From positions 1-64,000 of IMG/VR virus record IMGVR_UViG_3300046804_003510: 64,000 bases of DNA; one strand, 5' to 3'. A program made the translations under genes and the position numbers. Source of the stretch: a virus. Positions 1 to 64,000 of this stretch are shown here, piece after piece; position 1 is the stretch's first letter; every line of letters begins with the position of its first letter. Under the pieces are notes generated by a model that was given only the letters and a program-made list of their open reading frames with translations, searched no databases and was not told the origin of the DNA.

Positions 1-390
1 TTTGATATGGACAAAGATATTGCTGCAGGATGGTATGCCACAGAAGATGGAAGAACTACATCAGTTGCTCATTGGCTGGATGAAGATGATTTCAGAAATA
101 ATGGTGGCGTCATGAATCATGAAATGGTGGATACCATTACCAAAAGGAAAAAACCATTTACTGTAGATTATACAGGTTTTGGTTGGGTCATGATTAAGAA
201 AGGGGTTTTTGAGCACCCAGAAATGAAGTATCCATGGTTTGCACCAAAGATGCAAGTCTTTGAATCTGGAGAAGTTCAGGACATGTGTGGCGAAGATGTT
301 TCATTCTGTCTGGATGCAAAGGCAGCTGGATTTGAGATTTGGTGTCATCCACAAATTCGCGTAGGACATGAAAAAACAAGAATCATTTAG
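1..390 (+). CDS. Glycosyltransferase, C-terminal part (5' truncated)
   Basis: The reading frame is open to the window edge, so only about 129 C-terminal residues are present. They include an aromatic-rich stretch (TGFGWVMIKKGVFE), the acidic motif GEDVSFCLDAKAAGFEIW and a closing HPQIRVGHEK. That layout, with a GED-type catalytic or acceptor-site acid followed by a histidine near the end, is typical of GT-A fold family 2 glycosyltransferases. The DxD nucleotide-sugar motif would lie in the missing part. The substrate cannot be read; modification of virion protein, DNA or host glycan are all possible. The next gene starts inside its 3' end. Confidence 0.65.
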   Translation, partial: FDMDKDIAAGWYATEDGRTTSVAHWLDEDDFRNNGGVMNHEMVDTITKRKKPFTVDYTGFGWVMIKKGVFEHPEMKYPWFAPKMQVFESGEVQDMCGEDVSFCLDAKAAGFEIWCHPQIRVGHEKTRII

Positions 391-541
391 AATTCTTTGT
401 AATGAGAAAGTCATCTATCATTCTCTCTCTCAAGAAGAGATGTTTGAGATTATGGATGAACTTTCTCAACAGTTTTATGAGACAGGGGTTCCCAATCCTA
501 TGGACCTTGTGGTAGAATGTACAAGTATTGATGAAGAGTAA
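368..541 (+). CDS. Small conserved phage protein, 57 aa
   Basis: ATG at 368 opens 57 codons ending TAA at 539-541, overlapping the glycosyltransferase gene by 23 bases in another frame. The product begins MKKQESFRILCNEKVIYHSL and is acidic toward the C terminus (VVECTSIDEE). The tight overlap upstream and the 5-base gap to the next gene support translation. I do not recognise a domain. It is probably a small helical accessory protein; function unknown. Confidence 0.6.
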   Translation: MKKQESFRILCNEKVIYHSLSQEEMFEIMDELSQQFYETGVPNPMDLVVECTSIDEE

Positions 542-546
542 ACATT

Positions 547-690
547 ATGGCAAAGCGTCCTTCACTGACCAATAAAGTTCTGATTGAACATAAACCAAAG
601 AAGACTCGTCAAGGTCGTTCTCAACATACTAAGTTGTCTGCCACCTCTCGTAATGGTGCAAAGAAGCGTTACAGAGGTCAAGGTAATTAA
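547..690 (+). CDS. Small basic conserved phage protein, 47 aa
   Basis: ATG at 547, TAA at 688-690. The product is strongly basic (MAKRPSLTNKVLIEHKPKKT at the start, KKRYRGQGN at the end) and has almost no acidic residues, which suggests nucleic-acid binding. It resembles a short basic protein that I recall in the structural region of T4-like cyanophages, but no function is known to me. It is the last gene before a strong terminator at 700-725. Confidence 0.65.
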   Translation: MAKRPSLTNKVLIEHKPKKTRQGRSQHTKLSATSRNGAKKRYRGQGN

Positions 691-699
691 TATATAAGA

Positions 700-725
700 A
701 GCATGTAGTACTACATGCTTTTTTT
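700..725 (+). terminator. Rho-independent terminator
   Basis: A perfect 20-base inverted repeat (AGCATGTAGTACTACATGCT, 700-719) is followed directly by a run of T (720-725). It folds to an 8-bp stem with a GTAC tetraloop. It separates the upstream small genes from the baseplate operon. Confidence 0.85.
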
Positions 726-777
726 ATTGGGATAGCAACCCCTTAAAAAGTTCTAATTCACACGAATTAGGAGCAAA

Positions 778-1023
778 ATGTCCAATTTACCTGTAGATAG
801 AAACAAAGATTACATGTATCAGATGTGGGGAACCACAAATTTGATTACTGACTATAATGCAAAACTTGAAAAAAGAACAATTCAAGAAATTATGCATGAT
901 GATGTTCCCAGACATAAGCATTTTTTAAAGGAACAGACAGAAATTCATGAAGGAATTCGTAATGATGAGGACTATGATGACTGGGAATATGGAACTGAAC
1001 CTACTTATGGAAAACCACAATAA
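778..1023 (+). CDS. Hypothetical protein, 81 aa
   Basis: ATG at 778 is preceded by a good ribosome site (TTAGGAGCAAAATG). The 81-residue product starts MSNLPVDRNKDYMYQMWGTT and ends in an acidic, tyrosine-rich tail (RNDEDYDDWEYGTEPTYG). No domain is recognised. It sits between a terminator and the late promoter of gp25, in the place where T4-like phages often carry small structural or assembly genes such as gp53, but I see no sequence reason to call it that. Confidence 0.65.
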   Translation: MSNLPVDRNKDYMYQMWGTTNLITDYNAKLEKRTIQEIMHDDVPRHKHFLKEQTEIHEGIRNDEDYDDWEYGTEPTYGKPQ

Positions 1024-1026
1024 ATA
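1019..1026 (+). promoter_or_regulatory. Late promoter box for the gp25 operon
   Basis: AATAAATA, one base from the T4 late consensus TATAAATA, ends 25 bases before the GTG start of gp25. T4-type late promoters are read by host RNA polymerase carrying gp55. It overlaps the 3' end of the upstream gene. Confidence 0.5.
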
Positions 1027-1050
1027 AAAATAATGTTTCGATAGTTACAG

Positions 1051-1455
1051 GTGCCTTTAGAAAATATTTCAAGAGGATTTAAAGATATCAGCTTGTCTTT
1101 TCTAAGGCATCCTGTGACTAATGATATTGGAACTCTGTCAAATGAGGACGCAATCAAGCGTTCTGTAGTGAATTTAGTCAGAACAAGAGTAGGTGAAAGA
1201 TTTTTTAACTCTCTTTTAGGGTCTAATGTAGAAAATTACTTCTTTGAACTTGCAGATAGTGGAATTGTAGATCCATTACAAGAAGAAATTAGAAACGTAA
1301 TCTCCAACTTTGAACCAAGAGTGGTAGTCAGAAGAGTAGATGTTGCTCTTTTTCCAGAAGATAATGAGTTAGATGTCACTATTGTTTATGATATTGTTGG
1401 ACTTGCAGTTCCAACTCAGGCAATTAACTTCATATTACAACCAACCAGATACTAA
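1051..1455 (+). CDS. 25: Baseplate wedge subunit gp25
   Basis: A 134-residue protein, close to the 132 of T4 gp25. It has the gp25-like fold pattern: N-terminal LSFLRHPVTNDIGTLSNEDAIKRSV, then VRTRVGERFFNSLLGSNVENYFFEL and VVVRRVDVALFPEDNELDVTIVYDI. gp25 is part of the inner baseplate wedge near gp6 and the sheath start point. The start is GTG at 1051; no upstream in-frame ATG is available. Its TAA shares its last base with the ATG of gp6 (TAATG), so translation is probably coupled. Confidence 0.9.
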   Translation: MPLENISRGFKDISLSFLRHPVTNDIGTLSNEDAIKRSVVNLVRTRVGERFFNSLLGSNVENYFFELADSGIVDPLQEEIRNVISNFEPRVVVRRVDVALFPEDNELDVTIVYDIVGLAVPTQAINFILQPTRY

Positions 1456-3335
1456 TGGCTTTCACAGATTTCACTAATCTGGACTTTGATCAGATTAGAA
1501 CCTCCATCAAAGACTATCTCAGAGCAAATTCAACTTTTACGGACTTTGATTTTGAAGGTTCTAACTTCTCTATTCTGATTGATGTACTTGCCTACAACTC
1601 TTATCTGACTGCCTATAACACCAATATGGTGGCAAATGAGGCATTTTTGGATAGTGCAACAGTTCGAGAGAATGTAGTTTCTCTTGCAAGGAACATAGGA
1701 TTTGTTCCACTGTCCAGAAGAGCAGCAAAAGCAAATATTTCTTTTATTGTAACTGGAATTAATGCAGCAGTTCAGACTGCAACACTTAAAGCAGGTATAG
1801 TTTGTACAGGTTCATTAGACAATACCACTTATATTTTCTCAATTCCAGAAGATATTACAGTTGGAGTATCAAATGGAGAGGCAATTTTCTCCAATATAGA
1901 CATTTATGAAGGAACTTTCTTAACAAAAACCTTCTCTGTAGACACTTCTCAACCAAATCAGAAGTATATTTTACCAAATCCTTATATTGATACCTCTACA
2001 ATTAGAGTAAATGTAAAAAATACTGCTCAAAGTAATACTACAGAACAGTATAATGCTATTGATAACATTATTGGAATTAATTCCACATCACAAATCTTTT
2101 TAATTCAAGAAGTTTCTGATGAAAAATATGAACTTTTCTTTGGTGATGGTGTTTTTGGTAAGAAATTGAGTAATGGAAATCAAATTAATGCCTCTTATAT
2201 TGTCACAAATGGTCCAGCAGGAAATGGAGCATCAAATTTTGTCTTTTCTGGGTCATTAAAAGATAATAGTGATTCTACAATCGTTGCATCAGTGGGTCCT
2301 GTAATCACCAATACGCCCTCTCAAAATGGTGATAGTATCCAATCTACCGAATCAGTAAGATACTATGCTCCAAGACTGTATGCAGCACAGTACAGAGCAG
2401 TTACAGCAGGTGATTATGAGGCACTTTTACCTTCAATCTATCCAAATATTGAATCAGTAACTGCTTATGGTGGCGAAGAAATGTCTCCACCTCAATATGG
2501 AAAAGTTTTTATTGCAGCAAAACCAAAAAATGCTGATTATTTGTCACAATCCACAAAAGAATCTATTTTAAATTCCCTCAAAAAATATTCTGTAGCAGGA
2601 ATTCAACCAGAATTTGTAGATATTAATGTTCTCTATGTTGAATTGGACTCTACAGTTTATTATAATGCCAATTTTGTTGGATCAGTAAGTGATTTAAAGA
2701 CTCAAGTTACCAATTCTTTAACTGCATATTCCAATTCAACTGATTTGAATAAATTTGGAGGGAGATTCAAATACAGTAAAGCACTTAGAATCATTGATGC
2801 AACAAGCACTTCCATTACATCAAATATCACAAAAGTTAAAATTAGAAGAAATATTGGTACTTTAATTAATGAACCTACAAACTACTTGGTCTGCTTTGAA
2901 AATAGATTTCATGCAGATTTAGAAGGATACAATATTCGTTCTTCAGGATTCTATGTTCAAGGAATTACTGATTTAGTTTACATTTCAGATATTCCAAATT
3001 CAGATATGACTACTGGAACACTTTTCCTGTTTTCATTAAGTGGAAGTGAAGTTATAGCACAATCAAGAAGTATAGGAACTGTTGATTATGTGAATGGAAT
3101 ATTGAATATAGATAATATAAATGTATCTTCTACATTAAAATCAAATAATATCATAGAAGTTGAAGCTACTCCATATTCTAATGATGTACTAGCTAAAAAA
3201 TCCATATATCTTAAATTAGATGTTGGAAATAGTTTAATCTCATTAGAAAAAGATTTAATGTCCTCTGGTGAAAATACATCTGGAAGTAGATTTAATCCTG
3301 AATCAAGCTATCTGTCTGGAAAAATAAGAAATTAA
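1455..3335 (+). CDS. 6: Baseplate wedge subunit gp6
   Basis: A 626-residue protein (T4 gp6 is about 660). The N terminus MAFTDFTNLDFDQIRTSIKD, followed by LRANSTFTDFDFEGSNFSILIDVLAYN, is diagnostic of T4-like gp6 (baseplate J-like family). A central VRYYAPRLYAAQYRAVTAGDYEALL also matches the gpJ-like core. In T4, gp6 dimers tie the wedges into the continuous inner ring of the baseplate. It is translationally linked to gp25 and one base separates it from gp7. Confidence 0.92.
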   Translation: MAFTDFTNLDFDQIRTSIKDYLRANSTFTDFDFEGSNFSILIDVLAYNSYLTAYNTNMVANEAFLDSATVRENVVSLARNIGFVPLSRRAAKANISFIVTGINAAVQTATLKAGIVCTGSLDNTTYIFSIPEDITVGVSNGEAIFSNIDIYEGTFLTKTFSVDTSQPNQKYILPNPYIDTSTIRVNVKNTAQSNTTEQYNAIDNIIGINSTSQIFLIQEVSDEKYELFFGDGVFGKKLSNGNQINASYIVTNGPAGNGASNFVFSGSLKDNSDSTIVASVGPVITNTPSQNGDSIQSTESVRYYAPRLYAAQYRAVTAGDYEALLPSIYPNIESVTAYGGEEMSPPQYGKVFIAAKPKNADYLSQSTKESILNSLKKYSVAGIQPEFVDINVLYVELDSTVYYNANFVGSVSDLKTQVTNSLTAYSNSTDLNKFGGRFKYSKALRIIDATSTSITSNITKVKIRRNIGTLINEPTNYLVCFENRFHADLEGYNIRSSGFYVQGITDLVYISDIPNSDMTTGTLFLFSLSGSEVIAQSRSIGTVDYVNGILNIDNINVSSTLKSNNIIEVEATPYSNDVLAKKSIYLKLDVGNSLISLEKDLMSSGENTSGSRFNPESSYLSGKIRN

Positions 3336-3336
3336 A

Positions 3337-6300
3337 ATGAATCAAGAAAAGAAAGTAGTTAAAATTAGTGATATAGTTGAAAATCAAATTCCAGAGTTTA
3401 TTCTTTCAGAGAATCCAAACTTTGTAGAGTTTTTTAAACAATACTACATTTCACAAGAATTTCAAGGTTCTACAATAGATATTGCTGAAAATTTAATTTC
3501 TTATAAAAATCTTGATAGCTTTGATCTAACAAATCTTATTTCAGAAACTACATTAACATCTAATGTGCAGTTCTTTGATGATGTAATTAATGTAGAGTCT
3601 ACTAATGGATGGCCAAAGGAATATGGTCTTTTAAAAATTGATGATGAGATTATCACATATACAGGAATTACTTCTACATCCTTTACTGGGTGTATTCGTG
3701 GATTTAGTGGAACTTCATCTTTAACTGAAGAAAATAACCCAGAGTTCCTGGTATTTTCGGAAACAGAAACATCTGAACATAGTTCTGGGTCTATAGTTGA
3801 AAATTTAAGCAATCTTTTCTTAAAAGAATTTTTTAAGAAAATTAAATATCAGTTTACACCAGGATTTGAAGAAATTGAATTTGATTCTCAAATTAATGTT
3901 CAAAATTTTGTAAGCAAAGCAAGAACTTTTTATCAGACAAAAGGAACTGATGAAGCATTTAAAATTTTATTTAAAGTTTTATATGCTGAAGATGTAAAAA
4001 TCATCAAACCTTTTGAAAGATGTTTTACAACTTCAGATGATCAGTGGAGAGTTGTAGAAACTTTTGTTTGTGAACTTGTAAGTGGAAATCCTTTGAATAT
4101 AAATGGGCAAACATTATATCAAGATAATTTCCCACAATATAATATTTCTAAAGCAAATGGTTCAATCTATGATGTAGAGTCATTTTCTATAGACAATAAA
4201 TCTTATTACAAAGTTCAAATTTTCTCTGGATATTCTAATAACTTAAATCCAAAAGGAAGTATTGAAGGAACTTTTGTTTCAACTCCAAAAACATTTTCAG
4301 TAGAGCATGTTTCTGTTGGTTCAACTATTCTGACAGTAGATTCTACTGTTGGTTTTGGTAATACTGGAACTTTAGAAATTGGCAATCTGACTATTGATTA
4401 TACTGACAAAACAAACAATCAATTTTTAGGAATCTCAACAACTGCAATAACAAGTGGCATTTCTACAGGGTCTAAAATATTTTCAGATCATTTCATTTAT
4501 GCATATGAAGAAAACTCTAATGATGTTGTAAAATTTAAACTTTGTAATGTTTTGTCTGGATTAAATGATTCTGATGTTTTATATGCATATGATGGAGATC
4601 CTATTTTAATAGATCATTTAGGATCTACTGAAGAATCCACTTTTCTGAATTCTTTTGCTTATAATAATCCAATTACAATTTCTTGTGGAGTTTGTGTAAA
4701 CAATATTACTACAGAAATTAGGAATAATCAACAAGAGGGTTTTTCAGTATTAACTGGAACTGGGTTATGTAAATATCCTCATAAGTTAAAGACTGGAGAT
4801 TTAGTTGATTTATACTTAAGAAATACGAATCAAGTTATAGCAAAAGATATATTAGTAAATGTATTAAATTCTAAAGAATTTACAGTTTCTGCAATTTCAA
4901 TATCACAACAATATGGAGAAAGTTTAACTAACCTCTTAAATAAAGAAATTTTATTTAAGAGACAAGTTAAAAAGACTCCTTACAATAATTTAAATTTAAC
5001 TGCTAATATTCAAGATTCTTATGTAGATGATGATTCTTATTATGTAACTTCAAATGGTTTCCCAGAATATCAAATTGCTCCTTTAACATTTGATAGAGTT
5101 TTTTCTATCTTAAATGAAAATACTCTTGAAACAACTCAAAATCATTACTATCAAATTGGAGATGAAGTTTCAGTAGTATCATATCAAACATCTTCTGAAT
5201 TTGAAAACAAAATTGGAATTAAAACAGGAACTTCTTATTTTGTAAATCGTATTAATGGTTTCCAAATTAATCTTACTGAGGCAAGAGAAAATATAGAATC
5301 TTCAGAATATGTTAATTATTTTGAATACGATGAGGATAATAATATTTCAGCTCAAATTCAAAGTATAACACTAATACCAACATCTTTGTATAATGAAAGT
5401 AATTTAGATATTCAATCAAACAAATTATTTAAAAAGTTTAAAAAGATTCCAGAACAATCTTTAATTAAAACAGAAACGTCTCCAGGAAATATTGGAGTTT
5501 TTGTAAATGGAATAGAATTAAAAAATTACAAATCTTTTGATAAAATCTATTATGGTCCAATAGAATCTGTAACAGTTTTAAACTCTGGATATGATTATAA
5601 TTTACTTAATCCTCCCCAGTTTGAGATTGAAGGAACTACATACTCAGATACTGAGATTATTCCTCAACTAAAAGGAAGTTTAGTAAATATTGTTGTAACT
5701 GACCCTGGATTTGATTATGTAGAAACTCCAACTGTAAGAATTTTGGGAGGAAATAATACCAGTGTTGTGACAGAAGTAAAAATGAAAAATGTAACTAATG
5801 AAGTTGCATTTAATGCTACTACATTAAGCACTGTAGTAGATACTGTTAATGATAAGTTAAAATTTGGAACTCCACATAGATTTGTAGTTGGAGAGCCAAT
5901 CATTTATAAAACTTTTGGTACTACTCCAATTGGAATAGGAACAGCACCTTCAGATGGATTTCTTTCTGATGGTTCTGTTTATTATGCTGCTAATATTGGA
6001 GCAGGAACATCAATTTCTCTTGCTTTTACAAAACAAGATGCTTTAAATAATCAAAACTTAATTAATTTAAGAACTTATGGAGGAGGATTTCAAAGATTCG
6101 TTTCTACATTAAAGAAAAAGGGAATAGATGAGATTAATATTATTCAAAATGAAGGAGAATTTGAATATAAAAAAGTTTCATTTATTTCAGAAGATGTTGA
6201 TACTCAAGATAATATAATTACTATTGAGAATCATGGATTTTTGACAGGAGATGAAGTTGCATATACTTGGGAACCAATTTCAGGATTTAATGGGCAATCT

Positions 6301-9300
6301 ATTGGAGGATTGTCTGAAAACGTTTATTATTATGTGGTAAAACTTGATGATGATAGATTAAAACTCTCAAGCACAAAAGATGAAGTTAACTATGTAGATT
6401 TAACATCTACAGAAGATTACAGCATATATTTTCTACAATATTCTCCCATTAGAGTTGAAATTTCTGGTTCTACTTCAGTTAATGGTCTTTCTCAACTTGG
6501 TTATAGTGCAGAAATTTCTTTTGCAGTTAAAGGAAAAGTAATTGGAGCAAGAATAAAAAGAACTCCTTCTATTAGAACAGATAAATTTGGGAACTTAAGT
6601 ATTTTAAATTATGAAAAGTATCCTAAAGTTAATGTAATAAAAGGGTCTGGAGCATCTTTTGCTACTTTAGTTGAAGATGGGCAAATTAAAGATGTAATTA
6701 TAAAGTCTTCTGGAAGTGGATATTTTAATACAATTGAACTGTCAGTAAATGGTATTGGGTTTGGGGCACAACTTAAACCAGTAATCTCAAATGGACAAAT
6801 TATTGATGTAGATATAGTTAGTGCTGGAGTTGGATATGCTTCAACTAATACTACAATCAGTATTCAATCTATTGGTAACGATGTTAAATTAAAAGCAAAT
6901 TTGACATCCTTAACAATTAATGATGTTGAAAAATATGGAACTTCTGATATAGAAGATGGATCTACTTTTGGGAAAAACTATGCTTTTATTGGAAATACTT
7001 ATGGTGTTTACTTCTTAAATCAAAAACTAAAACAATATTTAAATATCTCATCAACTCCAACTTCCCATTCTCCAATTGTTGGTTGGGCTTATGATGGATG
7101 TCCAATTTATGGCCCATTTGCTTATCAAAATATTGATGGGTCTGGTGGAATTGTTAGAATGAGAAGTGGATATACTTATCAAAGCACTATTCCAAGTAAT
7201 TATAAATTTGTAGAAGATTACATTTTTACAAATACAGGAACATTGGACAAATATAATGGAAGATTTTGTGTAACTCCAGAATATCCAAATGGAGTTTATG
7301 CTTACTTCTGCACTTTAGATAATAATAATGTCCCAGAATATCCATATGTAATAGGACCAAATTATAATTTTATTCCAGAAGAAGAAAATTTTGATTTAAG
7401 AAATACTCAAAATTTAAACTTTAATAATTTGAATATTGTAAAATGGACAGTCCCATATAGAGTTGAAGATACTAAATCAAAATATGAGTATTTTGAATTT
7501 TTTAGAAGTCCAAACAAAAAGGACATTTTAATTGAACAAACATCAACTGGATTTGTAGATAGTATAAAAGTCATAGATGGTGGATCAAATTATCAAATAA
7601 ATGATAGTCTTGTTTTTGATAATGAATATACTTCTGGATTTGGTGCAATAGCAAAAGTTTCTGAAATTTCTGGAGTAGCAGTTACTTCAATATTGTCACA
7701 AAGCAGATCTTTATCTAATGTGACTTTTGTTTGTGATGGAAATATAGTTACTGGAATTGCATCAACATATCATTCTTTAGAAAATGGGTCATATGTTAAT
7801 ATATCAGGAATATCAACCAGTTCTTTTGAAACTATAGAAGGATTTAGAAAAGTTGATGTATCAGATGTTCAGACAACTTTGTCTGCAAATGTTGGCCCAT
7901 CAACAATCACTGGAATTGTTACATCAATCCAAGTCAACTCTTCTTTAACTTTATTTGATATTGATTCTCAAATTAAAGTTGATAATGAAATAATGAAAGT
8001 TATTGGAAAAGATTACAAAAATAATCTTTTGGGTGTATTAAGACCTGCTTCAGCACCTTTACATGGTTCTTCTACTATTGTAAATCTTTTACCAAATAAA
8101 TTTACTTTAGATTCTTTAAGCATCAATTCATCTTTTTCTGAAGTCAATCAATATTATTACTTCAATTCTCAAGAATCTGTTAGTATTGGAACATCATCTG
8201 GACCAGGAATTGGAAATACTTTGACCATCAATCCTTTAGGATATGGATTACCTTTTGTAAAATATGTTCCAACTGGGGGAATTTATTTACCAAATCATCA
8301 TTTCAATACAGGTGATAAAATTTTATATTCTACAGGAACTTCTACTATTGTATCAAATTTTGGAAATTTAAATACTTTATCTGAATTGTATGTAATAAAA
8401 ATTGATTCTGATGTAATTGGAATTGTCACAACTAAATCTCACATTTCAAATCAAGAAGCAATTTTAAAGTATACCTCAGCAGGATCTGGAAATCTTCATA
8501 AGTTTAGTACAGATAAAAATATTGTTTCTGGGGATATTGTAAACAATTCTTGTGTAGTATCTACTGCATCTACTCATGGGTTATCTGTTGGTGATACAAT
8601 TAAACTTAATGTTATTTCAGGTGTATCTACATCTTATGTTGTTGGATACTCTACATCTACAAATAGACTTTTAATCAACGGAAGTGTTAATCCAAAGATT
8701 GATGTGTTTTATAATGATATTGTAACCTTTGATTTGTCTTCTGGATCTTTGTCTGGAAAAGACTTTAATCTGCACTCAGATAAAAACTTTTTAAATCCTT
8801 ATTTTGGTACTGTAGATAGCGGGGTAGAAGTAGAAAAAACATCTACTCAATTAGTTTTAACCATTACTGAACATACACCAAATCTTTATTATTACTTGTC
8901 AGACTCAAATGTTGATGAGTCTGTTGTAGAATATAATCAATTAAATATCAATCAAAGTAGATATAATACAGAATCAGTTATTAATTCAGTTGCAAGTAAA
9001 AATTTCACTATTAATTTAAATAATACACCAGAAAGACTTACTTATAATAATTCTTCGGATTTGTCTTATTCAGTTTTAAGTGGTGATTCTTCTGGTCCAA
9101 TTTCAAAAGTTGAAATAGTTTCAGGAGGAAATAGTTACAAAAAACTTCCTAAAATATCTTCTGTAACAAGTGATAATGGTTTTGGGTGTAATTTGATAAC
9201 CAACAGTGAATCTATTGGAAAAATTCAAAAAACAAAAGTAGTTAATACACAATTTATTTGTCCTTCAGATGCAACATTAAAACCAACATCAAAAGTATTT

Positions 9301-11592
9301 TCAGCAATCAAATTGACTGATAATTATACAGTAAAATCTTTAAGTATTGTCTCTGGAGGAAAAAATTATATAAATGCCCCAAGCATAAATTTATATAATA
9401 GAAAAGAAAATGAATTAATTTCAAATTTTTCTGCTACCTCTACTTTAAAAAATTCTTCTATAAATGAAATTGTTATCACCAATCCAGGTTCTGGATTAAG
9501 GTCTGGTGATAGTGAATTATTATTTACAGGTAACACCAACGGATTTAAAATTTTAAATGTTTCTGTAGTAGGAAGTTCTCCATATACAGTAACTTTAACT
9601 TTAAAAACACCTTCATCTGGGTTTACTACATCAAATCCATTGCCAGTTTCTGTTGGAGATGAAGTTTTTATAGAAGGAATTTCTGCTTCTGGGAATGGAT
9701 TTAACTCCAGTGACTATAACTATGAAACATTTACAGTAACTTCTGTAGACCCAGCTTACAACTCTCAAGATGCTGCTACAATTGAGTATGAGTTAAATTC
9801 TAATCCAGGTTCTTATAACAGTTCTTTAAGTTATAATGCTTATGTTACTCCTTCTTCATATTTGCCAGAAGTTAATGTAACTTTAACTCAAAATCAATTT
9901 TTTAATAATGAAAATGTAGACAGCACTGAAATTATTGATAATACAAATAATAATCCCATAACAAATGTACTGAAAGTTAAAAACTCTAAAAATATTTCTG
10001 TTGATGATTTATTGATAGGAAAATCATCATCATCTAAAGGAACAGTTTCTGAAATTACTACCTTTAATTCAACCTTTGGAGTAAATTCTAGTGTTTCTGA
10101 AACTCTTGGGGGAAAAGAAAATAGAGGATATCTTTCATCAAATGTACAAAAACTTCCTGATAATAATTATTACCAAAAGTTTTCATATTCTCTGAAGAGT
10201 AAAAAATCCTTTGAGGATTGGAATTCTTCTGTTTCTGATACATCTCATATTGCAGGATATAAAAAGTTTAGTGATTTGTCTGTAGAATCAGTTGGAATTG
10301 GGACAACCCAATCAATTAAAACTGATTCGTCATCATTATTAAATGTAGTGTTGAACTCTTATGGAAATGTAAATTCTATTGTAAATTATGATTTAGTCAA
10401 TGAAATTGATCTAGAAGATAATAGTAATTTGTATACAGAGTACTTAAGATTTGGTAGATTAAGATTTGGTCAAAGTTTATATTCTACAGACAATAGGGTT
10501 CTTTCTATTGATGATATTTCAAATCTTTTTAATACTGAACCAATATCACCAACAATTATTATAGATTCCAATTTAATTTCAGATTCTACAGTTTTAAAAT
10601 ATCAATTTTACTTGACTTCTTCAAGTTCTTTCTTAGGAGAATTAATATATCCAGAAATTTTTGAATTGTTGGTCACAAATAATGAAACTATTAACCTGAC
10701 TTCATATTCTTATTATTTTGACTTTGTAAATGCTTATCAGAATTCTTTTGTTGGATACTTTACTGCCAATACTAATCCATTGAATTCTAATGAAATTATC
10801 TTAAAATTTACACCAAGTAATCCATTTAATACAATCGACATTAGATCCATAAGAGAAAGTTCTAGAGGTTCTGTTGGAATTGCAACAACTTCATTTGGAT
10901 ATGTTAAGAATGTAGAAGTTAATCATTCTTATTCTGGAATTGGATCAACAGTATTTTATTCAATTTCCACAACAAATTGCAAATCTGGGACTGTTCTAGT
11001 TGGTCTTTCATCAATTACAAATAAAATAGAAAAATCTCTAGAATTATCTTTTGTAAAAACCGAAAATGATATTTTTGTAAGTCAATATGCAGAAAATCAA
11101 TTAGTAGATTTAGGAAGTATTAATGTAAATATTAATGGTTCCAACTTAGAATTTACTTACACAGGAATTTCTGGTATAGGAGCTACTGTTCAAGCAAACC
11201 TAAAATTAATTACTAATTCTTATGCTGGATATGATAGTGTAACTAATAGTATTTCTAAATTTGCAAGCAATCAAACTATATCCAACTCATCTTCAATAGG
11301 AATTTCTACAGTCTCTGGAATATATGGATATACAAAATATATCATAGAAATAGAGCAAACTGTTGGAGTAACTACTCAAAGAGGAGTTGTTCAAATCAAT
11401 TCTCTCCACTCTGGAGATTACTTAAATAATATTGTATATGATCCAAATGGAGATATTGATTTAAATGATTTTAATTTTGAAACTCAATATGATATTGGAG
11501 GAAATAATTATACTTTATACTTTAATCCAATAACTTCAGCTAATTATAAAATTACCACTTATGAATCAAGTTTATTATCTCCAGACCAATAA
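3337..11592 (+). CDS. 7: Giant baseplate wedge protein gp7-like, with YHYH domain
   Basis: A 2751-residue structural protein (T4 gp7 is 1032). The N-terminal about 250 residues (IPEFILSENPNFVEFFKQYY; ARTFYQTKGTDEAFKILFKV) are the conserved part next to gp6 in marine T4-like phages. After this come long beta-rich regions with repeated segments of the form SGGxxYxxxPxIxI (for example near residues 750, 780, 1130, 1410, 1925 and 2005). Residues about 1225-1348 match a YHYH-type domain: H1244-SPIVGWAYDGCPIYGPFAY, then NGRFCVTPEYPNG and a YAYFC segment in the place of the YHYH tetrad. Position between gp6 and gp8 supports the gp7 call. The large insertions are probably peripheral or receptor-facing. 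Cell location: outer baseplate. Confidence 0.75.
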   Translation: MNQEKKVVKISDIVENQIPEFILSENPNFVEFFKQYYISQEFQGSTIDIAENLISYKNLDSFDLTNLISETTLTSNVQFFDDVINVESTNGWPKEYGLLKIDDEIITYTGITSTSFTGCIRGFSGTSSLTEENNPEFLVFSETETSEHSSGSIVENLSNLFLKEFFKKIKYQFTPGFEEIEFDSQINVQNFVSKARTFYQTKGTDEAFKILFKVLYAEDVKIIKPFERCFTTSDDQWRVVETFVCELVSGNPLNINGQTLYQDNFPQYNISKANGSIYDVESFSIDNKSYYKVQIFSGYSNNLNPKGSIEGTFVSTPKTFSVEHVSVGSTILTVDSTVGFGNTGTLEIGNLTIDYTDKTNNQFLGISTTAITSGISTGSKIFSDHFIYAYEENSNDVVKFKLCNVLSGLNDSDVLYAYDGDPILIDHLGSTEESTFLNSFAYNNPITISCGVCVNNITTEIRNNQQEGFSVLTGTGLCKYPHKLKTGDLVDLYLRNTNQVIAKDILVNVLNSKEFTVSAISISQQYGESLTNLLNKEILFKRQVKKTPYNNLNLTANIQDSYVDDDSYYVTSNGFPEYQIAPLTFDRVFSILNENTLETTQNHYYQIGDEVSVVSYQTSSEFENKIGIKTGTSYFVNRINGFQINLTEARENIESSEYVNYFEYDEDNNISAQIQSITLIPTSLYNESNLDIQSNKLFKKFKKIPEQSLIKTETSPGNIGVFVNGIELKNYKSFDKIYYGPIESVTVLNSGYDYNLLNPPQFEIEGTTYSDTEIIPQLKGSLVNIVVTDPGFDYVETPTVRILGGNNTSVVTEVKMKNVTNEVAFNATTLSTVVDTVNDKLKFGTPHRFVVGEPIIYKTFGTTPIGIGTAPSDGFLSDGSVYYAANIGAGTSISLAFTKQDALNNQNLINLRTYGGGFQRFVSTLKKKGIDEINIIQNEGEFEYKKVSFISEDVDTQDNIITIENHGFLTGDEVAYTWEPISGFNGQSIGGLSENVYYYVVKLDDDRLKLSSTKDEVNYVDLTSTEDYSIYFLQYSPIRVEISGSTSVNGLSQLGYSAEISFAVKGKVIGARIKRTPSIRTDKFGNLSILNYEKYPKVNVIKGSGASFATLVEDGQIKDVIIKSSGSGYFNTIELSVNGIGFGAQLKPVISNGQIIDVDIVSAGVGYASTNTTISIQSIGNDVKLKANLTSLTINDVEKYGTSDIEDGSTFGKNYAFIGNTYGVYFLNQKLKQYLNISSTPTSHSPIVGWAYDGCPIYGPFAYQNIDGSGGIVRMRSGYTYQSTIPSNYKFVEDYIFTNTGTLDKYNGRFCVTPEYPNGVYAYFCTLDNNNVPEYPYVIGPNYNFIPEEENFDLRNTQNLNFNNLNIVKWTVPYRVEDTKSKYEYFEFFRSPNKKDILIEQTSTGFVDSIKVIDGGSNYQINDSLVFDNEYTSGFGAIAKVSEISGVAVTSILSQSRSLSNVTFVCDGNIVTGIASTYHSLENGSYVNISGISTSSFETIEGFRKVDVSDVQTTLSANVGPSTITGIVTSIQVNSSLTLFDIDSQIKVDNEIMKVIGKDYKNNLLGVLRPASAPLHGSSTIVNLLPNKFTLDSLSINSSFSEVNQYYYFNSQESVSIGTSSGPGIGNTLTINPLGYGLPFVKYVPTGGIYLPNHHFNTGDKILYSTGTSTIVSNFGNLNTLSELYVIKIDSDVIGIVTTKSHISNQEAILKYTSAGSGNLHKFSTDKNIVSGDIVNNSCVVSTASTHGLSVGDTIKLNVISGVSTSYVVGYSTSTNRLLINGSVNPKIDVFYNDIVTFDLSSGSLSGKDFNLHSDKNFLNPYFGTVDSGVEVEKTSTQLVLTITEHTPNLYYYLSDSNVDESVVEYNQLNINQSRYNTESVINSVASKNFTINLNNTPERLTYNNSSDLSYSVLSGDSSGPISKVEIVSGGNSYKKLPKISSVTSDNGFGCNLITNSESIGKIQKTKVVNTQFICPSDATLKPTSKVFSAIKLTDNYTVKSLSIVSGGKNYINAPSINLYNRKENELISNFSATSTLKNSSINEIVITNPGSGLRSGDSELLFTGNTNGFKILNVSVVGSSPYTVTLTLKTPSSGFTTSNPLPVSVGDEVFIEGISASGNGFNSSDYNYETFTVTSVDPAYNSQDAATIEYELNSNPGSYNSSLSYNAYVTPSSYLPEVNVTLTQNQFFNNENVDSTEIIDNTNNNPITNVLKVKNSKNISVDDLLIGKSSSSKGTVSEITTFNSTFGVNSSVSETLGGKENRGYLSSNVQKLPDNNYYQKFSYSLKSKKSFEDWNSSVSDTSHIAGYKKFSDLSVESVGIGTTQSIKTDSSSLLNVVLNSYGNVNSIVNYDLVNEIDLEDNSNLYTEYLRFGRLRFGQSLYSTDNRVLSIDDISNLFNTEPISPTIIIDSNLISDSTVLKYQFYLTSSSSFLGELIYPEIFELLVTNNETINLTSYSYYFDFVNAYQNSFVGYFTANTNPLNSNEIILKFTPSNPFNTIDIRSIRESSRGSVGIATTSFGYVKNVEVNHSYSGIGSTVFYSISTTNCKSGTVLVGLSSITNKIEKSLELSFVKTENDIFVSQYAENQLVDLGSINVNINGSNLEFTYTGISGIGATVQANLKLITNSYAGYDSVTNSISKFASNQTISNSSSIGISTVSGIYGYTKYIIEIEQTVGVTTQRGVVQINSLHSGDYLNNIVYDPNGDIDLNDFNFETQYDIGGNNYTLYFNPITSANYKITTYESSLLSPDQ

Positions 11593-11607
11593 TAGAAATT
11601 TCTAACA

Positions 11608-14031
11608 ATGCCTAGTAACGATATATTTACAGTATATACTCCCTCCATTTTTGGAAGAACTTCTTTTCCATTGAGGCACAAAAACGAAGCAATTTTTTAT
11701 AAAACTTTTAATTCAGAAGATTCTGATGTTGTTAATTTAGTTACTGATATCATTAATATCCCAAATCATTTCTTCAAAACTGGAGAACCATTAAAATATA
11801 CTATTGATTCTGGAGAAACCAAACTTGGAATATCAACTTTAAGTCCAGGGGCTCTTGGTATTACAACACAATTGCCTGGTGTAGTGTATCCAATTGTTGT
11901 GGATAAAGATAATATCAGAATATCTTTAGCCTCTACCTATGCTCAAAATAATGAGTATGTGGACATAACATCACTAGGAATTGGTACTCATTCATTTGAA
12001 GCATATAAGCAAAACACAAAATGTTTAATTACAATTAATAATATTATTCAATCTCCAATTTCTACTGGATCTACTGTTGAAGTTTTAGATTATACTCAAT
12101 CAAGTTTAACACTTAATGATTTAAATAATGTAAAAGTAGGAAAATGTTTAAAAATAAATGGAGAAATAGTTAGGGTTTCTTCTATTAATTATAATACAGA
12201 CACTGTAAATATTTCTAGAGGTTCAAGTGTTTTAGGAACAGAACTAACCCCATTTTCAAGTTCAATTATAGGAAGTGTCATAGAAGTTTTATCTGGCAAT
12301 TACAATATCATCAAAGATGTAATTTATTTTGACGAACCTCCTTTGGAAGGCAAAAAAGCAAAATATAAAATTTCAACTTCTGATATTAACTATGCAAATT
12401 ATAGTTTTAATTTATTAACAGATTTATTAAAAAAAGGGTCTCAAGTTCTTTTATTGTGGACAAACCCTCCAATAGAAATTCCAACACAAAAATTTTATTA
12501 TATTATTGAAAATAGTCCAAATAATTTTAGTTTAGCAGAAACTCTTTCTGATGCAATCAACGGAACTAAAGTTATCTTTAGTAATGTATCTGCAAATGAA
12601 TTTCCAATTAGTGATTTTGAAATTGTATATTTTTATCCTAGCGAGGAAAATGCTTTTAATGGAAGAGTTTTCTTAAGATCTAATTATGATGGAAACACAG
12701 TTTTTGATGATGTTTCTGAGCAATTTACTGGAATTACAAGTTCTTTTGAATTAACTACTTCAGGAATCAGTACTGTAGGAATAAAAAGTGATAATGGAAT
12801 TTTATTAATTAATAATATTTTTCAATATCCAGAGTCTGATGAAGCATTTTCTTTTGTAGAATCTGGAGGAGGAACTTTTGTAAATTTTGTAGGATTTGGA
12901 ACTACTGGGTTTACTGGAAAAACCTATGATGTAAATGTGAAAGGATATCCTAGGGGAGGAATTATTGTTTCTTATGGAACTACTTCTGGATCATACTATC
13001 AACCATTAACTGCATACAGTGACCTTCCTTTATCAGGTTCAACATCTGGAATAGGAGCTTCAGTTTCATTTGATACTGACCAATATGGAAATATTGCTAA
13101 TTTTAGATTTACAAACAGAGGATATAATTATAAAGTTGGAGAAATTTTAGTTCCTTTAAACACAACTGGTATTGGAACTCAAGTAAATGACGATAAAATT
13201 CACATTACTATAGATGAGGTAACTAAAGACTCCTTTAATGCTTGGAATATTGGAATTTTATATAAATTAGATGATTTGAGTAGTAAAACTAATGGAGTGA
13301 GAAAAACATTTAGTTTAACTAAAAATGGACAAAGACTTAGCTTTGATGCTGAAACTCAATATGAAATAGAACTTCAATATAATCTTTTAGTGTTTATAAA
13401 TGATGTTTTACAAACACCCAATACTTCTTATGTTTTTAATGGTGGTTCTATTATAACATTTACTGAACCAATCCCAGAAGGGAGTAATGTTAAAATTTAT
13501 TTTTACAAAGGATATTCTGATGATACTTCATTATCTTCTGTAGTTCCAAAATTAAAAGAGGGAGACATTCTTCAATTACAACAAGACATTTATAGTCCAC
13601 CCCCAGTAGAGCAAAAAGAAAGAATCATTAAAGAATTTACAAGTGCTGATGTATTAAGAACTAATGTATATTCTGATATTGGCATTTCTGATGATTCTTC
13701 TCAATTAAGGTCTATAACTTGGACCCCACAAAAAGCAGATTTAATTTTGGATGGAGAATTTTTAAGTAAATCAAGACCAGAGCAAAATTCTGGAATTACA
13801 TCTTTTACAAAAGTTGCTTCTTATGTTGGTTCTTTCAGTGGGATTAATACAGATTTGATAGGAATTACAACTACTAGTCTTTTAATTGGTGATTATATTG
13901 AAGGTAATTATGTTGGAACTGGTGTCACAATTGTTTCCATAGGTTCAAGTATTGTTGGGGTCGGTTCTACAAGTTATATTTCTGCCCCTGGAGTAACTAC
14001 ATCATTACTTTCATTATATAGAAAATCATAA
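11608..14031 (+). CDS. Baseplate or tail structural protein, 807 aa
   Basis: An 807-residue protein between gp7 and gp8 with no T4 counterpart in this position. It is beta-rich and low in Cys. It contains three copies of a short strand motif hhINxhhQxP (LITINNIIQSPI, LLINNIFQYPES, LVFINDVLQTPN), each opening a domain that also has GIGT or GISTVG loops, plus one GYNYKVGEILV segment similar to repeats of gp7 and gp14. It starts 15 bases after gp7 and ends 25 bases before gp8. It is likely a peripheral baseplate or short-fibre protein; it could also be a split-off distal part of gp7. Confidence 0.6.
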   Translation: MPSNDIFTVYTPSIFGRTSFPLRHKNEAIFYKTFNSEDSDVVNLVTDIINIPNHFFKTGEPLKYTIDSGETKLGISTLSPGALGITTQLPGVVYPIVVDKDNIRISLASTYAQNNEYVDITSLGIGTHSFEAYKQNTKCLITINNIIQSPISTGSTVEVLDYTQSSLTLNDLNNVKVGKCLKINGEIVRVSSINYNTDTVNISRGSSVLGTELTPFSSSIIGSVIEVLSGNYNIIKDVIYFDEPPLEGKKAKYKISTSDINYANYSFNLLTDLLKKGSQVLLLWTNPPIEIPTQKFYYIIENSPNNFSLAETLSDAINGTKVIFSNVSANEFPISDFEIVYFYPSEENAFNGRVFLRSNYDGNTVFDDVSEQFTGITSSFELTTSGISTVGIKSDNGILLINNIFQYPESDEAFSFVESGGGTFVNFVGFGTTGFTGKTYDVNVKGYPRGGIIVSYGTTSGSYYQPLTAYSDLPLSGSTSGIGASVSFDTDQYGNIANFRFTNRGYNYKVGEILVPLNTTGIGTQVNDDKIHITIDEVTKDSFNAWNIGILYKLDDLSSKTNGVRKTFSLTKNGQRLSFDAETQYEIELQYNLLVFINDVLQTPNTSYVFNGGSIITFTEPIPEGSNVKIYFYKGYSDDTSLSSVVPKLKEGDILQLQQDIYSPPPVEQKERIIKEFTSADVLRTNVYSDIGISDDSSQLRSITWTPQKADLILDGEFLSKSRPEQNSGITSFTKVASYVGSFSGINTDLIGITTTSLLIGDYIEGNYVGTGVTIVSIGSSIVGVGSTSYISAPGVTTSLLSLYRKS

Positions 14032-14037
14032 TAAATA
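14030..14037 (+). promoter_or_regulatory. Possible late promoter box for gp8
   Basis: AATAAATA at the stop codon of the 807-aa gene, 20 bases before the ATG of gp8. It has a one-base deviation from TATAAATA and the same spacing as other late boxes here. In such AT-rich DNA this could be chance. Confidence 0.4.
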
Positions 14038-14056
14038 AGATAAAATACTAATTCAA

Positions 14057-15619
14057 ATGGCTGTAGTAACCGATAAGTTAAGGATACTTAACTGTTCTAA
14101 TTTTATTGATGATGTTTCCAGTGGAGGTTATTATACTTTTATTGGTTTTCCAAACGCTACAACACTGTATCCAAACTGGGATTCTTCTAGACCAGACCCT
14201 ACTGACAATTATCTTTACTTAAATTCTTATAGAGACAATATTTTAGGTGTCAAAAAAATAACTTCTTCTGATGTAGTAAGAGTAATACCAAAAATTGTTT
14301 GGACTAATGGAAAAAAATATGAAATGTATAGACACGATTATAGTGTTTATAATTTAACTCCAGTAACTGGTGCAACTAGGTTATATGATGCTTCCTATTA
14401 TGTAATGAATAGTGAGTATAAGGTTTATATTTGTATTAACAATAATTCTCTGCCATCAAACCAAAATCAAGGTTCAATTTCTACTCAAGAACCTTTGCAT
14501 ACTGATTTAACACCTAGATTAGAGTCTGATGGGTATATGTGGAAATATCTTTATACTTTGTCCCCATCAGATGTTTTAAAATTTGATTCTACAAATTATA
14601 TTAGTGTTCCAAATGATTGGGAAGGAACTGCAAATGAAGAAATATCAAGAATTAGGGATAATGCAGTGGATGGAAAAATTGAAACCATCATTATTGAAGA
14701 TAATACTGCCACATATCCCCTTCCTAGTCAAACTTTAACTAATGTTCCCATTAAAGGTGATGGAACATCTACAGATGAAACAACTGATGCTATGGCTTCT
14801 GTTGTTTTTGATGAGAATGGAAAACCCGTTGAAGTTATTGTTACTGATGGTGGAAAAGGATACACTTTTGGAACTTTAGATTTAAATTCTATTTTATCTC
14901 CAACAAGTGGAACTAAAGCAATTTTTAATGTAATTATTCCTCCTCCAGGAGGTCATGGAGCACACATTTATGATGAATTAGGAGCATTTAGAGCATTAGT
15001 CTATAGTAGAATTGAAAATGATTCAACAAATCCAGATTTCATGGTGGGAAATCAATTTTCTAGAATTGGTATTGTAAAAAATGTAAAATCATTTGGAACT
15101 AATAATTCTTTTTCAGATACTAGTGGATCAGGACTTCATGCTGTAAAATTAACTGGTGATGCTTCTGGAGAAACTCTTGATTCAACAATTACTCAAAGTA
15201 ATACTGGAGCAATAGGAAATTTAGTTAGTTTTGATACAACAACAAAAGTATTAACATATATTCAACCAAGAACTAATAATATTGATACTTATGTTGATGG
15301 TGGAGGAAATTATCAAATTGATTATCAATTTGGGAATAGTATTAGTGGATTGCAAACTGCTACTACATATGATTTAAATTCTTTTGATACTAGTTCTTTA
15401 GTGATTAATGGAAATTCATATTCAGTAGACACTTCATTTTCTGGAATTAGTACAAGTGTTGGAGGAACTACTTATTATTTGGGACAAAGTTTTACTTCAG
15501 GACTTTCTTCGCCAGACATAAATACAAAGAGTGGTGATATTGTCTATGTTGATAATAGATCGTCAGTAACTAGATCATCACAACAAAGAGAAGATATTAA
15601 AATCATTTTAGAATTCTAA
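14057..15619 (+). CDS. 8: Baseplate wedge subunit gp8
   Basis: A 520-residue protein (T4 gp8 is 334). The N-terminal 190 residues keep gp8 features: FIGFPNATTLYPNWDSSRPDP, a central VYICINN strand, LTPRLESDGYMWKYLYTLSP and NYISVPND, matching the GYVWEYLFEIPP...EYIVVP region of T4 gp8. The C-terminal half is extra and carries one EVIVTDGGKGYTFG repeat of the type found in gp7 and gp14. gp8 dimerises and joins the wedge to gp7, gp10 and gp53. Confidence 0.8.
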   Translation: MAVVTDKLRILNCSNFIDDVSSGGYYTFIGFPNATTLYPNWDSSRPDPTDNYLYLNSYRDNILGVKKITSSDVVRVIPKIVWTNGKKYEMYRHDYSVYNLTPVTGATRLYDASYYVMNSEYKVYICINNNSLPSNQNQGSISTQEPLHTDLTPRLESDGYMWKYLYTLSPSDVLKFDSTNYISVPNDWEGTANEEISRIRDNAVDGKIETIIIEDNTATYPLPSQTLTNVPIKGDGTSTDETTDAMASVVFDENGKPVEVIVTDGGKGYTFGTLDLNSILSPTSGTKAIFNVIIPPPGGHGAHIYDELGAFRALVYSRIENDSTNPDFMVGNQFSRIGIVKNVKSFGTNNSFSDTSGSGLHAVKLTGDASGETLDSTITQSNTGAIGNLVSFDTTTKVLTYIQPRTNNIDTYVDGGGNYQIDYQFGNSISGLQTATTYDLNSFDTSSLVINGNSYSVDTSFSGISTSVGGTTYYLGQSFTSGLSSPDINTKSGDIVYVDNRSSVTRSSQQREDIKIILEF

Positions 15620-15623
15620 AAAA

Positions 15624-18600
15624 ATGCCCCAAAGTACTAACTTAAACAAAAATCCATATTATGATGATTTTAGTGACTCAAAGAATTTTTACAAGGTTTT
15701 ATTTAAGCCTGGAGTCACTGTACAGACAAGAGAATTAACTACTTTACAATCAATTTTACAAAATCAAATTGAAAAACTTGGAGGAGCATTTTTTAAAAAG
15801 AATTCTGTAGTTGTTCCTGGAGGATTTGCTTATGATTCCTCCTTTTATGCTGTTGAAGTGGAAAAAACATATAAGGGAATTGATGTAGAAAGTTATTTTG
15901 AAAATCTTGTTGGACTTACTTTAACTGGAAGAACATCAAATGTAACTGCAAAGGTTGAAAAAGTTCTTTCCAGACAAGAATCTACAAGAACAAATACAAC
16001 ATTTTATATTAAATATCAAGCATCTTCTTCAGATAACTTTACTTCTAATGTGTTTTCTGATGGAGAGGAATTAGTTGTTAACGAAAATATTAACTTAGGA
16101 ACCAGTTCAATTTTAAGTGGGTCTCCTGTAGCAAAAACAATTTCTCCAACAAATAGAACATCAACGTCAGTAGGATCTGCTGCTAAAATTGATAATGGTG
16201 TTTATTTTGTGAGAGGATTTTTTGTAAATGTATTAAATGATGTTTTAATTTTAGATCAATATACAAATACACCATCTTATAGAGTTGGATTAAATATTGA
16301 TGAAGAAATTATAGATGTAAGTCAAGATTCATCATTATATGATAATGCTCAAGGATTTTCAAACTATGCTGCACCAGGAGCAGATAGATTAAAAATATCC
16401 TTATCCCTTACCAAAAAGAATTTAGATGATTTTAATGATGAAAATTTTATTGAACTTTTTAGAGTTGATGATGGAGTTTTAATTCAAATTAAAAATCCTA
16501 CAGAAGGGTCTTTGTTAGAGGATATTTTAGCAAGAAGAACCTTTGATGAATCTGGAAATTATTATGTAAGACCTTTTAATGTAGAAGCTTTAGAGTCATT
16601 AAATGATAATCTTGGTAATGGAGGACTTTATTCAGAAGGAGATGTAACTTCTAATGATATTGTTCCTTCAGTGGATACTGCAATCATCAAGGTATCTCCT
16701 GGAAAAGCTTATGTAAGAGGATATGAAGTCCCAACAAATACAGAACTTTTAAGTTTTCCTAAACCAAGAACAACTAAGCATGTAGAATCTTCATCTTCTG
16801 CTTTTTCTGTAGGTAATTTAATTAGAGTCAATAATGTTAAAAATGTTCCTTCTGTAGGATTGACTACTACAGCCACTGTTTCTTTGTATGATAAAAGATT
16901 AACTGGAGGTGTAGCACTTGGAACCACTATTGGTGTAGCTAGAATATATGATTATGCTTCACATATAGCATCATATGAGGATTCTTCAAGTCAATTTGAT
17001 TTACATTTGTTTGATATACAAACATATGGAACTATTCTTTCTAATTCAGATTTAACTTCTGTTGGAATAGGTTCTTATGTAAAAGGAAACAGTAGTGGTT
17101 CTACTGGGTTTATTAAAAACAAATCAGGACAAACATTAACTTTATATCAAGTATCTGGAGAATTTATTTCAAATGAAACTTTAGTTATAAATGGAATTGG
17201 TTCTACTGTTTCTGTTGGAACTTTTACCAATTATTCTATTAATGATGTTAGGTCTGTTTCTGATGGAACTTTTTCTGCAGATACAGTTCTGTCTGATGAA
17301 ATTGTTTTTTCTGGTCCATTTTCTTTTACAGCAGATGCTGGAATAGGAACTATTACATCAAATAATGGTTCATCATTTGCTTCAAGATTAAAAGTATCTG
17401 ATGTAATTAAGTTTTCTCAATCTGGAGTTGGGTCTGATATATATGCTCAAATTTCTGCTATTAATAATACAAAAACTACAATTACAATTAACTCTGGTTC
17501 AACAGTATTAAATGTTTGTTCTGGAGATATTGGAGTAAGCACATCACTTCAAAATATTTCAGTAATCAGACCTCAAATTATTCAATCTGATGATTCATCT
17601 TTAACTTCAAATCTGAATAATAAAAATATTGCTAATGTAGACTTTTTAAACTCAAACATTTATGTAAGAGTTTCGTATAATTCAGTATCAAAATCATCTA
17701 CAACTTTAACTCTTCCAAGTCTTTCTGGAACTGATTATGTCTATTCAACATACGATTCTGAAAGATATACAGTTGTAAATTCAGATGGTTCTGTTGAAAA
17801 TTTAGATTCTGCTACATTAACCATTACAAATGGTGGAAAGGATGCAGAATTCACTAATTTATCTTCAACAGCAGGGCCTTGTAAAGTTATAACTACTCAA
17901 ATTAAATCTAATGTATCTCAAAAGTTTAAGAAACTTTCTAGATGTAGTTCTTTAGTTGTAGCAAACACAAAATATAGCACTCCACCAAACGCTGGGTTAA
18001 CATACTCAACAATATATGGAACTAGAGTTGAAGATGATCAAATTAGTTTAAATACTGCTGATGTTGTATTTGTTCATGGGGTATTTGAATCTTCAACATC
18101 ATCAAGTCCAGTTCTTCCCTCAATCACTCTTTCTGGTTTATCTACTGTTGATGATTTAATTGTTGGAGAAGTTTTTGTAGGGGAAACTTCTGGAGCATCT
18201 GCAATTTATGCACAGAAAAAGAACACTTTAGAACTTTATTTAATTAATAAAAACAGTACTTCATTTATTTTAGGCGAAACTGTAACTTTTAAAGAAAGTG
18301 GATATACTGCAACAATTGTTCAAATTAATTCTGGAGACAAAAATATAGTAGATGAATTTGTACTAGATAATGGTCAAAGAGGATATTTCTATGATTTTGG
18401 AAGAATTGTCAGAAAAGATAGTTCAAGAGAACCCTCTGGAAGATTGTCAATTTTCTTTGATGCTTTTAATTATAATGCTAATGACTATGGAGATTTGGTG
18501 GCAGTTAATAGTTATCCAACAACATTAGATAAAAATTTAATTCCAATTTTTAAAGGAAATAGAAATACAGACATTATTGATATTAGACCAAAAGTATCTA

Positions 18601-21600
18601 ATTACACATCTTCAGCATTTAGTCCATTTGATTTCACTTCAAGAAGTTTTTCAAGTCAATCAAATAATGCATTTCAAGTTCTTTCTACTAATGAAAATTT
18701 TGTATTTGATTATGATTTCTATCTCCCAAGAACTGACAAATTAACATTATCAAAAGATGGTACATTCAATATAGTTCTTGGAGACCCTGCAGAAATTCCT
18801 TTACAACCATCAATATCTGATGAAGTTTTAGATATTGCTACTATCATAAGTTCTGCATATGTGTATAATGTTGAAGAAGATGTAACAATTATTCTTTCAG
18901 ACCATAGAAGATATACTATGGCTGATTTAAGAGATATTGATAATAGAGTTTCTAATTTGGAATACTATACTACATTATCTTTATTAGAAACATCAACAGA
19001 AAATCTTTTAATTACTGATGCTAATGGATTAAACAGATTTAAATCAGGATTTTTTGTAGATGAATTTAATAATTACAATACTTCAGATACTCAAGAATTT
19101 AATTATAACGCACAAATTGAAAATAGAACTTTAAGTGCAATTAAGCAAGAAGAAAAAATTGACCTTTCTTTATTCTATACTGATGACTACACATCATTTG
19201 CAGACATTAATTTAAACAATACTACTTGCAGCAATTTAAAAATTACTGGGGATAAACTTTCATTAGATTATTCTGAAGTTGTTGCATCAAAACAACCTTT
19301 TGCAAGCAAATTTGTAAATGTAAACCCATTCAATATTATTACTTGGTCTGGAATCTTAGAATTAAATCCAAGGAAAGATAATTGGGTAGTAGAATTAAAT
19401 CCAAGAAGATTGACAAGAAGACAAAGACGTGATTTACGTAGAAGAGGTTGGAGACGCACTCGTACATTTGTTTCAAATCTACCATACATTAGAACTAGAA
19501 ATATTGATTTTACTGGAGCAAGATTAAAACCAAATACAAGATTTAAACTTTTATTTGATAAGAAGGATTTAACTTCTAATACTTTAAATTCTACAGTATT
19601 TCCAAAACTTTTGGAAATCTCTAACAATGTAGGTAAATTTGAAATTGGTGAAACTGTTCAGTGTTTGGATAACAATAAAGTTTCTTGTACTTTTAGAATT
19701 TGTTCTCCAAATCATAAATCAGGACCAATATCAGATCCAACATTAACATACAGTAAAAATCCATACAATCCTTCTGTTGGAATTTCTTCTCAATATGGTA
19801 CTCAATCTACATTCTTAAATATTGATACTTCATCACTTTCCAGAGAAGATATTACTGGATTTTGGGGCAAAATTAAAAAGGGAAATACTATTGTAGGAAC
19901 TACAAGTAAGGCAAATGCTACTGTCTCTGATATTAGATTAGTCACTAATGAAGAAGGACTTTTGATTGGTAGTATCTGGATTGATGAGCAAGATAAATTT
20001 GTAACTGGCCAAACATCAGTAGATTTAGTTGTAAACTCTCCAACAACAAAAGTTCCTGGAGAAGTTGGAGATAGCTCAGCATCAGATACCTTTACTACTA
20101 AAGGAACAGAAATTATTCACATCCCAACAAGATATCTTGATCCATTAGCACAAACTTTCTTGGTAGAAGAAGAAAATGGAATTATTCCAACTTCTGTAGA
20201 TGTATATTTTTACACTAAAGACACTTCCATTCCAATTGAACTTCAAATTAGAGAAGTTTCTTTTGGCACCCCAGGAGGACCAGATAAAATAGTTCCTGGA
20301 TTAAGAAAAGTATTATCTGCTTCTGATGTCAAAGTTAGTTCTAATGCAAGCACCAAAACTACATTTACATTTGATACTTTAACTAGACTTGCTCCAGGAG
20401 AATATGCTGTTGTACTCATTTCGGATTCAAATGAGTACAATGTTTGGATTTCTGAACTTGGATCAGAAGACATTTCAACAGTCAATTTACCAACAGTAAA
20501 TAAAATTTTCATTACTAAACAACCATCTTTAGGAACATTGTTCAAGTCTCAGAATGGTACAACTTGGGTTCCAAGTCCATTAGAAGATTTGAAATTTACT
20601 TTAAACAAAGCAAACTTTGTAACTACTGGTGGAACTGCTAGATTTTATAATTCAACTAATTCAGTAACTTCTCCAGAAAATAAACTTCCAAATAATCCAA
20701 TCACTGCTATTTCAACTTCTGGAGATTATCCAAATGATGGAAGACACATTTTAATATTCCACCCAAATCATGGAATGCATTCATCTAATAATCAAGTTCA
20801 AATTAAAGGAGTTCAATCAGACATTCTTCCAGTAAAATTAACTGCTGGATATGCATCTACAGATAGTGGTGCAATCTCAGTTGCAAGCACAGCAATCTTT
20901 GTAACCTTTGAAGGTTCTAATGTTGATAGTGGAAATCCTGGATATATTCAAATTGGAAATGAAGTTATTCAATACACTGGATTCAATGGTTCAAATCAAC
21001 TTTTAAATATTACAAGAGGAGTATATGGAACTACACAATCTTCTTATAGTGTAGGTGATGATGTCTATAAGTATGAGTTTAACAATGTTTCTTTGAATAG
21101 AATTAACACTCAATTTACAATTGCAAATGATCCTAGCCCAACTTTAGACACATATTATGTTCAGGTAAGTTCTGGTTCATTATTTACTCAAACAAAGACT
21201 GGTGGTGGTGATGATGTTTATGTTTCCAAGAACAAACTATTCCATGAAATTGAATTTAATCCAGATTTAGTTACTCAATTTAATAATACTGAAGTATCAG
21301 CTTCTGTAAGAACAGTTTCTGCTACAAGTGTTGATGGTTCTGAAACTTCTTTTGTAGATAAGGGATTTGAAAGTATTGGTATTACCAGTACAAATGTATT
21401 TGGAACTCCAAGAATGGTAGCATCAAGAATTAATGAAACCACATATTTGAATTCTACAAACTTTGTTGGAAACAGATCTTTCACTTTAGAATTAAACTTG
21501 GATACATCAGATACAAATGTTTCTCCTTTAATCAATTTAACTCAAAATTTTGTAACTGGCTCAACTTATTTCATTAATCAACCAGTTGGACTTTCATCCT

Positions 21601-22034
21601 ATTCTTCAGATGGAAGAGTTAATTCAAATACAGATGACCCACATTCATTTGTTCATGTTACAAATAGAGTTAATTTAGAACAAAGCGCAAATTCACTTCA
21701 AGTTCTGTTCTCTTCTTATAGAAACTCTTCATCCGATATCAGAGTTCTTTATAAGATTTTTACAAATGATGTTCCTGATGATGAGCAAATTTGGAGACTT
21801 TTCCCTGGATATGATAATTTGGATGTAAATGGAAAAGTAATTAATCCAAATAATAATAGTGGAAGGCCCGATTTAAATGTAAGAAGCAGTTTAAATAATG
21901 AATACCTGGACTATAGATTTAGTGTAGATGATTTGCCGGGATTTACTGGATTCCAAATTAAAATTGTTGGAACAAGTACAAATCAAGCATATTCACCATT
22001 AATTAAAGAGTTAAGAGTTATAGCAGTAAAATAA
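15624..22034 (+). CDS. Giant DUF4815 virion structural protein (peripheral baseplate)
   Basis: A 2136-residue protein. The N terminus (NLNKNPYYDDFSDSKNFYKV, then LFKPGVTVQTRELTTLQSILQNQIEKLGGAFF) is the signature of the DUF4815 family found downstream of gp8 in cyanomyoviruses. A second conserved block around residue 1505 reads LDPLAQTFLVEEENG and is followed by a beta-sandwich-like region (VDVYFYTKD, LAPGEYAVVLISDS). Around residues 1260-1282 is an unusual arginine-rich patch (RRLTRRQRRDLRRRGWRR). It occupies the place of T4 gp9/gp10, which join tail fibres to the baseplate, so a fibre-linking role is inferred. It starts 4 bases after gp8. Confidence 0.75.
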   Translation: MPQSTNLNKNPYYDDFSDSKNFYKVLFKPGVTVQTRELTTLQSILQNQIEKLGGAFFKKNSVVVPGGFAYDSSFYAVEVEKTYKGIDVESYFENLVGLTLTGRTSNVTAKVEKVLSRQESTRTNTTFYIKYQASSSDNFTSNVFSDGEELVVNENINLGTSSILSGSPVAKTISPTNRTSTSVGSAAKIDNGVYFVRGFFVNVLNDVLILDQYTNTPSYRVGLNIDEEIIDVSQDSSLYDNAQGFSNYAAPGADRLKISLSLTKKNLDDFNDENFIELFRVDDGVLIQIKNPTEGSLLEDILARRTFDESGNYYVRPFNVEALESLNDNLGNGGLYSEGDVTSNDIVPSVDTAIIKVSPGKAYVRGYEVPTNTELLSFPKPRTTKHVESSSSAFSVGNLIRVNNVKNVPSVGLTTTATVSLYDKRLTGGVALGTTIGVARIYDYASHIASYEDSSSQFDLHLFDIQTYGTILSNSDLTSVGIGSYVKGNSSGSTGFIKNKSGQTLTLYQVSGEFISNETLVINGIGSTVSVGTFTNYSINDVRSVSDGTFSADTVLSDEIVFSGPFSFTADAGIGTITSNNGSSFASRLKVSDVIKFSQSGVGSDIYAQISAINNTKTTITINSGSTVLNVCSGDIGVSTSLQNISVIRPQIIQSDDSSLTSNLNNKNIANVDFLNSNIYVRVSYNSVSKSSTTLTLPSLSGTDYVYSTYDSERYTVVNSDGSVENLDSATLTITNGGKDAEFTNLSSTAGPCKVITTQIKSNVSQKFKKLSRCSSLVVANTKYSTPPNAGLTYSTIYGTRVEDDQISLNTADVVFVHGVFESSTSSSPVLPSITLSGLSTVDDLIVGEVFVGETSGASAIYAQKKNTLELYLINKNSTSFILGETVTFKESGYTATIVQINSGDKNIVDEFVLDNGQRGYFYDFGRIVRKDSSREPSGRLSIFFDAFNYNANDYGDLVAVNSYPTTLDKNLIPIFKGNRNTDIIDIRPKVSNYTSSAFSPFDFTSRSFSSQSNNAFQVLSTNENFVFDYDFYLPRTDKLTLSKDGTFNIVLGDPAEIPLQPSISDEVLDIATIISSAYVYNVEEDVTIILSDHRRYTMADLRDIDNRVSNLEYYTTLSLLETSTENLLITDANGLNRFKSGFFVDEFNNYNTSDTQEFNYNAQIENRTLSAIKQEEKIDLSLFYTDDYTSFADINLNNTTCSNLKITGDKLSLDYSEVVASKQPFASKFVNVNPFNIITWSGILELNPRKDNWVVELNPRRLTRRQRRDLRRRGWRRTRTFVSNLPYIRTRNIDFTGARLKPNTRFKLLFDKKDLTSNTLNSTVFPKLLEISNNVGKFEIGETVQCLDNNKVSCTFRICSPNHKSGPISDPTLTYSKNPYNPSVGISSQYGTQSTFLNIDTSSLSREDITGFWGKIKKGNTIVGTTSKANATVSDIRLVTNEEGLLIGSIWIDEQDKFVTGQTSVDLVVNSPTTKVPGEVGDSSASDTFTTKGTEIIHIPTRYLDPLAQTFLVEEENGIIPTSVDVYFYTKDTSIPIELQIREVSFGTPGGPDKIVPGLRKVLSASDVKVSSNASTKTTFTFDTLTRLAPGEYAVVLISDSNEYNVWISELGSEDISTVNLPTVNKIFITKQPSLGTLFKSQNGTTWVPSPLEDLKFTLNKANFVTTGGTARFYNSTNSVTSPENKLPNNPITAISTSGDYPNDGRHILIFHPNHGMHSSNNQVQIKGVQSDILPVKLTAGYASTDSGAISVASTAIFVTFEGSNVDSGNPGYIQIGNEVIQYTGFNGSNQLLNITRGVYGTTQSSYSVGDDVYKYEFNNVSLNRINTQFTIANDPSPTLDTYYVQVSSGSLFTQTKTGGGDDVYVSKNKLFHEIEFNPDLVTQFNNTEVSASVRTVSATSVDGSETSFVDKGFESIGITSTNVFGTPRMVASRINETTYLNSTNFVGNRSFTLELNLDTSDTNVSPLINLTQNFVTGSTYFINQPVGLSSYSSDGRVNSNTDDPHSFVHVTNRVNLEQSANSLQVLFSSYRNSSSDIRVLYKIFTNDVPDDEQIWRLFPGYDNLDVNGKVINPNNNSGRPDLNVRSSLNNEYLDYRFSVDDLPGFTGFQIKIVGTSTNQAYSPLIKELRVIAVK

Positions 22035-22261
22035 TGAGTCAATATGCTAAAGTTGAAGGTCATCCAAATCTTTTGAGAGATTTGAAGACAAACGCAATTA
22101 TTAATACAGACATAGTTTCTTTAGATCATTATACTATAGCAAAAAGGAAAAAGGAAGAAGAGGTGAAAAGAATTGATAATCTTGAAAATGAATTGTCAGA
22201 ATTAAAATCTTCTATCGATGAAATTAAACAACTATTAAAGGCATTTAAAAATGAATCATGA
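22034..22261 (+). CDS. Small coiled-coil protein, 75 aa
   Basis: ATG at 22034 overlaps the stop of the DUF4815 gene by one base. The product starts MSQYAKVEGHPNLLRDLKTN and contains AIINTD, then a C-terminal heptad-like helix (IDNLENELSELKSSIDEIKQLLKAF). This short protein recurs beside the neck genes of T4-like cyanophages, function unknown to me. The coiled coil suggests an oligomeric connector or assembly helper. Confidence 0.7.
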   Translation: MSQYAKVEGHPNLLRDLKTNAIINTDIVSLDHYTIAKRKKEEEVKRIDNLENELSELKSSIDEIKQLLKAFKNES

Positions 22262-22436
22262 AGAATTGCAATTAGAAGATGTTTCAAAACTTTTTGAATT
22301 TGAAAAAATTTCAAGAGAATTGGACACTTGTACAAACGTTGACCTAATGAGAAATATTTGCAAGTGCTATGTAAAACTTTATATGAAACAACAGGAATCT
22401 ATATCTTGTTTGAAGTTTGATAATCTAAATAGTTAA
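22251..22436 (+). CDS. Small helical protein, 61 aa
   Basis: ATG at 22251 lies 11 bases inside the end of the previous gene, which implies coupled translation. The product (start MNHEELQLEDVSKLFEFEKI) is predicted mostly helical, with the segment NICKCYVKLYMKQQESI. It is probably a conserved partner of the 75-aa protein just upstream of gp13. No domain is recognised. Confidence 0.65.
   Translation: MNHEELQLEDVSKLFEFEKISRELDTCTNVDLMRNICKCYVKLYMKQQESISCLKFDNLNS
22424..22431 (+). promoter_or_regulatory. Possible late promoter box for gp13
   Basis: TCTAAATA, one base from TATAAATA, 19-20 bases before the gp13 start. It is weaker than the perfect boxes upstream of the head genes. The same variant occurs upstream of gp20. 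Confidence 0.35.
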
Positions 22437-22450
22437 AAAATAGAAGCATA

Positions 22451-23281
22451 ATGGCAAAACCAGCATCAAGACAAGAACTTATTGATTATGCTTTAAGGCA
22501 ACTTGGTGCTCCAGTTCTGGAAATTAACGTTTCAGAAGAGCAAATAGATGATAGGTTAGATGATGCTCTTCAATATTTTAATGAGAGACATTTTGACGGT
22601 GTTGAAAAAATGTTTCTCAAATATAAATTCACACAAGATGATATTGATAGAGGAAGGTCAAAGGGTGGCGGTAAAAATGTGGGAATTGTGACCACAAGTG
22701 TCACTTCAGGGTCCAGAACTGCTAACTGGGAAGAAAATTCAAATTACATTCCAATTCCAGATACTATTATTGGTGTAGAAAGGGTTTTTAAACTTGATAA
22801 TAGAACAATTACATCAAACCTATTTAATGTCAATTATCAACTATTCTTAAATGATATTTACTGGTTTAGTTCTACTGAACTTGTAAATTACTATGTAACC
22901 AAAAGATATCTTGAAGATATTGATTGGATTGTAAATCCACAAAGACAGATTAGATTCAATAAGAGGCAAAATAGATTATATATTGATATGAGTTGGGATA
23001 CTATTGTTGAAGGAAATTATTTAATTATGGAGTGTTATAGAATTTTAGACCCATCTGATTATACTAAAGTTTATAATGACTACTTCTTAAAACTTTATTT
23101 TACTGCTTCCCTTAAAAAACAGTGGGGTCAAAATTTAATTAAGTTCCAAGGAGTTAAACTTCCTGGAGGAATTGAATTGAATGGAAGACAAATTTATGAT
23201 GATGCTGTGAAAGAATTAGAAGATATTAGAGCAAGAATGATAAGTGAGTTTGAAACTGCTCCATTTGACCTTATAGGATAA
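22451..23281 (+). CDS. 13: Neck protein gp13 (head completion)
   Basis: A 276-residue protein (T4 gp13 is 309). The N terminus MAKPASRQELIDYALRQLGA, then PVLEINVSEEQIDDRLDDALQYFNERHFDG, is the strongly conserved gp13 signature. A late YFTASLKKQWGQNLIKFQGVKLPGG is also typical. gp13 forms the neck ring under the portal after DNA packaging and binds gp14. One base separates it from gp14. Confidence 0.92.
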   Translation: MAKPASRQELIDYALRQLGAPVLEINVSEEQIDDRLDDALQYFNERHFDGVEKMFLKYKFTQDDIDRGRSKGGGKNVGIVTTSVTSGSRTANWEENSNYIPIPDTIIGVERVFKLDNRTITSNLFNVNYQLFLNDIYWFSSTELVNYYVTKRYLEDIDWIVNPQRQIRFNKRQNRLYIDMSWDTIVEGNYLIMECYRILDPSDYTKVYNDYFLKLYFTASLKKQWGQNLIKFQGVKLPGGIELNGRQIYDDAVKELEDIRARMISEFETAPFDLIG

Positions 23282-23282
23282 A

Positions 23283-24659
23283 ATGTTAAATCCATTTTTT
23301 ATACAAGGGACTACTGGTGAACAAGGTCTTGTTCAAGATTTAATTAATGAGCAATTGAAAATGTATGGCATAGAAGTTTATTATATGCCTAGAGAATTTG
23401 TTTCGGAAGGAAAGGTTATTAAAGAAGTTTTATATTCAAAGTTTACACATGCATTTCCAATTGAAGCTTATTTGGTAAATTATGAAGGGTTTGACCCTAA
23501 TAGCATTTTGATGAGTAAATTTGGAGTTAGAATTACTGATGAAATGACTTTAGTAATTTCAAAGGAACGTTTTGAAACTTATATTGGTGAGTTGATGAAG
23601 GGAATTAATTTGGTTAAAAATACCTCAAGACCTAATGAGGGAGATTTGCTTTATATTCCATTAAGCGATAGTTTTATGGAAATTAAGTATGTTGAAAATA
23701 GAAAACCATTTTATCAACTTCAGAAAAACTATGTTTATGAATTGAGATGTGAAGTTTATGAAATTGAAGATGAAGAAATTAAAACATCAGTTGATGCTAT
23801 TGATAGTTCCATTAAAGATATTGGGTATGAATCTACTTTAATTCTTTCTGGTATTGGAGTTACTGCAACAGCAACAACAACTTTAGTCACAGGAGGGGTT
23901 CAATATATTGAAATGATAAATGGAGGATACAGGTACTCTTCAACTCCAACTATTAATATATCATCACCAATTTCTGGCACTAAAGCAACTGCTGTAGGAA
24001 TTCTTACAAATAAAACTGGTCTTTTATCTTCAAAGAGTATAAAGGAAATATACATTACAAATCCAGGTTCAGGATATAATTACAATAATCCCCCAATTGT
24101 TCAATTTTTTGGAGGTAATGGATATGGTGCAGAAGCTAGAGTTGGAATTGCAACCTCTGGAAGTATTGGCCCTGTAGTATTATCAAATCCTGGTCAAGGG
24201 TATGTAGTAGAGCCAACAGTAACTATTTCTGGTCCTGTTGGAGGGGGAATTACAGCAATAGCAAAAGCATTTTTAAATAACAGTGGAGGAATTTCTACTG
24301 TTAGGATTATTAATGCTGGATATGGGTACACTCAAGCACCAACAATTACTATTTCAGCAGGAAGTACAACATCAACAGGAAACTTCATATTTAATGAAAC
24401 TGTAACAGGTTCTATTTCAGGTGCTTCTGGACTTGTAAAAAATTGGGATTCTGAAACAAGAGAACTTAAAGTTACTGGAGTTGGAACTGACTTTATTGTA
24501 GGAGATGTAATTGTTGGAACAGCATCAAGTGCTATGTATTTGGTATCAGTATCTGGAGATTTTGAAACCACTTCTGCTTATGATGATGCTGAAAGTATTG
24601 AAGAAGAGGCAGATAATATTTTAGAGTTTGATGAAATTAATCCCTTTGGAGAAGTTTGA
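23283..24659 (+). CDS. 14: Neck protein gp14, with repeat insertion
   Basis: A 458-residue protein, against 256 in T4. Residues 1-170 (LNPFFIQGTTGEQGLVQDLI; EVYYMPREFV; FGVRITDEMTLVISKERFE) and the very end (EEADNILEFDEINPFGEV) are gp14. Between them, residues about 205-365 hold four repeats of the form NxGxGYxxxPxIxIxxP: GGYRYSSTPTINIS, GSGYNYNNPPIVQF, GQGYVVEPTVTISG and GYGYTQAPTITISA. gp14 forms the neck with gp13 and is the docking point for the tail and whiskers. The insertion would project from the neck and resembles segments of gp7 and gp8 of this same phage. Confidence 0.9.
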   Translation: MLNPFFIQGTTGEQGLVQDLINEQLKMYGIEVYYMPREFVSEGKVIKEVLYSKFTHAFPIEAYLVNYEGFDPNSILMSKFGVRITDEMTLVISKERFETYIGELMKGINLVKNTSRPNEGDLLYIPLSDSFMEIKYVENRKPFYQLQKNYVYELRCEVYEIEDEEIKTSVDAIDSSIKDIGYESTLILSGIGVTATATTTLVTGGVQYIEMINGGYRYSSTPTINISSPISGTKATAVGILTNKTGLLSSKSIKEIYITNPGSGYNYNNPPIVQFFGGNGYGAEARVGIATSGSIGPVVLSNPGQGYVVEPTVTISGPVGGGITAIAKAFLNNSGGISTVRIINAGYGYTQAPTITISAGSTTSTGNFIFNETVTGSISGASGLVKNWDSETRELKVTGVGTDFIVGDVIVGTASSAMYLVSVSGDFETTSAYDDAESIEEEADNILEFDEINPFGEV

Positions 24660-24667
24660 GATAAATA
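24660..24667 (+). promoter_or_regulatory. Late promoter box for gp15
   Basis: GATAAATA directly after the gp14 stop codon, 22-23 bases before the gp15 ATG. It has a one-base deviation from TATAAATA. The 30-base gap is long for this compact genome, which supports a regulatory role. Confidence 0.5.
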
Positions 24668-24689
24668 CAAAATAAAGGAAAATTAAAAA

Positions 24690-25535
24690 ATGTTTGGGAA
24701 TTACTTTTATCATAAATCAATTCAAAAAACTGTAACTGCATTTGGAACTTTATTTAATAATATTCAAATTAGAAAGTATGATGAAAATGGAGACCCTTTA
24801 TCAGTATTAAAGGTTCCTATTGCTTATGGTCCAATTCAAAAGTTTTTAGCAAGAATTGAGCAGAATCCTGGTGGAGACAGAAAGGTTGCATTAACTCTTC
24901 CAAGAATTTCTTTTGAAATGACATCAATTGATTATGATTCCCAAAGAAAAACTTCAGTAATTCAGTCATTTAGTGCTCCAAGAACTGATGGAAGTGGTGC
25001 TGCTAAAGTTTATTCCCCAACACCATACAATATTGGATTTGAATTAAATATTATGAGCAAGTTGCAAGATGATGCTCTACAAATAGTAGAACAAATTTTA
25101 CCATTTTTTCAACCATCATTTAATGTATCCATTAAATTAATTCCAGAAATTGACGAAGTTAGAGATATTCCTTTTGTCTTAAATAGAGTTGGATTTAGAG
25201 ATGATTATGAAGGAGATTATTCTACAAGAAGAATTTTAATTTATACTTTAAGTTTTACTGCAAAAACTTATCTATTCAGTGAAATTCCTTCTGATAGTCA
25301 AGGACTTATTAAAAAAGTTCAAGTTGATTATGCTACAGATGCTCTAGTAAATGCTAGAAGAGAAGTTAGATATACAGCAACTCCAAAAGCACTTCAAGAT
25401 TATAATAATGATACTGTGATTAATTCTTCAGATGATCCTCTTATTCCATTTGGCGATGACTTTGGATTTAATGAAGAAGTTGTAGATTACCAAGATTTTA
25501 GAGAGTATAGTGCTTCTCAAGGAACTGATGTTTGA
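24690..25535 (+). CDS. 15: Tail completion and sheath stabiliser gp15
   Basis: A 281-residue protein (T4 gp15 is 272). MFGNYFYHKSIQKTVTAFGT, followed by LFNNIQIRKYDENGD and VPIAYGPIQKFLARIEQNP, is diagnostic. gp15 forms the hexameric terminator on top of the tail sheath and gp3 that joins the tail to the neck. It is preceded by its own late box and is followed 10 bases later by gp16. Confidence 0.92.
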   Translation: MFGNYFYHKSIQKTVTAFGTLFNNIQIRKYDENGDPLSVLKVPIAYGPIQKFLARIEQNPGGDRKVALTLPRISFEMTSIDYDSQRKTSVIQSFSAPRTDGSGAAKVYSPTPYNIGFELNIMSKLQDDALQIVEQILPFFQPSFNVSIKLIPEIDEVRDIPFVLNRVGFRDDYEGDYSTRRILIYTLSFTAKTYLFSEIPSDSQGLIKKVQVDYATDALVNARREVRYTATPKALQDYNNDTVINSSDDPLIPFGDDFGFNEEVVDYQDFREYSASQGTDV

Positions 25536-25545
25536 TATATAGTTT

Positions 25546-25950
25546 ATGAAGAACAAGTTTTCCAAGATAGAACAATCCTTAGATATAGAGACAACGATTG
25601 TCCCTATATCTAAAGAGATTGTTGAAACTCCTGATGATCCTCAAAAGGATTATGAATATAGTAGAGCACAGTTATATAAATTAGTAGAAAAAGGACACGA
25701 AGCAGTATCTGGAATATTAGAGATTGCTCAAGAGTCAGGTCATCCAAGAGCATTTGAAGTTGCAGGTCAATTAATTAAATCTGTTGGAGATGTTACAGAC
25801 AAATTAATTGATCTTCAAAAGAAAATGAAAGACCTTGAAGCACCTACTAAAAATGGACCAACTACAGTTAATAACTCACTTTTTGTTGGTTCCACAGCAG
25901 AACTTTCAAAACTTATAAAACAAGGTCTGATAAATAGTGCAGAAGAATAA
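25546..25950 (+). CDS. 16: Small terminase subunit gp16
   Basis: A 134-residue protein (T4 gp16 is 164). It has the T4-like small terminase pattern: DYEYSRAQLYKLVEKGHEAV, then GILEIAQESGHPRAFEVAGQLIKSVGDVTDKLIDLQKKMKDL, the central coiled-coil hairpin. It acts in the cytoplasm in DNA recognition and regulates the gp17 motor. In T4, genes 16 and 17 overlap; here three accessory virion genes (25960-28738) separate them. Confidence 0.9.
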   Translation: MKNKFSKIEQSLDIETTIVPISKEIVETPDDPQKDYEYSRAQLYKLVEKGHEAVSGILEIAQESGHPRAFEVAGQLIKSVGDVTDKLIDLQKKMKDLEAPTKNGPTTVNNSLFVGSTAELSKLIKQGLINSAEE

Positions 25951-25959
25951 TCATCTGGA

Positions 25960-27105
25960 ATGAGAGATCCAAAGGGACCTGTAAAACCATACAAATCACC
26001 ACAAGAAATTTCTACACAACATAAAGTTCCTTTAGCAACTGTTATGAAGCAGGTGAAAATGGGAACCAAAGTAGAAGGGGAACATACCACAAGCAAAAGT
26101 GGTGCCAGAATTACTGCATTACAACATGTAGATGAACTTCCAGATTATTATACAAGATTAAAAAAAGTAGAAAAGAAAACTACAAAGGAAGAAATGGAAA
26201 TGCCTCAAATGGTCTCTAATCAACAAAGATATTGTCCAAAGTGCAAGAAATGTGAAACTTCTTCTGAGTGCAAATATGGAGAAAACTATTGGAAGATGTT
26301 TTCAATCCCAATGAACTTAGCACCACAAAAGTTTAGTATTGCAACAGTACATCCAGGAAACATGCCAGAAGAAACTGCTGTTGCACATAAACCTGCAACA
26401 CCTGCAGAAAAGATAAGAATCAAAAAAATGCAAGAACTTGAAAGATTGATGAAAGCAGCAAAAGGACCAAGACATCAATCTGATGTTACAAAAAATGAAG
26501 AGTATGAACTTGATGAAGATCATAAAGAAATTGCTTCAGGAAAGAAGAAAGATGAAGAAGGGTATATGGCAAATATTGAAATGGATAAGATTGAAAAGTC
26601 TGTTGAGATTTTAAGAAAGATTATCAAAAGTCCAAATCAACAACTTCCTGCATGGGTTCAGTCAAAGATTACCAGAGCAGCAGATTTTATTGATACTGCA
26701 GCAGACTATCTTTCCAGTGATGAAGAAGTTTCTGAGGCATGTTGGGTAGGATACAAACAGGTTGGAATGAAGAAAAAAGGAAAGAAAATGGTTCCAAATT
26801 GTGTTCCTGCAAATGAAGATACTTGTTTAACTTTTTCAGAGTTTATGCAGATTGCAGAAGTTGCTGCTTGGCAAAGGAAAGAAGGTAAGAATAGAGAGGG
26901 TGGATTGAATGAGAAGGGAAGAAAATCTTATGAAAGGGAAAATCCTGGAAGTGATTTAAAAGCACCTTCAAAGAAAGTAGGAAATCCTCGTAGAGCATCA
27001 TTTTGTGCACGTATGTCCGGGATGAAGAAAAAACTAACTTCTTCAAAAACTGCTAATGATCCAAATAGCAGAATTAACAAATCTCTTAGAGCTTGGAACT
27101 GTTAA
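25960..27105 (+). CDS. Accessory phage protein, 381 aa, apparent two-part fusion
   Basis: No catalytic motif is recognised. The N-terminal 75 residues (HKVPLATVMKQVKMGTKVEG; HVDELPDYYTRLKKVEKK) resemble a DUF5661-type domain. Residues 92-104 hold a Cys cluster (YCPKCKKCETSSEC) that may bind metal. A central charged helix (MDKIEKSVEILRKIIKS) follows. The C-terminal 90 residues (AWQRKEGKNREGGLNEKGRK; GNPRRASFCARMSGMKKKL) look like a DUF6321-type domain. The join between the halves, FSEFMQIAE at 292-300, resembles the head-targeting N termini of other proteins here. It is probably a virion or internal head protein. The family names are from memory and uncertain. Confidence 0.6.
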   Translation: MRDPKGPVKPYKSPQEISTQHKVPLATVMKQVKMGTKVEGEHTTSKSGARITALQHVDELPDYYTRLKKVEKKTTKEEMEMPQMVSNQQRYCPKCKKCETSSECKYGENYWKMFSIPMNLAPQKFSIATVHPGNMPEETAVAHKPATPAEKIRIKKMQELERLMKAAKGPRHQSDVTKNEEYELDEDHKEIASGKKKDEEGYMANIEMDKIEKSVEILRKIIKSPNQQLPAWVQSKITRAADFIDTAADYLSSDEEVSEACWVGYKQVGMKKKGKKMVPNCVPANEDTCLTFSEFMQIAEVAAWQRKEGKNREGGLNEKGRKSYERENPGSDLKAPSKKVGNPRRASFCARMSGMKKKLTSSKTANDPNSRINKSLRAWNC

Positions 27106-27106
27106 A

Positions 27107-27421
27107 ATGAAAAGTTACAAAGAATTTATTTCAGAAAGCATTAATATTCAGGGGGATTTTAATGGAACCCTAAATATTGGAGCACAACCAACTCCTCAAC
27201 AAGTTGGAGAAGAATTTTCTGTAGATTTTGTTTGGCAAGGAAGTATCTACAGAATTGATATGATTTCTGAGAGTGGAATTCCTTCAAAACAACATCTTAC
27301 AACTCATCTTCAGAATGAATACCCTGGAGCAATTATTCACAACATTTATCCAGGTCTTCAAAAAGTTGAAAACGTAACACAAGTAAAAAGATATCATCCA
27401 GCAAAATTAGAATGGATTTGA
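27107..27421 (+). CDS. Putative internal head protein with capsid-targeting-like N terminus
   Basis: I place the start at ATG 27107, just after the stop of the upstream gene, rather than at an ATG 51 bases earlier. That gives a 104-aa product beginning MKSYKEFISES. This start closely resembles the T4 internal-protein capsid-targeting sequence (MKTYQEFI-type), with a possible gp21 cleavage site after ISE. The rest is a small domain with strands (EEFSVDFVWQGSIYRIDMIS) and a helix (TTHLQNEYPGAII). It lies between gp16 and gp17 among virion genes. Packaging in the head is inferred from the N terminus only. Confidence 0.6.
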   Translation: MKSYKEFISESINIQGDFNGTLNIGAQPTPQQVGEEFSVDFVWQGSIYRIDMISESGIPSKQHLTTHLQNEYPGAIIHNIYPGLQKVENVTQVKRYHPAKLEWI

Positions 27422-27424
27422 TTT

Positions 27425-28738
27425 ATGGCTATTTGGAATATAACTACACAAGATTATTTAAATCAAGAGAGATCTTTATTTGAAGTTTTTGGTGCAGCAA
27501 CAAAAGATGGAAAAATTGTAGATGATTACAATAGATTTCCAGTAAGTGTAAATCCAGATGCTTTTGGTAGAACAAGAGTATCAAATCCACTTACACTATT
27601 TGATTCATCTCACAGATATAGAGACAATAATCTTTGGGAGAGTTTGATTGTAGGGACTGGTTCTACTGTTGGTTTTGTAACAACTCAAGGATTAATTAAT
27701 ATTGGTATTGGAACTACAAGTGGTGATTCGGTTATTAGAGAAACCACCAAAACATTCTCATATCAACCAGGCAAATCTTTGCTTGTATTAAATACTTTTA
27801 TTCCAGCAACACCAAAAACAAACTTAAGACAAAGAGTTGGTTATTTTGGTGCTGATAATGGAATGTATTTTGAAATCAACAATACTACTCCATATTTTGT
27901 GGAAAGAAGTTTATCTACAGGAACTGAAAATGCAGTTGCACAAAATAATTGGAATATTGATAAATTAGATGGAACAGGAATTTCTGGTATCACATTAGAT
28001 ATTAGCAAAGCACAAATTCTTTGGATGGATATTGAGTGGTTAGGTCTTGGGACAGTAAGAATGGGATTTGTAATTAATGGAAAATTTATTCATGCACACT
28101 CATTCCATCACTCAAACTTAATTCAATCAACTTATATTACAACAGCATCTCTTCCTTTGAGATATGAGATTGCTAACACTGGAATTACAACTAGTGCAAG
28201 CACTCTCAAACAAATTTGTTCTAGTGTAATTTCTGAAGGTGGTTATGAATTGAGGGGATTGCAGCAGGCAGCAAATACTCCAATTACATCACCAGTAGAT
28301 TTACCAACTCCTGCTGGAACTTATTATCCTGTCATTTCCATTCGCTTGAAATCTTCTCCAAATAGATTAGATGCAATTGTAATTTTGACTGCTCTTTCAT
28401 TAATGGGCACTGGAAATGGTCCACAATACAATTGGCAGATGAGAGCATCAGCAACTACTAGTGGGGGAACTTGGGTCAGTGCTGGTGTAGATAGTGCTGT
28501 AGAATACAAAATTGATGGAGGAACTGTAAGTGGTGGAAGAATTTTAGCATCTGGTTTCTTCACATCATCAAATCAATCTTCTTCATCAGTTGATATTCTC
28601 AAAGAGGCATTATTTAAGTTTCAGTTGGAACGAAATGGATTGACTGGAACTCCTTATGAATTAACTCTTGTATGTGCATCTGATACTGCTGGTGCCGATG
28701 TTTTTGCATCATTAGATTGGGAAGAGATTAGTAGGTAA
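27425..28738 (+). CDS. Virion structural protein, 437 aa
   Basis: The product begins MAIWNITTQDYLNQERSLFE and has a conserved-looking block (VNPDAFGRTRVSNPLTLFDS; RYRDNNLWESLIVGTG), then beta-rich sequence with RQRVGYFGADNGMYFEI and a GGTVSGGRILASGFF segment near the end. This block resembles phage structural proteins with jelly-roll or fibre-like folds, often annotated only as structural. ATG at 27425 follows 3 bases after the upstream stop, and gp17 follows 5 bases downstream. A decoration or fibre role is a guess. Confidence 0.6.
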   Translation: MAIWNITTQDYLNQERSLFEVFGAATKDGKIVDDYNRFPVSVNPDAFGRTRVSNPLTLFDSSHRYRDNNLWESLIVGTGSTVGFVTTQGLINIGIGTTSGDSVIRETTKTFSYQPGKSLLVLNTFIPATPKTNLRQRVGYFGADNGMYFEINNTTPYFVERSLSTGTENAVAQNNWNIDKLDGTGISGITLDISKAQILWMDIEWLGLGTVRMGFVINGKFIHAHSFHHSNLIQSTYITTASLPLRYEIANTGITTSASTLKQICSSVISEGGYELRGLQQAANTPITSPVDLPTPAGTYYPVISIRLKSSPNRLDAIVILTALSLMGTGNGPQYNWQMRASATTSGGTWVSAGVDSAVEYKIDGGTVSGGRILASGFFTSSNQSSSSVDILKEALFKFQLERNGLTGTPYELTLVCASDTAGADVFASLDWEEISR

Positions 28739-28743
28739 TTTTT

Positions 28744-30402
28744 ATGGCAGGTGACATTTATCTTGGTAATCCTCTTTTAAAAAAAGCAAATACTCCAATT
28801 GAATTTACTGAAGATCAAATCTTAGAATTTATAAAATGTAAAAATGATCCAGTATACTTTGCAAAAAATTATATTAAAATCGTTACTTTGGATCACGGTT
28901 TACAACAGTTTAAACCATATCATTTCCAAGAAAAATTAATTAGCAATTTCCACAATCATAGATTTAACATTTGTAAGATGCCTCGTCAGACAGGTAAATC
29001 TACAACTGTGGTATCTTATCTTTTACACTATGCAATTTTTAATGATAATGTAAATATTGCAATTCTTGCCAACAAAGCTTCTACTGCAAGAGACTTGCTT
29101 CAAAGATTGCAAACTGCTTATGAAAACCTTCCAAAATGGTTACAACAGGGGATCATAGCTTGGAACAGAGGATCTATGGAACTGGAGAATGGTTCCAAGA
29201 TTCTTGCTGCTTCTACATCAGCATCAGCAGTTAGAGGTGGATCCTACAACATCATCTTTTTGGATGAGTTTGCATTCGTTCAAAATCACCTTGCTGACGA
29301 TTTCTTTGCATCTGTATATCCTACCATTTCTTCTGGACAGTCTACAAAGGTTATTATTGTTTCTACCCCTCATGGTATGAATCATTTTTATCGCCTTTGG
29401 CATGATGCAGAAAGGGGTAAGAATGAATATGTTCCCACAGAAGTTCACTGGTCAGAAGTTCCAGGAAGAGATGATAAATGGAAAGCACAGACTATTGCAA
29501 ACACATCTGAGCAGCAGTTTAAGATTGAGTTTGAATGCGAATTCTTAGGGTCAGTTGATACTTTAATTGCACCAAGTAAACTCAAAAGTTTAGTATATGA
29601 TAGTCCAGTTAAAAGAAATAAAGGTTTAGATGTTTATGAAGATGCCAAATCTGATAAAGATTATTTAATTACTGTCGATGTTGCAAGAGGAGTTGGGAGT
29701 GATTACTCTGCATTTGTGGTATTTGATATCACGTCCTTTCCACATAAGATTGTAGCAAAATATAGAAATAATGAAATCAAACCTATGCTTTTTCCTAATA
29801 TCATTTTTGATGTTGCAAAAGCATATAATAGTGCTTTTATTTTATGTGAAGTAAATGATGTTGGAGATCAAGTAGCAGCTATCATTCAATATGATCTTGA
29901 GTATCAAAATCTTCTAATGTGTTCTATGAGAGGTCGTGCAGGTCAAATTGTTGGACAAGGTTTCTCTGGAAAGAAAACTCAACTTGGATTAAAGATGTCC
30001 AAAACAGTTAAAAAAGTTGGGTGCCTTAATCTCAAAACTATGATTGAGGAGGATAAACTTATTTTTAATGATTATGAAATTATTAGTGAACTTACAACAT
30101 TTATTCAAAAACACAATTCATTTGAAGCAGAAGAGGGATGTAATGATGACCTTGCCATGTGTCTGGTCATCTATGCATGGTTAGTAGCACAAGATTATTT
30201 TAAAGAACTGACAGAACAGGATGTCAGGAAAAGATTATATGAAGAACAAAAAAATCAAATTGAACAAGATATGGCTCCTTTTGGATTTATGATGACAGGA
30301 TTGGAGGAAAAAACTGAAGTTGATGTTGATGGAGACGTTTGGCATGTTGATGAATATGGAGATAGGTCTCATGAGTTTTCTTATATGTGGGAGTATAGGT
30401 AA
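28744..30402 (+). CDS. 17: Large terminase subunit gp17 (packaging ATPase/nuclease)
   Basis: A 552-residue protein (T4 gp17 is 610). The ATPase domain shows Walker A RQTGKST (81-87), Walker B NIIFLDEFAF (about 169-178, D174 E175) and motif III VIIVSTPHG (about 203-211). The nuclease domain begins at DYLITVDVARGVGSDYSAFVV, with D312 as the first metal ligand, and later has CNDDLAMCL. It drives ATP-dependent packaging of concatemeric DNA at the portal and cuts headful lengths. The next gene, gp18, has its own late promoter. Confidence 0.96.
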   Translation: MAGDIYLGNPLLKKANTPIEFTEDQILEFIKCKNDPVYFAKNYIKIVTLDHGLQQFKPYHFQEKLISNFHNHRFNICKMPRQTGKSTTVVSYLLHYAIFNDNVNIAILANKASTARDLLQRLQTAYENLPKWLQQGIIAWNRGSMELENGSKILAASTSASAVRGGSYNIIFLDEFAFVQNHLADDFFASVYPTISSGQSTKVIIVSTPHGMNHFYRLWHDAERGKNEYVPTEVHWSEVPGRDDKWKAQTIANTSEQQFKIEFECEFLGSVDTLIAPSKLKSLVYDSPVKRNKGLDVYEDAKSDKDYLITVDVARGVGSDYSAFVVFDITSFPHKIVAKYRNNEIKPMLFPNIIFDVAKAYNSAFILCEVNDVGDQVAAIIQYDLEYQNLLMCSMRGRAGQIVGQGFSGKKTQLGLKMSKTVKKVGCLNLKTMIEEDKLIFNDYEIISELTTFIQKHNSFEAEEGCNDDLAMCLVIYAWLVAQDYFKELTEQDVRKRLYEEQKNQIEQDMAPFGFMMTGLEEKTEVDVDGDVWHVDEYGDRSHEFSYMWEYR

Positions 30403-30413
30403 AAGGAGAAATT

Positions 30414-30421
30414 TATAAATA
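30414..30421 (+). promoter_or_regulatory. Late promoter for gp18
   Basis: A perfect T4 late box TATAAATA in the 55-base gap between gp17 and gp18, 36 bases before the start. Further down is GAGGAG, the ribosome site of gp18. Confidence 0.75.
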
Positions 30422-30457
30422 CTTGTAGAGCAAAATGAAGCATTTAGAGGAGTCAAA

Positions 30458-32581
30458 ATGGCGTTAGGCTTAGCATCTCCAGGTATTAAAGTTAGAGAAG
30501 TTGATTTAACAAGGGGTGGGGTCACAAATACAACATCTTTATCTGCAGGAATTGCAGCACCTTTTGCAAAGGGTCCTGTCAATCAAGCAGTAACTATTAC
30601 TAATGAAAATGAATTAGTAAATGTTTTTGGCAAACCTTCCAAAAACAACTATCACTACGAATATTGGTATTCAGCATCAAACTTTCTTTCTTATGGTGGA
30701 AGTTTAAAAGTTGTTAGATGTGGGGGAAACAGTCTTCAAAATTCTAATGCTGGAGTTGGTGTTGCATCAACTGCAGTCAATATTGAAAACTATGATGATT
30801 ATCAAGAAAATGGTTTAACTTCTGCTTATTGGGCAGCAAAGAATCCAGGGTATTGGGCAGAGGGACTTAAAGTTTGTGTGATTGATAACTTTGCAGACCA
30901 AACTTTATCTGGAATTAGTACTACAGGTGCTGTTGTTGGATATGGAGTATCTCAAGCACTATCTGGAGTAGTTCCTGGTGTTGGGACAACTTCAGTTGCA
31001 TCAGGTTATTTAAGAGGAATTATTACAGGAATTGGCGCATCAACTCTTTATGTCAAAGTTACATCACAAGAGTATACTGAAAATGGAGTTTATGCATTTA
31101 GAGCATCCTCCAATGTGATTGTATATAACTCTTCTAGTGTTGCAGTTTCTACAGTTTCTCCTTCATCAGTTCAAGATTGGTACAACTCACAAAATCTTTT
31201 AGATACTGCAAATGGTGATTATACCACCATTTCTTGGAGAAGCGTTGCTCCAAAACCAAGAACAAATAGTTATGTAACAGAAAGAGGTGGTTCAAATGAT
31301 GCCATGCACGTTGTTGTGGTAGACAGCAAAAAAGTAAGTAATGTATCAGGAAATCCACAAACTCTTCTTGAAAAGTTTTTAAATCTCTCAAAAGCAACTG
31401 ATACTAATATTTCTCCATCACAGAATGTATATTACAAGGATTATATTGCACTGAATTCAAATTACATTTATGCTGGAGCATCTATTGGAGATGAAGATGA
31501 TGCAGTCTGGGGAGTAACTCCAGTATCAGTCAAATTTACTTCAGGGTTCTCTGCACAAAGCACAACTGATGGTGCTTGGGATGTAGTTGCTGAAGGAACT
31601 CATTTCAATTCAGTTGGAAATGTTTCTTATGATTTAACTGGAGGAGCAGATTATGATGGTGGAAATGGTGGATTCTCTGCATCACTAACCAACTTTACTG
31701 ATGCTTATGACAAACTTGCAAATGAAACTGAAGTTCCACTCAACTTCTTACTTCAAGGAGGAACTTCATTAGGTAAAGAAGAGGAACAAGCAAAGGCAAA
31801 TTATTTGATTTCTATCGCAGAATCAAGAAAAGATTGTTTAGCATTTATTTCTCCATATAGAACTGGAGTTGTAAATGTAACTCCAGCAGCAACACAACTT
31901 TCAAATGTCCTTTCATTCTTTAGTCCACTGACTTCTTCATCATATGCAGTATTTGATAGTGGATATCAATATGTTTATGACAGATTTAATCAACAATTTG
32001 TTTATATGCCATGTTCAGCAGATGTTGCTGGACTCTGTGTAAGAACTGATATTGAACAGTTCCCTTGGTATTCTCCTGCTGGAAATACCAGAGGTTCTCT
32101 GAAGTTTGCTATCAAACTTGCATACAATCCAGATCAGAATGCAAGAGATCAACTGTATTCTCAGAGAATTAATCCAATCATTTCATCTCCTGGTTCAGGA
32201 ATCATTCTGTTTGGTGATAAGACTGCACTTTCTTATGTCTCAGCATTTGATAGAATTAATGTCAGAAGGCTGTTCATCACAATTGAACAAGCAATTAAGG
32301 GTGCAGCAAATGCTCAACTCTTTGAATTTAATGATTCAACTACAAGAGCAAACTTTATCAACATCGTTGAACCATACTTGAGAGATGTTCAAATCAAGAG
32401 AGGAATTACTGACTTCCTCTTAGTTTGTGATGAAACTAACAACACCCCTGATGTAATTGACAGAAATGAATTTATTGCTGACATTTATGTGAAACCTGCA
32501 AGGTCCATCAACTTTATTGGACTGACCTTTGTTGCTACAAGAACTGGGGTTTCATTTGAAACAATCGTAGGTACAGTTTAA
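30458..32581 (+). CDS. 18: Tail sheath protein gp18
   Basis: A 707-residue protein (T4 gp18 is 659). The start MALGLASPGIKVREVDLTRG and the end (TRANFINIVEPYLRDVQIKR; NFIGLTFVATRTGVSFET) are the conserved sheath core that forms the inner contractile fold. The middle (residues 100-400) is the variable outward-facing part. It polymerises around the gp19 tube and contracts on infection. It is preceded by a perfect late promoter and a strong ribosome site. Confidence 0.95.
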   Translation: MALGLASPGIKVREVDLTRGGVTNTTSLSAGIAAPFAKGPVNQAVTITNENELVNVFGKPSKNNYHYEYWYSASNFLSYGGSLKVVRCGGNSLQNSNAGVGVASTAVNIENYDDYQENGLTSAYWAAKNPGYWAEGLKVCVIDNFADQTLSGISTTGAVVGYGVSQALSGVVPGVGTTSVASGYLRGIITGIGASTLYVKVTSQEYTENGVYAFRASSNVIVYNSSSVAVSTVSPSSVQDWYNSQNLLDTANGDYTTISWRSVAPKPRTNSYVTERGGSNDAMHVVVVDSKKVSNVSGNPQTLLEKFLNLSKATDTNISPSQNVYYKDYIALNSNYIYAGASIGDEDDAVWGVTPVSVKFTSGFSAQSTTDGAWDVVAEGTHFNSVGNVSYDLTGGADYDGGNGGFSASLTNFTDAYDKLANETEVPLNFLLQGGTSLGKEEEQAKANYLISIAESRKDCLAFISPYRTGVVNVTPAATQLSNVLSFFSPLTSSSYAVFDSGYQYVYDRFNQQFVYMPCSADVAGLCVRTDIEQFPWYSPAGNTRGSLKFAIKLAYNPDQNARDQLYSQRINPIISSPGSGIILFGDKTALSYVSAFDRINVRRLFITIEQAIKGAANAQLFEFNDSTTRANFINIVEPYLRDVQIKRGITDFLLVCDETNNTPDVIDRNEFIADIYVKPARSINFIGLTFVATRTGVSFETIVGTV

Positions 32582-32601
32582 TTTAATCAGGAGAAACAAA
32601 A

Positions 32602-33252
32602 ATGGCTACTTTTCAACAAAGGACTATTGATGCCTTTAAAACTAAATTAAAGGGTGGTGGTTCTCGTAGTAACTTATTTGAAGTAAGTTTTGGGTCTCAA
32701 TTGGGAGGACTTCCTGGAACTACTGCAACTTCTACAGGAGCAACCAATTCAGTATTTTCACAATTGGGTGTTACTTTTGAAGATGGTGATTTGATGTTAA
32801 TCAAAGCAGCTGGTATGCCTGCATCAAATATTACAGAAATTCCAGTTCCATTTAGAGGAAGAACACTTAAAATTGCTGGAGATAGAACTTTTGACATCTG
32901 GACTATTACTGTTTTAAATGACACCGACTTCAAATGGAGAAGTTTCTTTGAGAGGTGGGTCAATTATATTGTTAAAACTTCTGATGGTTCTGGTACTATT
33001 AATCCATCAGAATATATGGCAGATATGAATGTAAGTCAACTTTCAAGAGGACCTGGAGTTGCTCCTAACGTAGCAAATCCAAATCAAATTGATGTTTTGA
33101 GAAAGTATGTAGTTAAAGGTGTATTCCCAACTGCTGTTTCTGCCATTGATCTTTCATACAATAATGAAAATGAAATTGAAGAGTTTACAGTAGATCTTCA
33201 AGTTCAATACTGGGAAGCATATACTGGAACCAACTCTTCAGATATCGTCTAA
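32602..33252 (+). CDS. 19: Tail tube protein gp19
   Basis: A 216-residue protein (T4 gp19 is 163). Features are QRTIDAFKTKLKGGGSRSNL, FEVSF, AGMPASNITEIPVPFRGRTLKIAGDRTFDIWTI and a C-terminal FTVDLQVQYWEAY strand. Hexameric rings of it form the inner tail tube. It follows gp18 with a 20-base gap containing CAGGAGAAAC, a strong ribosome site. Confidence 0.95.
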   Translation: MATFQQRTIDAFKTKLKGGGSRSNLFEVSFGSQLGGLPGTTATSTGATNSVFSQLGVTFEDGDLMLIKAAGMPASNITEIPVPFRGRTLKIAGDRTFDIWTITVLNDTDFKWRSFFERWVNYIVKTSDGSGTINPSEYMADMNVSQLSRGPGVAPNVANPNQIDVLRKYVVKGVFPTAVSAIDLSYNNENEIEEFTVDLQVQYWEAYTGTNSSDIV

Positions 33253-33255
33253 ATA
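33248..33255 (+). promoter_or_regulatory. Possible late promoter box for gp20
   Basis: TCTAAATA overlapping the gp19 stop, 23-24 bases before the gp20 ATG. It has the same deviation as the box before gp13. Confidence 0.35.
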
Positions 33256-33278
33256 CTTCTACAGTTTAAATTTATACT

Positions 33279-34943
33279 ATGCCAAAACTTTTTGGATTTT
33301 CTATTGAAGACGAGAAAAAATTACCTAAAGGTGCTATATCCCCTGTCCCCGAAAATAACGAGGACGGGGTTGATTATTATATCACCAGTGGTTTTTATGG
33401 ACAATATGTAGATATTGAAGGTGTATTCAGAAATGAATATGACCTGATTAGAAGATATCGTGAAATGTCTTTACATCCAGAGTGTGATAATGCTATTGAA
33501 AATATTGTAAATGAAGCTATTATTAGTGACTTAAATGATTCTCCTATTGAAATTGAACTAAGTAATATTAATGCCAGTGATGGACTTAAAAAGATTATCA
33601 GAGAAGAATTTAAATATATTAAAGATATGATGGACTTTGATAAAAAGTCCCATGAAATTTTTAGAAATTGGTATGTAGATGGACGTCTTTTATATCATAA
33701 AGTTATTGATTTAAAACATCCAGAAGAAGGAATTAAAGATATTAGATATATGGACCCCCTCAAAGTTAAATTTATGAGGGTTGAGAGAAAGACTGGACAA
33801 GAACTTGGTAAAGCTTATATTACAGATGCAAGAGATAGAGATGCATTTGTAGAACCTCAAATTGACGAATATTTTATGTATTATCCAGATTCCAGCATTC
33901 AAAAATATGCTGCAACTGGAAAGGGAATTCAGATTGCAAAGGATGCTATGACTTTTGTAACTTCTGGACTTGTAGATAGAAATAGAAAACTTACATTATC
34001 ATATCTCCATAAAGCAATTAAAGCTCTTAATCAACTAAGAATGATTGAAGATGCTTTAGTCATTTACAGACTTTCACGTGCTCCAGAACGTAGAATTTTC
34101 TATATTGATGTTGGAAATCTTCCTAAGGTAAAGGCAGAGCAATACCTTAGAGACGTAATGAACAGATATAGAAATAAACTTGTCTATGATGCAAATACTG
34201 GTGAAATGCGTGATGACAAGAGATTTATGAGTATGATGGAAGATTTTTGGCTTCCAAGAAGAGAAGGTGGTAGAGGAACTGAAATCACAACTCTTCCTGG
34301 TGGACAAAATCTTGGTGAATTAACTGATGTTCATTATTTTCAAAAGAAACTTTTTAGAGCATTAAATGTTCCAGAATCAAGAACTGCTTCTGATGGAGGA
34401 TTTAATCTTGGGCGTTCATCTGAAATCTTAAGAGATGAATTAATGTTTGGTAAGTTTATTGGAAGATTGAGAAAAAGATTCTGCAATCTTTTCCATGATA
34501 TGTTAAAGACACAATTACTTCTTAAAAATATTGTAACACCAGAAGATTGGGAAAAGTTAAGCGATCATATTCAGTATGATTATCTTTATGATAGTCACTT
34601 TGCAGAACTTAAAGAAACTGAATTGATGAATGAAAGATTGAATCTTGCTGCAGCAGTTCAACCTTATATTGGAACATATTACTCAAAAGATTATGTAAGA
34701 AGAAGAATTCTGAGACAAACTGATCAAGAAATTGTTGATCAGGATAAACTGATTAAGAAAGAAATTTCTCAAGGGCAGTATGCAGATCCACTTGAAAACC
34801 CTCCAATGGGACCAAATGGTTCTCCAATTCTTCCCATTTCTGCAGATCAACAAATGCAAATGTTGGGTCAAATTCCTATGGAACCTGGATTAGACTCTCA
34901 AGGAGCAGCAACTCAAGTTAATACCAAAGGCGCAGAAATATAA
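33279..34943 (+). CDS. 20: Portal protein gp20
   Basis: A 554-residue protein (T4 gp20 is 524). It has clear portal motifs: EYDLIRRYREMSLHPECDNA, AIENIVNEAI, LSRAPERRIFYIDVGNLPKVKAEQYLRD, GGRGTEITTLPGGQNLGEL and NVPESRTASDGGFNLGRSSEI. It forms the dodecameric vertex through which DNA is packaged, and nucleates head assembly. The stop codon overlaps a perfect late promoter for the next gene. This gene is the usual marker for marine T4-like phages. Confidence 0.96.
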   Translation: MPKLFGFSIEDEKKLPKGAISPVPENNEDGVDYYITSGFYGQYVDIEGVFRNEYDLIRRYREMSLHPECDNAIENIVNEAIISDLNDSPIEIELSNINASDGLKKIIREEFKYIKDMMDFDKKSHEIFRNWYVDGRLLYHKVIDLKHPEEGIKDIRYMDPLKVKFMRVERKTGQELGKAYITDARDRDAFVEPQIDEYFMYYPDSSIQKYAATGKGIQIAKDAMTFVTSGLVDRNRKLTLSYLHKAIKALNQLRMIEDALVIYRLSRAPERRIFYIDVGNLPKVKAEQYLRDVMNRYRNKLVYDANTGEMRDDKRFMSMMEDFWLPRREGGRGTEITTLPGGQNLGELTDVHYFQKKLFRALNVPESRTASDGGFNLGRSSEILRDELMFGKFIGRLRKRFCNLFHDMLKTQLLLKNIVTPEDWEKLSDHIQYDYLYDSHFAELKETELMNERLNLAAAVQPYIGTYYSKDYVRRRILRQTDQEIVDQDKLIKKEISQGQYADPLENPPMGPNGSPILPISADQQMQMLGQIPMEPGLDSQGAATQVNTKGAEI

Positions 34944-34946
34944 ATA
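34939..34946 (+). promoter_or_regulatory. Late promoter for the gp67-like/gp21 genes
   Basis: A perfect TATAAATA overlapping the gp20 stop codon, 23 bases before the ATG at 34970. It would drive the core scaffold and protease genes. Confidence 0.7.
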
Positions 34947-34969
34947 CTTTTATAAACTTTGAGGTTTTT

Positions 34970-35143
34970 ATGGAATCTAATGAAGATTTACTTGATATTT
35001 TGATGACTGATAATTCTGCAGAAAGAGCTTCTGACAAAATTAAAGAAATTCTTTATACCAAATCTGCAGAAAAAATCAACTCATATAGGCCTGTGGTTGC
35101 ACAAGCGATGTTTGGTAATGCTCAATCAGATACAGAGGAATAA
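34970..35143 (+). CDS. Putative prohead core protein (gp67 position), 57 aa
   Basis: ATG at 34970, TAA at 35141-35143, giving 57 aa. The start MESNEDLLDILMTDNSAERA and the segment KIKEILYTKSAEKINSYRPVVA give a helical protein resembling the N-terminal half of T4 gp67 and lying exactly in its place, between gp20 and gp21. T4 gp67 is 80 residues with a long acidic tail; that tail is missing here apart from DTEE. The next gene starts within its stop codon (TAATG). The prohead-core role is inferred from position and helix pattern. Confidence 0.6.
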   Translation: MESNEDLLDILMTDNSAERASDKIKEILYTKSAEKINSYRPVVAQAMFGNAQSDTEE

Positions 35144-35409
35144 TGCAAAGAACTAAAATTATAGCAACTCAAGAAAATCTTGGAACATCTGCTGGAGCTG
35201 CTACCAGTATTTCTTATGCAACTGTAGTCAGATTGTATAACAATACTTCTGGAATTGTTACTGTTGGAATTGCAGAATCAGTTGGAGCAGCATCTACTTC
35301 ATATTTTGCTATGCCTGCAAGTTCAGTTGAATTTGTTGAAAAAGTAGCATCTCAAGTTATTTGGGCTACTTCTGCTATCCCAGCCAATAAAGTAGGATTT
35401 ACCAATTAA
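35143..35409 (+). CDS. Small virion-like protein, 88 aa
   Basis: The product starts MQRTKIIATQENLGTSAGAA and continues with short hydrophobic strands (ATVVRLYNNTSGIVTVGIAES) to a VGFTN end. It is small, Ala/Ser/Thr-rich and probably a beta-sandwich. It occupies the T4 gene 68 position but looks unlike a helical scaffold protein. Similar proteins recur in cyanophages without a known function. Translational coupling to the gp67-like gene (TAATG) and closeness to gp21 point to a head component. Confidence 0.6.
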   Translation: MQRTKIIATQENLGTSAGAATSISYATVVRLYNNTSGIVTVGIAESVGAASTSYFAMPASSVEFVEKVASQVIWATSAIPANKVGFTN

Positions 35410-35413
35410 AGAA

Positions 35414-36064
35414 ATGAAACTCATCACAGAAGAGATCGAATCTATCGAAATTATTACTGAAGAATCTGAAGGGAAAAAAACTCTGTATATTACAGGGCCA
35501 TTCCTTCAAGCTGAAGTAACAAATAGAAATGGAAGATGTTATCCATTTTCTATTTTAGAGCGTGAAGTTAAAAGGTATAATGATACCTTTATTAAAAATG
35601 GTCGTGCTCTTGGTGAACTTGGACATCCAGATGGACCTAGTGTAAATTTGGATAGAGTTTCTCATATGATTACATCTCTTCATTCAGAAGGTAATACTTT
35701 TGTAGGTAAAGCAAAAGTACTTGATACTCCAATGGGAAATATTGCTAAATCTCTTCTTGATGAAGGAGTCATGTTAGGGGTTTCTTCAAGAGGAGTTGGT
35801 TCTCTGATTGAAAAAAATGGCGTCAAATATGTCAGTGATGACTTTATGTTAGCAACTGCTGCTGATATTGTTGCAGATCCTTCTGCTCCTGATGCATTTG
35901 TTCAGGGAATTATGGAAGGCAAAGAATGGGTGTGGGAAGGTGGAATCTTAAAAGAAAAAGCAGCAGAAACTGCTAAAAGACAAGTTGAATATTATTCAAG
36001 AAATAGAAAATTAAGTGAACAAAAGAAACTTAAACTTCTTAATGACTATCTCTTAAATCTGTAA
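35414..36064 (+). CDS. 21: Prohead core protease gp21
   Basis: A 216-residue protein (T4 gp21 is 212). It is an S77/U9-type serine protease of the herpesvirus assemblin fold. GELGHPDGP gives the catalytic His (H71) and LGVSSRGVGS the nucleophile region (S124/S125). FLQAEVTNRNGRCYP is typical. It cuts head proteins after (L/I)xE sites, which matters for the FLTE site in gp23 and the targeting sequences discussed here. It is 4 bases after the 88-aa gene. Confidence 0.95.
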   Translation: MKLITEEIESIEIITEESEGKKTLYITGPFLQAEVTNRNGRCYPFSILEREVKRYNDTFIKNGRALGELGHPDGPSVNLDRVSHMITSLHSEGNTFVGKAKVLDTPMGNIAKSLLDEGVMLGVSSRGVGSLIEKNGVKYVSDDFMLATAADIVADPSAPDAFVQGIMEGKEWVWEGGILKEKAAETAKRQVEYYSRNRKLSEQKKLKLLNDYLLNL

Positions 36065-36066
36065 TT

Positions 36067-36074
36067 TATAAATA
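36067..36074 (+). promoter_or_regulatory. Late promoter for gp22
   Basis: A perfect TATAAATA immediately after the gp21 stop, 39 bases before gp22. The ribosome site ATTCGGAGAA follows. Confidence 0.75.
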
Positions 36075-36113
36075 AATATAGAATAAAATAAAGAATTTAT
36101 TCGGAGAATACAA

Positions 36114-37343
36114 ATGAGTGCCGGTAACAACTTACAAGAAATGGAAGTATCTACTAAAAAATCAGTCACCGCTGTAAACAAAGGTGCAAGACCCGCAGAA
36201 GGAATGCCAAAGTTAGCAGCAGGTTCTGTTGCTGGGCAGTCAGGTTCTTGGGAAGATTTAGGTGGTCCTACACCAACTGGAGAGAATCATCCTCTTGGAG
36301 ATTCTAACAAAATCAAAACTCCAGGAGCTACACTTAAGCAAGTTAAGGATGTAGTCACCAAACATGCTAAAGGTGCAGATCCTATGCCAGCTAAAATTGT
36401 TGGTAAACAAGCTAGCTATGGTGAGGATGTTGAATATGATGAGTCTCTGGTAGAAGAAGCAGAGGAAGATGAAGAGGGTGATGAAGAGGGTGATGAAGAA
36501 GAAAGTGGAAAGAAAAAGGGTAAGAAGAAGATGGAAGAAGCTAAGAAGCATAAGAAAGAAAAAGAAGGTGATGAAGAGGATGACGAAGAAGATGATGAGG
36601 AAGATGATGAGGAAGATCAATATGAAGAGTTTAATCTTGACTTTACTGAAGATGTAAATGCTTTAGTTGGTCAAGAGGAACTTTCAGAAGATTTCAAAGG
36701 TAAGGCATCACTTATTTTTGAAACTGCTGTAAGAACCAAGATTGCAGAAATTAAAGAATCACTGGAATCAAAGTACAATAAAGCTTTAGTTGAAGAAGTT
36801 GCTGCAATCAAAGAAGAATTAACTCAAAGAGTTGATTCATATCTTGAGTATGTTGCTGAAGAGTGGATTGATGAAAATGCTCTTCAGATTGAGAATGGTC
36901 TGAAAGGAGAACTTTCAGAATCATTCATGAGTGGCCTCAAGTCACTTTTTGAAGATCATTATGTAGAAATCCCTGAAGATAGATATGATGTATTAGAAAA
37001 TATGGTTATGAGAATAGATGAAATGGAAGAAAAACTCAACGAACAAATCGAAAGAAATGTTCAACTTAATCAAAGACTTAGCGAAGCTGTAAGTGACACT
37101 ATTTTTAATGAAGTTACTGAAGGGTTAGCTTTAACTCAGAAGGAAAAACTTGCAGGTCTTGCTGAAAGTGTTGAGTTTGATAGTGAAGAAAATTATCGTG
37201 AGAAGTTGGAGTCTCTGAAGGAATCATATTTCCCAAGAGTTATTGGTACTTCAAGAGATGAGATGCTGACTGAAGAAGCTGTTGAGGATTTTGGACCTCA
37301 GATGAATGCTTACCTCAGAGCAATTTCCAAATACTCTAAGTGA
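36114..37343 (+). CDS. 22: Prohead core scaffold protein gp22, with acidic insertion
   Basis: A 409-residue protein, against 269 in T4. The helical C-terminal two thirds (NALVGQEELSEDFKGKASLI; AVRTKIAEIKESLESKYNKA; LAGLAESVEFDSEENYREKL) match gp22 scaffolds. Residues 114-172 form a low-complexity block: acidic (EEAEEDEEGDEEGDEEE), basic (KKKGKKKMEEAKKHKKEK), acidic (EEDDEEDDEEDDEED). The DNA here is a run of GATGAAGA-type repeats. In T4 such an acidic stretch is carried by gp67. It forms the core around which gp23 assembles and is then destroyed by gp21. Confidence 0.92.
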   Translation: MSAGNNLQEMEVSTKKSVTAVNKGARPAEGMPKLAAGSVAGQSGSWEDLGGPTPTGENHPLGDSNKIKTPGATLKQVKDVVTKHAKGADPMPAKIVGKQASYGEDVEYDESLVEEAEEDEEGDEEGDEEESGKKKGKKKMEEAKKHKKEKEGDEEDDEEDDEEDDEEDQYEEFNLDFTEDVNALVGQEELSEDFKGKASLIFETAVRTKIAEIKESLESKYNKALVEEVAAIKEELTQRVDSYLEYVAEEWIDENALQIENGLKGELSESFMSGLKSLFEDHYVEIPEDRYDVLENMVMRIDEMEEKLNEQIERNVQLNQRLSEAVSDTIFNEVTEGLALTQKEKLAGLAESVEFDSEENYREKLESLKESYFPRVIGTSRDEMLTEEAVEDFGPQMNAYLRAISKYSK

Positions 37344-37356
37344 AAACAAACTTAAT

Positions 37357-37364
37357 TATAAATA
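37357..37364 (+). promoter_or_regulatory. Late promoter for the major capsid gene
   Basis: A perfect TATAAATA 50 bases before the gp23 ATG, in a 71-base gap that also contains an AAGGAGAAA ribosome site. Confidence 0.8.
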
Positions 37365-37414
37365 ATTTCAGTTAAAAACAACACATTTAACAAGACAAAC
37401 AAGGAGAAAAGCAA

Positions 37415-38881
37415 ATGTTCCTTTCAGAACAATTGCAGAAGAAGTGGGAACCACTCTTAGAGGCAGAAGGTCTTGATAAGATTTCTGACCCTTATAGAAA
37501 AGCTGTTACCGCTGTTCTGCTCGAAAACCAAGAAAGATTTTTAAAAGAGGAAAGAGGTTTCCTGACTGAAACCCCTGGTGGTTCATATGCCAGCTATAAT
37601 GGTGCTGGTGGTGCTGCTGGTTTTGGTGGTGGTTATGGTGCTTCTGGAAACCCAGCTGCAGGTCCTGTAGCAGGTTTTGATCCAGTTCTGATCTCACTGA
37701 TCAGACGCTCCATGCCTAATCTGGTTGCATATGATCTTGCTGGTGTTCAACCAATGAGTGGTCCTACTGGACTCATCTTTGCAATGAGAAGCAGATATGT
37801 AGATCAGCAAGGTAATGAAACCTTCTTCGATGAAGTTGATACTGCATACTCTGGACAAGATAGTGGATATAACACTACTACTGGTGATTACACTGGTGGT
37901 TCAGATGATGGTGCATCTGTAGGTTTTGGTACTACTGGTTTCCAAGGCAAAGGTGCTCTTGCAGCTCAGAAGACTGATTATGGTTTCAACCCTGCAGACC
38001 TGAATGCTTCAGGTGCATCTGGTAGAGAATATAGAGTTGGACAAGGTATGTCCACCTATGATGCAGAAAATCTGGGTGCTGGTGATGGTGATCAGTTCAA
38101 CCAGATGGCATTCAGTATTGAGAAACTCTCAGTTACTGCAAAGTCAAGAGCACTCAAGGCTGAATACACTCTGGAACTTGCTCAAGACCTCAAGGCTATT
38201 CATGGTCTTGATGCTGAAGCAGAACTGGCAAACATTCTGTCTTCAGAAATTCTTGCTGAAATCAACAGAGAAGTCATCAGAACCATCTATAAAGTTGCTG
38301 AGCCTGGTGCTCAAGTCAATGTTGCTAATGCTGGTTACTTTGACCTTGATGTTGATTCAAATGGTAGATGGTCCGTTGAGAAGTTCAAGGGTCTCCTCTT
38401 CCAGATTGAAAGAGATGCAAATGCTATTGCATACAGAACAAGAAGAGGGAAGGGTAATACCATCCTCTGCTCATCTGATGTTGCTTCAGCACTGACCATG
38501 GCAGGTCTCCTGGATTACACCCCTGCTCTCCAGGCAAATCTTAATGTTGATGATACTGGCAATACTTTTGCTGGTGTTCTCAATGGCAAGTTCAAGGTCT
38601 ATATTGACCCATATTCTGCAAACCTTGCTGCAACTCAGTACTATGTTGTAGGTTACAAGGGAACCAATCCTTATGATGCTGGTCTGTTCTACTGCCCATA
38701 TGTACCTCTCCAGATGGTACGTGCTGTTGGTCAGGACACCTTCCAGCCTAAGATTGGCTTCAAGACCAGATATGGTATGGTTGCCAACCCATTTGCAAAT
38801 GGTCTTACCCAAGATCTGGGTGCCATCAAGGCAGGTGCAAACAGATACTACAGAAGAGTTGCTATCAAGAACCTCATGTGA
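37415..38881 (+). CDS. 23: Major capsid protein gp23
   Basis: A 488-residue protein (T4 gp23 is 521). The start MFLSEQLQKKWEPLLEAEGL and the propeptide end at FLTE (E52), then TPGGSYAS, match the gp21 cleavage site of T4 gp23. The body shows PVLISLIRRSMPNLVAYDLA, GVQPMSGPTGLIFAMRSRY and the end FANGLTQDLGAIKAGANRYY. It forms the hexamers of the shell. Codon choice shifts to C-ending and CTG codons compared with the tail genes, as expected for the most expressed gene. It has its own late promoter and terminator. Confidence 0.97.
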   Translation: MFLSEQLQKKWEPLLEAEGLDKISDPYRKAVTAVLLENQERFLKEERGFLTETPGGSYASYNGAGGAAGFGGGYGASGNPAAGPVAGFDPVLISLIRRSMPNLVAYDLAGVQPMSGPTGLIFAMRSRYVDQQGNETFFDEVDTAYSGQDSGYNTTTGDYTGGSDDGASVGFGTTGFQGKGALAAQKTDYGFNPADLNASGASGREYRVGQGMSTYDAENLGAGDGDQFNQMAFSIEKLSVTAKSRALKAEYTLELAQDLKAIHGLDAEAELANILSSEILAEINREVIRTIYKVAEPGAQVNVANAGYFDLDVDSNGRWSVEKFKGLLFQIERDANAIAYRTRRGKGNTILCSSDVASALTMAGLLDYTPALQANLNVDDTGNTFAGVLNGKFKVYIDPYSANLAATQYYVVGYKGTNPYDAGLFYCPYVPLQMVRAVGQDTFQPKIGFKTRYGMVANPFANGLTQDLGAIKAGANRYYRRVAIKNLM

Positions 38882-38899
38882 GTTCTGTTTCATATCTTC

Positions 38900-38927
38900 A
38901 GGAGGTCCCAAAAGGACCTCCTTTTTT
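38900..38927 (+). terminator. Rho-independent terminator after gp23
   Basis: The stem AGGAGGTCC / GGACCTCCT (9 bp) with loop CAAAA is followed by T5 or more. It closes the capsid transcription unit 19 bases after the gp23 stop. Confidence 0.92.
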
Positions 38928-38932
38928 ATTGG

Positions 38933-38940
38933 GATAAATA
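38933..38940 (+). promoter_or_regulatory. Possible late promoter box for gp3
   Basis: GATAAATA lies only 5 bases after the gp23 terminator and 9 bases before the ATG of the next gene. If used, the transcript would start almost at the start codon (see findings). Confidence 0.45.
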
Positions 38941-38949
38941 GTTCAAAAA

Positions 38950-39504
38950 ATGTCTGCAAACTATTTGAGTAATCAACCATCTAATAGAAATCTTTTATCA
39001 CCAGTAGGATTTAAGTTTTCATTAGAGCAAGCACCAAAGGTAGATTTTTTTTCTAACTATTCTGGCATTCCTGCAATCACTTTAGGTTCAGCACTTCAAA
39101 CTCGTTATGGTAAAAATATTGATATTCCTGGAGATAAAATGAACTTTGAAGATTTTCGTCTACGTTTTCTTGTAGATGAAAATATGGAAAACTATATGGA
39201 AATTTGGAGTTGGATGACTGGTTTAGGATTTCCATATAGTTTGGAGCAATATGCAGATTTAAGAGATTCAGAAGATACACCAACTGCTCCAAAATTAGAT
39301 AATAGAGATTTTTATGAAAGGTCTGATGGAACTCTTAGTATATTAAACAGCAATTTTAATGTTCAATCTCAAGTCATTTTTACAGGTTTATATCCAACTT
39401 ATCTTTCTGCATTAGATTTTGATGCAACTTTAGAAGACATTAGATACTTTACTGCAGAAGTCACTTTCAAATATACTTATTATAGAATTATAACTGACCT
39501 ATGA
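38950..39504 (+). CDS. 3: Tail completion protein gp3 (tail tube terminator)
   Basis: A 184-residue protein (T4 gp3 is 176). Segments are SNRNLLSPVGFKFSLEQAPK, VDFFSNYSGIPAITLGSA, FRLRFLVDENMENYMEIWSW and FTAEVTFKYTYYRI. The fold pattern is similar to tail tube protein gp19, as expected for a tube terminator. In cyanomyoviruses the gene after gp23 and before uvsY is annotated gp3; that synteny is the main basis for the name. It overlaps uvsY by 4 bases (ATGA). Confidence 0.65.
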   Translation: MSANYLSNQPSNRNLLSPVGFKFSLEQAPKVDFFSNYSGIPAITLGSALQTRYGKNIDIPGDKMNFEDFRLRFLVDENMENYMEIWSWMTGLGFPYSLEQYADLRDSEDTPTAPKLDNRDFYERSDGTLSILNSNFNVQSQVIFTGLYPTYLSALDFDATLEDIRYFTAEVTFKYTYYRIITDL

Positions 39505-39932
39505 TTTCTCTTGATGATATTCAGTTGATGTGGAAAAAAGATTCTGAAATCAATATTGATGATTTGCATAACGAATCTTTGAAAATTCCATCTCTTCATG
39601 CAAAATACTATGAATTATACAACACCTATTCATTACTAAGAAAAAAGGCAGAGACTCAATATAAACAAAAAAAGTTAGAACGATATAACTACTACTCTGG
39701 AAAATCTACTCCAGAAGTTTATAAAGAAGATCCCTTTCCTTATAAAGTTAGAGATAAGGAAGGTATGCAAAAACATATTGATGCTGATGTAAAATTATCA
39801 GAAATCTTTATGAAAATTGAATATTATGATACAATATTAAAATACTTAGAAGAAATCATTAAAATGATTTCAGGTAGAACATATCAAATTAAAAACTCAA
39901 TTGATTTTTTGAGATTCCAATCTGGAATGTAA
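39501..39932 (+). CDS. uvsY: Recombination mediator UvsY
   Basis: A 143-residue protein (T4 UvsY is 137). The start MISLDDIQLMWKKDSEINID is conserved, followed by LHAKYYELYNTYSLLRKKAE and a C-terminal ISGRTYQIKNSIDFLRFQSG. It loads UvsX onto single-stranded DNA covered by gp32. It is followed after one base by uvsW, giving a compact recombination pair. Confidence 0.93.
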   Translation: MISLDDIQLMWKKDSEINIDDLHNESLKIPSLHAKYYELYNTYSLLRKKAETQYKQKKLERYNYYSGKSTPEVYKEDPFPYKVRDKEGMQKHIDADVKLSEIFMKIEYYDTILKYLEEIIKMISGRTYQIKNSIDFLRFQSGM

Positions 39933-39933
39933 T

Positions 39934-41397
39934 ATGTCTGATTTAATTATATCAAAGAAGAATGAGATCTATTTAAAAATACAAGCAGAACCTCATATTT
40001 ACTATGAGTTATCTGACCAATTTACATTTGATATACCTGGGGCAAAATTCATGCCTCAGTATAGAAGTAGACATTGGGATGGAAAGATTCGTCTATTTAA
40101 TACTCAAACTGGAGAAGTTTATATTGGATTATTAGATAAGATTATTTCATTCTGTGAAAATCATAATTATACTTTTGAGTTTGAAGAAAACAAATATTAT
40201 GGTCTTCCTGGAGAAATGGATGAATCAATCTCTATGGAAGGTGTCAAAGATTATATGAAGAGCATCTGTTCTCATGAACCAAGAGATTATCAAATACAAG
40301 GTGTCCATGATGCATTAAAATATAAAAGAAAATTAATTCTTTCACCAACTGCCTCAGGCAAATCTTTGATGATTTATTCTATTGTTAGAAGATTTACTGA
40401 ACTTGGAAAAAACATCCTTCTTATAGTTCCAACTACATCACTTGTAGAACAGATGTATAAGGACTTTGAAGACTATGGATGGAACTCAGAAGTTTATTGC
40501 CATAAAGTTTATGGTGGAAGTGAACGTGTATCAGAAAAACAAGTTACAATATCTACATGGCAGTCTATTTACAAATTAGATAAAACCTTCTTTAAAGATT
40601 TTGATGTTGTAATTGGTGATGAGGCTCATCAATTTAAATCAAAATCATTAGTATCCATTATGTCTAAAATGCATGATGCCAAATATAGATTTGGGTTTAC
40701 TGGAACTCTTGATGGAAGTCAGACTCACAAATTGGTTCTTGAAGGGTTATTTGGACCAACATATAAACTCATCAAAACCGATGAATTAATTAAGAAAGGA
40801 TATCTTTCAAAATTAAACATCAAAGTTCTTCTTCTCAAACATGAACCTCAGAAGTTTGAGACCTATGAAGATGAAGTTCAATATTTAATTTCACATTCTC
40901 AACGTAATAAGTTTATTAAAAATTTGACTTTAGATTTAAAAGGAAATACTTTAGTTCTTTTTAGTAGGGTTTCTACTCATGGTGAACCTTTATATGAACT
41001 CATAAATAGTGACAAAGGTGAAAATAGAAAAGTCTTTTTTATTCATGGTGGTGTGGACACTGAAGAAAGAGAATTAGTTAGAAAAATTACAGAGCAAGAA
41101 AGTAATGCAATTATAGTTGCATCTTATGGTACTTTTTCTACTGGTATCAACATCAAAAATCTTCACAACATCATTTTTGCTTCACCATCAAAATCAAGAA
41201 TTAGAAATTTACAATCAATAGGAAGAGTTCTTAGAAAAAGTAAAGAAAAAGTCTCAGCTACACTTTATGATATTGCTGATGATATTACTTCCAATTCAAA
41301 AAGAAATTATACATTAAATCATTTAGTAGAAAGAATTAAAATCTATAATGAAGAAAACTTTAACTATGAAATTATAACTATTAACTTAAAAAAATAA
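39934..41397 (+). CDS. uvsW: DNA/RNA helicase UvsW
   Basis: A 487-residue superfamily 2 helicase. It has Walker A PTASGKS (138-144), DEAH-like GDEAH (228-232), motif III FGFTGTL, and motif VI QSIGRVLRKS near the end. The N-terminal domain (IPGAKFMPQYRSRHWDGKIR) is typical of UvsW. It unwinds R-loops and branched intermediates and shuts down origin-type initiation late in T4 infection. Its stop is adjacent to the next ATG. Confidence 0.95.
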   Translation: MSDLIISKKNEIYLKIQAEPHIYYELSDQFTFDIPGAKFMPQYRSRHWDGKIRLFNTQTGEVYIGLLDKIISFCENHNYTFEFEENKYYGLPGEMDESISMEGVKDYMKSICSHEPRDYQIQGVHDALKYKRKLILSPTASGKSLMIYSIVRRFTELGKNILLIVPTTSLVEQMYKDFEDYGWNSEVYCHKVYGGSERVSEKQVTISTWQSIYKLDKTFFKDFDVVIGDEAHQFKSKSLVSIMSKMHDAKYRFGFTGTLDGSQTHKLVLEGLFGPTYKLIKTDELIKKGYLSKLNIKVLLLKHEPQKFETYEDEVQYLISHSQRNKFIKNLTLDLKGNTLVLFSRVSTHGEPLYELINSDKGENRKVFFIHGGVDTEERELVRKITEQESNAIIVASYGTFSTGINIKNLHNIIFASPSKSRIRNLQSIGRVLRKSKEKVSATLYDIADDITSNSKRNYTLNHLVERIKIYNEENFNYEIITINLKK

Positions 41398-41772
41398 ATG
41401 GAACAAGAATTCTATGCATCAATTAAATTGGTATCTGGTGAAGAAATATTTGCATTGGTTTCATCTACAGAAGAAGATAATAGAACATTACTTCTTTTAG
41501 AAAATCCCATTATAATAGAACCAATTTTATCTAAAAATCAGAGCATCGTTAAATATAAAGTTAAACCTTGGATGATGATTCCTGATGATGACATTTATGT
41601 AATTGATATGAATAAAGTTATTACTATGACTGAAATTCACGATGAAACAATTATTAAAATGTATGAGAAGTTTAATAGAACCTCATCTCAAGTATCTTTA
41701 GATAAAAAGATGGGACTCATTTCAAAGGTAGACGAAGCTCGTAAGATGCTCGAAAAACTTTATAAACAGTAG
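41398..41772 (+). CDS. Sm-like small protein, 124 aa
   Basis: The start MEQEFYASIKLVSGEEIFAL is followed by VSSTEEDNRTLLLLENPIIIE and, after a loop, VKPWMMIPDDDIYVIDMNKVITMTE. This strand order (xVKLxSGEEI...LENPhhh...hhxxxxVhxM) is that of the Sm/Hfq fold, and the C-terminal helix follows. Two other small proteins (50992 and 51263) share the layout. An RNA-binding or protein-bridging role is possible. It is the last gene before the gp55 promoter region. Confidence 0.6.
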   Translation: MEQEFYASIKLVSGEEIFALVSSTEEDNRTLLLLENPIIIEPILSKNQSIVKYKVKPWMMIPDDDIYVIDMNKVITMTEIHDETIIKMYEKFNRTSSQVSLDKKMGLISKVDEARKMLEKLYKQ

Positions 41773-41825
41773 CTACACCCTATCCTTCATCCTTAACAGA
41801 GTGATTCTAATCCTGTATAGATAAC

Positions 41826-41854
41826 TTGTCAACTCTTTGAATAGAAGGTATAAT
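41826..41854 (+). promoter_or_regulatory. Sigma-70 promoter for gp55
   Basis: TTGTCA (41826-41831), a 17-base spacer and a perfect TATAAT (41849-41854). A start near 41861 leaves a 30-base leader to the gp55 ATG. It lies in a 118-base gap, the largest in the window, that otherwise shows nothing. Confidence 0.75.
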
Positions 41855-41890
41855 ATCAGTACCTACTATATCATGGAAACTTAACAATTA

Positions 41891-42367
41891 ATGCAGATAT
41901 TAATGCCAAGGGGAAAAAAGAAATCAGAGCACTATGTAAACAATAAAGAGTTCTATCAAGCTTTAGTTGAATATAATAAGTTAGTTGAAGAGGCAAAAGC
42001 AAAGGGACTTCCAAAACCAAGAATCAGTAATTATCTTGGGGACTGTTTTTTGCGTATTGCCAATCACTTAGCATATAAACCCAACTTTGTGAACTATATG
42101 TTCAAGGATGATATGATTTGTGATGGTATTGAAAACTGTGTTCAATATATTCATAACTTTGATACAACTAGAACTAATCCCTTTGCATACTTTACACAGA
42201 TTGTTTATTATGCATTTTTAAGAAGAATTGCTAAAGAAAAGAAACAACTTGAAATCAAATCCAAGATTATTGAAAGGTCTGGATATGATGAAGTCTTCAC
42301 ATCAGAAGATGGTGATTATGCAGATATGAATACAATCAAAGATAATATCAACTATAGATTTTCATGA
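41891..42367 (+). CDS. 55: Late-transcription sigma factor gp55
   Basis: A 158-residue protein (T4 gp55 is 185). The conserved core is HYVNNKEFYQALVEYNKLVEEA, ISNYLGDCFLRIANHLAYKPNFVNY and TTRTNPFAYFTQIVYYAFLRRIAKEKKQ. gp55 replaces the host sigma factor to recognise the TATAAATA boxes seen through this window. ATG at 41891 is used here; a second ATG at 41903 (MPRGKKK) is equally plausible, and neither has a strong ribosome site. It overlaps gp47 by 4 bases. Confidence 0.93.
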   Translation: MQILMPRGKKKSEHYVNNKEFYQALVEYNKLVEEAKAKGLPKPRISNYLGDCFLRIANHLAYKPNFVNYMFKDDMICDGIENCVQYIHNFDTTRTNPFAYFTQIVYYAFLRRIAKEKKQLEIKSKIIERSGYDEVFTSEDGDYADMNTIKDNINYRFS

Positions 42368-43398
42368 AAGTTGCCATTATTACTGATACTCACTTTAACT
42401 TTAAAAAAGGAAATAAAGTTTTTCATGAGTATTTTGAAAAGTTCTATAAACAAGTATTCTTTCCAACATTAAAAAAATATAAGATTGATACTGTCATCCA
42501 TATGGGTGATATGTTTGACAATAGAAAGGCAACTGATTATTGGAGTATTGATTGGACTAAAAAAGTTATTTTAGAACCACTTAAGAAATATAATGTTCAT
42601 GTGATTCTTGGGAATCATGACATTTTCTACAAAAATACAACTGAACTGAATAGTCCCATGTTGCTCTTAAATGATTATAAGAACATCAAGGTGTACGATA
42701 AACCAACTACGGTACAAGTTGGTGAACAGAATATTTTATTTGTACCTTGGATTACTCCAGAAGGTGAGCAGGAGACCCTACAAGCAGTTCAAAATACCTT
42801 GGCTAAGGTTTGTATGGGTCATCTTGAATTAAGTGGGTTCTATGTCAATAAAGGCACCTTTCAGCAACATGGAAGAGATAAATCACTTTTCAACAAATTT
42901 GAAAGAGTATTTTCAGGACACTATCACACTAGAAATGATGATGGTAAAATCTTTTACTTAGGAAATCCATATCAGTTGTACTGGACTGACTATAATGATA
43001 AAAGAGGATTTACAATCTTTGATACTGATACCTATGAAGTAATTAAGATTGATAATCCCTTTGAGATGTTTAAAATCTGCAAGTATGATGAAGATAAAAT
43101 AGAAGATGATTTAACTTCTTATGAAGGTTGTATTGTTAAATTGATTGTAGAAAATAAAACAGATCAACATAAGTATGAAAAGTTTTTAGATAGACTCATT
43201 CAAGTTCATCCACATGAACTCAAAATCATAGAACACATTAAATTAAATTCTGATTTTGAGGCAGATGAAGTTGTTAAAAATGAAGATACACTGACTCTTT
43301 TGAAAAGGTATGTAGATGAATCTGAAATTAAGTTAAATAAAACTAGGATTAAAGATTTGATTCAATCCATTTATCAAGAGTCATTTCAGTTGCAATAA
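42364..43398 (+). CDS. 47: Recombination endonuclease subunit gp47 (Mre11-like)
   Basis: A 344-residue calcineurin-like nuclease (T4 gp47 is 339). The metal motifs are all present: ITDTHFN (D8, H10), HMGDMFDNR (D49), GNHD (83-86), CMGHLELSG and SGHYHTR (H186, H188). Together with gp46 it makes the SbcCD/Mre11-Rad50 type complex that resects DNA ends for recombination-dependent replication. It overlaps gp55 and the following small gene at both ends. Confidence 0.96.
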   Translation: MKVAIITDTHFNFKKGNKVFHEYFEKFYKQVFFPTLKKYKIDTVIHMGDMFDNRKATDYWSIDWTKKVILEPLKKYNVHVILGNHDIFYKNTTELNSPMLLLNDYKNIKVYDKPTTVQVGEQNILFVPWITPEGEQETLQAVQNTLAKVCMGHLELSGFYVNKGTFQQHGRDKSLFNKFERVFSGHYHTRNDDGKIFYLGNPYQLYWTDYNDKRGFTIFDTDTYEVIKIDNPFEMFKICKYDEDKIEDDLTSYEGCIVKLIVENKTDQHKYEKFLDRLIQVHPHELKIIEHIKLNSDFEADEVVKNEDTLTLLKRYVDESEIKLNKTRIKDLIQSIYQESFQLQ

Positions 43399-43679
43399 TG
43401 TATATTTTAACTCTCAAAGATGAAGATGATGAAGGTGCATATGCTGTAGAAAATAAGCATGGCGAAAAAGTTCTCTATCTTTTTGAAGAGGAAGATGATG
43501 CAATTAGATATTGTAGTATGTTAGAAGAACTGGATTACCCAGAATTAGAAATTACAGAAATAAACCCTCAAGTAGCACTCATGGCATGTGATAACTTAAA
43601 TTATCAATATGCTATAATTACTCCTAATGATATTGTGATTCCACCTGATTATGCTGATATTCAAGACTCTAAGATATAA
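43398..43679 (+). CDS. DUF3110-like small acidic protein, 93 aa
   Basis: The product reads MYILTLKDEDDEGAYAVENK, then VLYLFEEEDDAIRYCSMLEELDYPELEI and VALMACDNLNYQYAIITPNDIVIPP. This matches the DUF3110 pattern known from cyanobacteria and their phages (a YVLLF-type start, an E-E-x-D-A-xRYxxxLE block, a C-terminal P-rich end). Function is unknown. It sits between gp47 and gp46, one base overlapping the former and 29 bases the latter, so it is made together with the nuclease complex. Confidence 0.7.
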   Translation: MYILTLKDEDDEGAYAVENKHGEKVLYLFEEEDDAIRYCSMLEELDYPELEITEINPQVALMACDNLNYQYAIITPNDIVIPPDYADIQDSKI

Positions 43680-45372
43680 GAATTTTTTAAGTTCAGGAAA
43701 CCAATTTACAGAAATTGAATTAAACAAAGTCAAGTCCACTCTGATTGTTGGTAGTAATGGTGCAGGCAAGAGCACTATGTTAGATGCTCTTACTTTTGTA
43801 CTGTTCAATAAACCATTCAGAAAGATTAGTAAATCACAATTAGTCAACACATCTAACGAAAAAGAATGTGTAGTTGAGATTGAATTTTCTATTGGAAAAA
43901 ATAATTGGAAAATTGTAAGAGGAATCAAACCAGCAATCTTTGAGATCTATAAAGGAAAAACTTTATTAGATCAGGCATCATCATCCACAGACCAGCAAAA
44001 GTGGTTGGAACAGAATGTACTTAAGTTAAATTATAAATCATTTACACAGATTGTAGTTCTGGGTTCTTCCAACTTTGTTCCTTTTATGCAACTTTCTTCT
44101 CAACATAGAAGAGAAGTTGTAGAAGATTTGTTGGACATTAAAGTATTTTCATCTATGAATGATGTGGCAAAAGTTAAAATTAAGGAGTTGAAAGATGATA
44201 TCAAAGAAACCAACTATAAGAAAGAAAATCGTGAAGATAAAATCCAATCTCAAAAAAGTTTTATTGAAGAGATTCAAAAAAGGAAAGGAAGGGATATCCA
44301 AAACAAAAAAATAAAAATACAAACTCTTGATGAGAGTGTAGATTTTTTAAATCAAGAAAATTTGAATTTGGAAAAAGAAGTTGAGGCTTGCAATATTACA
44401 TTAAAAGAATTAGCATTCTCAGAAGAGAAACTTAGGAAACTTGAGAAACTAAGTATCAAGATTGAACAAAAAATTAGTTCAATTATTGAAGAACATAAAT
44501 TCTTTAAGGGAAATAATATTTGCCCTACTTGCACACAAGAAATTAATGATGATTTTAGACTCAATAAAATTGAAGAGATTCAAACCAAAGCTAAAGAAAT
44601 TAAAGGAGGACAACAAGAACTTGAACAATCTATTGAACAAGAGAAAAAAATTCAAAAGCAATTCATCAAACTTAGTAAAGATGTATTGGAACTGAACAAT
44701 GGAATCACTCTTAACAATGTTAAAATTTCTCAATTTAGAAAGCAGATCAAAGAAATTGAATCAGAAATTCAAGACCTTACCTCAAAATCTCAAGATAGAG
44801 ATACTGAAAATGCAAAGCTAGAGTCTTTAAACCAATCATTAGAAAATCTTTTAAAAACTCTGTCTAGCAAAAAAGAAGAGTTATCTAACTACGAATTTAT
44901 TCATATGCTCCTCAAAGATGATGGAGCAAAAACCAAGATCATTCAAAAATATCTTCCAGTTATTAATCATAACTTGAACAAGTATCTGGATATGTTAGAT
45001 TTTTGCGTCAACTTTACTTTGGATGAAGAGTTTAATGAAAAGGCTTTGAATCCAATCTATGAAGATTTTTCTTATGAATCTTTTAGTGAAGGTGAAAAAA
45101 TGAGAATTGATCTTGCCATTCTTTTTACATGGAGAGAAGTTGCAAAGATTAAAAACTCCATTAATACTAATCTATTAATTTTGGATGAAGTCTTTGACAG
45201 TTCTTTGGATGATTATGGTACAGATTACTTTACTCGAATCATCAAGTATGTTATAGACAAATCTAATGTGTTTGTCATTTCACATAAGAAAGATGAATTG
45301 TTAGATAAGTTTGACTCTACAATTACCTTTGAAAAAAGAAAAGGATTCAGTGTGATGATTGACTCTTTTTAA
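43651..45372 (+). CDS. 46: Recombination endonuclease subunit gp46 (Rad50-like)
   Basis: A 573-residue SMC-type ATPase (T4 gp46 is 560). It has Walker A VGSNGAGKS (33-41), a long coiled coil, zinc-hook CPTC at 291-294, ABC signature SFSEGEK (477-483) and Walker B LLILDEVFD (508-516). It is the partner of gp47 in end resection. Start at ATG 43651 gives the usual MLIFKTLRYKNFLSSGNQFT, which overlaps the preceding gene by 29 bases. Confidence 0.96.
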   Translation: MLIFKTLRYKNFLSSGNQFTEIELNKVKSTLIVGSNGAGKSTMLDALTFVLFNKPFRKISKSQLVNTSNEKECVVEIEFSIGKNNWKIVRGIKPAIFEIYKGKTLLDQASSSTDQQKWLEQNVLKLNYKSFTQIVVLGSSNFVPFMQLSSQHRREVVEDLLDIKVFSSMNDVAKVKIKELKDDIKETNYKKENREDKIQSQKSFIEEIQKRKGRDIQNKKIKIQTLDESVDFLNQENLNLEKEVEACNITLKELAFSEEKLRKLEKLSIKIEQKISSIIEEHKFFKGNNICPTCTQEINDDFRLNKIEEIQTKAKEIKGGQQELEQSIEQEKKIQKQFIKLSKDVLELNNGITLNNVKISQFRKQIKEIESEIQDLTSKSQDRDTENAKLESLNQSLENLLKTLSSKKEELSNYEFIHMLLKDDGAKTKIIQKYLPVINHNLNKYLDMLDFCVNFTLDEEFNEKALNPIYEDFSYESFSEGEKMRIDLAILFTWREVAKIKNSINTNLLILDEVFDSSLDDYGTDYFTRIIKYVIDKSNVFVISHKKDELLDKFDSTITFEKRKGFSVMIDSF

Positions 45373-45387
45373 GAGTAGTGGTAACAT
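45359..45387 (+). promoter_or_regulatory. Weak sigma-70-like promoter before DUF3310/gp45
   Basis: TTGACT, a 17-base spacer and TAACAT (4 of 6 in the -10), at the end of gp46. An alternative -10 is TATATT near 45402. The 36-base gap before the next gene supports some signal here, but the match is weak. Confidence 0.3.
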
Positions 45388-45408
45388 TAGTAAGTAGTAC
45401 CCTATATT

Positions 45409-45726
45409 ATGTTTGAATTAAAACTTGATATGCCTGATAATAATCAAAATGGATTTTGGAAATATAATGAAGACAAAATCCTGAAACAATTAGAACAGTA
45501 CATTTCCAGCACTTACAGTCAACATTATGTTGATAGAACTGGTGGTGGTACAGAACAAACTTTGGATAAAATTAAACACAATCGTCGTGAAGGTTTTTGT
45601 GCTGGTAATGTAACCAAGTACATTGATCGTTATGATACAAAAGGAACTCCTCGTGCTGACCTTTTCAAAGTTCTCCATTATACTATTCTCCTTATTAACC
45701 ATCTTAATCTGGTTGAAAACAAATGA
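45409..45726 (+). CDS. DUF3310-like protein, 105 aa
   Basis: The core HYVDRTGGGTEQTLDKI, EGFCAGNVTKYIDRYDTKGT and RADLFKVLHYTILL is the DUF3310 pattern (HY...GxE.xD, F..GNxxKYxxRY..KG...DLxKxxxY), a family of small phage proteins sometimes labelled putative nucleotide kinase. The family's biochemical role is unproven. It sits directly before the sliding clamp gene, so a link with nucleotide supply or replication is plausible. Confidence 0.65.
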   Translation: MFELKLDMPDNNQNGFWKYNEDKILKQLEQYISSTYSQHYVDRTGGGTEQTLDKIKHNRREGFCAGNVTKYIDRYDTKGTPRADLFKVLHYTILLINHLNLVENK

Positions 45727-45740
45727 AACTAAAGGAACCT

Positions 45741-46406
45741 ATGAAACTTTCTGATAACACTGTTACAATCCTAAAAAACTTTTCTAATATCAATCAGTCT
45801 ATTCTGATTAAGAAAGGTTCTCAGATCAAAACTATTTCTGTACTAAGAAACATTTATTCTGTTGCAGATGTAGAGGAAGATTTTCCAAAAGATTTTGCTA
45901 TCTATGATTTGAATGAATTTCTAAATGGTTTGAATCTGCATCAAGACCCTGATCTTGACTTTACTAATGATTCATATCTTACTATTAAAGAAGGTAAGCG
46001 TAGGGTCAAATATTTCTATGCAGATCCAGAAGTAATTGTGTCTCCTCCAGATAAGGATATTGATCTTCCTTCAGAAGATGTGTGTTTTCAACTAGAACAC
46101 TCTCAACTGGACAAGTTGATCAAGGCAGCAGCAGTATATAAACTTCCTGATCTTTCTGCTGTAGGAGAAGCAGGAGTTATTCGTCTTGTTGTAAGAGATA
46201 AAAATAATGAAACTTCCAATGAATATTCAATTGTTGTTGGAGAAACAGATGAAACTTTTGCTCTCAACTTTAAGGTAGAGAATATCAAAATCATTCCAGG
46301 ATCATATGATGTGGTCATCTCCAAAAAACTTTCTGCAAGATTTGTAAACGAACGCTATAATCTCAAGTACTTTATTGCTCTTGAACCTGATTCTACATTT
46401 GAATGA
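45741..46406 (+). CDS. 45: Sliding clamp gp45
   Basis: A 221-residue protein (T4 gp45 is 228). I choose ATG 45741, which gives MKLSDNTVTILKNFSNINQS, aligned with MKLSKDTTALLKNFATINS of T4, and is preceded by AAAGGAACCT; an ATG at 45723 would add six residues. FAIYDLNEFLNGLNL, VGETDETFALNFKVENIKI and the end YFIALEPDSTFE match gp45. The trimeric ring tethers gp43 and, in T4, activates late transcription with gp33 and gp55. It overlaps the next gene by 4 bases. Confidence 0.93.
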   Translation: MKLSDNTVTILKNFSNINQSILIKKGSQIKTISVLRNIYSVADVEEDFPKDFAIYDLNEFLNGLNLHQDPDLDFTNDSYLTIKEGKRRVKYFYADPEVIVSPPDKDIDLPSEDVCFQLEHSQLDKLIKAAAVYKLPDLSAVGEAGVIRLVVRDKNNETSNEYSIVVGETDETFALNFKVENIKIIPGSYDVVISKKLSARFVNERYNLKYFIALEPDSTFE

Positions 46407-46915
46407 ATATCTTTGTAACTTCTCCCTGGCCTGCTGAAAGTGCTGTCTGCCTTCCTGACAAACATATTGTCAAGATGCCCTTGGAATGTTGTCAAATGCT
46501 TTCCATTGTGGCATCTGAAAAATGGGGTCATGGATATGGTCATCTTTATAAGTCTGATGGAGATCCATACAGAACTGAAAAGGGTGCGTTTCGTAATCAT
46601 CCCTGCACCAAATGGGCACTGGAAAGTATCCATAATGCCTATTGGTTAATTAAACATGGATTGAATCTGTGTGATGAATATGCTCTGAGGTATAATAAGT
46701 TTCATTCTTGTTACAAAACTCTTGTAGATGCATATTACCTATTTCCAAAAGGAAAGATTACAGAGGTGACTTCATTTGTTCGTGCTATGCCTGATGAGTA
46801 TAAACTTGACACAAGTATTGACACTTTTACTGCTTACAAGATGTATATTGCATCCAAACCTTGGGTAGCATCTAATTATCTTCGTATGCCTTCTAGAAAA
46901 CCTGATTGGATTTGA
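46403..46915 (+). CDS. Conserved protein of unknown function, 170 aa
   Basis: The product starts MNIFVTSPWPAESAVCLPDK and has HIVKMPLECCQMLS, a YRTEKGAFRNHPCTKWA segment, YALRYNKFH and an AMPDEYK near the C terminus. I recall similar phage and bacterial proteins that start MNIF and share the DKHxVKM and NHPxxxW blocks, without a proven function. Several His, Cys and Lys residues are clustered, so catalysis or metal binding is possible. It lies between the clamp and the clamp loader. Confidence 0.6.
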   Translation: MNIFVTSPWPAESAVCLPDKHIVKMPLECCQMLSIVASEKWGHGYGHLYKSDGDPYRTEKGAFRNHPCTKWALESIHNAYWLIKHGLNLCDEYALRYNKFHSCYKTLVDAYYLFPKGKITEVTSFVRAMPDEYKLDTSIDTFTAYKMYIASKPWVASNYLRMPSRKPDWI

Positions 46916-46917
46916 TT

Positions 46918-47862
46918 ATGAGTAGTGATTTTCTTTGGGTGGAAAAATATCGTCCAAAAGTAATTGAGGACTGTATTCTTCCTAATGATACTAAAAAAAC
47001 ATTTCAGGAGTTTGTAGAGAAAGGAGAAATCCCAAATCTTCTTCTTGCTGGACCTCCTGGAGTTGGAAAAACAACTGTAGCAAAAGCTTTATGTAATGAA
47101 TTAGGGGCAGATTATTATGTCATCAATGGATCAGATGAAGGACGTTTCCTGGATACTGTCAGGAACCAGGCAAAGAACTTTGCTTCGACCGTCTCACTTA
47201 CGGGATCTTCTAAGCACAAAGTCATTATCATCGATGAAGCTGATAACACAGGGAACGATGTACAACTCCTTCTACGGGCGAATATTGAGACATTTTATAA
47301 AAACTGTAGATTCATCTTCACCTGTAATTACAAAAACAAAATCATTGAACCCCTTCACTCAAGATGCGCAGTCATTGACTTCACAATCAAGGGGAAACAA
47401 AAATCCCAGTTGGCAGGATCCTTCTTCAAGCGTCTACAAAACATCTTGGATGAAGAAAGCATCAAATATGATCAAAAAATCATTGCAGAACTCATCAACA
47501 AACACTTCCCAGATTGGCGAAGAGTCCTCAACGAATGTCAAAAATATTCTTCAGGAGGACAAATTGATGCTGGGATTCTTGCTTCTCTCTCTGACATCTC
47601 TGTAAATGAACTCATCAAACATCTCAAAACAAAGAACTTCCCAGAGGTCAGGAAGTGGGTGGTCTCCAACTTGGACAACGATTCTCCTGTCATTCTTCGC
47701 AGGGTTTATGACTCCTGTTATGACGCTCTTGTTCCCGCCTCTATTCCTGCTGCCGTTCTTGTTATTGCTAAGTATCAATACCAATGTGCGTTCGTGGCTG
47801 ATCAGGAAATTAACCTCTTAGCAGCACTAACTGAAATTATGGTGGAGTGTAACTTTAAATGA
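46918..47862 (+). CDS. 44: Clamp loader large subunit gp44
   Basis: A 314-residue AAA+ ATPase (T4 gp44 is 319). I use ATG 46918 (MSSDFLWVEKYRPKVIEDCI); a TTG 12 bases upstream is a less likely start. It has Walker A GPPGVGKT (45-52), Walker B VIIIDEAD (102-109) and the SRC motif (148-150). It loads gp45 with gp62. From about 47155 the codons become C-ending (ATC, AAC, CTC) in contrast to neighbouring genes. Confidence 0.95.
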   Translation: MSSDFLWVEKYRPKVIEDCILPNDTKKTFQEFVEKGEIPNLLLAGPPGVGKTTVAKALCNELGADYYVINGSDEGRFLDTVRNQAKNFASTVSLTGSSKHKVIIIDEADNTGNDVQLLLRANIETFYKNCRFIFTCNYKNKIIEPLHSRCAVIDFTIKGKQKSQLAGSFFKRLQNILDEESIKYDQKIIAELINKHFPDWRRVLNECQKYSSGGQIDAGILASLSDISVNELIKHLKTKNFPEVRKWVVSNLDNDSPVILRRVYDSCYDALVPASIPAAVLVIAKYQYQCAFVADQEINLLAALTEIMVECNFK

Positions 47863-48002
47863 AATGTCAAGTACAACTTTATGTTGCTGGTACAGTATTC
47901 TATGAAACTGTAATTGCTAAAGATTATAAGGAAGCAAAGGAAGTTGCCCTTGCCCGTAATCCAAATGCTAAAGTAATAGCAGTTAATGTAGTATTCAAAT
48001 GA
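47859..48002 (+). CDS. Small conserved protein, 47 aa
   Basis: ATG at 47859 overlaps the gp44 stop (ATGA) and its own TGA overlaps the start of the methylase gene, so the three are coupled. The product starts MKCQVQLYVAGTVFYETVIA and continues KDYKEAKEVALARNPNAKVIAVNVVFK, a beta-alpha-beta pattern. Small proteins like this accompany gp44 in cyanophages. Function unknown. Confidence 0.65.
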   Translation: MKCQVQLYVAGTVFYETVIAKDYKEAKEVALARNPNAKVIAVNVVFK

Positions 48003-48835
48003 ACAAACTTAAGACTCCTTTAAGATATCCTGGAGGAAAATCCAGAGCAGTTCCTAAACTGTTCCAACATCTTCCTGATCTGAAAAATTATAATCAGTTT
48101 AGAGAACCATTTGTTGGTGGTGGTTCAGCAGCACTTGAAGTGACTAAAAGATATCCAGATATTTCTATTTGGGTTAATGATCTTTATGAACCTCTTGTGA
48201 ACTTCTGGCAACAACTCCAAATGTTTGGAGATGATCTCAAAGAAATGCTAATTGATAAAAAGTTGGTTCACCATACTCCCAAGTTTGCTAAGAATCTTTT
48301 TCTTGAGTGTAAGACTGATTTAAATGATTTAAATCAACCAGCACTATATCGTGCAGCAGCATTTTATATTGTTAATAAATGTTCTTTTAGTGGACTTACA
48401 GAAAGTTCCTCTTTTTCAGCACAAGCTTCAGAGAACAACTTCTCTATGAGAGGAATTGAAAGATTGCCAGAATATTCCAAACTAATTGCTAATTGGAAGA
48501 TTACTAATTACTCTTATGATTATATTTTAGAAGATCATAATCCAAAAGCATTTATCTATATGGATCCTCCATATGATATTAAAGACAATCTTTATGGAAA
48601 CAAAGGGTCTATGCACAAGTCATTTGATCATGATAAGTTTGCAGAAGATTGTAATAAGTATGAGTTTGATATGATGATTAGTTATAATTCAGATCAACTT
48701 GTAAAACAAAGATTTTCTCAGAGTTGGTGGAAGGCAATTGAGTTTGCTCATACCTACACTATGAGATCTGTTGGAGATTATATGAAAGACCAACATGAAC
48801 GAAAAGAATTAATTTTGATTAATTATGAGTTATGA
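47999..48835 (+). CDS. dam: Dam-type N6-adenine DNA methyltransferase (D12 class)
   Basis: A 278-residue alpha-class (D12) methylase. It has the N-terminal LRYPGGKSR, motif I EPFVGGGSAAL (about 36-46), a NKCSFSGLTE block and catalytic motif IV DPPY (189-192). The target sequence cannot be read; T4 Dam methylates GATC. It lies between clamp-loader genes 44 and 62, which are adjacent in T4. It overlaps gp62 by 11 bases. Roles could be protection from host restriction or marking phage DNA. Confidence 0.9.
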   Translation: MNKLKTPLRYPGGKSRAVPKLFQHLPDLKNYNQFREPFVGGGSAALEVTKRYPDISIWVNDLYEPLVNFWQQLQMFGDDLKEMLIDKKLVHHTPKFAKNLFLECKTDLNDLNQPALYRAAAFYIVNKCSFSGLTESSSFSAQASENNFSMRGIERLPEYSKLIANWKITNYSYDYILEDHNPKAFIYMDPPYDIKDNLYGNKGSMHKSFDHDKFAEDCNKYEFDMMISYNSDQLVKQRFSQSWWKAIEFAHTYTMRSVGDYMKDQHERKELILINYEL

Positions 48836-49211
48836 ATTGAATGATTGGTTAAGGTCAATTAATCAATCTAAAGTTAATATTATGGATGAAGATCCCTCTT
48901 CTACAAAGGACTATCCTCCTTATATTATTAATAGGTGTTTATCTGGAACTATTGATACTTTGATGTATGCTAATGAAATGAATAAGAATCATTCATTAGA
49001 TAAGAAGTTACAATATGACTTTTTTATAAATACTGTGAGAACAAGGAAAAGATATTCTCCTTGGATTAGACAAGAAAAGATCAAAGAACTTGAAGTAGTC
49101 AAATCTTACTATGGTTATAGTAATGAAAAGGCAAAACAGGCTTTGAAAATTCTTTCCAAAGAACAAATTACCTTTATTAAATCTAAACTTGAAACTGGAG
49201 GAAGAAAATGA
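48825..49211 (+). CDS. 62: Clamp loader small subunit gp62
   Basis: A 128-residue protein, shorter than the 187 of T4 but usual for marine relatives. The start is MSYELNDWLRSINQSKVNIM; conserved blocks are YIINRCLSGTIDTLMYANEM, KLQYDFFINTVRTRKRYSPWIRQ and a C-terminal helix. It forms the 4:1 loader with gp44. It overlaps the methylase by 11 bases and regA by 4 bases. Confidence 0.88.
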   Translation: MSYELNDWLRSINQSKVNIMDEDPSSTKDYPPYIINRCLSGTIDTLMYANEMNKNHSLDKKLQYDFFINTVRTRKRYSPWIRQEKIKELEVVKSYYGYSNEKAKQALKILSKEQITFIKSKLETGGRK

Positions 49212-49648
49212 GCGTCGTAAATGAACCAGAAGTGAAGTGGTCGCCAGACCAAATGGTAGAAGTAACCTTAAATGAACCAGATGATTTTCTGAAAGTTCGT
49301 GAAACTCTGACTAGAATTGGTGTTGCTTCTCGTAAAGAAAAGAAGTTATATCAATCTTGCCATATCCTCCATAAGCAAGGAAGATATTATTTGGTCCATT
49401 TCAAAGAACTGTTTGCTCTGGATGGCAAACATGCCAATTTGACAGTGAATGATGTTCAAAGAAGGAATAGAATCATTCAACTTCTTGCAGATTGGGGACT
49501 GATTACTATCAATAATGTCAGTAAGATTCAAGATCTTGCACCACTGAATCAAATCAAGGTTCTTTCATATAAAGATAAAGATGATTGGATTCTTGAGACC
49601 AAATATAATATTGGGTCTAAGAAAAAAAGAGTAGGGGAAACTGAATAA
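49208..49648 (+). CDS. regA: Translational repressor RegA
   Basis: A 146-residue protein (T4 RegA is 122). Features are MVEVTLNEPDDFLKVRETLT, RIGVASRKEKKLYQSCHILHKQGRYYLVHFKELFALDG and NRIIQLLADWGLI. RegA binds the start regions of early mRNAs such as those of 44 and 45 and blocks translation. It is followed by a strong terminator. Confidence 0.95.
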   Translation: MSVVNEPEVKWSPDQMVEVTLNEPDDFLKVRETLTRIGVASRKEKKLYQSCHILHKQGRYYLVHFKELFALDGKHANLTVNDVQRRNRIIQLLADWGLITINNVSKIQDLAPLNQIKVLSYKDKDDWILETKYNIGSKKKRVGETE

Positions 49649-49655
49649 TTTTGTA

Positions 49656-49678
49656 GGGGATTCAACATCCCCTTTTTT
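49656..49678 (+). terminator. Rho-independent terminator after regA
   Basis: The stem GGGGAT / ATCCCC (49656-49661 with 49667-49672), loop TCAAC, then T6. It ends the 45-to-regA transcription unit. Confidence 0.9.
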
Positions 49679-49689
49679 ATTGTTTGTTG

Positions 49690-49695
49690 TATAAT
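49690..49695 (+). promoter_or_regulatory. Possible -10 box for hsp20
   Basis: A perfect TATAAT directly after the regA terminator. No good -35 lies 16-18 bases upstream, because that region is the terminator stem, so it may need an activator. The hsp20 start is 60 bases further down. Confidence 0.35.
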
Positions 49696-49755
49696 TAATA
49701 ATGGATGCCTTATGGGTCCACAAAACACAAACTCGCTTTAAAAGGAGCTGCCATA

Positions 49756-50190
49756 ATGACTAACTTAACAAGATATACTGCGTCTGATCTTCCTACACTG
49801 ATGGATAAGATTACTCGTAATAGTATTGGAATGGATGAATATTTTGATAGACTATTTAATCTTCATGAAACCACAACAAACTATCCACCATACAATCTAG
49901 TTCAGGTAAATAATGTAGAATCTCGTTTAGAGATTGCTCTTGCAGGATTTAAAAAGGAGGAAGTAAATGTCTTCACAGAGTATGGAAAACTTTTTGTCGA
50001 AGGAGACAAATCCAGCACTGAACAGAATGGGACGTTTATCCACAAGGGTCTGGCTAGCAGAAGTTTCAAAAGAGCATGGACCCTCTCAGATGACACAGAA
50101 GTCAGAGAAGTCACCTTTGAAGACGGATTACTTGTCATTCGACTAGGAAAGATTGTTCCAGAACATCATGCTCGTAAAGATTATCTATAA
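49756..50190 (+). CDS. hsp20: Small heat shock protein Hsp20
   Basis: I use ATG 49756, which has the strong ribosome site AAAGGAGCTGCC, giving 144 aa; an ATG at 49705 in frame has none. The alpha-crystallin domain runs from about residue 47 (YNLVQVNNVESRLEIALAGF; KKEEVNVFTEYGKLFVEGD) to FEDGLLVIRLG, followed by a C-terminal tail. It is an ATP-independent chaperone common in cyanomyoviruses, perhaps helping virion assembly. Higher GC and C-ending codons than its neighbours suggest acquisition from a host. Confidence 0.92.
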   Translation: MTNLTRYTASDLPTLMDKITRNSIGMDEYFDRLFNLHETTTNYPPYNLVQVNNVESRLEIALAGFKKEEVNVFTEYGKLFVEGDKSSTEQNGTFIHKGLASRSFKRAWTLSDDTEVREVTFEDGLLVIRLGKIVPEHHARKDYL

Positions 50191-50193
50191 ATA
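50186..50193 (+). promoter_or_regulatory. Late promoter box upstream of terminator
   Basis: A perfect TATAAATA overlapping the hsp20 stop codon. A transcript from here would run into the terminator at 50214-50253, so this copy may be chance or give a short RNA. Confidence 0.35.
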
Positions 50194-50213
50194 TTTTTGA
50201 ATATCGTCGGCGT

Positions 50214-50253
50214 GGGGAAAGGATGACACAGACCATCCTCTTCCCCCCTTTTT
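50214..50253 (+). terminator. Rho-independent terminator after hsp20
   Basis: GGGGAA-a-GGATG pairs with CATCC-tc-TTCCCC around the loop ACACAGAC, followed by T5. The T-run merges into the next TATAAATA box. Confidence 0.85.
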
Positions 50254-50260
50254 ATAAATA
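50253..50260 (+). promoter_or_regulatory. Late promoter for the nucleotidyltransferase gene
   Basis: A perfect TATAAATA formed by the last T of the terminator run, 16 bases before ATG 50277. The short leader holds AAAAGGTGT as ribosome site. Confidence 0.7.
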
Positions 50261-50276
50261 TCAATAAAAGGTGTAG

Positions 50277-51002
50277 ATGAAAACATATAGGGGATTTTTT
50301 AAAGAATCCATATCGTTTCAAGTTCATGAACAATTAAATCCTACCTTTTGGGATGGTGAAATGATTCGTCCAAAAGTGAGATCACAACTTAAAAAAATTG
50401 CTGCTGCTTGGATTGATTATGTTGGAATAGAAAAAGGTTCAGTAGAAGATATTTTGCTTTTGGGTGGAAATGCTGGATATAACTATACAAAATATTCTGA
50501 TTTAGATTTACATGTAGTGATTGACAGAACTAGAACAGAATGTCCAGATTTGATGTCTGATTACTTTAAAGATAAGAAACAACTTTGGACTTTGACGCAT
50601 GATATTAAAATCTATGGACATTCTGTAGAACCATATGTAGAAGAAGCAGGAAAGAAGCGTAGAAAGAATCAAGGAGTATATTCAATTAAGAATAATAAAT
50701 GGTTAGTTTTTCCTGGAAAGTTTACTGGAGAAGTTGATAAGGACTTGATTAAAGAGAAAGTTTCTGATATGATGAGTAAGATTGACAGTGTAATCAAACA
50801 TGCTAACAATCCATCAGTATTAGAAAATCTTCTCAAAAAAATTAGAGATATGAGAAATGCTGGATTGGATAAATCTGGTGAATTTGCTTTTGAGAATCTT
50901 GTATTCAAGGAACTTAGAAACAAAGGTTACATTGATAAACTTGCTGATCACATTATAAAATTACAAGATAAGTCGTTAACTTTGGAAAATTATGTCTGTT
51001 AA
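50277..51002 (+). CDS. Pol-beta-type nucleotidyltransferase with capsid-targeting-like N terminus
   Basis: A 241-residue protein. The start MKTYRGFFKES is close to the T4 internal-protein targeting sequence. Residues 58-80 hold the nucleotidyltransferase core: ILLLGGNAGYNYTKYSDLDLHV, giving hGG and DLD (D75, D77), then HDIKIYGHSVEPYVEE as a candidate third acidic strand (E118). The C-terminal 90 residues are helical. The reaction would be transfer of a nucleotide to protein, RNA or a small molecule. A perfect late promoter and a terminator isolate it from the early genes around it. Head packaging and injection is inferred, not shown. Confidence 0.75.
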   Translation: MKTYRGFFKESISFQVHEQLNPTFWDGEMIRPKVRSQLKKIAAAWIDYVGIEKGSVEDILLLGGNAGYNYTKYSDLDLHVVIDRTRTECPDLMSDYFKDKKQLWTLTHDIKIYGHSVEPYVEEAGKKRRKNQGVYSIKNNKWLVFPGKFTGEVDKDLIKEKVSDMMSKIDSVIKHANNPSVLENLLKKIRDMRNAGLDKSGEFAFENLVFKELRNKGYIDKLADHIIKLQDKSLTLENYVC

Positions 51003-51297
51003 ACTTTTGATTCTTAAATCATATGAAGATGTGATTGCTGATGTCAAAGAAATGATTTCTGGGGATAAGGTAGTTGGATATGTCCTCGGAAATCCATATT
51101 TGGTAAGACTAGAGGATGAGACTGAAAAACTTCCTACAAGAGTTTCATTCTTTCCCTGGGCCCCTCTTTCTAAAGATAAAGCAATTCCAATTCCATGTGA
51201 TTGGGTAGTGTCTATTGTAGAACCTCTTGATGAGGTTAAAAATTCTTATTTGGAGCAATTGAATGGAAAATCTGAAAATCTTAATTCTGAAGAATGA
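50992..51297 (+). CDS. Sm-like small protein, 101 aa
   Basis: The start MSVKLLILKSYEDVIADVKE is followed by MISGDKVVGYVLGNPYLVRL, FFPWAPLSKDKAIPIPCDWVVSIVEP and a closing helix. The strand layout, with the GNP or ENP turn and final hVhhIVEP strand, resembles the 41398 and 51263 proteins and the Sm fold. It overlaps the nucleotidyltransferase gene by 11 bases. Confidence 0.6.
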   Translation: MSVKLLILKSYEDVIADVKEMISGDKVVGYVLGNPYLVRLEDETEKLPTRVSFFPWAPLSKDKAIPIPCDWVVSIVEPLDEVKNSYLEQLNGKSENLNSEE

Positions 51298-51526
51298 TGC
51301 TATTCTCATCACAGAAGTTGAAGAAGTAGAAACTGAACTTGGAGGTCCTGACTGTAGGTTAAAGAATCCTTGTCAGATGTTTGTTTCTGATGCAACAACA
51401 TATGAACTTAAGAAGTGGCCAGTTTTTACTGATCAAAGAGAACTTATGATTCATTCTGATTCTATCTTTACTATTGTAGATCCTAAACCAGATCAAGTTG
51501 AACTTTATTTGAAGGCTATTAAATGA
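51263..51526 (+). CDS. Sm-like small protein, 87 aa
   Basis: MENLKILILKNDAILITEVE continues with ETELGGPDCRLKNPCQMFV and ends [25 protein letters not shown]. It is a likely tandem paralog of the 101-aa protein before it, sharing LKILILK, the xNP turn and the hxTIVxPxxxVxxYL end. It overlaps that gene by 35 bases and gp43 by 4 bases, so all three are coupled. Confidence 0.6.
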   Translation: MENLKILILKNDAILITEVEEVETELGGPDCRLKNPCQMFVSDATTYELKKWPVFTDQRELMIHSDSIFTIVDPKPDQVELYLKAIK

Positions 51527-54015
51527 ATTTTTATACGAATGTAGTTCTTGTTGGAAATGAAATACTTTCCAGAGGGTATTCTGACGGAAAACATTATAAG
51601 AACAGAGAAGAGTTTTACCCAACTCTTTATGTAACTTCTGGTAAAAAAACAAAATTCAAAACACTTGAAGGAAAGTATGTAGAACAAGTCAAACCTGGAA
51701 CCATTCGTGAAACAAGAGAGTTCATTAGTAAGTATGAAAATGTAGACAACTTTGAACTATACGGAAATACCAGATACATCAACCAGTATATTTCTGAAAA
51801 TTTCAAAGGAGAAATTAAGTTTGATATTACCAAGATTAAACTGATTACAATTGACATTGAGGTGGCATCAGAAAATGGATTCCCTGATGTAAAAAGTTGT
51901 AGTGAAAAAATTCTTACAATCTCTATTCAGGATTATGCCACCAAAGAAATCTTTACTTGGGGAGTCAAACCTTTTGTAAACAAACAGAAGAATGTAACTT
52001 ATTACCAGTGTTCAGATGAAATGGACCTTCTGGATAAGTTCATTTTTTGGTGGGAAGAATATTCTCCAGAGGTGGTTACAGGATGGAATTGTCGTCTTTA
52101 TGACATTCCATATTTGTATGGAAGATTGTGTAGAGTTCTTGGACAGAAAGTGGCAAAGCAACTTTCTACCTGGGGTATTGTTACAGAAGAAGAAATCACC
52201 ATTAAAGGTAGATCACATAATACTTGTGATATTGCTGGTCTGACTGTTCTGGATTATCTTGAGTTGTATACAAAGTTTACCTATACAAATCAAGAATCAT
52301 ATCGTCTGGATCATATTGCTGAAGTGGAGTTGGGACAAAAGAAACTAGACCACTCTGAATATGATACATTTAAAGAGTTCTATACAAAAAATTGGCAAAA
52401 GTTTGTAGAATATAACATTGTGGACGTGGAACTTGTGGACCGTTTGGAAGACAAGATGAAACTGATTGAACTTGCCATTACTATGGCATATGACTCAAAG
52501 GGAAACTATAATGATGTATTCTTTCAAGTCAGAACTTGGGATTCAATTATCTACAACTATCTTAAAGAAAAGAATATTGTCATTCCTTTCAAAAAAGAAA
52601 CTAAGAAGGATTCTAAATTTGCTGGTGCCTATGTTAAGGAACCTATTCCAGGAAGATATGATTGGGTTGTAAGTTTTGACTTGAACTCACTGTATCCACA
52701 TTTGATTATGCAGTATAACATTAGTCCTGAAACACTTTTGGAAGAAAGGCATCCAAGTGTGACTGTAGAGAAGATCTTAAATGAAACATTAGATTTTTCT
52801 CTCTATTCTGATTATGCAGTATGTGCCAATGGTGCTATGTATAGGAAGGATGTTCGTGGATTTCTGCCAGAACTCATGGAAAAAATGTATACTGATCGTG
52901 TCATCTATAAAAAGAAGATGATTCAGGCAAAGAAGAAATACGAAAAGACTCCAACCAAAGAATTAGAAAAAGAAATTGCTAGATGTAATAACATTCAAAT
53001 GGCAAAGAAAATTTCTTTGAACTCTGCTTATGGTGCAGTTGGAAATGAGTACTTTAGATATTTCAAACTTGCAAATGCAGAAGCAGTAACTCTTTCTGGT
53101 CAAGTATCTATTAGATGGATTGAAAATAAACTCAATCAATATTTAAATAAAATTCTTAAGACAGGAGATGTTGATTATGTTATTGCTGTGGATACTGATT
53201 CTGTTTATCTCAACATGGGTCCTCTGGTTGAAACTGTATTCAAGGGAAGAGAGAAAACTACTGAAAGCGTTGTCTCGTTCCTTGATAAGATCTGTCAGGT
53301 GGAATTTGAGAAGTATATTGAAGGTTCTTATCAAGAATTGGCGACCTATGTAAATGCCTATGACCAAAAAATGCAGATGAAACGAGAAAATATTGCTGAT
53401 CGTGGAATCTGGACTGCCAAGAAACGTTATATTTTGAATGTTTGGGATAGTGAGGGAGTTAGATATGAAACTCCTAAACTCAAGATGATGGGAATTGAAG
53501 CAGTAAAATCCTCTACTCCTGCTCCATGTAGAGTCAAAATTAAAGAGGCACTCAACATCATCATGAATAAAACTGAAGATGATTTGATTAGTTTTGTAGA
53601 TAAGTTCAAGAAGGATTTTCGTAATCTTCCTCCAGAAGAAATTTCTTTTCCAAGATCTGTAAATGAACTTACAAAATATAGATCATCATCTACAATTTAC
53701 CAATCTGGGACGCCTATTCACACAAGAGGAGCTTTGCTGTATAATTACTACATCAGAGACAAAGGATTGGATTCAAAGTATCCATTAATTAATAATGGAG
53801 AAAAAATTAAATTTTGTTATCTTAAAAAGGCAAATCCAATCAGAGAAAATGTAATCTCATTTATCCAACAATTTCCTAAAGAACTTGGACTTGGTAAATA
53901 TGTAGATTATGATCTTCAATTTGAAAAAAGTTTTATCGAACCACTCAAAAACATTCTTAATTGTATTGATTGGAACGTAGAAAAAGTAAACACATTAGAA
54001 TCACTATTTGCATAA
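51523..54015 (+). CDS. 43: DNA polymerase gp43
   Basis: An 830-residue family B polymerase (T4 gp43 is 898). Exonuclease motif I is [14 protein letters not shown] (D111, E113). Polymerase motif A is SFDLNSLYP (D386), motif [10 protein letters not shown] (496-504) and motif C VDTDSVY (DTDS 557-560). A clamp-binding-like end ESLFA closes the protein. It replicates the phage genome with gp45/44/62. In T4 it is followed by imm and other genes; here uvsX follows at once. Confidence 0.97.
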
Positions 54016-54017
54016 CT

Positions 54018-55025
54018 ATGGACTTCTTAAAAGATATTGTAAAGGAAATTGGTGGAGAATATACACAACTTGCAGCAGACATTGATGAATCTGAAACTTA
54101 TGTGGACACAGGTTCGTACATTTTTAATGCTCTTGCCAGTGGTAGTATATTTGGTGGGGTATCTGGCAATAAGATTACTGCAATCGCAGGTGAAAGTTCT
54201 ACAGGAAAAACTTTCTTCTCACTGGCAGTGGTTAAGAATTTTCTTACCAATAATCCTGATGGATACTGCTTGTATTTTGATACTGAAGCAGCAGTAACCA
54301 AGTCCATGTTGGAAAGCAGAGGTCTTGATACCAGTAGGATTGTTGTAGTTAATGTAGTTACTATTGAAGAGTTTAGAAGCAAAGCACTCAAGGCAGTTGA
54401 TTTGTATCTCAAGCGCAAAGAAGGTGAACGTAAACCTTGTATGTTTGTTCTTGATTCTTTGGGAATGCTTTCTACAGAGAAAGAAATTGATGATGCCCTG
54501 AATGAAAAACAAGTTCGTGACATGACCAAATCACAATTGGTCAAAGGTGCATTTAGAATGTTGACTCTGAAACTTGGGCAAGCTAAAATTCCTATGATAG
54601 TAACCAATCATACATATGATGTTGTTGGATCCTACATTCCAACAAAAGAAATGAGTGGTGGTTCTGGACTTAAGTATGCTGCTTCTACAATCATCTATCT
54701 TTCTAAAAAGAAAGAGAAGGATGGAACAGAAGTTGTTGGTAACATCATCAAGGCAACAACTCATAAATCACGCTTGAGTAAAGAAAACAAAACAGTGGAG
54801 GTGAGGTTGTACTATGATGAACGTGGTCTGGATAAGTATTATGGTCTCCTTGATCTTGCTGAAAAATACGAAATCTTTAAGAAAGTGGGAACTCGTTATG
54901 ATATCGGAGATGGTACTTCTCAATTTGGAAAAACTATCATGGAGAATCCAGAGAAGTACTTTACAAAGGAAATCCTCCAAGCCTTGGATGAAGTATCACA
55001 AAAAGAATTTAGATATGGAGGGTGA
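54018..55025 (+). CDS. uvsX: Recombinase UvsX (RecA-like)
   Basis: I use ATG 54018 ([20 protein letters not shown]), 2 bases after the gp43 stop; a start inside gp43 at 53970 is unlikely. The 335-aa product has Walker A GESSTGKT (58-65), [11 protein letters not shown] as Walker B, and the DNA-binding loop region with [20 protein letters not shown]. It performs strand exchange in recombination-dependent replication with UvsY. Its stop overlaps the gp41 ATG (TGATG). Confidence 0.95.
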
Positions 55026-56404
55026 TGGAAAAAGTAGAAAATACAATTCTAAAAAATCTACTGTTTAATAATGATTACTGCAGAAAAGTACTACCTTTTA
55101 TCAAGTCTGAATACTTCGAAAATTTCCACGAGAAAGTCATTTTTGAAGAAGTTTGTAAGTTCATTCTTTCCTATGACAATCTTCCAACTAAAGAAATTAT
55201 TCTAATTGAAGTTGAAAGAAGAATTGATATTACAGAGGATACATATAAGGTCATCTGTGATTATTTTTCTAAATTAGATGATGAACCATCAGAAACTAAT
55301 TGGATTGTAGATACCACTGAAAAGTGGTGTAGAGATAAAGCGATTTATCTTGCTCTCATGGAATCTATTAAGATTGCAGATGGGCAAGATGAAAAGAAAT
55401 CACGAGATGCAATTCCATCAATCTTACAACAGGCACTTGCTGTAAGTTTTGATAATCACATTGGACACGACTACTTAAATGACTACCAAGAAAGATATGA
55501 ATCTTATCACAGAAAAGAAGACAAAATCCCCTTTGACCTTGAATACTTCAACAAAATTACAAAAGGTGGTCTCCCTAACAAGACTCTCAATATCGCTCTT
55601 GCTGGTACAGGCGTCGGCAAAAGTCTATTCATGTGCCACATGGCTAGCTCCATCCTCCTGCAAGGGCTCAATGTTCTCTACATTACACTTGAAATGGCAG
55701 AAGACAGGATTGCTGAAAGAATTGATGCGAATCTCCTGAATGTAAATATTAAAGATATTGTTGAACTTCCCAAACCTATGTTTGAGAGCAAAGTGAATAC
55801 TATTGCTAAAAAAACACAGGGAACAATAATCATCAAAGAATATCCAACTGCATCAGCACATGTAGGTCATTTTAAATCACTCTTAAATGAACTTTCTCTT
55901 AAGAAATCATTTAGACCTAATATTATTTTCATTGACTACCTTAACATTTGTGCTTCCAGTAGGTATAAGTCAAATTTTTCTGTCAATTCTTATTCATATG
56001 TTAAAGCAATTGCAGAGGAACTTAGGGGTTTGGCAGTTGAATTCAACGTTCCAATCGTTTCTGCTACTCAAACCACTCGTAGTGGTTATGGCAATAGCGA
56101 TGTTGAACTTACTGATACTTCTGAGTCCTTTGGTCTCCCTGCTACTGCTGATCTTATGTTTGCCCTTATTAGTACAGAAGAACTTGAGCAGATGGGACAA
56201 ATTATGGTAAAGCAATTAAAGAATAGATATAATGATCCAACTATCAATAAAAGATTTGTAGTTGGAATTGATAGAGCAAAAATGAGACTCTATGATTGTG
56301 AACAAAGTGCTCAGAAAGATATTCTTGACTCTGGACAAGAAGAGGAATATAATAATGAGGACGACTCTAAAAAAAGTAAATTCGAAGGTTTTAAATTTGT
56401 ATGA
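55025..56404 (+). CDS. 41: Replicative helicase gp41 (DnaB-like)
   Basis: A 459-residue protein (T4 gp41 is 475). ATG 55025 forms a TGATG overlap with uvsX and is preceded by GGAGGG. The RecA-like domain has Walker A AGTGVGKS (193-200), FIDYLNICASS as Walker B, and VSATQTTRSGYG as the sensor strand. The N-terminal 150 residues are the helical collar. It moves 5' to 3' on the lagging strand with primase gp61. Codons around 55490-55690 are C-rich. Confidence 0.95.
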   Translation: MEKVENTILKNLLFNNDYCRKVLPFIKSEYFENFHEKVIFEEVCKFILSYDNLPTKEIILIEVERRIDITEDTYKVICDYFSKLDDEPSETNWIVDTTEKWCRDKAIYLALMESIKIADGQDEKKSRDAIPSILQQALAVSFDNHIGHDYLNDYQERYESYHRKEDKIPFDLEYFNKITKGGLPNKTLNIALAGTGVGKSLFMCHMASSILLQGLNVLYITLEMAEDRIAERIDANLLNVNIKDIVELPKPMFESKVNTIAKKTQGTIIIKEYPTASAHVGHFKSLLNELSLKKSFRPNIIFIDYLNICASSRYKSNFSVNSYSYVKAIAEELRGLAVEFNVPIVSATQTTRSGYGNSDVELTDTSESFGLPATADLMFALISTEELEQMGQIMVKQLKNRYNDPTINKRFVVGIDRAKMRLYDCEQSAQKDILDSGQEEEYNNEDDSKKSKFEGFKFV

Positions 56405-56811
56405 TGGACAAAGTAGATTTTAACAAGTATCAAAACTTTGTAGATGCTGTCACATCTGATGCATCAAAAGATTTTGTAGCATTTTCTGATCGTATTGTAG
56501 AACTGGATCGTAAAGGTGCTAATATTGAACGACTCCTGACTGCTGGTGTTGGTATCAATGCTGAAGGTGGTGAGTTTCTTGAAATTGTGAAGAAGATGAT
56601 TTTCCAAGGTAAGCCCTGGAACCAAGATAATAAAGATCATCTCATCACTGAACTTGGTGATCTGATGTGGTATGTGATGCAGGCATGTATTGCTTTGGAA
56701 GTTCCTATTGATTATGTCATCTCAAAGAATGTGGACAAACTGATGAAGCGTTATCCTGAGGGTGCTTTTGATGTATTCTATTCTGAAAATCGTTCAGAAG
56801 ACGATAGATAA
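56401..56811 (+). CDS. mazG: MazG-like nucleotide pyrophosphohydrolase
   Basis: A 136-residue protein with the all-alpha NTP pyrophosphatase pattern: NAEGGEFLEIVKKM (ExxE metal helix) and HLITELGDLMWYVMQACIAL (ExxD helix). Phage MazG proteins hydrolyse dNTPs or (p)ppGpp-like nucleotides. It overlaps gp41 by 4 bases (ATGA). The start could be either of two adjacent ATGs (56401 or 56404). Confidence 0.85.
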   Translation: MMDKVDFNKYQNFVDAVTSDASKDFVAFSDRIVELDRKGANIERLLTAGVGINAEGGEFLEIVKKMIFQGKPWNQDNKDHLITELGDLMWYVMQACIALEVPIDYVISKNVDKLMKRYPEGAFDVFYSENRSEDDR

Positions 56812-56828
56812 TAATAAACTATAAGTAA

Positions 56829-57836
56829 ATGTCTAAGTTTAAAGGACCAAGCTTAAAGCCAACAGAGTTGGGTTTGGGTGGAACCTACCCTACTGTTACC
56901 TCATACAAAAGGGCTGTTCTATCTGCCATTGATGAAAAAATTCGTGAATTTAACATGGTTGACCCCAACTATGCACCTTACCTCAAACATCTTATCAATA
57001 ATGCTGGTTCATCAAAATCTTTTCCAGGATATTCTGCTCTTAAAAAAGTTTTAGAATCAACTCCTACTGGTGATAGTCCTAATTCTTTAAAAGAAATAGA
57101 AAAATATTTTGCAGAAGTGATAGGACCAATTTCTCTAGTTGAAAATAAAGAAATTAATAAAAAAACTACTTTTACTGAATCATCTTCTGTAGGAGTTCCA
57201 AATAGTGTGAGTCAGAGTGGATATGATTTTTCTATAAATGGCACTGAAGTGACAGTAAAAATGCCAACAGGAAAAACAAACACTCTTAAACCAGGAGATA
57301 TTGTAGGCAATAAAGATTTTGTAAATTTAATTAATAAATCAAATAACAAAAAATTTAAAGAGATATTGAGTTTGATGAAGGTTTTAAGTGTCAATTCTGC
57401 AAAACTTGGACCTTATATTGCAATTTATGGTGAAGGTGGTAAAGGTGGTGGAGTTTTAGATGAGTTAGTTGGTAAAAAAAGAGAACAAGATTCTGTTTTA
57501 ATTCCAGGAAACTCAACAGAACTTCCTGAAAAAATGATCTCATTCTATGCTAATGCATTAGAAAAACAAATTGAAATTTGGTCAAAGTTACCTACTATCA
57601 ATTCATCACTAATTGAATTTACAAATTTATATTACAATACCAAACAATTATTTGCTTTTAGCTATAAAATTGAAAGCACTGGGAATGGCAAACCAAAATT
57701 TTCCAATGCAGTTAAAGGAGCATCTATTGTAGGTAAAGGAAGAGCTGGTCCTTTTGGAAGTGATTCCAATGGAGATATGACATTAAATCCAACAAGAGAA
57801 AAACCAGAAAAAATTGGTATTCAAATGACATTTTAA
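56829..57836 (+). CDS. Protein of unknown function, 335 aa, next to a methyltransferase
   Basis: The start is MSKFKGPSLKPTELGLGGTY. A helical N-terminal third (SYKRAVLSAIDEKIREFNMV; SGYSALKKV-like blocks) leads to a beta part (FSINGTEVTVKMPTGKTNTL), then YIAIYGEGGKGGGVLDELVG, a long helix (MISFYANALEKQIEIWSKL) and a Gly-rich end (ASIVGKGRAGPFGSDSNGD). I recognise no family. It lies 4 bases before a DNA methyltransferase gene. A restriction-type partner is conceivable but I see no clear PD-ExK or HNH motif. Confidence 0.6.
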   Translation: MSKFKGPSLKPTELGLGGTYPTVTSYKRAVLSAIDEKIREFNMVDPNYAPYLKHLINNAGSSKSFPGYSALKKVLESTPTGDSPNSLKEIEKYFAEVIGPISLVENKEINKKTTFTESSSVGVPNSVSQSGYDFSINGTEVTVKMPTGKTNTLKPGDIVGNKDFVNLINKSNNKKFKEILSLMKVLSVNSAKLGPYIAIYGEGGKGGGVLDELVGKKREQDSVLIPGNSTELPEKMISFYANALEKQIEIWSKLPTINSSLIEFTNLYYNTKQLFAFSYKIESTGNGKPKFSNAVKGASIVGKGRAGPFGSDSNGDMTLNPTREKPEKIGIQMTF

Positions 57837-57840
57837 ACTT

Positions 57841-58608
57841 ATGATTGATCTGAGAACTGGAGATTGTATTGAGTTGGCAAAACAACTTGATGACAACTCT
57901 ATTGATTGCACTGTAACCTCACCACCATACAACAAACAAAAGATTGGTGGTGGATTGTTTCGTAAAATTGAATATGATAAGTTTGATGATTCACTTCCAG
58001 AGGATGTTTATCAGGAGCAGCAGATTGAACTGCTGAATGTTCTGTTTGACAAAACCAAAGAAGGAGGTTCACTGTTCTATAATCATAAGGTTAGGTATCT
58101 GAATGGTAATGCAACTTCTCCATGGGAATGGTTGCCTAAGACCAAGTGGCACATTAGAGAAGAGATCATTTGGAATAGGGGAAGTGGCCCAGAGATTTCT
58201 GGATATAGATTCACGCAGATTGATGAGAGAATCTATTGGTTGTGCAAAGGTGCAAAGCGTCCTAAACTTCCCAGAAGGTCTGTAAATTATGGTAGTGTCT
58301 GGAAGTTTGGTCCCGAGATGAAGAATCCTCATCCTGCACCATTTCCTATCATTCTCCCTTTGCGTTGTATTCAAGGTGTTCTCCAAGAACCTGGATTAAT
58401 TCTTGACCCTTATAGTGGTTCGGGAACTACTGGACTTGCTGCCAGACTTCTTGGACATGATTATATTGGATTTGATTTGTCTGATGACTATCATGCCATG
58501 GCAAGAGAAAGAATTTACAATCCATCTAAGAAAGACCTTGAGAAGTTTACTGAAGAATGTGGTATTGAGGTAAATACTGAAAGGGATATATTTACGCTAC
58601 TTTCCTGA
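57841..58608 (+). CDS. DNA methyltransferase, beta class (N4-cytosine or N6-adenine)
   Basis: A 255-residue protein with motif IV TSPPYN (26-31) first and motif I DPYSGSGTTGLAA (189-201) near the C terminus, the order of the beta class. The family holds both N6-adenine and N4-cytosine enzymes, and TSPPY is compatible with both. The target site is unknown. It is the second methylase in the window and belongs to a different class from the Dam-type enzyme at 47999. Confidence 0.9.
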   Translation: MIDLRTGDCIELAKQLDDNSIDCTVTSPPYNKQKIGGGLFRKIEYDKFDDSLPEDVYQEQQIELLNVLFDKTKEGGSLFYNHKVRYLNGNATSPWEWLPKTKWHIREEIIWNRGSGPEISGYRFTQIDERIYWLCKGAKRPKLPRRSVNYGSVWKFGPEMKNPHPAPFPIILPLRCIQGVLQEPGLILDPYSGSGTTGLAARLLGHDYIGFDLSDDYHAMARERIYNPSKKDLEKFTEECGIEVNTERDIFTLLS

Positions 58609-58832
58609 TGGAAGATTTTTTTAAAGAACTTGTGATACTTTATAAGAAACGCATTCGCATTAGGCAACTGAAAAAACAAACTATTGAAAATTTTTGCAGG
58701 TTTTATGTAAGTTTTGTAGACCAATATAAAGACCCTAAAGATAAGAAAGATAAATATTTACAAGTAAAAAAACTTGGATTGCAATATATTCGTAGCAACC
58801 AAGATTTGATATATTCAGAAATCAATAGATGA
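58608..58832 (+). CDS. Small basic helical protein, 74 aa
   Basis: ATG at 58608 shares a base with the methyltransferase stop (TGATG). MEDFFKELVILYKKRIRIRQ is followed by LKKQTIENFCRFYVSFVDQY and a lysine-rich KDPKDKKDKYLQVKKLG. It is all helical and basic. Function unknown. It overlaps the next gene by 4 bases. Confidence 0.6.
   Translation: MEDFFKELVILYKKRIRIRQLKKQTIENFCRFYVSFVDQYKDPKDKKDKYLQVKKLGLQYIRSNQDLIYSEINR
58749..58756 (+). promoter_or_regulatory. Possible late promoter box inside the 74-aa gene
   Basis: GATAAATA within coding sequence, 72 bases before the nucleotidyltransferase start at 58829. It is a plausible late start for that gene, but chance is likely in AT-rich DNA. Confidence 0.25.
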
Positions 58833-60097
58833 AAAGATTTTCAGAATTTATTTTAGAAGCAAGAACATCCCAAGCAGCACAGAAAGCACATAAGCTTGGG
58901 TTAGTTGGTGATGGGCATGGATATTGGATTGACAAACAGAAACAGAGAGTAGCAAGAACATTTAAAGGTCAACTTGAATTTATAAGTGGGAAGAAGAAAA
59001 AAGGTGGTGAGGAAGAAGAACAAAAGAAACAAAAACCTGCTGATGTAAAACAAGGTAGAGCAAAGAAACAAAAACCAGCACCAAAGAGATTAGGAACCAA
59101 ACCACAACAACCAACAGCACAGAGAACTAAGGCACTTGCAACAACTGGGGCAACAGGAAAACCTCCAGCAGGAGCAGCACCTAAAAAAGATTCAAGAGGT
59201 GAAGTTGCCACTGTAGTGTTTGGTAAGTTTAATCCACCAACAGTTTCACATCAAAAAGCATTCAGCACTGCAAAACAAACTGCAACTGAAGGAAACTTTT
59301 ACATCTTCCCAAGTAGGTCTCAGGATGGAAAACAGAATCCATTAGACCCAGATTTAAAGATTTCTTATATGAAGGAAATGTTTCCTGAGTATGCAGAAAA
59401 TATTATTGATAGTGATGAATTTGTTACTATCTTTGATGTTCTTACATTCTTAAATCAAGAAGGATATACTGGAGTCAATATTGTTTGTGGTGCAGAAAGA
59501 GTATCTGAAATTGATAATCTTGCAAACAAAAACAACGGTCAGTTGTATGATTATACAAGTATGAATGTAATTTCTGCTGGACCAAAAGATGCAGATGTTG
59601 CTTCTGATGCAGCAAGAAAGGCAGTGGCAGAAAATGATTTTGAGTCGTTCAAAAAAATGCTTCCAAAAAATTTCAAAAAATCAAAGCAGTTGTTTGCAGA
59701 TTTGCAGCAATCTATGAATGTGAAAGAAGGATATAATCTTTGGGAGATTGCTCCAGAGTATGATTGGAAGGGACTAAGAGAAAATTATATCTTTGGTCAT
59801 CTTTTTAGAGTTGGGTCTAAAGTAGAAAGTACTCATACAGGACTTAGAGGAGAAGTAATTCGTTCTGGTGCCAATCATCTAATATGTGTGACTGAAGATG
59901 GGATTATGTTTAAGTCTTGGATTAAAGATGTTTGTGAATATACAGAAGTAAAAATGGATAAGATTATGAGAGATAAAATACATCCTAATACATTAGTTGG
60001 AACCTCTGGATATACAAAATACGTAGCATCTATGACCCCAGGAGCAACAGTGGATTCTATAAATAAAATAAGGAAAACCGTAAGTAAAGTTAAATGA
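58829..60097 (+). CDS. HIGH-type nucleotidyltransferase with capsid-targeting-like N terminus
   Basis: A 422-residue multidomain protein. Residues 1-12 (MKRFSEFILEAR) look like a T4 head-targeting sequence, with a possible gp21 cut after ILE. Residues 20-55 form a small module (HKLGLVGDGHGYWIDK). Residues 56-120 are a Lys/Gln/Pro/Ala-rich linker. Residues 125-285 are an adenylyl/cytidylyltransferase domain: VVFGKFNPPTVSHQKAF (HxGH-like, H141) and a late DVASDAARKAVAENDFESFK block in the place of the ISxTxxR motif. Residues 320-372 look like an SH3-type module (HLFRVGSKVESTHTGLRGEV). Similar phage genes are labelled cytitidyltransferase or NMN adenylyltransferase. The substrate is unknown. Confidence 0.75.
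   Translation: MKRFSEFILEARTSQAAQKAHKLGLVGDGHGYWIDKQKQRVARTFKGQLEFISGKKKKGGEEEEQKKQKPADVKQGRAKKQKPAPKRLGTKPQQPTAQRTKALATTGATGKPPAGAAPKKDSRGEVATVVFGKFNPPTVSHQKAFSTAKQTATEGNFYIFPSRSQDGKQNPLDPDLKISYMKEMFPEYAENIIDSDEFVTIFDVLTFLNQEGYTGVNIVCGAERVSEIDNLANKNNGQLYDYTSMNVISAGPKDADVASDAARKAVAENDFESFKKMLPKNFKKSKQLFADLQQSMNVKEGYNLWEIAPEYDWKGLRENYIFGHLFRVGSKVESTHTGLRGEVIRSGANHLICVTEDGIMFKSWIKDVCEYTEVKMDKIMRDKIHPNTLVGTSGYTKYVASMTPGATVDSINKIRKTVSKVK
60058..60065 (+). promoter_or_regulatory. Late promoter box for the 313-aa gene
   Basis: A perfect TATAAATA within the 3' end of the preceding gene, 28 bases before ATG 60094. Confidence 0.5.
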
Positions 60098-61035
60098 CTA
60101 ACATTTGGACACAATCATTTGAAGAGGTCAGGAAACCATTTTTTGAAATGGATGATCCTTATACCAAACTTGAAGAAGAGAAGGCCAAGAGAGATTATGA
60201 TGGGGATGGTAAAGTAGAAAGTGGTGCTAAAGAGTATCGTGGTGCAGTTCATAATGCCATTCAGAGAAAGAAAGGTGGAAAACCAGATGGTCAAGATACC
60301 TCAAGTGTAAAGGAAGAATCTCTTGTAGAAATTGAAAATAAGGTTTCAAAGGGTGCAGATAAAAAAGTTGATGTAATGAAAGGTAAAAATACAGTTACCA
60401 TTAATCCACAACTGGGAATGAAGGAAGAAGTTGAGGCATGGGTCAGTGAACTTGTAGAAGAAGGTTATGACCTCTCAGAATTTACCTGGGACGAAATGAC
60501 TGAGATTTATGAGTCTGCTGAACTTAATGAAGGAACTGCTGAAATGCCAGCAAGAGGTGATGCTGAAACTATGAATGTTACAGATACCCAAATGGCATCT
60601 GCTAAGAGAAGAGCAGCACAAGCTCAAATCAGAGCAGATATGGCTCGTGTTCAACTTCAAAAAGCATCTATGACAAGAGAATCTTTTGATTCTATTCTTG
60701 AGTATCTTTCAAATAGACCAGATGCATTTGAAAATCTTGATGAGGCAGTATTTGACCCAAAAAAGTCTAAGATGAGACCTGCATCACAAAGGTCTCAAAG
60801 AACTATGACTCCTGCTCAAAGAACAGCACAAAAGAAAGAAGCAGAAAGAACTGCAGCAATTCATAGCAAAGGAGAAACTGTTCTTGCTGGTATGAGATCT
60901 TCTGGAACCAGAGGAAAAGTTCAAACAACTCCAACTCCAAAACCAGCAGCACCAGCATCAAATAGAAAGGTGAAAGGTCGTTATGACAAACTTGCTGCAG
61001 CAGCATCTAAGGTTCTGAAAGATATTAACAGATAA
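60094..61035 (+). CDS. Putative virion or internal protein, 313 aa
   Basis: MTNIWTQSFEEVRKPFFEMD is followed by an EF-hand-like charged block (KRDYDGDGKVESGAKEYRGA) and GAVHNAIQRKK, an acidic helical middle (EEVEAWVSELVEEGYDLSEF) and an Ala/Arg/Lys/Pro-rich basic C terminus (KAAPASNRKVKGRYDKLAAA-like). Such charged, repetitive proteins occur among cyanophage virion proteins. The DGDGKVESGAKEY stretch resembles a calcium-binding loop. It overlaps the nucleotidyltransferase gene by 4 bases. No function assigned. Confidence 0.6.
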   Translation: MTNIWTQSFEEVRKPFFEMDDPYTKLEEEKAKRDYDGDGKVESGAKEYRGAVHNAIQRKKGGKPDGQDTSSVKEESLVEIENKVSKGADKKVDVMKGKNTVTINPQLGMKEEVEAWVSELVEEGYDLSEFTWDEMTEIYESAELNEGTAEMPARGDAETMNVTDTQMASAKRRAAQAQIRADMARVQLQKASMTRESFDSILEYLSNRPDAFENLDEAVFDPKKSKMRPASQRSQRTMTPAQRTAQKKEAERTAAIHSKGETVLAGMRSSGTRGKVQTTPTPKPAAPASNRKVKGRYDKLAAAASKVLKDINR

Positions 61036-61038
61036 ATA
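61031..61038 (+). promoter_or_regulatory. Possible late promoter box for the 59-aa membrane gene
   Basis: GATAAATA overlapping the stop of the upstream gene, 27 bases before ATG 61066. GAGGGTC follows as ribosome site. Confidence 0.45.
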
Positions 61039-61065
61039 GTCTTAGATATTTCATAGAGGGTCATT

Positions 61066-61245
61066 ATGGAATTTGGATTAATCTGGGCTTGGGCATTAGC
61101 AAATCAAGCATCACTTGCAACTATTCTTCTAATTGTTTCTGAACTTCTTGGAGCATTTCCACAAATTAAATCTAATGGAATTGCATCATTTGTTTTAATT
61201 CAAGTTCAGAAAGTTCTTAAGGATAAAGGCGGTAAAACACTGTAA
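61066..61245 (+). CDS. Small membrane protein, 59 aa
   Basis: MEFGLIWAWALANQASLATI continues LLIVSELLGAFPQIKSNGIASFVLIQVQKVL, then a basic tail KDKGGKTL. One hydrophobic segment (about residues 4-30) and a second amphipathic helix are visible. Similar short proteins starting with DFGLIWAWA are, as I recall, widespread in cyanomyoviruses. A holin-like or membrane role is possible but unproven. It is followed by a terminator. Confidence 0.65.
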   Translation: MEFGLIWAWALANQASLATILLIVSELLGAFPQIKSNGIASFVLIQVQKVLKDKGGKTL

Positions 61246-61267
61246 ATTAAATAACTCATATTACTTT

Positions 61268-61297
61268 GGGGACCAAAGTTTAAGGTCTCCTTTTTTT
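61268..61297 (+). terminator. Rho-independent terminator
   Basis: GGGGACC pairs with GGTCTCC (one G-T pair) around AAAGTTTAA, followed by T7. The T-run runs into a TATAAATA box. Confidence 0.85.
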
Positions 61298-61304
61298 ATA
61301 AATA
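61297..61304 (+). promoter_or_regulatory. Late promoter for the 252-aa structural gene
   Basis: A perfect TATAAATA that shares a T with the preceding terminator, 33 bases before ATG 61338. Confidence 0.7.
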
Positions 61305-61337
61305 TTTTTAGACAAAGAAACTTATTAGGTAAAAAGA

Positions 61338-62096
61338 ATGGCACTCTGGGGAAACAACGACAACAAAGGTTCAGGGGGCACAGTCACTTTAAACTACTCA
61401 ACTTTGGTTGTTACTGGGTCTGGAACAACTTTTGGAGGAGTTGGAGCTGCTGCTACTGGAGATGTAATTAGATTTGGGTATAGAGGTTCTGGCGGAACTT
61501 ATTTTGGTGATGCTGTTATTGTAGGTATTGCAAGCACAACACAACTTACAATTGCATCTACTGCTGGATTAAGTGGTGCTGCAATTGCATCAACTGATTT
61601 TTATATTAGTGAACTTCCTAAATATACTACTCTTGATAGTACATTTAGTAATGCTAATGATTTAGCAGAAACTTTAAAGATTTTATCAATCACTGGAACT
61701 GCAACTACAAATGCAGGTGTAGGAACTAATGTTATTCCTGTAGTCCCTCCTGTTGGATTAATTGTTGGAGATCGTCTTTTAAATGGTGGAAATAATCTTA
61801 TAATTTCAACACTTGGTTCTACCACTATCACTCTTGGATCAACAATTTCTGCAGGAATTGCAACAGGTGATACTCTTACATTCAAGAGATATGTTGATGG
61901 ATATGATAGACAAGTTTATGGTATTTCTACAGATTCAGTTGCTTCAGCATATAGAGGATACACTCATCAAGGTTGGGTTGGTATTATGACTTATGTTGAT
62001 ACTCATGGAAACTTGAGAGTTAAGAGTGAAGTTCTTGTTGCCATGTCTGGAGTTACAACTGGTTCTAATGGAATCATTTATCCAACTCCTAAGTAA
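61338..62096 (+). CDS. Virion structural protein, 252 aa
   Basis: MALWGNNDNKGSGGTVTLNY is followed by STLVVTGSGTTFGGVGAAATGDVIRFG and GGTYFGDAVIVGIASTTQLTIAST. A middle TTITLGSTISAGIATGDTLTF block and a C-terminal AYRGYTHQGWVGIMTYVDTHG follow. This N terminus is, as I recall, typical of an abundant cyanomyovirus virion protein with immunoglobulin-like strands. It is preceded by a perfect late promoter. The exact place in the virion is unknown; a head decoration role is one option. Confidence 0.7.
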   Translation: MALWGNNDNKGSGGTVTLNYSTLVVTGSGTTFGGVGAAATGDVIRFGYRGSGGTYFGDAVIVGIASTTQLTIASTAGLSGAAIASTDFYISELPKYTTLDSTFSNANDLAETLKILSITGTATTNAGVGTNVIPVVPPVGLIVGDRLLNGGNNLIISTLGSTTITLGSTISAGIATGDTLTFKRYVDGYDRQVYGISTDSVASAYRGYTHQGWVGIMTYVDTHGNLRVKSEVLVAMSGVTTGSNGIIYPTPK

Positions 62097-62103
62097 TTAA
62101 TCT

Positions 62104-62475
62104 ATGAAGTTTGATGAATTGAATGAGGATAATTACATCCTTTTTGCTATTAAACACTATGACAATCCTCAAGCGATAACTAAAGAAGATTTTTTTGAGG
62201 ACTTAAGTAGATTTAAATATATCAAAAAACTTTTAAGACGATATGTTAGATCAGGAGAGTTAAAAACAACTCTCCTGATTAATCATTTTATTATAGTCTT
62301 TAATGTTTTTAATGATGCTGCACTTCCACTTTTATTCTTTAAGATTGAAAGAGAATTGTGGTCTTCTATGAAAACATTTTTAATGTATCTGAATAGAATA
62401 CCAGAATATCCAAAAACTTTTCTAAATGATATTCCTATTGATGAAAATTGTTTAAGAATTTTGGAGACACTATAA
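62104..62475 (+). CDS. Conserved phage protein, 123 aa
   Basis: MKFDELNEDNYILFAIKHYD continues NPQAITKEDFFEDLSRFKYIKKLLRRY, LLINHFIIVFNVFNDAALPLLFFKIE and RIPEYPKTFLNDIPIDENCLRIL. It is a compact all-helical protein. I recall it as a conserved family of T4-like cyanophages without known function. It overlaps the next gene by one base (TAATG). Confidence 0.65.
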   Translation: MKFDELNEDNYILFAIKHYDNPQAITKEDFFEDLSRFKYIKKLLRRYVRSGELKTTLLINHFIIVFNVFNDAALPLLFFKIERELWSSMKTFLMYLNRIPEYPKTFLNDIPIDENCLRILETL

Positions 62476-62690
62476 TGAATCAGTCAAAATTAGATCTAAT
62501 TATAAATATTATTAGAGAAGAAATGGCTGGTGGTGGTCTTCCAGTAAGTAATGTTTCTGGTGGAAATATAGCAGGAACCCCAGCTGCTGACCCTGGAAAT
62601 CCTCCAGTTCATAAAAAAAGAAAAAAGAATGTTATATTTTTAGGTCCAAAATCAAGGACTGCATGGGTGAGAAATATTAGACAAAAGTAA
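62475..62690 (+). CDS. Small conserved phage protein, 71 aa
   Basis: I use ATG 62475, coupled to the upstream stop as TAATG, giving 71 aa; an in-frame ATG at 62448 is less likely. MNQSKLDLIINIIREEMAGG is followed by a flexible Gly/Asn/Pro segment (VSNVSGGNIAGTPAADPGNP) and a basic end (KKRKKNVIFLGPKSRTAWVR). Similar proteins accompany the 123-aa protein in cyanophages. Function unknown. Confidence 0.65.
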   Translation: MNQSKLDLIINIIREEMAGGGLPVSNVSGGNIAGTPAADPGNPPVHKKRKKNVIFLGPKSRTAWVRNIRQK

Positions 62691-62694
62691 AAAA

Positions 62695-63132
62695 ATGTTT
62701 AATCAAAACACCACAGCAGACACTAAGATTGCTGTTTTAGAGGAACGTCTTTCCTCATATGAACTTATGCTGAGGAGAATTGATGAGGCAATTCAACTTG
62801 TAGGAAAGGCAAATCAGAATATCAGCAAGATGCTTGCTGTCCATGAGGAAAAAATTGAACAGTGTAGTAGAGCAGATGATTATATTAGTAGAACAATTGA
62901 AGAACTTAGATTAGAGAACAGAGATCAATATGAAGAAGTTAATAAAAGAATTGATAAAATAGAAGAAAATGTTCAAGAGATTTCTAAAATAAAGTGGATG
63001 ACTATTGGGTGTGGGGTTCTTCTATCAATCTTAGTTGCAGCGTTCTCAACACTTGCTTCTGGTTGGTGGACACCCTCTGAGATGCAAATGCAGCGCCAGG
63101 GACATCTTCATCAACAGAATGTTTCAGATTGA
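62695..63132 (+). CDS. Coiled-coil membrane protein, 145 aa
   Basis: Residues 10-100 are heptad-like helix (TKIAVLEERLSSYELMLRRI; VNKRIDKIEENVQEISKIK). A single transmembrane segment follows at about 101-122 (WMTIGCGVLLSILVAAFSTL), then a short hydrophilic tail. The layout is that of XhlA-type hemolysin or holin-accessory proteins. It could take part in lysis or membrane anchoring. No endolysin is visible nearby. Confidence 0.65.
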   Translation: MFNQNTTADTKIAVLEERLSSYELMLRRIDEAIQLVGKANQNISKMLAVHEEKIEQCSRADDYISRTIEELRLENRDQYEEVNKRIDKIEENVQEISKIKWMTIGCGVLLSILVAAFSTLASGWWTPSEMQMQRQGHLHQQNVSD

Positions 63133-63157
63133 CTTAAGACCACATATCTGATAGAAT
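63129..63157 (+). promoter_or_regulatory. Sigma-70 promoter for the primase gene
   Basis: TTGACT (63129-63134), a 17-base spacer and TAGAAT (63152-63157), with an extended -10 TG at 63149-63150. A start near 63164 gives a leader of about 17 bases. Confidence 0.7.
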
Positions 63158-63180
63158 GAGGATCAATATTTCTCTTGAGT

Positions 63181-64000
63181 ATGTCTTTTATTGATGCCAA
63201 ATATATTGGGTTAGCTTCTTCTAGACTACAGAAATTCAAGAAAGTAAAAAATAATCTTTATAATTTTAGATGCCCTTATTGTGGAGATTCTCAGAGGAAC
63301 AAGAATAAGGCAAGAGGGTATATCTATCAACTCAAAAATGATCACAATTATAAGTGCCATAATTGTGGAATGTCTAAATCCTTTACAAATTTTCTAAAGG
63401 ATTTGGATCAATCTCTTTATGACCAGTATATTCTTGAAAGATATAAGAATGGATTAACTGGTAAAAATTCAAACACTCCAGAACCAAGTTTTGATTTTAA
63501 AACACCAGAATTCAAAAAAGTAAGTAAGTTAGATTTGCCAACCATAGCAGAACTAAATACAGAACACCCAGCAAAAGTATATTTAAAAAATAGACAAATA
63601 CCAGAAAAGTACTTGTCATCACTATATTTCTGTGAATCATTCAAGAAATGGACAAATGAACAAAAATATACTTTTGAAACTACTGACCAGGATGAACCAA
63701 GAATCATCATCCCACTCATCAATAGAGGGGAAGTATTTGGGTTCCAAGGTCGTAGTTTAAGGAAAGATTCAAAAGTCAAATACATTACAATTATCTTAGA
63801 TGAACATCATCCAAAAATTTATGGTCTTGATGACATAGATTGGAATCAAACAGTTTATATTACAGAAGGTCCAATTGATAGTATGTTTATTGATAATGCT
63901 ATTGCAATGGTAGGTGCTGATATTGATAAGATGTTTTTATTACACAATTTTGATGTTGACTTTGTAATGGTCTATGATAATGAAAAAAGAAATAAACAGA
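63181..64000 (+). CDS. 61: DNA primase gp61 (3' end cut by window edge)
   Basis: ATG at 63181 opens a frame that runs off the window; 273 residues are visible (T4 gp61 is 342). The zinc-binding domain has CPYC (31-34) and CHNC (59-62). The TOPRIM core shows VYITEGPIDSMF (E229) and VYDNE (D266), preceded by IIIPLINRGEVFGFQGRSL. It makes RNA primers with gp41. It has its own sigma-70 promoter. Nothing in the visible part suggests damage. Confidence 0.93.
   Translation, partial: MSFIDAKYIGLASSRLQKFKKVKNNLYNFRCPYCGDSQRNKNKARGYIYQLKNDHNYKCHNCGMSKSFTNFLKDLDQSLYDQYILERYKNGLTGKNSNTPEPSFDFKTPEFKKVSKLDLPTIAELNTEHPAKVYLKNRQIPEKYLSSLYFCESFKKWTNEQKYTFETTDQDEPRIIIPLINRGEVFGFQGRSLRKDSKVKYITIILDEHHPKIYGLDDIDWNQTVYITEGPIDSMFIDNAIAMVGADIDKMFLLHNFDVDFVMVYDNEKRNKQ

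Follow-up and report, generated by a model that had tools for sequence, protein, structure and literature searches.

What role does a protein of 104 residues play in a T4-like cyanophage when it is encoded among the head genes and begins with a leader of the type that directs proteins into the T4 capsid? The stretch of DNA analysed here (the window, 64,000 nt) comes from a 69.5-kb virus record whose closest annotated relatives are Synechococcus myoviruses, the best-covered of which share ~73-78% DNA identity with it in head genes. An earlier note on this DNA had placed the gene between gp16 (25546-25950) and gp17 (28744-30402), which is correct but incomplete, as the immediate neighbours are a 381-aa DUF6321 gene upstream and a 437-aa gene downstream (Table 1). 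The ATG of the 104-aa gene lies one base past the TAA (27103-27105) of the DUF6321 gene. An alternative start in the list of open reading frames (ATG 27056, giving 121 aa) was rejected: the residues preceding MK are unrelated among homologs, so that 27107 is the start of the gene. In nearly all comparisons, and over nearly all of the gene, synonymous changes outpace non-synonymous ones (purifying selection), and the product is therefore a real, selected protein. It matches PHROG_1742 over its full length (E 8.9e-35; residues 1-98 against profile positions 1-98 of 108), a family for which PHROG lists no function. The gene is missing from many relatives, in which the DUF6321 gene runs directly into terL, and the slot after DUF6321 is also filled by other leader-bearing bodies, e.g. 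S-PRM1 gp011. In other viral contigs (L278, L217, L240, L268), leader-bearing proteins of ~150 aa (MKSFKQFLSEQPTN... type) lie upstream of DUF6321 genes.

Table 1. Features of the locus and of the related head and leader genes in the window (aa, amino acids)
Feature	Coordinates	Strand	Basis
381-aa protein, DUF5661 and C-terminal DUF6321	25960..27105	+	Pfam; stop one base before the 104-aa start
Leader-like motif LTFSEFMQIAE within the 381-aa protein, just ahead of its DUF6321 module (motif with glutamate site, 26827-26862)	26827..26859	+	sequence
81-aa basic DUF6321 product, pI 10.7, if cut after IAE	26860..27102	+	release inferred
104-aa protein, PHROG_1742	27107..27421	+	ORF of 104 codons and a stop; start codon at 27107
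Capsid-targeting leader of T4 type, MKSYKEFISE (residues 8-10: I-x-E site)	27107..27136	+	pattern search, orthologs, T4 mutant data (PMC9026906)
Residues 11-32: short conserved beta-like segment (SINIQGDFNGTLNIG) and variable-length linker	27137..27202	+	alignment, low-confidence model
Residues 34-104: acidic folded beta-beta-alpha-beta module	27206..27418	+	predicted structure, good confidence
Next gene: virion structural protein of 437 aa (phrog_1645)	27425..28738	+	profile match
gp21-type prohead protease (Peptidase_S77)	35414..36064	+	domain match
gp22-type head scaffolding protein, presumed leader receptor	36114..37343	+	profile match
LTE site at residues 50-52 in the N-terminal part of gp23, the major capsid protein (37415-38881)	37562..37570	+	LxE site
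Leader MKTYRGFFKE of 241-aa protein phrog_36119 (gene 50277-51002)	50277..50306	+	pattern match
Leader MKRFSEFILE of 422-aa cytidylyl/NMN-adenylyltransferase-like protein (gene 58829-60097)	58829..58858	+	pattern match

The leader is identical to that of T4 IPII/IPIII (MKTYQEFIAE) at 7 of 10 positions, against 6 of 10 for each of the contig's two other leaders (at 50277 and 58829). The earlier note's reading of the leader thus holds: three proteins carry the same type, as the pattern search of the contig finds, this one is nearest to T4, its ISE site is confirmed, and a mature part cut after E10 would comprise 94 residues (10.6 kDa), the size that had been predicted for the mature part. From composition, the chance of the motif at a given start is ~6e-6, i.e. 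~0.0009 expected occurrences in 150 genes compared with the 3 seen. Likewise, the strict DNA pattern MKx[FY]xxF[FLIMV]xE has 33 matches in 17 phage genomes and its reversed form, used as control, none; a chance motif is rejected on both counts. A looser pattern yields more noise. In T4 itself the strict pattern matches three genes: ipII, ipIII and the uncharacterised gp61.1 (L120, T4 18966-19130), a 54-aa protein with the capsid-targeting-like start MKTFKEFIKE. In KVP40 (L097), a 215-aa phrog_14016 protein at 39187 starts with MKQFCNFLAE and has a methyltransferase-like stretch by eye, with no Pfam match.

Conservation of the leader was assessed with a query made from the body only, which found 80 loci and 54 distinct proteins, all 54 of them with the leader. 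Absence from orthologs, which the earlier note had named as grounds for abandoning its reading, was seen in a single case elsewhere: in the L256 ortholog, from a survey of genes after DUF6321, the aromatic part of the leader is lost (MKKDLSEN) and the body kept. The 69 sequences with a leader never differ at positions 1, 2, 7 and 10 (K2, F7, E10); they have F or Y at position 4 and L, I or M at position 8, and vary at positions 3, 5, 6 and 9; since this set was picked by the leader itself, its counts are biased and the body-only search gives the unbiased figure. In T4 IPIII, amber-suppression mutants assign targeting to residues 4 and 7 and processing to residues 8 and 10 (PMC9026906). The conserved positions are those that act in T4 IPIII, and the pattern of constraint therefore fits the known mechanism. 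By its sequence, then, MKSYKEFISE is a leader of the T4 capsid-targeting type, and both a gp21 protease and a gp22 core protein are encoded in the same contig.

Virion proteomes of related phages allow the leader to be compared with actual presence in particles. The sole strict-pattern match in S-SM1 is the T4-GC190 cytidyltransferase, which was found in purified virions (PMC3037559). S-SCSM1 has two matches, namely the NMNAT ORF91, detected in virions (PMC9602691), and ORF30 (SSCSM1_30), the ortholog of the 104-aa protein. In S-SZBM1, the cytidylyltransferase S-SZBM1_140, whose leader is shortened (MRFRQFIIE), is among the virion proteins identified by mass spectrometry (PMC9146016). The leader-bearing enzyme is thus detected in 3 of 3 phages, which supports the leader as a packaging tag, for one cargo family. 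By contrast, the 104-aa family is detected in 0 of 2: SSCSM1_30 carries no virion flag in the S-SCSM1 proteome (PMC9602691), and the ortholog SSZBM1_191 is not in the list of 30 S-SZBM1 virion proteins (PMC9146016), nor is SSZBM1_192, a leader-bearing stand-alone DUF6321 protein. Trypsin would yield peptides of suitable length from SSCSM1_30 as well as from SSZBM1_191, although the non-detection of the family, which is not proof of absence, carries less weight for a protein that is small and gives few peptides. An internal protein present, as in T4, in several hundred copies should have been seen, and hence the 104-aa protein, if packaged, is probably scarce; low abundance or loss before maturation are both possible. 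The cytidylyl/NMN-adenylyltransferase leader is widespread among cyanophage homologs and may explain their repeated detection in virions. The contig's third leader-bearing protein, of 241 aa, has a nucleotidyltransferase-like GG...SDLDLHVVID stretch, and homologs in two other genomes (G003, G004) keep its leader.

Behind the leader, residues 11-32 contain the conserved I14, G16 and G20, and the module that follows is related to its upstream neighbour. Residues 34-87 align with a module inside DUF6321 proteins (hhalign probability 97.9, E 3.3e-13), hmmsearch with the body module finds DUF6321 proteins with E down to 1e-9, and the structure search matches DUF6321 proteins and S-SCSM1 ORF29 (E 2e-4), which is labelled a virion protein in the S-SCSM1 record. 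The module occurs inside many DUF6321 mosaic proteins, also in contigs with the separate gene, which may itself be a DUF6321 module that gained a leader. The leader and the DUF6321-module homology, both established by sequence comparison, are new additions to PHROG_1742. Searches for a more distant relationship gave little: two models of the protein had no significant match in a PDB fold search, and a profile search of PDB sequences returned designed proteins only. Pfam GerPC (E 0.054) fails its cut-off, and a similarity to rIIA (tblastn E about 0.1 to 1 in Felixounavirus; phrog_24904, E 0.11) was unconfirmed by the body-only search and is taken as chance.

Comparison with T4 internal proteins, to which the earlier note had likened the mature part in size, has to separate leader from body. 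With IPII/IPIII the protein shares the ten-residue N-terminal leader, in which positions 4 and 7 are aromatic and residues 8-10 form I-x-E, a small size, and a T4-like phage with gp21 and gp22. Similarity ends with the leader, however (the PHROG internal head protein phrog_2667 matches residues 1-18 only, E 0.23). The mature part is acidic, with a pI of about 5.7 (family median 5.0), compared with about 9.6 for the basic IPII/IPIII; the gene occupies a fixed slot in the late structural region; its module is common to a neighbouring virion protein; and its orthologs are so far undetected in the S-SCSM1 and S-SZBM1 virions. The likeness to IPI* lies in a mature protein of small size that follows a capsid targeting leader, whereas the body proved unrelated in the searches made here and has no link to restriction. 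The virion cytidylyltransferase/NMNAT enzymes (T4-GC190, S-SCSM1 ORF91) share leader type and phages, but they measure ~400 aa, and mass spectrometry has detected them in virions, unlike the 104-aa protein.

We consider it likely that the 104-aa protein is cargo bound for the head of this cyanophage, targeted by its leader, trimmed by gp21 and present as a low-copy partner in the core. It would be translated directly after the DUF6321 protein, probably coupled to it. As a short helix, the first ten residues would bind the prohead's gp22 scaffold core through the aromatics Y4 and F7; gp21 would then cut after E10 (I8-x-E10) and free the acidic mature protein in the head. The protein is thus probably packed into the particle and trimmed there; for the S-SZBM1 ortholog, a cut after the leader would give SVNISGDFNGNLYINSAEQQQVDEK without SFLSE. 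The beta-beta-alpha-beta module would most likely serve as a protein-binding partner in the packaged core, in low copy, and the mature protein would be neither a DNA-binding nor a restriction-inhibiting internal protein of T4 type. Docking, cleavage, persistence in the finished head and ejection, like the role given to the body, are steps that we infer.

The same leader could also bring the protein into the prohead core as a transient assembly factor that, as with T4 gp68, is broken down or departs when the head matures. Its absence from two virion lists that include its neighbours and another leader-bearing protein would agree with such a fate, as would the module common to a neighbouring head-region protein, and an extra ISE site at residues 53-55 could permit a second cut; yet this site is unconserved in the family, and the gene is dispensable in many relatives, which is unusual for an assembly factor, so that we regard this explanation as unlikely. 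Less probable still is an effector for anti-defence or host takeover, ejected with the DNA and binding a host enzyme by analogy with IPI*, as the earlier note had proposed in the form of restriction inhibition. A leader like that of IPII/IPIII and the accessory distribution of the gene are compatible with it, and the small fold weakly resembles T7 Gp2, RNA polymerase epsilon/YkzG and T4-type Dmd (Z no higher than about 5). These matches, however, stay at the level of common arrangements, and Gp2, YkzG, Dmd and phi29 p6 were rejected as clues to function because they tie with many unrelated folds. Moreover, PADLOC and Pfam give no match for the protein, the body duplicates a module found in a neighbouring virion protein and is, across the family, strongly conserved instead of hypervariable. 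Nothing beyond the leader speaks for inhibition of restriction, to which we found no sequence link. To our knowledge, no target enzyme of the IPI* type is known in cyanobacterial hosts.

Finally, the leader might be an uncut N-terminal helix that binds another partner in the infected cell, e.g. the DUF6321 protein, and no targeting signal at all. Cleavage of cyanophage leaders is so far a prediction, and the L256 ortholog retains its body without the aromatic pair. Against this stand the near-identical leaders on unrelated bodies, including virion enzymes detected by mass spectrometry and T4 internal proteins, as well as the invariant E10 and the restricted position 8, and we hold an uncut helix to be very improbable.

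The upstream neighbour may also supply head cargo. The leader-like motif inside the 381-aa protein recurs in many relatives and suggests a polyprotein cut by the prohead protease. An aromatic FxxF-type motif, with differing flanks, precedes the module in 29 of 105 distinct DUF6321 sequences; a glutamate lies within 5 residues before it in 103 of the 105, and I, L, V or M stands two residues earlier in 70. The charge of the 81-residue peptide, if gp21 releases it, would be nearer to that of T4 internal proteins than the charge of the 104-aa protein. A literature search on DUF6321 returned nothing direct. More tentatively, cyanophages and their relatives could possess a general capsid-loading code, in which an N-terminal or internal [FY]xxF[ILM]xE tag and prohead-protease cleavage serve a mixed cargo of NAD-related enzymes, nucleotidyltransferase-like proteins, the acidic module and the basic DUF6321 peptide; we see this as possible rather than probable.

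Two cyanophage proteome papers leave undecided whether the NMNAT-like/cytidylyl enzymes in virions are packaged or contaminants (PMC9602691, PMC10665884), and a T4-type leader on these enzymes would provide a packaging mechanism. A literature search found no paper tying capsid targeting sequences to cyanophages, except for one review that mentions both. The leader could thus become a simple genome-wide predictor of proteins that are packaged, and perhaps injected, by one of the most abundant groups of marine phages. The freshwater cyanophage DSL-LC02 (L087) encodes four leader-bearing proteins (at 75987, 118592, 127660 and 155314), the most per genome among those tested with the strict pattern.
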